From contig NZ_JAMXRZ010000040.1 of the NCBI RefSeq assembly GCF_024124375.1, forward strand, positions 1 through 33,029: a stretch of 33,029 bases of DNA, given 5' to 3'. This stretch comes from Klenkia sp. PcliD-1-E. Its GTDB lineage: Bacteria; Actinomycetota; Actinomycetes; Mycobacteriales; Geodermatophilaceae. Below the pieces are notes generated by a model that was given only the letters and a program-made list of their open reading frames with translations, made no database searches and was not told where the DNA came from. Positions 1 through 33,029 of this stretch are shown here, piece after piece; position 1 is the first letter of the stretch, and each line of letters starts with the position of its first letter. The position numbers and the translations under genes were made by a program.

Positions 1-1811
1 GGTTCGCCGCCGCCTCGTCCGCCCGCGACGTGCGGGTGCTGCCCGCCGGGCCCGCGGCCACCCGGCTGTGGCAGATCCGCGCCGACGGCGCGGGCCTGGC
101 CGGGCGCACCCCCGCCGGCACCCAGGCCTGGCCCGGGTGGGAGGACTCCGCGGTGCCGCCCGAGCGGCTGGGGGACTACCTGCGTGGGCTCGAGGCGCTG
201 ATGGCCGACGAGGACGTCACCGGGCTGGCCTACGGCCACTTCGGCGACGGCTGCGTGCACGTGCGCATCGACTTCCCGCTGCAGCACGGCGGTGCCCCGA
301 TGCGCCGCTTCCTCGAGCGGGCGGCCGAGCTGGCCACCGCGCACGGCGGGTCGCTGTCCGGGGAGCACGGCGACGGCCGCGCCCGCTCGGAGCTGCTGCA
401 CACCATGTACTCACCCGCCGCGCTGGCCGCCATGGCCCGGTTCAAGGGCCTGCTGGACCCGGCCGACCGGATGAACCCCGGCGTCGTCGTCCGGCCCGCC
501 CCCCTGGACGCCGACCTGCGGCGCCCCCGCGCCCTGCCGGTGGTGGCCGCCGACGGGTTCGCCTTCGCCGCCGACGACGGCGACGTCACCGCCGCGCTGC
601 ACCGCTGCACCGGCGTCGGCGCCTGCCGGGCCGACCTGCGCGGGCAGGGCGCGGTCATGTGCCCCTCCTACCTGGCCACCCGCGAGGAGCAGGACTCCAC
701 CCGCGGCCGGGCCCGGGCGCTGCAGGAGATGCTCGCCGGCGGGGTCGACGGCGGCTGGGCCGCACCCGAGGTGCACGAGGCGCTGGACCTCTGCCTGGGC
801 TGCAAGGCGTGCGCCAGCGACTGCCCCACCGGCACCGACATGGCCACCTACAAGGCCGAGGTGCTGCACCGCACCTACGCCGGCGGGGTCCGGCCGCGCA
901 CCCACTACACCTTCGGCCGGCTGCCTCAGTGGTTGCGGCTGGCCGCCCCGCTCGCCGTCCCGGCCCGGCTGGCCGCCCGGGTCGGCCCGCTGCGGCGGGC
1001 GGCGCTGCGGGCGATGGGCGCCGACCCCCGGCGGTCGCTGCCCGCACTGCCACTGGCGCCGTTCCGGTGGACCCGTACTGCCCGCGCCCGCCGCACGGCC
1101 ACCGGCACGGGGACGCCGGTGCTGCTGTGGGTGGACTCCTTCTCCGACTCCCTGGAACCCGCGGTCGCCCACGACGCCGTCCGGGTGCTCGAGGCGGCCG
1201 GCTGCGACGTGGTGGTGGCCGAGCCGGGCGCCTGCTGCGGGCTCACGCTGGTCACCACCGGCCAGCTGACCGCCGCCCGGGCCCGGATGCGGCGCACCCT
1301 CGCCGTCCTGGAGCCGCACGTGCGGGCCGGGCGCACCGTCGTCGGGCTGGAGCCCAGCTGCACCGCGACCCTGCGCTCGGACGTCGTCGAGCTGCTGCCC
1401 GACGACCCGCGGGCCGCCGCGGTGGCCGGCGCCGTCCGCACCGTCGCCGAGCTGCTGACCGAGCTGGACTGGACCCCGCCGTCCGCGCCCGGGGAGCAGC
1501 TGCTCGTGCAGCCGCACTGCCACCACCACGCGGTGCTGGGCTTCGCCGCCGACCGGGCGCTGCTGGACCGGATGGGGGACGACGTCGTGGAGTCGGTGGG
1601 CTGCTGCGGGTTGGCCGGCAGCTTCGGGATGGAGCAGGGCCACCACGACGTGTCGGTGGCCATCGCCCGCGACGGCGTCCTGGCCCGCGCGGCCGAGCAC
1701 CCCGACCGGGTGCTGCTGGCCGACGGGTTCTCCTGCCGCACCCAGGTGCGCGACCTGGCCGGGTTACCGGCCCGGCACCTGGTGCAGCTGCTGGCCGACC
1801 GGTTGCGCTGA
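1..1811 (+). CDS. FAD-linked oxidase / 4Fe-4S (GlcD-GlpC/YdiJ-like) fusion protein, 5' truncated
   Basis: The reading frame is open from the left edge, so the N-terminal FAD-binding domain lies outside the window. The visible part starts in the FAD-oxidase C-terminal domain (GHFGDGCVH and GEHGDGRARSELL motifs). A ferredoxin-like region follows, with two cysteine clusters (CTGVGAC...MCPSY and CLGCKACASDCP) suited to two 4Fe-4S clusters. Two CCG-type motifs (GACCGL and CCGLAGSFG) of the GlpC/HdrB kind lie near the C-terminus. Proteins with this order, such as YdiJ, are about 950-1000 residues and oxidise 2-hydroxy acids such as D-lactate or D-2-hydroxyglutarate, passing electrons through Fe-S clusters to the respiratory chain. 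The substrate here cannot be told. It ends 2 nt from the stop of the convergent channel gene. The ATG/GTG codons near 30 are internal, not the start. Confidence 0.88.
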   Translation, partial: FAAASSARDVRVLPAGPAATRLWQIRADGAGLAGRTPAGTQAWPGWEDSAVPPERLGDYLRGLEALMADEDVTGLAYGHFGDGCVHVRIDFPLQHGGAPMRRFLERAAELATAHGGSLSGEHGDGRARSELLHTMYSPAALAAMARFKGLLDPADRMNPGVVVRPAPLDADLRRPRALPVVAADGFAFAADDGDVTAALHRCTGVGACRADLRGQGAVMCPSYLATREEQDSTRGRARALQEMLAGGVDGGWAAPEVHEALDLCLGCKACASDCPTGTDMATYKAEVLHRTYAGGVRPRTHYTFGRLPQWLRLAAPLAVPARLAARVGPLRRAALRAMGADPRRSLPALPLAPFRWTRTARARRTATGTGTPVLLWVDSFSDSLEPAVAHDAVRVLEAAGCDVVVAEPGACCGLTLVTTGQLTAARARMRRTLAVLEPHVRAGRTVVGLEPSCTATLRSDVVELLPDDPRAAAVAGAVRTVAELLTELDWTPPSAPGEQLLVQPHCHHHAVLGFAADRALLDRMGDDVVESVGCCGLAGSFGMEQGHHDVSVAIARDGVLARAAEHPDRVLLADGFSCRTQVRDLAGLPARHLVQLLADRLR

Positions 1812-1813
1812 CC

Positions 1814-2821
1814 TCAGCCGTTGGAGCGGACGACGACCAGCACGTCCTCGCTCTGCAGCGTGCCGATCGCCGGGTCGTCGAAGCGCAGCGTGCGCCCGCC
1901 CCGGGTCACCGACAGCACCACGTCGCGCAGCTGGCGGGCACCCATGCCGACCTCGGCGCTGGTCACCGCGCGCTGGGCCAGGTCCAGGCCGTGCCCGGCG
2001 GTGAGCAGGTCCTCGACCGCGGCGACCACGCGCGGGGCATCGGTGGCCAGGCCCAGCAGCCGGCCGGAGGTGGAGGAGGAGGTGATGACCGAGTCGGCGC
2101 CGGACTGCCGCAGCAGGCTGGCGTTCTCCTCCTCGCGCACCGACGCGGTGATCGGCACGGTGGGCGAGAGCTGGCGCACGGTGAGGGTGATGAGGACGGC
2201 GGTGTCGTCGCGGTTGGCCGCCACCACCACGGCGCGGGCCTTCTCGATCGACGTCCGGCGCAGCACGTCGGCACGGCCGGCGTCGCCGACGATGCCGGTC
2301 AGGCCGACCGAGTTGGCCTCGTCGATCGCCGCCGGGCTGGGGTCGACGACGACGATGTGCTCCTTGTCGGTGCCGGCGGCGATCAGGGCGCGGATGGCGC
2401 TGCGGCCCTTGGTGCCGTAGCCGCACACGACGACGTGCTGGCGCACGGAGGACCTCCAACGACGGACCCGGAACTCCTCGCGGGAGCGCGCGGTCAGCGC
2501 CTCCAGCGTGGTCCCGATGAGGATGAGCAGGAAGAGCACGCGCAGCGGCGTGATGAACAGGATGTTGACCAGCCGGGCGCTGGGCGTCACGGGCACGATG
2601 TCGCCGTAGCCGGTGGTCGAGAGGCTGACCGTGGCGTAGTAGGTCGCGTCCAGCAGCGACAGCTCGCCGCCGTTGTTGTCCCGGTAGCCGTTGCGGTCGA
2701 AGTACACGATGAGCACGGTGGTGACCAGGACGACCGTCGCGATGACGACCCGCTTGTAGACCTGGCGGACCGGGGACTGCTCGGTGTGCGCGAGCTGCAC
2801 ACCGCCGTGGTCGCTCAGCAT
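1814..2821 (-). CDS. Two-TM potassium channel with RCK (TrkA-N/TrkA-C) domain
   Basis: 335 residues. TM1 is at about 24-41. A pore loop carries the K+ selectivity filter TTGYGD at 69-74, and TM2 is at about 85-105. A cytoplasmic RCK domain with the nucleotide-binding signature CGYGTKGR (133-140) follows, then a TrkA-C-like domain to the end. This is the Kch/MthK layout: a tetrameric inner-membrane channel gated by a ligand on the RCK ring. Which ligand (NAD(H), Ca2+ or other) cannot be read from sequence. The ATG at 2819-2821 has no clear Shine-Dalgarno; a -10-like TACTGT lies at 2840-2845. The gene runs codirectionally 68 nt behind the acyl-CoA ligase and converges on the oxidoreductase, so it may be a separate unit. 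Confidence 0.9.
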   Translation of the reverse strand: MLSDHGGVQLAHTEQSPVRQVYKRVVIATVVLVTTVLIVYFDRNGYRDNNGGELSLLDATYYATVSLSTTGYGDIVPVTPSARLVNILFITPLRVLFLLILIGTTLEALTARSREEFRVRRWRSSVRQHVVVCGYGTKGRSAIRALIAAGTDKEHIVVVDPSPAAIDEANSVGLTGIVGDAGRADVLRRTSIEKARAVVVAANRDDTAVLITLTVRQLSPTVPITASVREEENASLLRQSGADSVITSSSTSGRLLGLATDAPRVVAAVEDLLTAGHGLDLAQRAVTSAEVGMGARQLRDVVLSVTRGGRTLRFDDPAIGTLQSEDVLVVVRSNG

Positions 2822-2889
2822 GCGGGGATCACGGCAGGCACAGTACGCAGCCGCAGGTCAGCGGACGGGTCGGACACCCCCCGTGCGGG

Positions 2890-4596
2890 TCAGCCCGCCG
2901 CGGCCCGCTCCCGGTCGGCGAGCACCCGCTTGAGCACCTTGCCCGCGGGGGAGACCGGGATGGCGTCGGTGAACACCACGGCGCGCACCCGCTTGTACGG
3001 CGTCACCCGGTCGTTGACCGCGGCCATGACCGACTCCTCGGTGAGCGCGGCACCGGCCGCGTCGTCCCGGCGCACCACGTAGGCGACCGGCAGCTCCCCG
3101 GCGACGGGGTCCGGACGGCCGACCACCGCGACGCCGGCCACGCCCGGGACGCCGACCAGGATCTCCTCGAGCTCGCGGGGGAACACGTTGTAGCCCTTGT
3201 GCAGCAGCATGTCCTTGGTCCGGTCGACCACGGCCAGGTAGCCGTCCTCGTCGAGCACCCCGACGTCCCCGGAGTGGAACCACCCCTCGGCGTCGATCGC
3301 CTGCGCGGTGGCCCCGGGCCGGCCGGCGTAGCCGCGCATCACCTGCGGTCCGCGGATGCACACCTCGCCGCGCTCGCCCACCGGCAGCTCCTCGCCGGTG
3401 TCCAGCGCCCGGATGCTGATCTCGGTGTCGGGCACCGGCAGGCCCACCGTGCCGGCCTTGCGCACCGCCGACCGGGCGACCGGGTTGCCGGTGGCCTGCA
3501 TGGTCACCTCGGTCAGCCCGTAGCCCTCGCCGATGACGGCGTCCGGGAAGAGCGCGCGCAGCCGCTCGATGAGGGGGACGGCGAGCGGCGCGGCGCCGCT
3601 GGACAGCCCGCGCACGGTGGACAGGTCGGCGTCGGCGATGCCGGGCACCTGCAGCAGCGCGGCGAACACCGGCGGGGCGCCGCCGATCGCGGTGACCCGG
3701 TAGGCCTCGGCGTCCCGGACGTAGGCGACCGGGTCGAACCGGTCGTGGATGACCACCGTCGCGCCGCTGACCACCTGGCCGTTGAGGTAGCCGATCACGC
3801 CCATGGCGTGGAACCACGGCGTCAGGTTGATGGCGACCCCGGTGCCCAGCCGGGTCGGGTACTCCTCCGGGTCGCCGACCTGCTCGATGGTGACGTCGCC
3901 CTCGGCGTCCCGGGCGGGGAGCGACCCCGACGCCCAGCAGCCGGACTGCAGCACGTTGGTGACCACCTGCCGGTGCGGCAGCTCCACGCCCTTGCTCACC
4001 CCGGTCGTGCCGCCGGTGTAGGCCAGGTGGGCCAGGGCGGTGGCCGGGTCGAGGACCGCGTCGCGGTGCGCGTCGGCGGGGTCGGCGTCCAGCAGGTCGG
4101 CCAGGTCGACCGCGCCGTCGAGCAGCTCGACCGGGGCGTGCGGGTCGGCGATCTGGGCCGGGCCGGTGACGACGACGGTGCGCACCGCGGTGTCGGAGAG
4201 CGCGGCCCGGACCACCGGCAGGCATGCCTCCCAGGTGACGAGCACCCGGGCGCCCGAGTCGGCGAGCTGGTGGGCCAGCTCGGTCGGGGTCAGCAGCGGG
4301 TTGGTGGGGGAGAAGGTCGCCCCGGCCAGCAGGACGCCGTAGTAGACCGGCGGGTACTGCAGGCAGTTGGGCAGGTGCACCGCGACGACGTCCCCGGGGC
4401 CCACCCCGCGCTCGGCCAGCCCGGCGGCCACGGCGTGCGCCCGCCGACCCAGCTCGGTGAAGGACAGCTGCGCGCCGTGGTGCACGAACGCCGTCCGGTC
4501 GCCCCACCGGCGGACCGCTGCGCGCAGCAGCGAGCCGACGGGGGCGGTCGGGTAGTCGAGGCTGCGGGGGACGCCGGCGGGCCACAGGTCGCTCAC
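2890..4596 (-). CDS. AMP-dependent acyl-CoA ligase (FadD-type)
   Basis: 568 residues from GTG 4594-4596. The frame stays open further upstream to 4791, but that stretch overlaps the divergent transporter and has no ligase character, while the GTG start gives the usual family length. Adenylate-forming motifs appear in order: the P-loop YTGGTTGVSKG, GYGLTE, WFHSGDVG, DRTKDMLLHKGYNVFPRELE, and the C-terminal catalytic Lys in GKVLKRVL. The reaction would be carboxylate + ATP + CoA to acyl-CoA + AMP + PPi in the cytoplasm. The substrate is unknown; medium/long-chain or aryl acids are possible. A GGAG sits 12 nt before the start. None of the operator palindromes found near the other acyl-CoA genes is seen here, so it is probably not in the same regulon. 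Confidence 0.86.
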   Translation of the reverse strand: MSDLWPAGVPRSLDYPTAPVGSLLRAAVRRWGDRTAFVHHGAQLSFTELGRRAHAVAAGLAERGVGPGDVVAVHLPNCLQYPPVYYGVLLAGATFSPTNPLLTPTELAHQLADSGARVLVTWEACLPVVRAALSDTAVRTVVVTGPAQIADPHAPVELLDGAVDLADLLDADPADAHRDAVLDPATALAHLAYTGGTTGVSKGVELPHRQVVTNVLQSGCWASGSLPARDAEGDVTIEQVGDPEEYPTRLGTGVAINLTPWFHAMGVIGYLNGQVVSGATVVIHDRFDPVAYVRDAEAYRVTAIGGAPPVFAALLQVPGIADADLSTVRGLSSGAAPLAVPLIERLRALFPDAVIGEGYGLTEVTMQATGNPVARSAVRKAGTVGLPVPDTEISIRALDTGEELPVGERGEVCIRGPQVMRGYAGRPGATAQAIDAEGWFHSGDVGVLDEDGYLAVVDRTKDMLLHKGYNVFPRELEEILVGVPGVAGVAVVGRPDPVAGELPVAYVVRRDDAAGAALTEESVMAAVNDRVTPYKRVRAVVFTDAIPVSPAGKVLKRVLADRERAAAG

Positions 4597-4714
4597 CCGG
4601 CCAGCGTGCTCCACATCACACGCGTCGTCGACACCGGGGTCCCCGGGTCGCCGAACGCGCAGACCAGGCGCACGATCCTGGTGGTTGAGAGTTGCAACGA
4701 GAGGGACACGCACG

Positions 4715-6076
4715 ATGACCAGCACCCAGGCCAGCACCGCCCACCGGCGGGCGGTCACCAAGGCGGCCGCGCTCACCGCGGTCGGCGGCATCCTCTTCGG
4801 CTACGACACCGGTGTGATCGGCGGCGTGCTGCCGAACATCAGCGACGACTTCACCCTGGACACCCCGTTCCTGCAGGGCACCGTGGTGTCGATCCTGCTG
4901 GTCGGCGCCGCGGTCGGGGCGCTGGTCGCCGGGCGGGTGGCCGACACCCTCGGTCGCCGACGGGCCATCATCGCGACCTCGCTGGTCTTCGTCGTCGGCC
5001 TGCTGCTGTCGATCGTCGCGCCGGCCTTCTGGGTGCTGCTGGTGTCGCGGTTCCTCATCGGCGTCGGGGTGGGGTCGGCGTCCTTCGTCGTCCCGGTCTA
5101 CATCGGCGAGATCGCCCCGCCCGAGCGGCGCGGCGCCCTGGTCAGCCTCAACCAGCTGTCGGTGACCATCGGCATCCTGGTCTCCCAGCTCGTGGCCTAC
5201 TTCCTCGCCGGCAGCGGCGACTGGCGGATCAGCGTCGGGCTCGCACTGCTGCCCGCCGTCGTCCTCGGCCTCGGGATGATCCGCGAGCCCGAGAGCCCCG
5301 CCTGGCTGGTCCGGCAGGGGCGCGACGACGAGGCCCGCGAGGTGCTGCGCACGCTGCGCGACTCCGAGGACGTGATCTCCGAGGAGATCGACGACATCCG
5401 CGGCACCGCCACCGAGGAGGAGAAGGGCGCCAAGCGCTCGCTGCTGGCGCCCAAGCTGCGCCCGGCGCTGCTGCTCGGCGTGACCCTGGCGATCGTCCAG
5501 CAGATCACCGGCGTGAACACCGTCATCTACTTCGCGCCCACCGTGCTGGAGAACGCCGGCCTCGGGTCGCAGGCCGCGCTGCTGGCCCTGCTCGTCGTCG
5601 GCCTGACCAACGTGGTCATGACGATCGTGGCGATCAAGGTGATCGACCGGGTCGGCCGTCGCGCCCTGCTCATCTGGGGCATGAGCGGCATGGTGCTGGG
5701 CCTGGCCGGCCTGGCGATCGCGTTCCTGTTCGACATCGCCGGGGCCGGCGCCATCGTCACCACCGTGGTGCTGGCCTTCTACGTCGGCTCCTTCGCGGTC
5801 AGCCTGGGCCCGGTGGTCTGGCTGCTGATCAGCGAGATCTTCCCGCTGGCGGTGCGCGGCCGGGCGTCCTCGGTGGCCACCATGGCCAACTGGGTCGCCA
5901 ACTTCGTGGTCGCGGTCAGCTACCTGTCGATCATCGCGGCGATCGGGGAGACCGCGACCTTCGGCCTCTACGCGGTCATCACGGTGCTGTCGCTGGTCTA
6001 CGTGGTCAAGGCGGTACCGGAGACCAAGAACCGCAGCCTGGCCGACATCGAGCGGGAGCTCGCGCCGGCGTCCTGA
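4715..6076 (+). CDS. Sugar-porter family MFS transporter
   Basis: 453 residues with about 12 hydrophobic segments. Sugar-porter signatures are clear: GRVADTLGRRRA between TM2 and TM3, PESPAWL before the central loop, QQITGVNTVIYFAPT in TM7, and PETKNRSL at the C-terminus. The family imports hexoses, pentoses or polyols, mostly by H+ symport. The hydrophilic stretch at about 205-250 is the usual central cytoplasmic loop. The ATG at 4715 is preceded by GAGAGGGA at a good distance; the in-frame TTG at 4685 is rejected. The gene is divergent from the acyl-CoA ligase with about 118 nt between starts. Its stop codon touches the operator-like palindrome of the next gene. The sugar cannot be assigned. 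Confidence 0.9.
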   Translation: MTSTQASTAHRRAVTKAAALTAVGGILFGYDTGVIGGVLPNISDDFTLDTPFLQGTVVSILLVGAAVGALVAGRVADTLGRRRAIIATSLVFVVGLLLSIVAPAFWVLLVSRFLIGVGVGSASFVVPVYIGEIAPPERRGALVSLNQLSVTIGILVSQLVAYFLAGSGDWRISVGLALLPAVVLGLGMIREPESPAWLVRQGRDDEAREVLRTLRDSEDVISEEIDDIRGTATEEEKGAKRSLLAPKLRPALLLGVTLAIVQQITGVNTVIYFAPTVLENAGLGSQAALLALLVVGLTNVVMTIVAIKVIDRVGRRALLIWGMSGMVLGLAGLAIAFLFDIAGAGAIVTTVVLAFYVGSFAVSLGPVVWLLISEIFPLAVRGRASSVATMANWVANFVVAVSYLSIIAAIGETATFGLYAVITVLSLVYVVKAVPETKNRSLADIERELAPAS

Positions 6077-6094
6077 CGGTCAGGGTTGACTGCC
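6077..6094. promoter_or_regulatory. TetR-type operator, site 1 (echA promoter)
   Basis: An 18-nt site CGGTCAGGGTTGACTGCC whose core GTCA-N4-TGAC is a dyad. It starts at the last base of the transporter stop codon and lies 28 nt before the hydratase ATG. The embedded TTGACT (6086-6091) is positioned as a -35 box, so a bound repressor would block the promoter. It matches sites at 9553-9570 and 10964-10981 (the core is inverted relative to site 2), the latter next to the TetR gene. Confidence 0.65.
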
Positions 6095-6121
6095 CGGCCC
6101 CCACCTGGCAGACATGCCCCC

Positions 6122-6886
6122 ATGACGGACACGGTGCTCGCCGAGGTGGCCGACGGGGTCGGCACCATCACGCTCAACCGCCCCGAGGCCAAGAACGCGG
6201 TCGACCTGGCGACGACGGAGGCCCTGGCCGCCGCGGTCGACGACTTCGACGCCCGGGACGACGTGTCGGTCATCGTGCTCACCGGCGCGGGCGGGGTGTT
6301 CTGCGCCGGCATGGACCTCAAGGCCTTCGCCCGGGGTGAGCGCCCGTCGCTGCCCGGGCGGGGGTTCGCCGGGCTGACCGAGGCGCCGCCGGCCAAGCCA
6401 CTGATCGCCGCGGTCGAGGGGTGGGCGCTGGCCGGTGGGTTCGAGCTGGTGCTCTCCTGCGACCTCGTCGTCGCCTCCCGCGAGGCCCGCTTCGGCATCC
6501 CCGAGGTCAAGCGCTCGCTGGTGGCGGCGGGCGGCGGGGTGCTGCGGCTGCCCAAGACGCTGCCCTACCAGCGGGCCATGGAGCTGGCGCTGACCGGTGA
6601 CCCGATGACGGCCGAGGAGGCGCACCGGTTCGGCCTGGTCAACGCCCTCACCGAGCCCGGCGGTGCGCTGGCCGGGGCGCGCGAGCTGGCGGGGCGGATC
6701 GCGGTCAACGGACCCCTGGCGCTGCGGGCGACCAAGCAGCTGGTGGCCGGCGCCGTTCGGTGGACCGACCGCGACCTGCTCGACCACCAGGCGACGCTGA
6801 CCCAGTCGGTGTTCGCCTCCGCCGACGCGCAGGAGGGCGCCCGCGCCTTCGCCGAGAAGCGCGCCCCCGTCTGGCGGGGCGAGTAG
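6122..6886 (+). CDS. Enoyl-CoA hydratase/isomerase (crotonase family)
   Basis: 254 residues. The crotonase fold is recognised by the first oxyanion segment (GAGGVFCAGMDLKAF) and the second (GWALAGGFELVLSCDLVVAS). A glutamate in FGIPEVKRSLVAAGGG sits where crotonases carry a catalytic acid. The expected reaction is hydration of trans-2-enoyl-CoA to 3-hydroxyacyl-CoA, but crotonases also isomerise or hydrolyse, so the exact reaction is open. ATG 6122 fits the family start. There is no good Shine-Dalgarno, and with a -35 at 6086-6091 transcription would begin almost at the ATG, suggesting a leaderless message. It is monocistronic, ends at a strong hairpin (6902-6960), and is likely controlled by the TetR encoded at 10344-10943. 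Confidence 0.88.
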   Translation: MTDTVLAEVADGVGTITLNRPEAKNAVDLATTEALAAAVDDFDARDDVSVIVLTGAGGVFCAGMDLKAFARGERPSLPGRGFAGLTEAPPAKPLIAAVEGWALAGGFELVLSCDLVVASREARFGIPEVKRSLVAAGGGVLRLPKTLPYQRAMELALTGDPMTAEEAHRFGLVNALTEPGGALAGARELAGRIAVNGPLALRATKQLVAGAVRWTDRDLLDHQATLTQSVFASADAQEGARAFAEKRAPVWRGE

Positions 6887-6901
6887 CCCGGTCCCGCTGG
6901 G

Positions 6902-6960
6902 GCGAGTGGCACGTCAGCGGGCGAGGAGAGGCGCCTGACGCCCGCTGCTGTGCCACTCGC
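6902..6960. repeat. 59-nt hairpin repeat, copy 1
   Basis: A palindrome with an 11-bp outer stem (GCGAGTGGCAC with GTGCCACTCGC), a 2-nt internal mismatch, a 9-bp inner stem (CAGCGGGCG with CGCCCGCTG) and a 15-nt loop beginning AGGAG. It sits between convergent genes, 15 nt after the hydratase stop and 9 nt from the end of the DUF559 gene, so it may act as a bidirectional terminator or mRNA 3'-end protector. A second copy with identical stem arms and a different loop lies at 7893-7951. There is no T-tract. Confidence 0.85.
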
Positions 6961-6969
6961 GGCGCTGGT

Positions 6970-7839
6970 TCAGGCGGCGAGCGCGGCGGCGATGCGGGCC
7001 ACGAGCTCGACCGGGTGGTGGAGGTCGGCCGCCGTCACGAACAGCACCCGCCAGCCCGCCGCCTGCAGCGCCTCGATCCGACGGCGATCGGCTGCGACCT
7101 GCGTGGTGTGCCACTTCCCCTCGTACTCCAGGGCCAGCTTGCGCTCCGGCCACGCGAAGTCCGTCCGCGCGACGAACCTCCCGTCGTGCCGGACGGTGAA
7201 CTGCGCTGTCGGGGGTGGCAGCGACGACCCGAGCAGGACGAGCCGCAGCCGCGTCTCCTGCGGGGAGCCGGCCAACCCGTCGGCGGCCGCGACCGCGCGG
7301 CGGACCTGCGCGGATCCGCGCCCGACCGCACGACCAGCGGCGTCCCGGAGCTCGTGCAGGCTGAACCAGCCCGTATCGACCGCGCGGTCCAGCAGCACGA
7401 CCGCCTCGACGTGGGGCAGGACCGCGGCCAGGTCGACGGCGGTGCACAGCCGCCGGGTGATGAGCACCCCGCGGTGCCTCGTGCAGCTGCCCGGAGGCAG
7501 GGTGCGGCGACGGACGCGGACGCCGGCCACCCGGCTGCGCCCGACGGTGACGCCGGCGGTCAGCTCGACCGGGTCCGTCGGACCGGCCAGGTCGTCCATG
7601 CCCCACAGGACGGCCGCGCTGCGACCGCTGACCACCGAGCCAGGGACGAGGACGCTCGCGGCCGCCCGGGCGAGCAGGGCGTGGTCCACCTCGATCCCGG
7701 CCGGGGCGAAGACGTCGGGGAACAGGCGCTGCCACGCCGGGCCACGGACGTCGTCCCGGGTCAGCAGTCCTCGTGCCACCGCCCAGCTGCCCCGGAAGAA
7801 CCGCCGCTCGAGCTCGGGCGGACGACGCGGCGCGATCAC
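6970..7839 (-). CDS. DUF559 endonuclease-like protein with AbiEi-like N-terminus
   Basis: 289 residues from GTG 7837-7839. The C-terminal part (about 215-289) has the DUF559/Vsr-like PD-(D/E)XK pattern: Asp227 in the DFAWPE strand, then LALEYEGKWH (Glu238, Glu240, Lys242) and a following DRRR...GWRVLFVTAADL segment. The N-terminal half (RGLLTRDDVRGPAWQRLFPDVF; GSVVSGRSAAVLWG) resembles the helical region of actinobacterial proteins annotated as AbiEi-like type IV antitoxin domains. These proteins are common and often solitary in Actinobacteria, and their role is not established. No partner toxin or methylase adjoins it. The gene is bracketed by two hairpin repeats and interrupts an otherwise metabolic cluster, which suggests insertion. 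An upstream extension of this frame through the ligase gene is a shadow. Confidence 0.72.
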   Translation of the reverse strand: MIAPRRPPELERRFFRGSWAVARGLLTRDDVRGPAWQRLFPDVFAPAGIEVDHALLARAAASVLVPGSVVSGRSAAVLWGMDDLAGPTDPVELTAGVTVGRSRVAGVRVRRRTLPPGSCTRHRGVLITRRLCTAVDLAAVLPHVEAVVLLDRAVDTGWFSLHELRDAAGRAVGRGSAQVRRAVAAADGLAGSPQETRLRLVLLGSSLPPPTAQFTVRHDGRFVARTDFAWPERKLALEYEGKWHTTQVAADRRRIEALQAAGWRVLFVTAADLHHPVELVARIAAALAA

Positions 7840-7892
7840 GGGTGCAGCCTGCCCCGCAGGGAGCCGCCGTGTGCGCGCCTGTGGACAGGCGG

Positions 7893-7951
7893 GCGAGTGG
7901 CACGTCAGCGGGCGAGGAGCTGGTGACGACGCCCGCTGGGGTGCCACTCGC
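7893..7951. repeat. 59-nt hairpin repeat, copy 2
   Basis: Same architecture and length as 6902-6960: both stem arms are identical (11 + 9 bp), the internal mismatch is at the same place, and the 15-nt loop again begins AGGAG but then diverges. About 50 of 59 positions agree. It lies 4 nt beyond the stop codon of the minus-strand acyl-CoA ligase (7956) and upstream of the DUF559 gene, fitting a 3'-end hairpin for the ligase transcript. Confidence 0.85.
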
Positions 7952-7955
7952 GGGG

Positions 7956-9488
7956 TCAGCCCCCGTGGGTGGCCCGCAGGTCGGTCTTCAGGACCTTGCC
8001 GCTGGGGTTCCTCGGCAGCGCGGCCACGACGTGGAACTCGCGGGGGCACTTGTAGTGCGCCATGCGCTCGCGGCACCACGCGGTCAGCTCGGCGGCGGTG
8101 GGCGGGTCCGCCGGGTCGCGGGGGGCGAGGACGGCGAGCGGCGCCTCGCCCCAGCGGTCGTCGGGGACGCCGATCAGCGCCACCTCCGCGACGCCGGGGT
8201 GCGCGGCGAGCACGTCCTCGACCTCGGCGCAGTAGATGTTCTCGCCGCCGCTGATGATCATGTCCTTCTTGCGGTCGACGACGTAGAAGTAGCCCTCCTC
8301 GTCCTGCCGCACCAGGTCGCCGGAGTGGAACCAGCCGCCGGTGAAGGCCTCGGCGGTCTCGGCCGGCTTGCCCCAGTACTCCCGCATGACCATGGGCGAG
8401 CGGTAGACGATCTCGCCGACCTCGCCCCGCGGGACGTCGCGCATCGCCTCGTCGACCACCCGGACCTCGACGCCCAGCATCGGCGTCCCGACGGACCCGA
8501 TCTTGCGGACGGCGTCCGGCCCGCGCAGGAAGCAGGTGACCGGCGAGCACTCCGTCTGCCCGAACGCCGTCACCAGCTCGGCCTGCGGGAACAGGTCGAG
8601 CATGCGTTGCAGCAGGGTGGTGGAGGCCGGTGCCGCGCCCCAGGAGATGCGGCGCAGCCGGGACAGGTCGCGGGCGGCCAGGTCGGAGACGTCGACGATC
8701 GCCTGCCACGCCGCGGGCACGAAGAAGCACGAGGACACCTGCTCGGCGACCAGCTCGTCGAGGGTCTCGGCCGGGTCGAACGCGCCGGACCGGGTGATGA
8801 CGAACGTGCCGCCCAGCAGCAGGTTCGGCAGCATCCCGGCGACCGCGGCGATGTGGAACAGCGGGGCGCCGTAGAGGGTGACCCGGTCGTCGGGCGTCCA
8901 GCCAAGGTGCGTGACGTGGCTGAAGGCGTGCATGAGCAGGTTCCGGTGGGTGAGCACCGCCCCCTTGGGCCGGCCCGTCGTCCCCGAGGTGTACATCAGG
9001 AACGCGGCGTCGGTGTCGCCTACCTCGTGCGGCACCGGGGTGGGGTCGGCCGCGGCCAGAGCCGCCTCGTACTCCGACCCGATCATCAGCACGTGCTCGG
9101 GCGGGCCGGCCTGCTCGGCCGTCGCGGCGGTGGCCGCGTCGACCACGAGCACCCGGGCGCCGGAGTCGGCCAGCACGTAGGCCACCTCGGCCGGGGCCAG
9201 CCGGAAGTTCACCGGGACCGCGATCGCCCCGACCCGGGCCGCGGCCAGGAAGCACTCCACGACCTCGAGCCCGTTGAGGGCCAGCACCGCCACCCGGTCG
9301 CCGTGCCGCACGCCCCACCCGGTGAGGACGGCGGCCAGCCGGGTCACCCGGTCGTCGACCTCGGCGTAGCTGCGGCCGGTGCCGGCGAACCGGTAGGCGG
9401 CGACGTCGGGGGTGGTGCGCGCGTGCCGGGCGAGCTGGTCGGAGACGGTCATGCCGCGCCAGCCGGTGTCGTGCCGGGTCTGCTGCAC
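7956..9488 (-). CDS. Acyl-CoA ligase (FadD-type), regulon member
   Basis: 510 residues from GTG 9486-9488, supported by GAGGAG five nucleotides upstream; an in-frame ATG at 9450-9452 (MTVSDQL) is a weaker alternative. Adenylate-forming motifs: [53 protein letters not shown], and the C-terminal GKVLKTDL with the catalytic Lys. It would activate a carboxylic acid to its CoA thioester in the cytoplasm. It is divergent from the HSD10-type dehydrogenase across a 103-nt region that holds the second TetR operator, so both are likely induced together by a ligand, probably an acyl-CoA. Ligases of this length act on short to medium, branched or aryl acids as well as fatty acids; the substrate is undetermined. 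Confidence 0.88.
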
Positions 9489-9552
9489 AGGGGCTCCTCG
9501 ATGGCTACCGGCCGGGTGTGGTCGGCGTCATGCTGGACCGGCGCGTCGGTTA

Positions 9553-9570
9553 CGGTCAACCCTGACTGCC
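9553..9570. promoter_or_regulatory. TetR-type operator, site 2 (ligase/SDR divergent promoter)
   Basis: CGGTCAACCCTGACTGCC, the same flanks and dyad as sites 1 and 3. It lies 21 nt before the dehydrogenase ATG and 64 nt before the ligase GTG. Read on the minus strand it contains TTGACC, positioned to serve as a -35 for the ligase; it could repress both directions. Confidence 0.65.
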
Positions 9571-9591
9571 AGCCCGACCCGAAGGAGAACC

Positions 9592-10347
9592 ATGGACGTC
9601 ACCGACGCCGTCGCCGTCGTCACCGGGGGCGCATCCGGCCTCGGCCTGGCCACCGCCCGCCGGCTGCGCGAGGCCGGCGCGCAGGTCGTGCTGCTGGACC
9701 TGCCGACCTCGGCCGGGGAGTCCGTCGCCGCGGAGATCGGCGCGCACTTCGCCGCCGCCGACGTCACCTCCGAGGAGCAGGTGACCGCCGCGCTGGACAC
9801 GGCCGCCGAGCTCGGCCCGCTGCGGGTGGCGGTGAACTGCGCCGGCATCGGCAACGGCATCAAGACCGCGGGCAAGAAGGGGCCCTTCCCGCTCGACGCG
9901 TTCCAGAAGGTCATCCAGGTCAACCTGGTCGGCACCTTCAACGTCATCCGGCTGGCCGCGCAGCGGATGCTCGCCGTCGACCTCGCCGGTGAGGAGCGCG
10001 GGGTCATCGTGAACACCGCCTCGGTGGCGGCCTTCGACGGGCAGATCGGGCAGGCGGCCTACTCGGCGTCCAAGGGCGGCATCGTCGGCATGACGCTGCC
10101 GATCGCGCGCGACCTGGCGAGCGAGGCGATCCGGGTGGTGACCGTCGCGCCGGGCCTGTTCAACACCCCGCTGCTGGCCGGGCTGCCCGAGGAGGCGAAG
10201 GCCTCCCTCGGCGCGCAGGTGCCGCACCCCGCGCGGCTGGGCGAGCCCGACGAGTACGGCCAGCTGGTCGCGCACGTCGTGGCCAACCCGATGCTCAACG
10301 GCGAGGTCATCCGCCTCGACGGCGCCATCCGGATGGCCCCCCGCTAA
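9592..10347 (+). CDS. SDR 3-hydroxyacyl-CoA dehydrogenase (HSD10 type)
   Basis: 251 residues from ATG 9592, preceded by AAGGAG at an ideal distance. Short-chain dehydrogenase features: TGGASGLG dinucleotide-binding motif near the N-terminus, NCAGIG, a Ser in [14 protein letters not shown], and the catalytic YSASK. The C-terminal half ([36 protein letters not shown]) is characteristic of the HSD17B10 / type-2 3-hydroxyacyl-CoA dehydrogenase subgroup. These oxidise 3-hydroxyacyl-CoA to 3-ketoacyl-CoA with NAD+, notably for branched short-chain and some steroid substrates. It supplies the third beta-oxidation step next to the ligase, dehydrogenase and hydratase genes. Its TAA stop overlaps the TAG stop of the convergent TetR gene (shared 10344-10347). 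Confidence 0.88.
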
Positions 10348-10943
10348 CCCAGCATCTCGCGGGCGAGGTCCTTCCACATCGACAGGTGGGGGTCGGTCGC
10401 GGCGGGGCGATCCTGGAACGAGTAGGCGATCGCCACGCCGCGCATCGAGGTGAACAGCAGCTCGCGCAGCACCGGGTAGCGGGGGTTGGCCTTCGCGGCC
10501 GGGCCCCAGATGCGGTCGGCCGCGGCGCGGATGGCCTGGACGAGCCGGCGCTCCTCCGTGCGCAGCGCGGCCCGCAGCGCCTCGTCGGTGCGGGCGGCGT
10601 TCCACAGCTCCATCGCCGCCCAGAACGGCGGCTGCTGGAACAGCGCCCAGTTCAGCTCCACGCACCGCTCGACCCGCTCGACGGGGTCGGCGACGTCGAG
10701 CTGCTCGGCCTGGTCGGCGGCCTCGGTCAGCATCTCGTTGACCAGGTGCGACGCCGCGGCGACCAGCAGCTCCTCCCGGCTGGGGAAGTGGTGCAGGAGG
10801 CGTCCGCGGGACACCCCGGCCCGGGCCTGCACCGCCAGCGTCGAGGCGCCGGCGTACCCGTCGGACACCAGGCAGGCGACCGCGGCGTCCAGGATCAGCG
10901 CGCGGCTGTCGGCGGTCCGTTCGCTCCGGCTGCGGGTCTCCAC
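10344..10943 (-). CDS. TetR-family transcriptional regulator of the acyl-CoA cluster
   Basis: 199 residues from GTG 10941-10943. The N-terminal helix-turn-helix (about residues 15-62) reads [12 protein letters not shown]...[28 protein letters not shown], typical of TetR/AcrR; the rest is an alpha-helical ligand-binding and dimer domain. It is divergent from the acyl-CoA dehydrogenase operon, and the intervening DNA carries a dyad (10964-10981) repeated at two other promoters in the cluster, so it probably represses all of them and itself. The inducer is likely a CoA thioester or free acid of the pathway, by analogy with FadR/KstR/PaaR-type TetRs, but this is inference. Its stop codon overlaps that of the convergent dehydrogenase. 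Confidence 0.85.
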
Positions 10944-10963
10944 GGCGGAGAGCCTAGCCGCCG

Positions 10964-10981
10964 GACAGTCAGGGTTGACCG
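10964..10981. promoter_or_regulatory. TetR-type operator, site 3 (tetR/acyl-CoA dehydrogenase divergent promoter)
   Basis: On the minus strand it reads CGGTCAACCCTGACTGTC, matching site 2 at 17 of 18 positions. On the plus strand its TTGACC (10975-10980) is followed after 17 nt by GAGGAT (10998-11003), a credible actinobacterial promoter for the dehydrogenase operon that would be occluded by a bound repressor. It begins 21 nt from the TetR start codon. Confidence 0.7.
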
Positions 10982-11039
10982 TTCCGGTGCCCGACCGGAG
11001 GATGCGGGACGACCGCCACTCACCGACGAGAGGTGCACC

Positions 11040-12272
11040 GTGGACTTCGACGACACCCCCGACGAGGCCGCCTACCGCGCCCGCGTGCGGGCGGCGCTGG
11101 CCGAGCACGCCGACGAGCTCGTGCACCTCGACGCCGGGGAGGAGGCCGCCGACCCCCGGGAGCAGGAGCAGGCGCTGCGGCGCACCCAGCGGGTGCTCGC
11201 CGAGGCCGGGCTGGTCGGGGTGGCGTGGGCGGCGGAGCACGGCGGGCAGGGCGGCAGCCTCGCCCAGCAGGCCATCGTCGGGCAGGAGCTGGCCCGGGCG
11301 CGGGTGCCCAGCCTGATCAACCACATCGGCATCGGCATGTGCGGGCCCACCGTCATCGCGCACGGCACCCCCGAGCAGCACGAGAGGTACCTGGCCCGGC
11401 TGCTGCGCGCCGATGACGTCTGGTGCCAGCTGTTCAGCGAGCCGGCCAGCGGCTCGGACCTCGCCGCGCTGCGCACCACGGCGGTCCGCGACGGCGAGGA
11501 CTGGGTGGTCAACGGCCAGAAGGTCTGGACGACGCTCGCGCACGTCGCCGACCACGGCATCCTGCTGGCCCGCACCGACCCCGACCGGCCCAAGCACGCC
11601 GGCCTGACCATGTTCGTGGTCGACATGCACGCCCCCGGGGTGACGGTGCGGCCGCTGCGCCAGATGGGCGGCCAGTCGGACTTCAACGAGGTGTTCTTCG
11701 ACGACGTCCGGATCCCCGACGCCGAGCGGCTCGGCGAGCCCGGCGAGGGCTGGCGGGTCGCGCTGACCACGCTGCTCAACGAGCGGGTGGCCGTCGGCGG
11801 GGGCGGCAACGACCTGGGCCTGTCGATCGAGTCGCTGGCCCGGCTGGCCGCCGACCGGCTGCCCGGGTTGCCCGCCGACCGGCAGGTGCTCGCCCGCCAG
11901 GCGCTGGGCCGGGCCGCCGTCGCGGCGCTGGCCAACCGGTACACCGGCTACCGTCGGCTGACCGCGATCAGCCAGGGCGGGCTGCCCGGTCCCGAGGCCA
12001 GCGCCGGCAAGCTGGCCGGCACGGCCGCGGCCGAGCTGGTGGCCGACGCCGGGGTCCGGCTGCTGGGCGACGACGCCGTGTTCGCCACCGGGCCCGGGGA
12101 CGACGGGGGCGGCCGCTGGCAGCGCAACCAGGCCTGGTTGCCGGGGATCGCCATCGCCGGCGGCACCGACGAGGTGCTGCGCAACATCGTCGGCGAGCGG
12201 GTGCTGGGCCTGCCGCCGGAACCGCGGGAGGACAAGCACCGCCCGTTCAACGCCGCCGGGAGCGCACGGTGA
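11040..12272 (+). CDS. Acyl-CoA dehydrogenase, larger subunit
   Basis: 410 residues from GTG 11040, with GAGAGG upstream. Acyl-CoA dehydrogenase domains are in order: helical N-terminal domain with GVAWAAEHGGQGGS, middle beta domain with QLFSEPASGSDLAALRT and WVVNGQKVWTT, and a C-terminal helical domain ending IAGGTDEVLRNIVGERVLGLP. The family oxidises acyl-CoA to trans-2-enoyl-CoA with FAD and passes electrons to ETF. The position that holds the catalytic Glu in medium-chain enzymes (YEG) is a Gly here (GGT). That, with a shorter partner encoded directly downstream, suggests an alpha2-beta2 heterotetramer like the FadE pairs of steroid side-chain degradation. It is first in an operon driven from the operator-overlapped promoter at 10975-11003. 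Confidence 0.88.
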   Translation: MDFDDTPDEAAYRARVRAALAEHADELVHLDAGEEAADPREQEQALRRTQRVLAEAGLVGVAWAAEHGGQGGSLAQQAIVGQELARARVPSLINHIGIGMCGPTVIAHGTPEQHERYLARLLRADDVWCQLFSEPASGSDLAALRTTAVRDGEDWVVNGQKVWTTLAHVADHGILLARTDPDRPKHAGLTMFVVDMHAPGVTVRPLRQMGGQSDFNEVFFDDVRIPDAERLGEPGEGWRVALTTLLNERVAVGGGGNDLGLSIESLARLAADRLPGLPADRQVLARQALGRAAVAALANRYTGYRRLTAISQGGLPGPEASAGKLAGTAAAELVADAGVRLLGDDAVFATGPGDDGGGRWQRNQAWLPGIAIAGGTDEVLRNIVGERVLGLPPEPREDKHRPFNAAGSAR

Positions 12273-13246
12273 ACTTCGACCTCGACACCGACCAGCTCGA
12301 CGCCGCTGCGGGGGCGAAGCAGTTCTTCAGCGGCCAGGCGTCCCCGGCGCAGGCCCGCGCGGCGCTGGAGGGCGGCCCGCTCGCCCCCGGCCACCGGGCG
12401 CTGACCGACATCGGCTTCCTCGGCATCACCGTGCCCGAGGACGCCGGCGGCGCGGGCGGGTCGGTGCTGGACCTCGCCGTCGTCGCCGAGCAGGCCGGTG
12501 CCGCCCTGGCCGGGCCGTCCCTGGTGACCGCCGCCCGGGCCGCCGTCCTGCTGGCCGGCCAGCCCGAGCTGGCCGCGGCGCTGGCCGACGGCTCGCGCTC
12601 GTTCAGCGTCGTCGACGGCCAGCACCCCGCGATCGACGCCGTCGGGGCCGACACCTTCCTCGCGCTGGTCGACGGCGACCTGGTCGTGGGGGAGGGGCAG
12701 GTGACCACCGGCCGGCCGATGGACGCCACCCGCGGCCTCGGCCTCGTCGCCCTCGAGGAACCCCGCGTGCTGGTGCGCGACGCCGGTGACCTCTGGGCCC
12801 GCGCCCGCCAGGTCGCGGTCGTCGCGCTGGCTGCCGAGGACCTCGGGACGGCGGGCCGTGCCGTGGAGGTCGGCGTCGCCTACGCGGGGGAGCGGCAGGC
12901 GTTCGGCCGGGCCATCGGCTCCTACCAGGCGGTCAAGCACGCCCTGGTCGACGCCTGGGTCGGGGTCGAGCAGCTGCGGTCGCTGGTCTGGTGGGCCGCC
13001 TGGGCCGCCGACGCCGCCCCCGACGAGCTGCCGTTGGCCGCGTCCGCGGCAGGCGCCTTCGCCGCCGAGACGCTGGAGCGGGCCGCGGAGACCTGCATCC
13101 AGGTGCACGGCGGCATCGGCTTCACCTGGGAGCACGACGCCCACCTGTACTGGCGGCGGGCCAAGGTCGACCGGCTGCTGCTGGGCGACGCGGCCGAGCA
13201 CCAGGACGCCGTCGCCGGGCTCGTGCTGGCCGGGGCGCTGTCGTGA
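12269..13246 (+). CDS. Acyl-CoA dehydrogenase, smaller subunit
   Basis: 325 residues. GTG 12269 overlaps the upstream TGA (GTGA), implying translational coupling and a stoichiometric partner. It is shorter and more degenerate than canonical acyl-CoA dehydrogenases: the N-terminal LTDIGFLGITVPEDAGGAGGS is recognisable, the middle beta domain is poorly conserved, and the C-terminal domain is well kept (ERQAFGRAIGSYQAVKH, CIQVHGGIGFTWEHDAHLYWRRAK). In heterotetrameric FadE enzymes one subunit of this kind completes the FAD site and may carry the catalytic base. Which subunit supplies the base here cannot be settled without a structural model. It likely acts with the preceding gene on the same acyl-CoA. 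Confidence 0.86.
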   Translation: MNFDLDTDQLDAAAGAKQFFSGQASPAQARAALEGGPLAPGHRALTDIGFLGITVPEDAGGAGGSVLDLAVVAEQAGAALAGPSLVTAARAAVLLAGQPELAAALADGSRSFSVVDGQHPAIDAVGADTFLALVDGDLVVGEGQVTTGRPMDATRGLGLVALEEPRVLVRDAGDLWARARQVAVVALAAEDLGTAGRAVEVGVAYAGERQAFGRAIGSYQAVKHALVDAWVGVEQLRSLVWWAAWAADAAPDELPLAASAAGAFAAETLERAAETCIQVHGGIGFTWEHDAHLYWRRAKVDRLLLGDAAEHQDAVAGLVLAGALS

Positions 13247-14103
13247 GCGACTGGCAGCAGGTCTCCTACGCCGTGGACGGCGGGGTCGCGACCCTGACCC
13301 TGGACCGGCCGGAGCGCCGCAACGCCTACACCACCGTGATGGCGCGCGAGCTGGCCGAGGTGGCCGAGGTGGCCGACGCCGACGACGCCGTCCGGGTGCT
13401 GGTGGTCACCGGTGCCGGGAAGGACTTCTGCGTCGGGGCCGACCTCGCCGGCGCGGGCACCTTCGACCGCAGCGCGCAGGCGGAGGAGGCCGGCACGATC
13501 GACGGCGTCCCCCGCGACTGGGGCGGCATCGGGGCGCTGCCCTTCGCCGCGCTGCGCAAGCCGGTGATCGCCGCGGTCCGGGGCGCCGCGGTCGGCATCG
13601 GCGCCACGATGACCCTGCCGATGGACATCCGGATCGCCTCGGACACCGCCCGTTTCGGGTTCGTCTTCACCCGCCGGGGCATCGTGCCGGAGGCGGCGTC
13701 GAGCTGGTTCCTGCCGCGGGTGGTCGGCATCAGCCAGGCCATGGAGTGGGTGGCCACCGGCCGGGTGTTCGGCGCCGAGGAGGCGCTGGCCGGCCGACTG
13801 GTCTCCCGGGTGGTCCCCGACGGCGAGCTGCTGGACACCGCCCGCGGCCTCGCGCACGAGATCGCGGACAACACGTCGGGGGTGTCGGTGGCCACCAGCC
13901 GGCAGCTGCTGTGGTCGATGCTGTCGGCCGCCAGCCCGTGGGACGCCCACCGCGCGGAGTCCCGCGCCCTCGTCGAGCTGGGGTCCGGGCCGGACGCCGC
14001 GGAGGGCGTGGCCTCGTTCCTGGAGAAGCGGCCGGCCGACTTCCGCGCCCCGCTGGACGGCGTGGGGCTCGGCTGGCCCGCCCCGCCGGAGGATCTCGCG
14101 TAG
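13243..14103 (+). CDS. Enoyl-CoA hydratase-related protein (crotonase family)
   Basis: 286 residues. GTG 13243 overlaps the previous stop (GTGA), so it is the third coupled gene of the dehydrogenase operon. Crotonase features: NAYTTVMARELAEV after the first strand, oxyanion-hole GAGKDFCVGADLAG, and GAAVGIGATMTLPMDIRIAS. FTRRGIVPEAASSWFLPRVVG contains the Glu at the usual catalytic position. It is longer than the hydratase at 6122-6886 and of a different subgroup, so the cluster holds two hydratases, perhaps for successive intermediates or for hydration versus another crotonase reaction. The TAG stop leads into a hairpin and then the molybdenum hydroxylase genes 37 nt downstream. Confidence 0.87.
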   Translation: MSDWQQVSYAVDGGVATLTLDRPERRNAYTTVMARELAEVAEVADADDAVRVLVVTGAGKDFCVGADLAGAGTFDRSAQAEEAGTIDGVPRDWGGIGALPFAALRKPVIAAVRGAAVGIGATMTLPMDIRIASDTARFGFVFTRRGIVPEAASSWFLPRVVGISQAMEWVATGRVFGAEEALAGRLVSRVVPDGELLDTARGLAHEIADNTSGVSVATSRQLLWSMLSAASPWDAHRAESRALVELGSGPDAAEGVASFLEKRPADFRAPLDGVGLGWPAPPEDLA

Positions 14104-14138
14104 GGGGTTGCCGACGAGGTGCACGGGGCAACGACCCC
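14103..14138 (+). promoter_or_regulatory. Hairpin in the echA-Mo hydroxylase gap
   Basis: GGGG (14103-14106) and GTTGCC (14107-14112) pair with GGCAAC (14127-14132) and CCCC (14135-14138) across a 2-nt bulge, leaving a 14-nt loop that contains GAGGTG. It ends 2 nt before the GTG of the small subunit. It could attenuate read-through or modulate initiation; it has no T-tract, so a plain intrinsic terminator is unlikely. Confidence 0.4.
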
Positions 14139-14140
14139 CC

Positions 14141-14662
14141 GTGGACCACCAGATCACCCTCCAGGTCGACGGGGCGCGGTCAGCGCTCACCGTGGACACC
14201 CGCACCTCGCTGCTCGACGCTCTCCGCGAGCGGCTGGGCACCACCAGCGCCAAGAAGGGCTGCGACCACGGCCAGTGCGGTGCGTGCACCGTGCTGCTGG
14301 ACGGCCGGCGGGTGAACAGCTGCCTGGTGCTGGCGGTGACCGCCGACGACGCGGAGGTGACGACGTCCGACGGCCTGGCCGCCGACGGGCCGCACGCCCT
14401 GCACGAGGCCTTCGTCGACCACGACGCCTACCAGTGCGGCTACTGCACCCCCGGCCAGATCACCTCGGCCGCCGGCGTGCTGGCCGAGGCCGCGCAGGGC
14501 TGGCCGAGCGCGGTCACCGAGGACCTGGTCGCCGAGCGGGCCGAGCTGACCGACGGCGAGATCCGGGAACGGATGAGCGGCAACCTGTGCCGCTGCGCCG
14601 CCTACGCCAACATCGTCCCCGCGGTCGCGGAGGTCGCCACCGAGCAGGGAGTGCGGGCATGA
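14141..14662 (+). CDS. Molybdenum hydroxylase small subunit, 2x[2Fe-2S] (PaoA/YagT-like)
   Basis: 173 residues from GTG 14141; a TTG at 14108 in the same frame would add 11 residues without family character. The N-terminal plant-type ferredoxin domain has CDHGQCGACTVLLDG plus a later Cys (VNSC). The C-terminal helical [2Fe-2S] domain has CGYCTPGQ and MSGNLCRCAAY. This subunit relays electrons from the Mo centre to FAD in xanthine dehydrogenase-family enzymes. Unlike E. coli PaoA it starts directly at the ferredoxin domain with no twin-arginine leader, so the enzyme is predicted to be cytoplasmic. The initiation region lacks a good Shine-Dalgarno at normal spacing and is overlain by the hairpin at 14103-14138. 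The next gene overlaps by ATGA. Confidence 0.9.
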   Translation: MDHQITLQVDGARSALTVDTRTSLLDALRERLGTTSAKKGCDHGQCGACTVLLDGRRVNSCLVLAVTADDAEVTTSDGLAADGPHALHEAFVDHDAYQCGYCTPGQITSAAGVLAEAAQGWPSAVTEDLVAERAELTDGEIRERMSGNLCRCAAYANIVPAVAEVATEQGVRA

Positions 14663-15669
14663 GGGAGTTCCGGTACGAGAAGGCCGCCGACCCCGCCGGC
14701 GCGGTCGCCCTGCTCAGCGGCGAACCCGAGGGCGCCTATCTGGGCGGGGGCACCAACCTGGTCGACCTCATGCGGCTGGGCGTGGCGACCCCTGACGTGC
14801 TGGTCGACGTCCGCCGGCTGACCTCCGACCAGGTCGAGGAGCTGCCCGACGGCGGCCTGCGGATCGGCGCCGCGGTGCCCAACGCCGACCTCGCCGCCGA
14901 CCTGCGGGTGCGGCAGCGCTTCCCGCTGCTGGCGCAGGCGCTGCTGGCCGGGGCGTCCGGGCAGCTGCGCAACCGGGCGACCACCGGCGGGAACCTGCTG
15001 CAGCGCACCCGCTGCACCTACTTCACCGACACCACGATGCCCTGCAACAAGCGTGAGCCCGGCTCGGGCTGCGGTGCGGTGGACGGCTTCCACCGCAACC
15101 TCGCCGTCCTCGGCGCCACCGACGAGGGGCCCACCTCGGCGCACACCTGCATCGCCACCCACCCCTCGGACATGGCGGTCGCGCTGCGCGCGCTGGACGC
15201 CTCGGTGCGGGTGCTGGGTGCCGACGGCGAGCGGGTCGTGCCGATGGCCGAGCTGCACCGGCTGCCCGGCGACGACCCGTCGCGGGACACCACGCTGGCC
15301 CGCGGCGAGCTGATCACCGCCATCGACGTCCCGGCCCTGCCGTGGGCCACCCGCTCGCGCTACCGCAAGGTCCGCGACCGGGCCTCGTACGCGTTCGCGC
15401 TGGTCAGCGTCGCCGCCGCGCTGGACCTGGACGGGTCCACCGTCCGCGACGTCCGGATCGCCCTCGGCGGGGTGGCGCACGCCCCGTGGCGGGCCACCGT
15501 CGCGGAGGACGCGCTGCGCGGAGGGCCGGCCACCGAGGAGGCCTTCACCGCCGCGGCGGAGGCCGAGCTCGCCGCCGCCCGGCCGCTGCCCGACAACGCC
15601 TTCAAGGTCCCGATGGCCACCAACATGATCACCCGCACCCTCGTCCAGCTCGCGGAGGCCCGCGCATGA
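14659..15669 (+). CDS. Molybdenum hydroxylase FAD subunit with extra 4Fe-4S motif (PaoB/YagS-like)
   Basis: 336 residues from ATG 14659, overlapping the small-subunit stop. FAD-binding motifs of the CoxM/XdhB family are present (YLGGGTNLVDLM at 27-38; ATTGGNLLQRTRC at 107-119). An insertion carries Cys119, Cys129, Cys138 and Cys164 (TRCTYF, MPCNKREPGSGCGA, HTCIATHPSDMA). It matches the extra [4Fe-4S] site known from PaoB and 4-hydroxybenzoyl-CoA reductase-type subunits, and the CNKREPGSGC and IATHPSDM wording is closest to the PaoB/YagS branch. It takes electrons from the small subunit. Members of this branch oxidise aromatic and aliphatic aldehydes rather than xanthine. Confidence 0.9.
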   Translation: MREFRYEKAADPAGAVALLSGEPEGAYLGGGTNLVDLMRLGVATPDVLVDVRRLTSDQVEELPDGGLRIGAAVPNADLAADLRVRQRFPLLAQALLAGASGQLRNRATTGGNLLQRTRCTYFTDTTMPCNKREPGSGCGAVDGFHRNLAVLGATDEGPTSAHTCIATHPSDMAVALRALDASVRVLGADGERVVPMAELHRLPGDDPSRDTTLARGELITAIDVPALPWATRSRYRKVRDRASYAFALVSVAAALDLDGSTVRDVRIALGGVAHAPWRATVAEDALRGGPATEEAFTAAAEAELAAARPLPDNAFKVPMATNMITRTLVQLAEARA

Positions 15670-17747
15670 CCGCCACCACCGAACGGGCCGTCGGCAGCGA
15701 CGTCCGCCGCATCGACGGGCCGGCCAAGGTCCGCGGCCGCGCCCCCTACGCCTACGAGCACGAGCTGGACGCGCAGGCCGTCTTCGTCGCGCTGGTGCAG
15801 TCCACCGCGGCCAGGGGCCGGGTCACCGGCATCGACACCTCCGCGGCGGAGGCCGTCCCCGGGGTGCTCGCCGTCCTCACGCACGAGAACGCGCCACGCC
15901 TGGGCGACGTCGCCGACGAGATCGTCGTCCTGCAGTCCGACCGGGTGCGCTACGTCGGCGAGCCGGTCGCCGCCGTCGTCGCGGAGACCTCCGAGGTGGC
16001 CCGGGACGCCGCGGCGCGGGTGGTGGTCCGCTACGACGCCCAGCCGCCGGACGTCGAGCTGCGCACCGACCGCGACGACCTCTACGCCCCCGAGCAGCTG
16101 ATGGCCGGCTTCGACACCGACTCGGTGATCGGCGACGTGGACGCGGCGCTGGCCGCCGCGCCGGTGAGCATCGACGTCACCTACGAGACCCCGAACCAGC
16201 ACAACAACCCCATCGAGATGCACGCGACCGTCGCCCGCTGGGACGGCGACGGGGACGCCGCGGTGCTGCGCATGTGGGACGCCAACCAGGGTCCGCACAA
16301 CCTCGTCCCGGTGATCACCGAGGCGTTCGGCATCACCGAGGACCGGCTGCACATCACCTCGCCCTACGTGGGCGGTGCGTTCGGCTCCAAGGCCTACACG
16401 CACGTGCACCAGCTCATCGCCGGGATGGCCGCGAAGGTCACCGGCCGCACGGTGAAGCTGGAGCTGACCCGGCAGCAGATGTTCACCCTGGTCGGGCACC
16501 GCACGCCGACCATCCAGCGGCTGCGGCTCGGCGCGCAGCCCGACGGCACGCTGACCGCGATCAGCCACGAGGTCGTCGAGCACACCTCGCAGAACGCGGA
16601 GTTCGCCGAGCAGACCGCGACGGCTACCCGGCTGATGTACGCAGCACCCGCCCGCCGCACCACGCACCGGCTGGCCCGCCTCGACGTGCCGGCGCCGACG
16701 ATCATGCGCGCGCCGGGGGAGACCCCGGGCATGTACGCGCTCGAGTCGGCCATGGACGAGCTCGCGGCCGAGCTGGGCATCGACCCGGTCGAGCTGAGGC
16801 TGCGCAACGAGCCCGACCGGGACCCCGAGCGCGACGTGCCGTGGAGCACCCGGAACCTGGTGGCCTGCCTGCGCCAGGGCGCCGAGCGCTTCGGCTGGGC
16901 CGGGCGGGACCCGCGGCCCGGGGTCCGCACCGACGGCCGCTGGCTGGTCGGCACCGGCGTCGCCGCGGCCACCTACCCGACCCGGCGGCGTCCCTCGGCG
17001 GCCCGGATCGAGGCCGTGCCCGGCAAGCCGTACGTGGTCAGCATCGACGCCTCCGACATCGGCACCGGGGCCTGGACCGCGCTCACCCAGATCGCCGCCG
17101 ACGCGCTGCGGGTGCCGATGGACCAGGTCGACCTGCGGATCGGCGACAGCCGGCTGCCGAAGGCCTCCGGTGCCGGCGGGTCGACGGGCATCACCTCGTG
17201 GGGTCCGGCGATCATCGCCGCCGCCGAGCAGCTGGCCGACCGGGAGGTCCCGGCCGGCGGGGTGACGGTGACCGGCGAGTCGGGCCCGGGGGAGGAGGCC
17301 GAGCGGTACTCCAGCCACGCGTTCGGCGCGCACTTCGCCGAGGTCCGCGTCGACCAGGACTCCGGCGAGGTCCGGGTGCCGCGGATGACCGGCGTGTTCG
17401 CGGTCGGCCGGGTCGTCAACGCCACCACCGGGCGCTCCCAGTTCCTCGGCGGGATGACGATGGGCCTGTCGATGGCGCTGCACGAGGAGTCGGTGCTGGA
17501 CCTGGCCCGCGGGCACTACGCCAACCACGACCTGGCCGAGTACCACATCGCGGCGAACGCCGACGTGGGCGAGATGGACATCAGCTGGGTCGACGAGACC
17601 GACGACCGGCACAACCCGCTGGGCGCCAAGGGCATCGGCGAGATCGGCATCGTCGGTGCGGCCGCGGCCATCGGCAACGCCTACTGGCACGCCACCGGCC
17701 GGCGGGTGCGCGACCTGCCGATCACGCCCGACAAGTGGTTCCGCTGA
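15666..17747 (+). CDS. Molybdenum hydroxylase large (Moco) subunit, aldehyde oxidoreductase type (PaoC/YagR-like)
   Basis: 693 residues from ATG 15666, again overlapping the previous stop by ATGA. Moco-binding motifs: YVGGAFGSK, the RAPGETPG loop, SGAGGSTG, and the catalytic Glu659 in GAKGIGEIG near the C-terminus. The length is close to PaoC (about 730) rather than eukaryote-like xanthine oxidases. The predicted reaction is RCHO + H2O to RCOOH with electrons leaving through the Fe-S/FAD subunits. No XdhC/PaoD-type maturation factor is encoded in the window. Its 3' end overlaps the convergent MarR gene by 26 nt. Proximity to the acyl-CoA operon suggests that the acid product may feed an acyl-CoA ligase; that is inference. 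Confidence 0.9.
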   Translation: MTATTERAVGSDVRRIDGPAKVRGRAPYAYEHELDAQAVFVALVQSTAARGRVTGIDTSAAEAVPGVLAVLTHENAPRLGDVADEIVVLQSDRVRYVGEPVAAVVAETSEVARDAAARVVVRYDAQPPDVELRTDRDDLYAPEQLMAGFDTDSVIGDVDAALAAAPVSIDVTYETPNQHNNPIEMHATVARWDGDGDAAVLRMWDANQGPHNLVPVITEAFGITEDRLHITSPYVGGAFGSKAYTHVHQLIAGMAAKVTGRTVKLELTRQQMFTLVGHRTPTIQRLRLGAQPDGTLTAISHEVVEHTSQNAEFAEQTATATRLMYAAPARRTTHRLARLDVPAPTIMRAPGETPGMYALESAMDELAAELGIDPVELRLRNEPDRDPERDVPWSTRNLVACLRQGAERFGWAGRDPRPGVRTDGRWLVGTGVAAATYPTRRRPSAARIEAVPGKPYVVSIDASDIGTGAWTALTQIAADALRVPMDQVDLRIGDSRLPKASGAGGSTGITSWGPAIIAAAEQLADREVPAGGVTVTGESGPGEEAERYSSHAFGAHFAEVRVDQDSGEVRVPRMTGVFAVGRVVNATTGRSQFLGGMTMGLSMALHEESVLDLARGHYANHDLAEYHIAANADVGEMDISWVDETDDRHNPLGAKGIGEIGIVGAAAAIGNAYWHATGRRVRDLPITPDKWFR

Positions 17748-18234
17748 GGGTCTGGCGCGGTGGGGAGAGGTGCGCCTGCAGGGTCTGGCCGATGTCGCGC
17801 AGGGCGCGCACCTGCTCGGGGGTGAGCTGGTCGAACAGGTGCGTGCGCACGCTCTCCACGTGCACGGGGGCGGCCTGCTCGAGGGCGGCGAACCCCTCGT
17901 CGGTGAGGACGGCGAGCTGGCCGCGGCCGTCGTCCTCGCAGACCTGCCGGCGCACCCAGCCGCGCTCCTCCAGCCGGGAGACCGCGTGGGAGAGCCGGCT
18001 GCGGGAGGACAGGCAACGGTCGGCCAGGTCGCTCATCCGCAGCGCGCGGCCGGGGGTCTCCGAGAGCTGCACCAGGATCTCGTAGTAGGCATGGGAGATG
18101 CCGGTGGCCCGGGTGAGCTCGCGGTCGAGGCGGTCCTGCAGCAGCAGCGTGCTGTAGAGCCAGGCGCGCCAGGCCTGCTGCTCCTCGGCGGTGAGCCAGC
18201 GCGGCTGTGACGGAGACGACACCTCGTCGGACAT
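17722..18234 (-). CDS. MarR-family transcriptional regulator
   Basis: 170 residues from ATG 18232-18234; a GTG six bases upstream (18238-18240) is an alternative, and neither has a convincing Shine-Dalgarno. MarR winged-helix features: ISHAYYEILVQLSETPGRALRMSDLADRCLSSRSRLSHAVSRLEERGWVRR, then a wing (CEDDGRGQLAVLTDEG) and a C-terminal dimerisation helix. There is one Cys in the HTH (RCLSSRS) and one at the wing base (VCEDD), so thiol-based redox sensing as in RosR/OhrR is possible but unproven. It is divergent from the YceI gene; in Corynebacterium glutamicum the peroxide-sensing MarR protein RosR likewise controls a neighbouring YceI-type gene. Its tail overlaps the Mo subunit gene by 26 nt. 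Confidence 0.88.
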   Translation of the reverse strand: MSDEVSSPSQPRWLTAEEQQAWRAWLYSTLLLQDRLDRELTRATGISHAYYEILVQLSETPGRALRMSDLADRCLSSRSRLSHAVSRLEERGWVRRQVCEDDGRGQLAVLTDEGFAALEQAAPVHVESVRTHLFDQLTPEQVRALRDIGQTLQAHLSPPRQTLSGTTCRA

Positions 18235-18259
18235 GCCCACCAGGGTACTGGCGGAATGC

Positions 18260-18308
18260 TCAAGCCTTCAACTACGCTACGGTCCGGCGAAGCAGTCAAA
18301 CGCTCAAC
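18260..18308. promoter_or_regulatory. Two TCAA-N4-TCAAC repeats between marR and yceI
   Basis: TCAAGCCTTCAAC (18260-18272) and TCAAACGCTCAAC (18296-18308) are direct repeats 36 nt apart, about 3.4 helical turns. They occupy the divergent regulatory region; the second overlaps a minus-strand TTGACT (18294-18299). They are candidate binding sites for the adjacent MarR protein. The half-site GTTGA (minus strand) is shared with the RosR consensus, but the arrangement is direct rather than inverted. Confidence 0.45.
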
Positions 18309-18323
18309 GACTTGGAGGTCACC

Positions 18324-18878
18324 ATGACCAGCACGCAGATCCCCGGCTACCTCGCCGGCACCTGGGACATCGACGCAGCCCACTCGACGGTCGGCTTCTC
18401 CGTCCGCCACATGATGGTCAGCAAGGTGCGCGGGTACTTCACGAAGTTCGAGGGCGTCCTCGTGACCGCCGCGGACCCGGCCGACTCCACCGTCGAGGCC
18501 ACCATCGACATGGACTCGATCGACACCCGCCAGGAGCAGCGCGACGCCCACATCAAGAGCGCCGACTTCTTCGACACCGGCAACCACACGGTCATGACCT
18601 TCCGCTCCACCGCCATCAAGGCCAAGGGCGACGACTGGACCGTCGAGGGCGACCTCACCATCAAGGGCATCACCAAGCCCACCACCCTGGACCTGGAGCT
18701 CAACGGCTTCGGCCCGGACGCCTACGGCGGCACCCGTGCCGGCTTCTCGGCCAAGACCGAGATCTCCCGCAAGGAGTACGGCGTGGACATCGACATGCCG
18801 ATGGACGGCGGCGGCGTCGTCGTCGGCGACAAGATCTCCGTCGAGCTCGAGATCGAGGCCGTGCTCCGCACCGCCTGA
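18324..18878 (+). CDS. YceI family lipid-binding protein
   Basis: 184 residues from ATG 18324 with a strong TTGGAGG five bases upstream. The whole protein is a YceI lipocalin-like beta barrel: GTWDIDAAHSTVGFSVRHMMVSKVRGYF at the start, DSIDTRQEQRDAHIKSADFFD in the middle, and LTIKGITKPTTLDLE then FSAKTEISRKEYGV later. It lacks a signal peptide, so it is cytoplasmic. YceI proteins bind polyisoprenoids or quinone-like lipids; in several bacteria they are induced by stress, often under a MarR-type regulator, which fits the neighbour here. It is followed by a 13-bp perfect stem (18890-18927). Confidence 0.93.
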   Translation: MTSTQIPGYLAGTWDIDAAHSTVGFSVRHMMVSKVRGYFTKFEGVLVTAADPADSTVEATIDMDSIDTRQEQRDAHIKSADFFDTGNHTVMTFRSTAIKAKGDDWTVEGDLTIKGITKPTTLDLELNGFGPDAYGGTRAGFSAKTEISRKEYGVDIDMPMDGGGVVVGDKISVELEIEAVLRTA

Positions 18879-18889
18879 GCGACGTCCGC

Positions 18890-18927
18890 CGAGAGCCCCG
18901 GTGCCCGGACGGGTACCGGGGCTCTCG
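18890..18927 (+). terminator. Terminator-like hairpin after yceI
   Basis: CGAGAGCCCCGGT (18890-18902) pairs perfectly with ACCGGGGCTCTCG (18915-18927). The 12-nt loop can itself pair (CCCG with CGGG), so the stem is almost continuous. It starts 12 nt after the yceI stop and ends 13 nt before the next gene. There is no T-tract, as usual for high-GC actinobacterial hairpin terminators. Confidence 0.7.
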
Positions 18928-18940
18928 CGCGTCGGGCACG

Positions 18941-19726
18941 ATGCGCGGGGTGACCGTCGACCTCGCCACCACCACCGAGGGCTCCGGCCCGCCGCTGGTC
19001 CTGCTGCACGGCATCACCGAGGACGCCTCCTTCTGGGCGCCGGTGGTCCCGCTGCTCACCCCGTGGGCCACCGTCACCACCGTCGACCTGCGCGGCCACG
19101 GCGCCTCGCCCGACGGCCCCGGCGGCCCCGGGGGCTACGACCTCGAGGACATGGCCGACGACGTCGCCGCCACCTTCGGCGACGAGCCGCCGCTGGTCGT
19201 CGGGCACTCCCTCGGCGGCCTGCTCGCCGTGGTCGTCGCCGCCCGGCACGCCACCCGCGGCGTCGTCGACGTCGACCAGCCCCTGGCGCTCGGCGGGCTG
19301 CAGGCCGGCGTGCAGCAGGCCGCCCCGCTGCTGCGCGGCTCGACGGCCGAGTTCGAGGGCTTCATGACGGCGATGTTCTCCTCGATGCAGGGCAGCACGC
19401 CGGCTCCCGAGGCCGCCCTGCTCGCCGCGCGCCGCCGTCCCCGGCAGGACGTCGTCACCGGCATCTGGACGCCGTTGCTGGACTGGTCGCCCGCTGACCT
19501 GGACGCCTTCGTCGAGCGGACGGCGGCCGCCGTCACCGTCCCGGTGCTGTCCCTGCACGGCCTGGACCCGGGACCGGACCACGCCGCCTGGCTGACCGCC
19601 CGCATCCCGACCGCCACCGTCGAGCACTGGACCGACGACGCCGGCGACGACCTCGGCCACCACCCGCACCTGCGCCGGCCCGAGAGGTTCGCAGCCCGCG
19701 TGCGGGAGTTCGCCAGCGGACTCTGA
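18941..19726 (+). CDS. Alpha/beta hydrolase
   Basis: 261 residues from ATG 18941; GTG 18950 is an alternative three codons later. Alpha/beta-hydrolase marks: oxyanion LLHGITEDASFW at about 20-31, VDLRGHGASP, the nucleophile elbow GHSLGG, and a C-terminal HHPHLRRPERF region that could hold the catalytic His. The strand-7 acid is probably the Asp in LSLHGLDPGPD. It could be an esterase, lactonase or C-C hydrolase; the substrate cannot be inferred. It follows the yceI hairpin terminator closely, so its promoter would have to lie within or just before that hairpin, or it depends on read-through. Confidence 0.82.
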   Translation: MRGVTVDLATTTEGSGPPLVLLHGITEDASFWAPVVPLLTPWATVTTVDLRGHGASPDGPGGPGGYDLEDMADDVAATFGDEPPLVVGHSLGGLLAVVVAARHATRGVVDVDQPLALGGLQAGVQQAAPLLRGSTAEFEGFMTAMFSSMQGSTPAPEAALLAARRRPRQDVVTGIWTPLLDWSPADLDAFVERTAAAVTVPVLSLHGLDPGPDHAAWLTARIPTATVEHWTDDAGDDLGHHPHLRRPERFAARVREFASGL

Positions 19727-19737
19727 GCCGGTTCCCA

Positions 19738-19763
19738 GGAACTCCCGGGGGTCCGGCGACGAC
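19738..19763 (+). promoter_or_regulatory. Possible ECF-type promoter before the mauE-like operon
   Basis: GGAAC (19738-19742), 17 nt, CGAC (19760-19763). The same GGAAC-N17-CGAC spacing is seen upstream of the anti-sigma gene (31805-31830). The motifs are short and could be chance in GC-rich DNA; confidence is low. Confidence 0.3.
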
Positions 19764-19764
19764 A

Positions 19765-20247
19765 GTGGAGGTCGTGCGGTCCGACGACGTGCGCCCCTGG
19801 CTGGCGACGGCCGCCCGGCTGCTGCTGGGCGGCGTCCTCGTCGTCGCCGGGGTGCTCAAGCTCCCCGACCCGGCCGCCGCGGTGCGCGCCGTCCGCGCCT
19901 ACCAGCTGCTGCCCGAGCCGCTCGTCGCGCCGGTCGCCTTCGGGCTGCCCGCCGTCGAGGTGGTCGTCGGGCTGGCGCTGCTGGCCGGGGTGGCCGTCCG
20001 CGCGGCCGCGGTCGCCTCCGCGGTGCTGATGGTGGTCTTCCTCGTCGGCATCGTCTCCGCCTGGGCCCGCGGCCTGCAGATCGACTGCGGCTGCTTCGGC
20101 GGGGGCGGTCAGGTGGCCGCGGGGGAGACCCGGTACCTGTCGGAGACCCTGCGCGACACCGGCCTGCTGCTGGTGGCCCTCGCGCTGGCCCGGTGGCCGC
20201 ACTCCCGTCTCGCCCTCTCGTCCCGACTGGAGCCCGCCCGACCATGA
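19765..20247 (+). CDS. MauE/DoxX-like membrane protein
   Basis: 160 residues from GTG 19765; GTG 19774 is also possible and would suit a leaderless message from the promoter-like sequence just upstream. Four hydrophobic segments (about 15-32, 55-76, 80-99, 135-152) and the sequence GVLKLPDPAAAVRAVRAYQLLP are typical of the MauE/DoxX superfamily. The Cys pair in IDCGCFGGGG (Cys108, Cys110) is characteristic of MauE-type proteins linked to thiol oxidoreductases. MauE is needed for maturation of the disulfide-rich methylamine dehydrogenase small subunit; here the overlapping DsbA-like gene suggests a redox pair in which the membrane protein recycles the soluble thioredoxin domain. That role is inferred. 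Confidence 0.85.
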   Translation: MEVVRSDDVRPWLATAARLLLGGVLVVAGVLKLPDPAAAVRAVRAYQLLPEPLVAPVAFGLPAVEVVVGLALLAGVAVRAAAVASAVLMVVFLVGIVSAWARGLQIDCGCFGGGGQVAAGETRYLSETLRDTGLLLVALALARWPHSRLALSSRLEPARP

Positions 20248-21005
20248 GCACGTCGACCAAGAAGGAAGCCGCCCGGCAGCGGATCGCCGCCAAGCGCGCC
20301 GCCGAGGCCGCCGCCCGCGCCGCCGAGCAGCGCCGCCGCCGCACCGTCGTCGGGGGCGTGGTCGCCGCCGTCGTCGTGGTCGTGGCCGTGGTGGTCGCGA
20401 TCGTCGTCCAGACGTCCCGGACGTCGACCGCGGCGGACGCGGCCAGCCCGGGCAACCTGTCGGCCGGGGGCAACGGCTACACGTTCTCCGTGGGCACCGG
20501 GCCGGTCACCGTGGACGTCTACGAGGACTTCCAGTGCCCCAACTGCAAGGCCTTCGAGGACGCCGCGGGCTCGACGCTCGAGCAGCTCGAGCAGGCCGGC
20601 ACCGTCACGATCGTCTACCACGGCATGGCGTTCCTGGACTCCTCGCGCAACGACGACTACTCCACCCGGGCGCTCAACGCCGCCGCCGTGGTCGCCACCG
20701 ACGCGGGCACGGCGGCCTACCAGCAGTTCCACGACCTGCTCTACGCCAACCAGCCCGACGAGCAGACCGGCAGCGGGCTCACCGACGACCAGCTGATCGC
20801 CTACGCCCAGCAGGCCGGCGCCACCGGCGAGGACGTCGCCACCGACATCCGCGACCTGGTCTACGGCGACTGGGTGAAGAACGCCACCGACCAGGCCTCG
20901 AAGGACGGCGTCACCGGCACGCCCACCGTGTTCGTCGACGGCACGCGGCTGTCGGACCTGTCCGCCGACGGCCTGCGGACCGCGGTCGAGGACGCCGCCG
21001 CATGA
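20244..21005 (+). CDS. Membrane-anchored DsbA-family thiol oxidoreductase
   Basis: 253 residues from ATG 20244, which overlaps the mauE-like stop (ATGA). A basic cytoplasmic segment (1-34, Lys/Arg/Ala-rich and likely helical) precedes a strongly hydrophobic Val-rich TM segment at about 35-56. The DsbA/thioredoxin_4 domain follows, with active site CPNC (98-101) in DVYEDFQCPNCKAFE and the cis-Pro loop GTPTVFVDG near the end. It is predicted to face outside and to oxidise or isomerise disulfides in exported proteins. CPNC differs from the CPHC of E. coli DsbA but is common in actinobacterial DsbA-like proteins. It is coupled to the MauE-like gene before it and the small membrane protein after it. 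Confidence 0.92.
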   Translation: MSTSTKKEAARQRIAAKRAAEAAARAAEQRRRRTVVGGVVAAVVVVVAVVVAIVVQTSRTSTAADAASPGNLSAGGNGYTFSVGTGPVTVDVYEDFQCPNCKAFEDAAGSTLEQLEQAGTVTIVYHGMAFLDSSRNDDYSTRALNAAAVVATDAGTAAYQQFHDLLYANQPDEQTGSGLTDDQLIAYAQQAGATGEDVATDIRDLVYGDWVKNATDQASKDGVTGTPTVFVDGTRLSDLSADGLRTAVEDAAA

Positions 21006-21346
21006 GCGGGGACACTGGGGCCATGTCGAGCAGCACCCTCACCCGTACGTCCCTGCCCAGTGCGCTGCCGGTGGCGGTGGGGCTCGCCGCCGGTTTCGCG
21101 ATCGCGCAGGGCACCGGCGTCCGGGCCCTCGGTGGTGCGGTGTTCGTCGCCGGCGGGGTTGCCGCCGGCTGGCTGTGGCGCCGCCGCCGGGGCTGGGCCG
21201 TCACCGCCGGCCTGTCCGCGGTCTACCTGGTGGCGTTCGTGCTCGCGCACGTGCTGGCCATCGGCGTGGGCTGGCCGGCGTGGCTGGCCGTGGGCACGGT
21301 GACCGCGGTGGCCGCCGGCATCGCCTACGGCGTCGCCGACCGCTGA
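21002..21346 (+). CDS. Small hypothetical membrane protein
   Basis: 114 residues from ATG 21002, overlapping the dsbA-like stop by ATGA; an in-frame ATG at 21023 would give 107. It has three or four hydrophobic segments (about 22-38, 42-56, 65-83, 86-109) interrupted by WRRRRGW, which should be cytoplasmic. I do not recognise the family. Its coupling to the MauE/DsbA pair suggests a helper in the same redox or envelope process, perhaps scaffolding, but nothing in the sequence (no Cys, no His motif) indicates chemistry. It is followed by a very long palindrome at 21367-21446. Confidence 0.7.
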   Translation: MSGDTGAMSSSTLTRTSLPSALPVAVGLAAGFAIAQGTGVRALGGAVFVAGGVAAGWLWRRRRGWAVTAGLSAVYLVAFVLAHVLAIGVGWPAWLAVGTVTAVAAGIAYGVADR

Positions 21347-21366
21347 CCCGCCCCCGCCGCGGCATC

Positions 21367-21446
21367 GATCAGGTGGGACGACGAACGTGCATCCTCCGCC
21401 ACCGACGTCGGTGGCCGAGGATGCACGGTGCTCGTCGGAGCTGATC
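21367..21446. repeat. 80-bp palindrome without spacer
   Basis: The two 40-nt halves match as inverted repeats at 33 of 40 positions with no spacer. The centre GCCACCGAC/GTCGGTGGC is perfect, and the block from TGCATCCTC to GAGGATGCA has only one mismatched pair over 38 bp. It lies in the 263-nt gap before typA and starts 20 nt after the small membrane protein stop. It may be a REP-like repeat, a terminator or a protein-binding site; no coding potential is seen. Confidence 0.8.
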
Positions 21447-21528
21447 CACGCCCGGGCGTCTGCCGCCGGGGAACCCGCGCGGGGTGGGGGGTGACCGCGC
21501 ACACGCCGGGGGAGGTCGCCGCAGCGCC

Positions 21529-21560
21529 TACCATGGGAAGGTCGCCGGTCGGCGACCTTC
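21529..21560 (+). promoter_or_regulatory. typA promoter/5'-UTR with perfect 10-bp stem
   Basis: A -10-like TACCAT (21529-21534) is followed by GAAGGTCGCC (21537-21546), GGTC, and GGCGACCTTC (21551-21560), a perfect 10-bp inverted repeat. It straddles the expected transcription start, about 50-70 nt before the typA ATG. It could be an operator or an mRNA 5'-end hairpin. No clear -35 is visible. Confidence 0.4.
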
Positions 21561-21609
21561 GCGGCGTGAGGCGCTGCGACATCCCCGAGCTCCTGAGGTG
21601 CTGTTCCGC

Positions 21610-23505
<1,896 letters not shown>

Positions 23506-23525
23506 CCCGCCGCCTCCACGGCGGG
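23506..23525 (+). terminator. Short hairpin directly after typA stop
   Basis: CCCGCCG (23506-23512), a 6-nt loop, CGGCGGG (23519-23525). The 7-bp GC stem begins at the base after the TGA. It is probably part of a tandem terminator with the longer hairpin at 23532-23591; no T-tract follows. Confidence 0.55.
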
Positions 23526-23531
23526 GCCGGC

Positions 23532-23591
23532 CGTCGATCGACGCTGAGCGATCATTCCCGCCCCGGAGTGATCAGCCGGCGTCGATCGACG
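23532..23591. repeat. 60-nt hairpin (terminator or REP-like)
   Basis: CGTCGATCGACGC (23532-23544) pairs perfectly with 23579-23591, and GATCATTCC (23550-23558) pairs with GGAGTGATC (23565-23573) with one wobble. Between them is a small internal loop, and a 6-nt loop CGCCCC caps the stem. Its size resembles the hairpins at 6902 and 7893, but the sequence differs. It lies in the 245-nt gap between typA and the DUF5994 gene; the rest of that gap shows no gene, only a possible -10-like TAGCGT near 23706. Confidence 0.75.
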
Positions 23592-23750
23592 ACGAGCTGC
23601 GGGGTGGCGCGCAGTGGTGCGGTTGCTGTGCGTGATGGCTGGCCGTGGGGCGCGCGGGGCTGGTGGGGCGCCGCGTGTCCCGGTCGGACCCACAGCCGGC
23701 GGCCCTAGCGTTCGTCCGTCGGGGGTCCGACGCGGGGTTTCGAGCGAGGG

Positions 23751-24257
23751 GTGGTGCCGGTGGCCGACCGGGCGGCGTGGATCGGTGAGCAGGAGCTCCC
23801 GGGGTTCCGCGGGGGCATCGACGCGCGGGTCAGCCTGCGCACGGACGCCGGGCCCGGCCTGCACGGGGCGTGGTGGCCGCGCTCGACCGACCTGGCTGTC
23901 GAGCTGCCGGAGCTGGTGGCCGCGCTCGCCCGCCGCGGCGTGCACGTCACCCGCTTCACCTACCCCTTCGCCACCTGGCACGCCGTCCCGCGCAAGCTCG
24001 CCGTCGGCGACCGGCTGGTCCGGGTGGGCGGGTTCGCCACCGGCGACCCGCAGCTGGTGCGGCTGACCTGCGCCCCCGACGACCTGCACCTGGAGCTGCT
24101 CGTCGTCCCGCCCGGCACCGAGGCGCTGTTCAGCGCCCGCGCGATGCGGATGGCGTCGGTGCCCGGCGTGGCCCTCAGCGCCCGCACGGTGCTCGCCGCC
24201 GCGGGCAGCCACCCGGCGCTGCGCACCGGCGAGATCCCGGTGCAGACCGCCGGCTGA
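23751..24257 (+). CDS. DUF5994 family protein
   Basis: 168 residues from GTG 23751; GTG 23760 is a possible start three codons later. The hallmark of DUF5994 is visible: a GxxxGAWWPRSTDLAVELPELVAAL block at about 43-66, then HVTRFTYPFATWHAVPRKL, RLVRVGGFATGDPQLVRL and LHLELLVVPPGTE. The family is confined largely to Actinobacteria and has no established function; members are soluble and have no catalytic motif I can point to. It is upstream of a DUF1684 gene by 35 nt, which may mean cotranscription, but no functional link is known. A purine-rich GAGGGG precedes the start. Confidence 0.8.
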   Translation: MVPVADRAAWIGEQELPGFRGGIDARVSLRTDAGPGLHGAWWPRSTDLAVELPELVAALARRGVHVTRFTYPFATWHAVPRKLAVGDRLVRVGGFATGDPQLVRLTCAPDDLHLELLVVPPGTEALFSARAMRMASVPGVALSARTVLAAAGSHPALRTGEIPVQTAG

Positions 24258-24292
24258 GGACTACCCGGGCGGCCGGCGTCGTTGACCGCGGC

Positions 24293-25153
24293 ATGACCAG
24301 CACCGTGCAGCAGACCTTCGCCGACGAGTGGGCCGCCTGGCACCAGGACCGCGAGCAGCGGCTGACCGACCCGCACGGCTTCCTCGCCGTCACCTCGCTC
24401 ACCTGGCTCGGCGAGCGGCCCGTGACGGCCCCCGGCGCGCCCGGCCGCTGGTCGGCCGACGACCGCGGCGTCGTGGTGGTCCTCGCCGAGGGCGAGGAGC
24501 TGCTCGTCGACGGCACCGCCGTGCACGGTGAGCACGTCGTCGGCGAGCTGGGTCTGCGGGAGAGCCGGCTGCTGCTGGCCGGCGAGGTGGCCGTGGAGGT
24601 CGCCGAGCGCGGTGGCCGGTACGTCGTCCGGGTGCGCGACCCGCGTTCGCCGCTGCTGGCCGCCCACCCCGGCACCCCGACGTTCCCGGCCGACCCGCGC
24701 TGGGCGGTGACCGGCCGGTTCGTGCCCTTCGACGCGCCGCGCCCGACCACCGTGCCGGGCGTCCTGGAGGGCGTCGAGCACGTCTACGACGCCCCCGGCA
24801 CCGTCGAGTTCACCCTCGACGGCACCGACCACGCGCTGCGCGCCTTCCCGGGCCACGGCGACGGCGCGCTGACCGTGCTGTTCTCCGACGCCACGTCGGG
24901 GGACACCACGTACCCGTTCCGGTCGCTGCACCTGGTGCCCGACGCCGACGGGACCGTCGAGGTCGACCTGAACCGGGCGGTCAACCTGCCCTGCGCCTAC
25001 ACCGACCTGGCCACCTGCCCGACCCCGCCTGCGGAGAACCGGCTGCCGATCGCCGTCGAGGCGGGGGAGCGGACGCCGACCGTGCGCGGCACCGCCCGCC
25101 CCACCGACTACGGCGCAGTGCTGGCCGGTCAGTCCGAGCCCTCGACCTGGTAG
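24293..25153 (+). CDS. DUF1684 family protein
   Basis: 286 residues from ATG 24293. DUF1684 signatures: an N-terminal WHQDREQRLTDPHGFLAVTSLTWL (about 15-38), a central RFVPFDAPRPTTVPGVLEGVEHVYDAPGTVEFTLDG, and a C-terminal LFSDATSGDTTYPFRSLHL...VDLNRAVNLPCAYTDLATCPTPPAENRLPIAVEAGE. The family is widespread in Actinobacteria and Bacteroidetes, has a mostly beta fold and no experimentally assigned reaction. The conserved NLPCAY...TCPTPPAENRLP block with two Cys resembles an active or binding site but this is speculative. The last 25 nt overlap the convergent SDR gene. Confidence 0.85.
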   Translation: MTSTVQQTFADEWAAWHQDREQRLTDPHGFLAVTSLTWLGERPVTAPGAPGRWSADDRGVVVVLAEGEELLVDGTAVHGEHVVGELGLRESRLLLAGEVAVEVAERGGRYVVRVRDPRSPLLAAHPGTPTFPADPRWAVTGRFVPFDAPRPTTVPGVLEGVEHVYDAPGTVEFTLDGTDHALRAFPGHGDGALTVLFSDATSGDTTYPFRSLHLVPDADGTVEVDLNRAVNLPCAYTDLATCPTPPAENRLPIAVEAGERTPTVRGTARPTDYGAVLAGQSEPSTW

Positions 25154-25800
25154 CGGAAGTCGCTGCGGCCGGTGTGCAGGTCCCACAGGTGCCCGGCCAT
25201 GACGTCGGGGCCCTTCACCGGGTCGCCGTCGACCATGGCGCCGGGGATGACCAGCTGGGCCACGTGGATGCCCTCGCCGGCCAGCACCTCGTGCAGCATC
25301 TGCGCGTAGGCGGTGAGCCCGGCGAAGGCCACGCTGGTCCCGGCGACCCCGGCGTTCGGCACGACGGCCGACCCGCCGTTGACGAACAGGATCGAGGGCC
25401 TCGCGCCCTCGGGCAGGTACCGCATCCCCGGCAGCACCTGCCGGACGGCGGCCACCGGCCCGTAGACCGAGAACTGCACCGGCCCGACCAGGTCCGCGGC
25501 GGTCGTCTCCAGCACCGGGCGCAGGAACGTCTTGTCCGGCAGCGGGCTGTACTGCAGCACCTCGACCGGCCCCATGGCCTGCCCGACGGTGTCGAGGGTG
25601 TGGGTGATCGAGTCGGGGTCGCGGACGTCGGCGACGAACCCGCCGGCGGTGATGCCCTCGCCCGACAGGTCCTGCGCCAGGTCGGTGACCCGTTGCTGGT
25701 TGCGGGCGATCAGCGCGATGTCGTAGCCCTCCTTCCCGAACCGGCGGGCGGTCTCCGCGCCCAGCCCGCGTCCTGCTCCGATGATGGCCATGACCGGCAT
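25129..25800 (-). CDS. Atypical SDR lacking the catalytic Tyr/Lys
   Basis: 223 residues from ATG 25798-25800, preceded by AGGAAGAGG. It has a Rossmann fold with GAGRGLG (8-14) for NAD(P) binding, ALIARN after strand 2, and DVRDPDS after strand 3. FVNGGSAVV has the Ser at 144, but where classical SDRs have YxxxK (around 157-161) the sequence is VAFAG, so both catalytic residues are missing. It may bind a dinucleotide as a sensor (compare NmrA) or use different chemistry. Similar short proteins are usually annotated only as SDR family. It is divergent from the epimerase gene and overlaps the convergent DUF1684 gene at the 3' end. Confidence 0.8.
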   Translation of the reverse strand: MPVMAIIGAGRGLGAETARRFGKEGYDIALIARNQQRVTDLAQDLSGEGITAGGFVADVRDPDSITHTLDTVGQAMGPVEVLQYSPLPDKTFLRPVLETTAADLVGPVQFSVYGPVAAVRQVLPGMRYLPEGARPSILFVNGGSAVVPNAGVAGTSVAFAGLTAYAQMLHEVLAGEGIHVAQLVIPGAMVDGDPVKGPDVMAGHLWDLHTGRSDFRYQVEGSD

Positions 25801-25818
25801 GCCGGACCTCTTCCTGGT

Positions 25819-25840
25819 GGGGTGCACGTCGCAGCACCCC
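25819..25840. promoter_or_regulatory. Inverted repeat in the SDR/epimerase divergent region
   Basis: GGGGTGC (25819-25825), 8 nt, GCACCCC (25834-25840), a perfect 7-bp dyad just upstream of the SDR Shine-Dalgarno. It could be an operator or a 5'-UTR hairpin affecting SDR translation. The remaining 80 nt to the epimerase start show nothing distinctive. Confidence 0.35.
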
Positions 25841-25922
25841 CTACCCGGTCGGTCACGCGCAACGCATCGGCTGTCGGCGAACCGGCTGGACGCCGCACCC
25901 GGGCCGCCCCGAGGGTGGGGGC

Positions 25923-26891
25923 ATGCGACTGCTGGTGCTCGGCGGCACCCACTTCCTCGGCCGGCACGTGGTGGACGCCGCCAGCGCGGCCGGCCACGAC
26001 GTCGCCGTCCTGACCCGGGGTGTCTCCGGCGACCCGCCGGACGGCGTCCGCGCCTTCCGGGCCGACCGGGACGACCCGCTGCCGGACGACGTCCGGGCGT
26101 GGGCGCCGGAGCTGGTGGTGGACACCTCCTGCCAGACCCGGGCCGCCGCCGAGCACGCCGCGGTGCTCGACCCCCGCGGCTACGCCTTCGTGTCGAGCCT
26201 CAACGCCTACCGGCAGTGGCCGCCGGGGCCGGTGCGCGGGGAGCACGAGCCCACCTGGGACACCGACGACGACGAGTACGGCCCGGTGAAGGCGCACGCC
26301 GAGCGGGTGCTGGGTGCGGCACACGGCGACCGGTTCCTCACCGCCCGGGCCGGCCTGGTCGCCGGCCCGCACGACCGGCTGCACCGGTTGGGCTGGTGGC
26401 TGGGACGCATCGCCGCGGGCGGGCCGGTCGTCGTCCCGGACGCGCTGGACCAGCCGATCGCCCTGGTCGACGTCCGCGACCTGGCCGGCTGGCTGGTCGG
26501 GGTGTGCGGGAAGGCGTCGGGTCCGGTGAACGCCACCGGCCCGGCCGGGATGACCACGCTCGGCGGGCTGCTGGACACCTGCCGGGAGGTCACCGGCGGC
26601 GACGCCGAGTGGGTCGTCGTACCCGAGGCCGAGCTTCTGGCCGCGGGGGTGCAGCCGTGGCAGCACCTGCCGTTCTGGCTGCCCGCCGACGTCGCGCGCA
26701 CCGCCTGGGACGTCGACACCACCCGGGCGCGGGAGCTCGGCCTGCCCAGCAGGCCCGTGCGCGAGACGGTGGCCGACACCTGGGCCCGGCAGCGGCACGC
26801 CGACCTGCCGGTGCCCCCGCCCGGCCGCGACCTGCCCGGCCTGCCACCCGAGCTCGAGTCCCGCCTGGTCGCCGACCACCGCCCTGGTTGA
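25923..26891 (+). CDS. NAD-dependent epimerase/dehydratase (extended SDR)
   Basis: 322 residues from ATG 25923. The Rossmann motif is LGGTHFLGRHVV (6-17). The catalytic triad positions are plausible: Ser91/Ser92 in FVSSLNAY and Tyr119/Lys123 in EYGPVKAHAE. The AGLVAGPHDRLHRLGWWLGRI and IALVDVRDLAGWLV segments are typical of the actinobacterial NAD-dependent epimerase group related to isoflavone reductase/CSP41-like proteins. The substrate is unknown; no sugar nucleotide genes are nearby. A G-rich GAGGGTGGGGG precedes the ATG. A GC palindrome (26923-26934) in the gap to the convergent TSUP gene may serve as terminator. Confidence 0.85.
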   Translation: MRLLVLGGTHFLGRHVVDAASAAGHDVAVLTRGVSGDPPDGVRAFRADRDDPLPDDVRAWAPELVVDTSCQTRAAAEHAAVLDPRGYAFVSSLNAYRQWPPGPVRGEHEPTWDTDDDEYGPVKAHAERVLGAAHGDRFLTARAGLVAGPHDRLHRLGWWLGRIAAGGPVVVPDALDQPIALVDVRDLAGWLVGVCGKASGPVNATGPAGMTTLGGLLDTCREVTGGDAEWVVVPEAELLAAGVQPWQHLPFWLPADVARTAWDVDTTRARELGLPSRPVRETVADTWARQRHADLPVPPPGRDLPGLPPELESRLVADHRPG

Positions 26892-26955
26892 CCGCCCTGG
26901 CCCACGCCGTGACGGGGGGCAGGGGGCGCGCCCCGGTGGGTGGAGCCGCTGCGCG

Positions 26956-27885
26956 TCAGTCGCGGCGCACCAGCTCCGCGCGGCGCTCGGCCTCCAGGCG
27001 CCGTGCGGCCTCGACCGACTCGGCCTCGGTGTCGGCGCGGTATTGCTTCCACGACCAGGCGACGGCGCCGGCCCAGCCGAGCACGACCACCGCGTACACC
27101 GGCCAGCGGACCGCGTCGGCGACCTCGAAGACGGCGAACAGCGACCGGGTGTTGGTGAACACGATGATCCCGCCGACGGCGGAGCCCAGCAGCCGCGGCG
27201 GCACGTGCCGGACCAGCCAGGCGGCGATCGGCGCCGCGACCAGGCCACCGGCGAGCAGACCGAGCACCCACACCGGGTCGATGCCCTGCGAGCCCAGGGC
27301 CAGCAGGAACGCGACCGAGGCCGAGGCGGAGACCAGGAACTCCGCGGTGTCGATCGAGCCGATCACCCGGCGTGGCTCCATCCGGCCGCTGGCCAGGATC
27401 GCGGGGGTGCCGACCGGGCCCCACCCGCCGCCGCCGGTGGCGTCGACGAACCCGGCGAACAGGCCGAGCGGGACGAGGAAGCGGCGGCGCATCGGCTTGC
27501 CCAGGTTCTGCCGGTTCAGCCCGCGCACGGTGAAGCGGACCAGCACGTAGAGGCCCAGCGCCAGCAGGACGGTGTTCATCAGCGGGGCGGCGACCGAGGT
27601 GTCCAGCGAGGACAGGAACGTGGCGCCGGCCGCGGCGCCGGCCGCCCCCGGCACGCCGACCTTCAGCACGACCCGCCAGTCGACGTTGCCGAAGCGCCAG
27701 TGCGCGACGCCGGAGGCGAGGTTGGTGCCGATCTCGGCGAGGTGGGCGGTGGCCGAGGCGGCGGCCGGGCCGGCGCCGACGGCCAGCAGCAGCGTCGTCG
27801 AGGTGACGCCGTAGCCCATGCCGAGGCTGCCGTCGACGAGCTGGGCGCCGAGGCCCACCAGGGCGAACAGGACGAGGGTGCGCAC
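26956..27885 (-). CDS. Sulfite exporter TauE/SafE family (TSUP) membrane protein
   Basis: 309 residues from GTG 27883-27885, with GGAG (27893-27896) seven bases upstream. About eight TM segments. The N-terminal VGLGAQLVDGSLGMGYGVTSTTLLLAVG and the SATAHLAEIGTNLASGVAHWRFGNVD stretch, repeated in the second half (LFAGFVDATGGGGWGPVGTPAILASG), are the TauE/SafE pattern. The family exports sulfite, sulfoacetate and related anions or imports sulfur compounds. The upstream cysteine-containing leader peptide supports a sulfur role and control by sulfur status. The C-terminus after the last TM is a charged coiled region (SWKQYRADTEAESVEAARRLEAERRAEL). It could also transport other organic anions. Confidence 0.9.
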   Translation of the reverse strand: MRTLVLFALVGLGAQLVDGSLGMGYGVTSTTLLLAVGAGPAAASATAHLAEIGTNLASGVAHWRFGNVDWRVVLKVGVPGAAGAAAGATFLSSLDTSVAAPLMNTVLLALGLYVLVRFTVRGLNRQNLGKPMRRRFLVPLGLFAGFVDATGGGGWGPVGTPAILASGRMEPRRVIGSIDTAEFLVSASASVAFLLALGSQGIDPVWVLGLLAGGLVAAPIAAWLVRHVPPRLLGSAVGGIIVFTNTRSLFAVFEVADAVRWPVYAVVVLGWAGAVAWSWKQYRADTEAESVEAARRLEAERRAELVRRD

Positions 27886-27986
27886 GATGGATCTCCAGGC
27901 AGGAGTGAAGCGGTCGGGGAGGCCCCCGGCCGCGCACCCGCGCCGGGGTCAGGGCGGTGCCGTGGAGGACGGGGCCCTGGAGGACG
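27886..27986 (-). promoter_or_regulatory. Leader RNA between leader peptide and TSUP gene
   Basis: A 101-nt untranslated spacer. CTCCAGG, formed from 27976-27982 on the minus strand four bases after the leader peptide stop, is complementary to CCTGGAG (27893-27899), which contains the TSUP Shine-Dalgarno. A CCCCGGC/GCCGGGG hairpin can form between them. This arrangement could hide the ribosome-binding site depending on leader translation. It is a reading of complementarity only; no folding was computed. Confidence 0.4.
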
Positions 27987-28082
27987 TCAGCGGGCCGGAC
28001 AGGCCGCGGTCGTGACGCGCGCGAGGTCGACGTGGATCCGGCCCACCAGGTAGTTACCCGGGAGCGGGCGGGACGTCGGCAC
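27987..28082 (-). CDS. Cysteine-containing leader peptide upstream of TSUP gene
   Basis: A 31-codon ORF, GTG 28080-28082 to TGA 27987-27989. Its second half contains GRIHVDLARVTTAACPAR, matching the actinobacterial leader-peptide pattern R-x-HVDL-x-RV-x-TA-x-C found before sulfate, thiosulfate and cysteine-related genes, where translation of the Cys codon is thought to sense cysteine supply. The single Cys is four codons before the stop. A -10-like TAGACA (28091-28096) ends 8 nt before the GTG, so the mRNA would begin at or next to the start codon (leaderless). An internal GTG at 28044-28046 would give 19 residues. The TSUP transporter starts 101 nt downstream. The family match is from memory of its consensus. 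Confidence 0.75.
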   Translation of the reverse strand: MPTSRPLPGNYLVGRIHVDLARVTTAACPAR

Positions 28083-28090
28083 GGATACAA

Positions 28091-28111
28091 TGTCTACCAG
28101 TCCGATGGACT
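28091..28111 (-). promoter_or_regulatory. Promoter with operator-like palindrome for the leader/TSUP unit
   Basis: A -10-like TAGACA (28091-28096) and, just upstream in the -35/-10 spacer, a perfect dyad AGTCC-GAT-GGACT (28099-28111). The dyad overlaps the stop codon of the MFS gene (28110-28112). A regulator bound there would block RNA polymerase. No standard -35 is visible, so an activator is also possible. The regulator is unknown. Confidence 0.45.
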
Positions 28112-29510
28112 AAGTAGTGAGTGGCTGTCCCATCTGCTGGGACGGCCGCAGCGTGACCAGCGACACCAGGCCCCCGGCGACCAGCAGGACGGCGCACAGC
28201 CGCATGGCCAGCGCGTAGCCGTCGGTGAACGCGTCGGGCCGGGCGTAGTCGTCGCCGGACAGGCCGACCGCCAGCGGCAGCGCGGCGACGGCGAGCAGCT
28301 GCGCGGCCCGGGCGACGGCGTTGTTCACCCCGCTGGCCACCCCGGCGAGCCGGTCGGGGGCGGCGTCGAGGACGGTGGCCGTCAGCGGCGCGACGGTCAG
28401 CGCCATGCCGAGGCCGAACAGCACCGACCCGGGCAGCACCGCGGTGGCCCAGCGGGACCCGGCGTCGACGAAGGACAGGTAGGCCACCCCGGAGGCGGCC
28501 ACCAGCGGGCCGACCGTCATGGGCAGCCGCGGCCCGGTGCGGGCCGCCAGCGCGCCGGCCCGGGGCGAGAGCAGCGAGATGAGCAGGATGGAGGGCACCA
28601 CGGCGGCACCGGCGGCCAGCGCGTCGTAGCGCAGCACGGTCTGCAGCTGCAGCACCAGGAAGAACGACATCCCGCCCAGCGCCCCGTAGACGGCCAGCGT
28701 GGTCAGGTTGGCCCCGCTGAACCGGCGGTCGGCGAAGACGCCCAGCGGCAGCATCGGGTCCGCCGCCGTCCGCTCGCGGACCAGGAACCCGGCGGCCGCG
28801 GCCACCCCCACCGCCAGGGCCACCCAGGTGCCCGGCCCGCGGCCGGCGTCGATGAGCGCGTAGGTCGTGCCGCCCAGCGCCAGGGCGGCCAGCGCCGACC
28901 CGGCGACGTCGAACCGGCCGCGGTGGCCCTCGTCGCGGCTCTCGGGCACGTGCCGCAGCGAGACCGCGACGACGGCGACCGCCAACGGCACGTTGATCAG
29001 GAACACCCATCGCCAGCTCACAGAGTCGACCAGGAAGCCGGCGAGGAACGGCCCACCCAGCCCGGCGATCCCGCCCAGCCCCGACCACAGCCCGATCGCC
29101 CGGCCGCGGTCGGCGTGGGCGAAGGAGGCCTGGATGATCGACAGCGACCCGGGCACCAGCAGCGCCCCGCCGATGCCCTGCAGCACGCGGGCGGCGACCA
29201 GCAGACCGGTCGAGGGTGCCAGCCCGCACAGCAGCGACGTGGCGGCGAACCACACGACGCCGACCAGGAACACCCGGCGCCGGCCGAACCGGTCGCCCAG
29301 CGCCCCGCCGAGCAGGATCAGCGCGGCCAGCGCCAGGGTGTAGCCGGTGACGGTCCACTGCAGACCCGACAGCGAGGAGTCCAGCTCCCGGCCGATGGTG
29401 GGCAGCGCGACGTTGACGGCGGTGGAGTCCAGGAACGCCATCGCCGAGGCCAGCACCGTCGCCAGCAGCGTCCAGCGGGCCGGCGTCGTCCCCAACCGGA
29501 GCTCGGGCAC
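28110..29510 (-). CDS. DHA2-family (EmrB/QacA) MFS drug exporter
   Basis: 466 residues from GTG 29508-29510, with CAGGAG seven bases upstream. About 14 hydrophobic segments. N-terminal AFLDSTAVNVALPTIGRELDSSLSGLQWTVTGYTLALAALILLGGALGDRFGRRRVFL is the DHA2 signature, including motif D1 (LDSTAVNVALP) and motif A (GALGDRFGRRR); ARVLQGIGGALLVPGSLSII is motif B/C. The family is an H+ antiporter exporting drugs, dyes or metabolites. It follows the phosphate transporter gene by 10 nt, so it is probably in the DUF47-pit transcript, an unusual companion. No TetR gene adjoins it, although DHA2 pumps often have one. The last codons contain a hairpin (28123-28147). Confidence 0.9.
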   Translation of the reverse strand: MPELRLGTTPARWTLLATVLASAMAFLDSTAVNVALPTIGRELDSSLSGLQWTVTGYTLALAALILLGGALGDRFGRRRVFLVGVVWFAATSLLCGLAPSTGLLVAARVLQGIGGALLVPGSLSIIQASFAHADRGRAIGLWSGLGGIAGLGGPFLAGFLVDSVSWRWVFLINVPLAVAVVAVSLRHVPESRDEGHRGRFDVAGSALAALALGGTTYALIDAGRGPGTWVALAVGVAAAAGFLVRERTAADPMLPLGVFADRRFSGANLTTLAVYGALGGMSFFLVLQLQTVLRYDALAAGAAVVPSILLISLLSPRAGALAARTGPRLPMTVGPLVAASGVAYLSFVDAGSRWATAVLPGSVLFGLGMALTVAPLTATVLDAAPDRLAGVASGVNNAVARAAQLLAVAALPLAVGLSGDDYARPDAFTDGYALAMRLCAVLLVAGGLVSLVTLRPSQQMGQPLTT

Positions 29511-29520
29511 GTGTCTCCTG

Positions 29521-30522
29521 TCAGCCGACGATCGCGTGCACCACGTAGTAGACGCCCGCGGCCACGGCGCCCGCGGCCGGGAGGGTCAACACCCAGGCCA
29601 CGACGATGTTCCCGGCCACGCCCCAGCGCACCGCCGACAGCCGGCGGGTGGCGCCGACGCCCATGATCGAGGTGGTGGTGATGTGCGTGGTGGACACCGG
29701 GACGGCGAACACGGTGGCGGTGGTGACCATGACCGCGGAGGCCACGGTCTGCGCGGAGAACCCGCCGGCCGGGGTGAGCTGGATGATCCGGCGGCCCAGC
29801 GTGCGCATGATCCGGAACCCGCCGGCGTAGGTGCCGGCGCTGATCGCCAGCGCGGCGGCGAGGATGACCCAGAACGGGACCTCGAAGGTGTCGATCTGCC
29901 CGGCGGTCACCAGGGCGAGGGTGATGATGCCCATCGTCTTCTGCGCGTCCTGCAGGCCGTGGCCCAGCGCCATGGTCGCGGAGCTGACGATCTGGGCGTA
30001 CCGGAACCCGCGGTTGGCCCGGGTGACGTTGGCGCCCCGGAAGGACCACAGGATGGCCAGCATGAACAGGTAGCCCAGCCCGAACCCGACCAGCGGCGAG
30101 AGCACCATCGGGACGACGACCTTCTCCACGATGCCCATCCACTGCACGGAGTGGACGGCGGCCAGCGCGGCGCCGACCAGCCCGCCGATGAGGGCGTGCG
30201 AGGAGGAGCTGGGCAGCCCGAAGTACCAGGTGATCAGGTTCCAGGTGATCGCGCCGACCAGGGCGGCGAACACGATCTGCAGCCCGCCGCCCCCCTCGGG
30301 GGTGTCGATGATCCCCGCCCCCACGGTCTTGGCGACCTCGGTGGAGATCAGCGCGCCGACCAGGTTCATCACCGCGGCCAGCGCGAGGGCGACCTTCGGT
30401 GTCAGCGCCTTGGTGGAGACCGCGACGGCGATCGAGTTGGCGGCGTCGTGGAACCCGTTGGTGTAGTCGAAGGCCAGCGCGACGACGACGATGACGACCA
30501 TCGCCAGGAAGAGCCCGTCCAC
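29521..30522 (-). CDS. pit: PiT family inorganic phosphate transporter
   Basis: 333 residues from GTG 30520-30522. PiT duplicated signatures are clear: FDYTNGFHDAANSIA (19-33) near the N-terminus and its counterpart GHGLQDAQKTMGI in the middle. GLPSSSSHALIGGLVGA and the matching PVSTTHITTTSIMGVG lie in the two halves. About 10 TM segments. It imports phosphate, usually as a metal-phosphate complex, with H+. It starts 7 nt after the DUF47 gene, the standard pit-accessory pair. The Shine-Dalgarno is weak, so translation may be coupled to the upstream gene. The MFS exporter follows by 10 nt. Confidence 0.94.
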   Translation of the reverse strand: MDGLFLAMVVIVVVALAFDYTNGFHDAANSIAVAVSTKALTPKVALALAAVMNLVGALISTEVAKTVGAGIIDTPEGGGGLQIVFAALVGAITWNLITWYFGLPSSSSHALIGGLVGAALAAVHSVQWMGIVEKVVVPMVLSPLVGFGLGYLFMLAILWSFRGANVTRANRGFRYAQIVSSATMALGHGLQDAQKTMGIITLALVTAGQIDTFEVPFWVILAAALAISAGTYAGGFRIMRTLGRRIIQLTPAGGFSAQTVASAVMVTTATVFAVPVSTTHITTTSIMGVGATRRLSAVRWGVAGNIVVAWVLTLPAAGAVAAGVYYVVHAIVG

Positions 30523-30529
30523 GATGGGG

Positions 30530-31147
30530 TCAGGACTCCTTGACCGCGATGGTCTCGACGACGTTGGCCACGTGCTCGAAGGCGTCGGCGGCCTCCTCGA
30601 GCTGGTCGGCCACCTCCTTGAGCTTGAGGATCTCCAGGGCGTCGAACTCCCCGGAGTACAGCCGGGAGAGCAGCCGGCGGTAGAGCTTGTCCGCCTCGTT
30701 CTCCAGGCTGTTCACCTCGATCCAGTAGTCCGACAGCCCCTTCATCGCCTTCAGCCGCGGCATCGCGTCCGCGGTGACCTGCGCGCAGCGCTGCAGGAGG
30801 GCGACCTGCTGGCCCATCTCGGCGGGCAGCGTGCCCAGCCCGGTGAGGACGACGAGGTCGGCGGCGGCCTCGATGGCGTCCATGACGTCGTCCAGGTCGC
30901 TGGCCAGGGCGTAGATGTCCTCCCGGTCGAACGGGGTGACGAAGCTGGAGTTCAGCTGTCGGAAGACCGCGTGCGTGGCGTTGTCGCCCTTGTGCTCCAG
31001 GTCGCGCAGGGTGCGGGCGAGCTCGTCGCGCCGGAGGTGGTCGTGCAGGAAGTCGCCGAGGACCCCCGTCGCCTCGACGAGGTTGACCGCCGAGGCGGTG
31101 AACATGTCGTAGAAGCTCGAGTCCTTGGGCGTCAGGCTGAAGGGCAC
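30530..31147 (-). CDS. DUF47 (PhoU-like) Pit accessory protein
   Basis: 205 residues from GTG 31145-31147, all alpha-helical. DUF47/PhoU_div features: LTPKDSSFYDMF at the start, LRDLEHKGDNATHAVFRQLNSSFVTPFDREDIYALASDLDDVMDAIEAAAD (the E-x3-D and D-x3-D metal-binding helices), and SLENEADKLYRRLL with KEVADQLEEAADAFEHVANVVE in the second helical repeat. Such proteins regulate Pit activity from the cytoplasmic side, probably through bound metal. There is no Shine-Dalgarno; a -10-like TAGGCT (31154-31159) ends 6 nt before the GTG, so the operon mRNA is probably leaderless. A PHO-box-like repeat lies just upstream. Confidence 0.93.
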   Translation of the reverse strand: MPFSLTPKDSSFYDMFTASAVNLVEATGVLGDFLHDHLRRDELARTLRDLEHKGDNATHAVFRQLNSSFVTPFDREDIYALASDLDDVMDAIEAAADLVVLTGLGTLPAEMGQQVALLQRCAQVTADAMPRLKAMKGLSDYWIEVNSLENEADKLYRRLLSRLYSGEFDALEILKLKEVADQLEEAADAFEHVANVVETIAVKES

Positions 31148-31171
31148 GCGGGGAGCCTAGAGCCCCCTTGC

Positions 31172-31204
31172 GTACACCAACCGTTCACCTGCAGGTCATC
31201 TCGC
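31172..31204 (+). promoter_or_regulatory. PHO box-like array of three 11-bp direct repeats
   Basis: Three adjacent 11-nt units start at 31172 (GTACACCAACC), 31183 (GTTCACCTGCA) and 31194 (GGTCATCTCGC). They follow the actinobacterial PhoP direct-repeat pattern G(G/T)TCAYYYR(G/C)G with exact 11-nt periodicity; units 2 and 3 fit best. The array lies just upstream of the DUF47-pit promoter, with units on the opposite strand to the gene, and its last unit overlaps the sigma factor stop codon. Phosphate control of a pit operon is biologically consistent. Confidence 0.55.
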
Positions 31205-31762
31205 CCGCGCTGCACCCGGCCAGCCGTCGTCCGCGCCGTCGGCCAGCGCGTCGACCAGGTCCCCGCGCGCCCGGGCCACCCGGGACCGGATGGTGCCCAC
31301 CGGGACCCCGGCCACCTCGGCCGCCTCGGCGTAGGGCAGCCCCATCAGCTGGGTGAGCACGAACGCCTCCCGCCGGTCGGGGTGCAGCCGGGCCAGCAGG
31401 TCGTCCACCGCGGCGCCCTGGCCGGTGCGGTCGACACCGTCGGTGCGCTCGAGCAGCTCGTCGTCGCCGACCAGCACCAGCCGGCGCCGCTTGCGGGCGC
31501 GGATGGCGTCGGCGCAGGTGCGCCGGGCGATCGACAGCAACCAGGTGCGCACGGTCGAGCGGCCCTCGAAGCGGTGCAGGGAGCCGAACGCGCGCAGGTA
31601 GGTCTCCTGCGTCAGGTCGTCGGCGGACTGCCGGTCGCCCAGGTGCGCGCACAGCCGCCAGACCTCGGCCTGGGTGGCGCGCACCAGCGCCGCGGCCGCC
31701 AGCGGGTCGCCGTCGGCGGCGTCCCGGGCAACCCGGGCCAGCTCGTCGACGGGGTCGGTCAC
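31196..31762 (-). CDS. ECF-subfamily RNA polymerase sigma factor (SigC-like)
   Basis: 188 residues from GTG 31760-31762; the frame stays open to 31819, but VTDPVDELARVARDA is where similar sigma factors begin. Sigma region 2 reads SADDLTQETYLRAFGSLHRFEGRSTVRTWLLSIARRTCADAIRARKRR (about residues 50-97). Region 4 reads LLARLHPDRREAFVLTQLMGLPYAEAAEVAGVPVGTIRSRVARARGDLV near the C-terminus. There is no extra C-terminal domain. It is divergent from a zf-HC2 membrane anti-sigma factor that also precedes a CopC-type gene. The sequence style is that of actinobacterial proteins annotated SigC; in M. tuberculosis SigC has been connected with copper acquisition. Copper control here is inferred from neighbours. 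Confidence 0.93.
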   Translation of the reverse strand: MTDPVDELARVARDAADGDPLAAAALVRATQAEVWRLCAHLGDRQSADDLTQETYLRAFGSLHRFEGRSTVRTWLLSIARRTCADAIRARKRRRLVLVGDDELLERTDGVDRTGQGAAVDDLLARLHPDRREAFVLTQLMGLPYAEAAEVAGVPVGTIRSRVARARGDLVDALADGADDGWPGAARAR

Positions 31763-31804
31763 GCCCCCAGTCTGACGTGTGACCGCCACCATGCGGACGG
31801 CGCG

Positions 31805-31830
31805 GGAACCCGGGGCCATTCCCCGGCGAC
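31805..31830 (+). promoter_or_regulatory. Possible ECF promoter of the anti-sigma gene
   Basis: GGAAC (31805-31809), 17 nt, CGAC (31827-31830), ending 9 nt before the ATG, which lacks a Shine-Dalgarno and may be leaderless. The spacer contains the dyad CCGGGG-N5-CCCCGG (31810-31826... arms 31810-31815 and 31821-31826). ECF factors commonly drive their own anti-sigma gene, so this may be an autoregulated promoter. Confidence 0.4.
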
Positions 31831-31839
31831 CACCACTCC

Positions 31840-32481
31840 ATGCACTGCGAGCGTTTCCGCGAGGCGGCGTCGGCCCGGATGGACGGCGAGGGGTCGCCCG
31901 TCCCCGCCCCGGCCCTGGACGCGCACCTGGATGCCTGCCCTTCCTGCGCGGCGTGGGTGGCCACCGCCGGCACGCTCACCCGCCGCGCCCGGCTGGCCCC
32001 CGCACCCGCCGTCCCCGACCTGACCGCCACGGTGCTCACCGCGCTGCCCGAGCGGCTGCCCGGCGCCGCCGCAGCAGCCCGGTCCCGGCTGGTCACCACC
32101 GCGCTGCGGCTGGCCCTGCTGGCCGTCGGCGTGGCCCAGATCGGCCTGGCCACCCCGTCGCTGCTGGACGGCGCGGGCGCGATGAGCGCCCCGGTGCACA
32201 TGGCGCACGAGACCGGCGCCTGGAACCTCGGCCTGGCCGTCGCCTTCCTCGCCTGCGCGGCCGCGCCCCGGCTGGCCCCCGGCGCTCTCCCGTTCCTGGT
32301 GACCTTCACCGTGGTGCTCACCGTGACCACGGTCGCGGACCTGGAGTCCGGGCACGTGCACGCCGACCGCGCCGTGGGCCACCTGCTGCTGCTGGTCGGG
32401 CTGCTGCTGACCGCCGCGCTGGCCTGGCGGGGGCGCCGCCGCGCCGCCCGGGGTGCCGCCGGGGTGCGGGTGCTCGCGTGA
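31840..32481 (+). CDS. Membrane-bound zf-HC2 anti-sigma factor with His-rich external loops
   Basis: 213 residues from ATG 31840. The N-terminal zinc anti-sigma motif is Cys3 plus His29-x3-Cys33-x2-Cys36 (DAHLDACPSCAAW). Four TM segments follow, about 84-108, 126-145, 149-168 and 181-199. With the sigma-binding domain inside, the two loops APVHMAHETG and ESGHVHADRAVGH lie outside; they carry closely spaced His, Met and acidic residues that could bind Cu or another metal. The protein would hold the divergent ECF sigma factor at the membrane and release it on a signal. The overlapping downstream CopC gene (GTGA) suggests that the signal is copper. Metal binding is inferred, not shown. Confidence 0.88.
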   Translation: MHCERFREAASARMDGEGSPVPAPALDAHLDACPSCAAWVATAGTLTRRARLAPAPAVPDLTATVLTALPERLPGAAAAARSRLVTTALRLALLAVGVAQIGLATPSLLDGAGAMSAPVHMAHETGAWNLGLAVAFLACAAAPRLAPGALPFLVTFTVVLTVTTVADLESGHVHADRAVGHLLLLVGLLLTAALAWRGRRRAARGAAGVRVLA

Positions 32482-33029
32482 GGCGGCTGGTCGTCGTCCT
32501 GCTCGCCGGGGTGGGGCTGCTGCTCGGCGCCGCGGGACCGGCCAGCGCGCACGCCACCCTGGTCACCTCCTCGCCGGCCGAGGGCGCCCGGCTGGACACC
32601 GCGCCGGCCGAGGTGACCCTGCAGTTCGACGAGGCGGTGTCCCTCGGCGCCGGCTACGCCCGGGTGCTCGGCGCCGGCGGCGACCGGGTGGACACCGGCG
32701 CCGCGTCGGTCACCGACGACGTGCTGACCATCCCGCTGCGCGACGACCTGCCCGACGCCAGCTACGTCGTCACCTGGCGGGTCGTCTCGGCCGACTCGCA
32801 CCCGGTGTCGGGGGCCTACGCCTTCGTCGTCGGGGACGGCGAGCTGGTGCCGGCCACCGGGGCCGAGGCCGGCAGCGGCACCGACCCCGGGGTGGCCGCC
32901 CTGCTGCCGGTCGCCCGCTGGCTCGGCTTCGGCGGGCTCGCCCTGGGCTTGGGCGTCCCCGTCGTGCTGGCGCTGTGCTGGCCGGCCGGCTGGGGGTCGC
33001 GGCGGGCGCGGGTGCTCACCCTCGCCGGG
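32478..33029 (+). CDS. copC: CopC domain protein, probably CopC-CopD fusion, 3' truncated
   Basis: 184 codons visible from GTG 32478, which overlaps the anti-sigma stop; no stop occurs before the window ends. Residues 1-24 are a signal peptide (VRRLVVVLLAG...GPASA), with cleavage leaving His25 at the mature N-terminus. The CopC beta-sandwich follows: HATLVTSSPAEGARLDTAPAEVTLQFDEAV and WRVVSADSHPVSGAYAFVVG. The N-terminal His and the His in DSHPVSG match the Cu(II)-binding residues of CopC proteins. After about residue 150 a TM segment begins (LLPVARWLGFGGLALGLGVPVVLALCW), as in fused CopC-CopD/YcnJ copper importers. It would take up or handle copper at the cell surface. Confidence 0.9.
   Translation, partial: MRRLVVVLLAGVGLLLGAAGPASAHATLVTSSPAEGARLDTAPAEVTLQFDEAVSLGAGYARVLGAGGDRVDTGAASVTDDVLTIPLRDDLPDASYVVTWRVVSADSHPVSGAYAFVVGDGELVPATGAEAGSGTDPGVAALLPVARWLGFGGLALGLGVPVVLALCWPAGWGSRRARVLTLAG

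Follow-up and report, generated by a model that had tools for sequence, protein, structure and literature searches.

What is a reading frame of 31 codons, with a single cysteine codon near its end, doing immediately in front of a transporter gene in Klenkia sp. PcliD-1-E, and does it control that gene? The locus lies within a stretch of 33,029 nucleotides (the whole of this stretch is called the window here). Its features, in the direction of transcription, are as follows.

28110-29510, minus strand: MFS efflux gene of the DHA2 type, upstream of the leader, its stop codon inside the leader's promoter element
28089..28114, minus strand: 26-nt promoter/operator element, made up of a palindrome and a -10-like sequence and overlapping the MFS stop codon
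28094-28108, minus strand: imperfect palindrome CCATC-N5-GGTAG, overlapping the -10-like sequence
28090-28096, minus strand: -10-like sequence TAGACAT, 7 nt upstream of the GTG
27987..28082, minus strand: leader peptide ORF, GTG start, 31 codons, TGA stop at 27987-27989
28017..28034, minus strand: H-V-D-L-A-R core of the leader
27999..28001, minus strand: the leader's only Cys codon (TGT), eight residues past the L of VDL
27976-27982, minus strand: CTCCAGG, complement of the Shine-Dalgarno sequence, just past the leader stop and overlapping hairpin H1
27924..27979, minus strand: region of hairpins H1 and H2, between the leader stop and the TSUP gene
27974-27979 and 27950-27955, minus strand: arms of H1, read by eye from the sequences
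27924-27948, minus strand: H2, from pair counts in nine Klenkia-type sequences
27893..27896, minus strand: GGAG, Shine-Dalgarno sequence of the TSUP gene
26956..27885, minus strand: TSUP (TauE/SafE) transporter gene, CysZ-like, 309 aa (PF01925 TauE, E=4.1e-41)

The translation of the leader ORF, MPTSRPLPGNYLVGRIHVDLARVTTAACPAR (31 aa), is matched by the NCBIfam model NF042934 ('putative leader peptide', cis_reg_atten) at 30.6 bits, against a curated cut-off of 27 (E=1.7e-7), the aligned part being residues 12-28 (profile positions 3-19 of 19); in a six-frame search the same leader scores 29.4 bits, also over the cut-off. Its stop is followed by 101 nt and then by the GTG of the 309-aa TSUP ORF on the same strand. 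The first-pass annotation had described just such a 31-codon ORF 101 nt before a TauE/SafE gene, and the reading frame and its NF042934 and PF01925 matches confirm this; it had further regarded the peptide as unannotated and too short for normal gene calling, a detail in need of correction, since the family has an NCBI model and leader peptides of this kind can therefore be annotated. In Pfam the peptide matched nothing at E<=1, and Rfam gave nothing above any gathering score over 26900-28700 (a single chance-level match had E=0.14). The related model NF042936 (Ms4527A) scored 17 bits against the window leader, below its cut-off of 45.

Three further places in the 4.5-Mb genome of this strain (G000), searched in six frames, match NF042934 at E<=1e-3, the window's leader alone exceeding the cut-off. 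All four leaders are directly 5' of sulfur-related genes: the TSUP gene of the window; a sulfite/nitrite reductase (NirA-like) gene, then CysH; a cysteine-dioxygenase-like gene (PF05995), then rhodanese; and DUF4395 with rhodanese. Together with the above-cut-off match, this supports the earlier assignment of the peptide to an actinobacterial leader family tied to sulfur genes. The NirA-CysH leader is part of a single row (L012:6055-9754, contig C181) of Rrf2 regulator, APS kinase, leader, NirA-type reductase and CysH, which is likely to be a control centre for sulfate assimilation in G000. The leader before the cysteine-dioxygenase-like gene and rhodanese (L010:2850-4019, contig C111) reads MTYSLALHRRSAVDLLRVASALCPGC, and its target is a strange one for a cysteine-starvation signal; the leader before DUF4395 and rhodanese (L011:438-1855, contig C125) has three Cys residues, TVDLCRLGSCLC. 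More widely, matches at E<=1e-3 were present in 55 of 60 genomes searched (the window's included) and in none of 14 control genomes; at E<=10, ten of the controls had matches, none of them over the cut-off.

The association with TSUP genes is conserved. When 41 genomes were searched for TSUP, 21 had matches, comprising 23 loci with the window's own, and in the window genome and its relatives the leader lies 5' of TSUP, 69-102 nt upstream, at 19 of the 23 (it is absent at L028, L034, L035 and L036). A second set was made up of named TSUP loci, the best 80 among the matches listed, of which 78 were parsed (not L126 and L173); the leader search model applied to it was built mostly from the 19 leaders of the first set, and one locus, L110 (E=0.12), was scored as leader-less. 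In these best 80 among the matches listed, the leader was found at 32 of the 78 parsed loci: at 29 of 30 in Geodermatophilaceae (Klenkia, Modestobacter, Blastococcus and Geodermatophilus), the sole exception, L118, being a MAG, and at 3 of 48 outside the family (two Gordonia, one Piscicoccus). A search for the same peptide upstream of orthologous TSUP genes had been proposed in the first-pass annotation as a check, and these two counts, 19 of 23 and 29 of 30, bear the proposal out. The leader was also present at five of 20 hand-picked TSUP loci from three other families of the same order. The leaders of the Gordonia and Piscicoccus loci (L131, L143 and L151) differ in their cores (IVDLLRVASMLC or TVDLLRVASMLC, and TVDLLRVASALC) and lack the palindrome; these differences suggest that leader and TSUP gene may have been joined more than once.

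Which parts of the peptide are kept? The D, L and R of the core occur in all of 33 leaders compared (three from G000, the others from the 30 best-match loci in the genome survey, their targets looked up for part of them), and all 33 have a Cys eight residues beyond the VDL leucine, an invariance that is partly due to selection of the set, as D and R (not Cys) were demanded in parsing and the finding profile favours Cys. In the same leaders the distance from VDL to the end varies from 8 to 18 residues, and 21 of the 33 have one Cys from the core onward. The Geodermatophilaceae TSUP leaders are more uniform: in all 48 of them (29 named and 19 of the first TSUP set, without L131, L143 and L151) the stop is at a constant distance from the H of HVDL, and in all 42 distinct ones a Cys codon (TGT or TGC) stands three residues before the stop. 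Among 36 distinct core sequences, 61.5% of the single-nucleotide codon differences are synonymous in frame, versus 26% and 11% for the two shifted frames, and from this excess it follows that the leader peptide is under selection. The window leader has one Cys codon and no run of contiguous Cys codons, and the comparison suggests a nascent chain that would act at a constant spacing from a single Cys codon.

The explanation that we consider likely is that this NF042934 leader acts in cis to control a CysZ-like TSUP gene, probably for a sulfate importer, by means of a pause at cysteine and an RNA switch, with an Rrf2-type layer in addition. We infer that the transcript would begin at or beside the GTG, given the position of the -10-like element, and that a shortage of cysteine or Cys-tRNA would make the ribosome pause at the single Cys codon, a pause probably aided by the conserved VDLxR segment inside the exit tunnel; the RNA downstream of the paused ribosome would then refold, leaving the TSUP ribosome-binding site open. 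With ample cysteine the leader would be completed and the ribosome-binding site would remain closed. The TSUP product would most likely import sulfate for cysteine synthesis, and a separate layer of control would probably be exerted by an Rrf2 (CymR-like) repressor at the palindrome over the promoter. Several observations count against this explanation, among them that the Cys codon is single, that one leader of the genome has the cysteine-dioxygenase-like target, that G000 has a SulP-family gene, and that the leader is missing from 45 of the 48 parsed named loci outside Geodermatophilaceae (of the best 80 among the matches listed).

The RNA between leader and TSUP gene was compared in three groups set by hand, 26 sequences of Blastococcus/Geodermatophilus type, nine of Klenkia type (including L099, labelled Modestobacter sp. 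Leaf380) and seven of Modestobacter type; all the p-values given here are optimistic, as the sequences are related. Hairpin H2 is conserved in the Klenkia-type group, with 97.6% of cells paired and both partners changed at three of its ten pairs, and its covariation score was reached by three of 500 shuffles. The Shine-Dalgarno sequence is predicted to be more closed than in shuffles in the 42 distinct sequences (unpaired 0.074 vs 0.125, p=5e-4). If the stretch covered by a ribosome stalled at Cys is masked, the site is predicted to open more than in shuffles in the 26 Blastococcus/Geodermatophilus-type sequences (p=0.003); the predicted opening is not clear in the seven of Modestobacter type (p=0.11), and none is predicted in the nine of Klenkia type, the window's own group (mean change 0.002, p=0.82). 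For all 42, the Cys-stall mask gave p=6e-4 against no mask and p=0.051 against an equal mask placed in the gap. In predicted folds of the Blastococcus/Geodermatophilus type, the last codons of the leader and its stop often pair with the Shine-Dalgarno and start region.

We also considered whether pairing between the end of the leader and the ribosome-binding site might serve as covariation proof, which was not reached. Own partners paired better than swapped ones over all 42 sequences with p=0.0006, a value confounded by relatedness (the first version gave p=0.07), and within clades no value was significant: p=0.13 (Klenkia), 0.54 (Modestobacter) and 0.08 (Blastococcus/Geodermatophilus). The stretch past the stop, taken alone, did worse than swapped (p=0.90), and the test is unspecific, as one control region within the leader reached p=0.007. 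That a ribosome stalled at Cys would free the ribosome-binding site is thus predicted for Blastococcus and Geodermatophilus and not for the window's own genus. Of the interpretation in the first-pass annotation, the peptide family and its conserved placement stand, the sulfur transporter is very likely, and the response to cysteine is still a prediction.

Might the same leader work at the level of transcription instead? Quick completion of the leader would then expose C-rich, G-poor RNA to Rho, so that the TSUP gene is not reached, and a paused ribosome would block Rho. In each of the three groups C outweighs G in the gap (mean C 0.51-0.55, G 0.26-0.30, with 0.375 and 0.372 for the window overall), and a scan of 27700-28300 for intrinsic terminators gave no such site, which together leave room for Rho-dependent attenuation; this would suit the Klenkia group, where the translational model yields no release, and Rho has been suggested for mycobacterial cys leaders (PMC1262725). 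However, the excess of C over G is stated against the window average, not against other intergenic regions of these genomes, and the gap holds stable hairpins, one of them with compensatory changes. On balance we regard control through Rho as unlikely, though it is the alternative to be taken most seriously.

What does the transporter carry? The window TSUP is 84% identical to its K. taihuensis homologue (among the best 80 of the matches listed). A further 24 genomes were searched and 20 TSUP loci compared, all hand-picked, and in three small-genome relatives (G233, G259 and G279; loci L265-L267) the only close TSUP homologue, at 44-52% identity, lies in a cluster with NirA and CysH. By Pfam and NCBIfam the order in G233 (L265) is sulfite/nitrite reductase, CysH, CysD, CysN, CbiX-like and TSUP, a cluster of CysI-H-D-N-Y-Z type with the TSUP homologue last, corresponding to the cysIXHDNYZ operon of Corynebacterium glutamicum (CysX was not part of the comparison). 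CysZ of that operon is described as a high-affinity sulphate transporter, mutants in which fail on sulphate below 5 mM and on sulphite, though not on thiosulphate (PMC1266029). CysZ is placed in the TSUP family, in which, however, sequence alone is considered insufficient to tell function (PMC5840216). The likeness of the window protein to CysZ consists in family, length (309 aa in both) and the gene context of its homologues in relatives; the window gene differs in standing apart from cys genes, with a leader and promoter element of its own. In agreement with an earlier statement that no sulfate assimilation genes are near, a Pfam scan covering 17 of the 29 genes called in the window gave none.

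Sulfate ABC permeases point the same way: no TIGR00969 match exceeded the cut-off in 25 genomes of the window's family (some of them incomplete), and the three of the 41 genomes that have such a permease are all without a TSUP match. G000 also has a SulP-family gene, so the TSUP protein may not be the sole route for sulfate. A search of solved structures by sequence gave no TSUP relative (the best match, E=0.025, was an unrelated enzyme). The window protein is very likely to be a transporter of some sulfur compound, as had been predicted, and, given the homologue in the G233 cluster, it is probably a CysZ-like sulfate importer. Two genes away, at 29521-31147, the window has a PHO4-family transporter and an adjoining PhoU_div/DUF47 gene; this transporter probably carries phosphate, and the PHO4 family is said also to include CysP sulfate permeases (PMC5840216).

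Alternatively, the TSUP protein may export sulfite or organosulfonates, or carry some other anion, in which case the leader would answer to sulfur excess. The name of PF01925 refers to sulfite exporters, and the cysteine-dioxygenase-like gene, whose pathway can yield sulfite, bears a leader of the same kind; but the company kept by the only close homologues in the three small-genome relatives, and the distribution of the TIGR00969 permeases, argue against export, which seems to us rather improbable.

The 26-nt element upstream of the leader adds a further dimension. Across the listed loci it consists of an imperfect palindrome, CTACC-N5-GGTAG, and TAGACAT or TAGGAAT ending 5-7 nt before the start codon, a spacing that leaves no room for a Shine-Dalgarno site; the earlier description of the leader as leaderless-looking is therefore a fair one. 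A scan of 27700-28300 for sigma-70-type promoters, however, found none. The window element is the best matrix site in the window, at 40.7 bits (the matrix itself includes the window site), and the right half-site pattern is present at 28 of the 29 named Geodermatophilaceae leader loci (from the best 80 TSUP loci among the matches listed). The exact palindrome pattern occurs at ten places in nine genomes of the genus, eight of them at TSUP leaders; in the matrix search of these nine, 150 first-look candidates per genome were scored, so weaker sites may be missed. In distant genomes the matches to the pattern look like chance, and a reversed control pattern matches too.

There are sites elsewhere too. 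At L185 (G005, contig C12) a strong leader (32.7 bits) and the same palindrome precede a gene with an FAD-NAD(P)-binding domain; at L067/L186 (G001, contig C6) the palindrome is flanked by a winged-helix gene, itself preceded by a leader, and a divergent gene for a luciferase-like monooxygenase; and there are further sites in G002 (L076) and in G016 (L090, beside a cysteine-dioxygenase-like gene). The idea that the palindrome is a general promoter of the leader family was rejected, the three other leaders of G000 being without a comparable site in the loci scanned (L011 has a weak palindrome site of 8.3 bits, away from its leader).

Who might bind the palindrome? An Rrf2 gene adjoins TSUP at 15 of the 80 named loci (the best 80 among the matches listed), at L036 and at four of the 20 later loci, and none of these Rrf2-adjacent loci has a leader. 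Matrix sites scoring above 7 lie upstream of 17 of 19 Rrf2-adjacent TSUP genes (13 of 15 named, of the best 80 among the matches listed, and all four later ones), compared with 13 of 33 other named TSUP loci outside Geodermatophilaceae (same best 80 among the matches listed) and about 1% of shuffled upstream regions; in Nonomuraea the site at an Rrf2-adjacent TSUP gene reads like ATTCCTACTTGTATAGTAGGAAT. Conversely, at the eight TSUP loci outside Geodermatophilaceae that do have a leader, the site is absent (none above 7 at L131, L143 and L151, and all five hand-picked loci below 0). Judged by these sites, putative operator and leader are separate elsewhere and combined in Geodermatophilaceae, and the position of the palindrome on the promoter suggests that a protein provides an additional layer of control. 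In G000 the related Rrf2 gene adjoins APS kinase and the leader-NirA-CysH group, and we infer that its product may bind the window palindrome, though a matrix scan gave no good palindrome site near the gene itself. The arrangement recalls regulators of the CymR/Rrf2 type, a candidate for which has been reported for cysteine metabolism in Rhodococcus (PMC8557817), in that an Rrf2 gene stands beside TSUP at those 15 of the best 80 named loci among the matches listed and beside cys genes in G000; it differs in that the regulator of the window palindrome is a candidate, proposed from gene adjacency and matrix sites.

It could then be argued that the conserved element is chiefly promoter and palindrome, that an Rrf2-type repressor controls TSUP, and that the peptide adds little. 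The half-site in nearly all the Geodermatophilaceae leader loci, the sites at Rrf2-adjacent TSUP genes and the position of the G000 Rrf2 gene would all fit. Yet the peptide is under coding selection, with its Cys in a fixed position, eight TSUP genes outside the family have the leader and lack the site, and the G000 Rrf2 gene has no site of its own, so we think it distinctly improbable that the repressor is the whole story. That the ORF is a functionless product of chance, short as it is and in GC-rich DNA that yields many ORFs, is hardly credible in the face of its conservation, its coding selection and an NF042934 match above the cut-off.

How does a leader with a putative pause at cysteine, ahead of a CysZ-like gene, relate to what has been described? 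Canestrari's paper of 2020 is reportedly a key one on the mycobacterial leaderless cysteine sORFs. Attenuation has been proposed for these (Seliverstov, 2005, PMC1262725; Shell, 2015, PMC4633059), with Rho as a proposed agent in the first of these papers, and cysteine genes of M. smegmatis are said to undergo translation attenuation (PMC13236596). The window leader resembles them in being short and leaderless-looking, with Cys near its end, a sulfur gene downstream and no clear terminator; they differ in being described with runs or clusters of Cys, whereas the window leader has one. It is above the curated cut-off of NF042934, a model that is silent on target and mechanism, the target here being a TSUP transporter gene. 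With actinobacterial cysteine leaders already known from several sources (PMC1262725, PMC4633059, PMC9031893, PMC9094748, PMC13236596), the window leader belongs to a known kind of cysteine-linked switch and is no new kind. Among the literature matches listed there was no paper on an NF042934-type leader before a TSUP gene; new with respect to those matches are the family-wide TSUP/CysZ-like target, the Rrf2-associated palindrome, and the fixed spacing of VDLxR and Cys that hints at arrest.

This last point leads to a more tentative suggestion, which we put forward as a possibility in which our confidence is less than even: that the peptide is an arrest peptide and not a codon-counting attenuator, the pause at a single Cys being brought about by the nascent chain and, in Geodermatophilaceae, stacked on an Rrf2-type operator in the control of a CysZ-like importer. 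The reason for it is that the spacing from D-L-x-R to the invariant Cys is fixed, while the number of additional Cys residues and the distance to the stop vary. For the biology of the group, the locus would link the TSUP transporter of a whole actinobacterial family to cysteine supply, with sulfate import as the job to which the sequences point; and this family of leaders, which often have one Cys, at a set spacing from a conserved segment, may detect cysteine through arrest of the nascent chain and not by counting codons.
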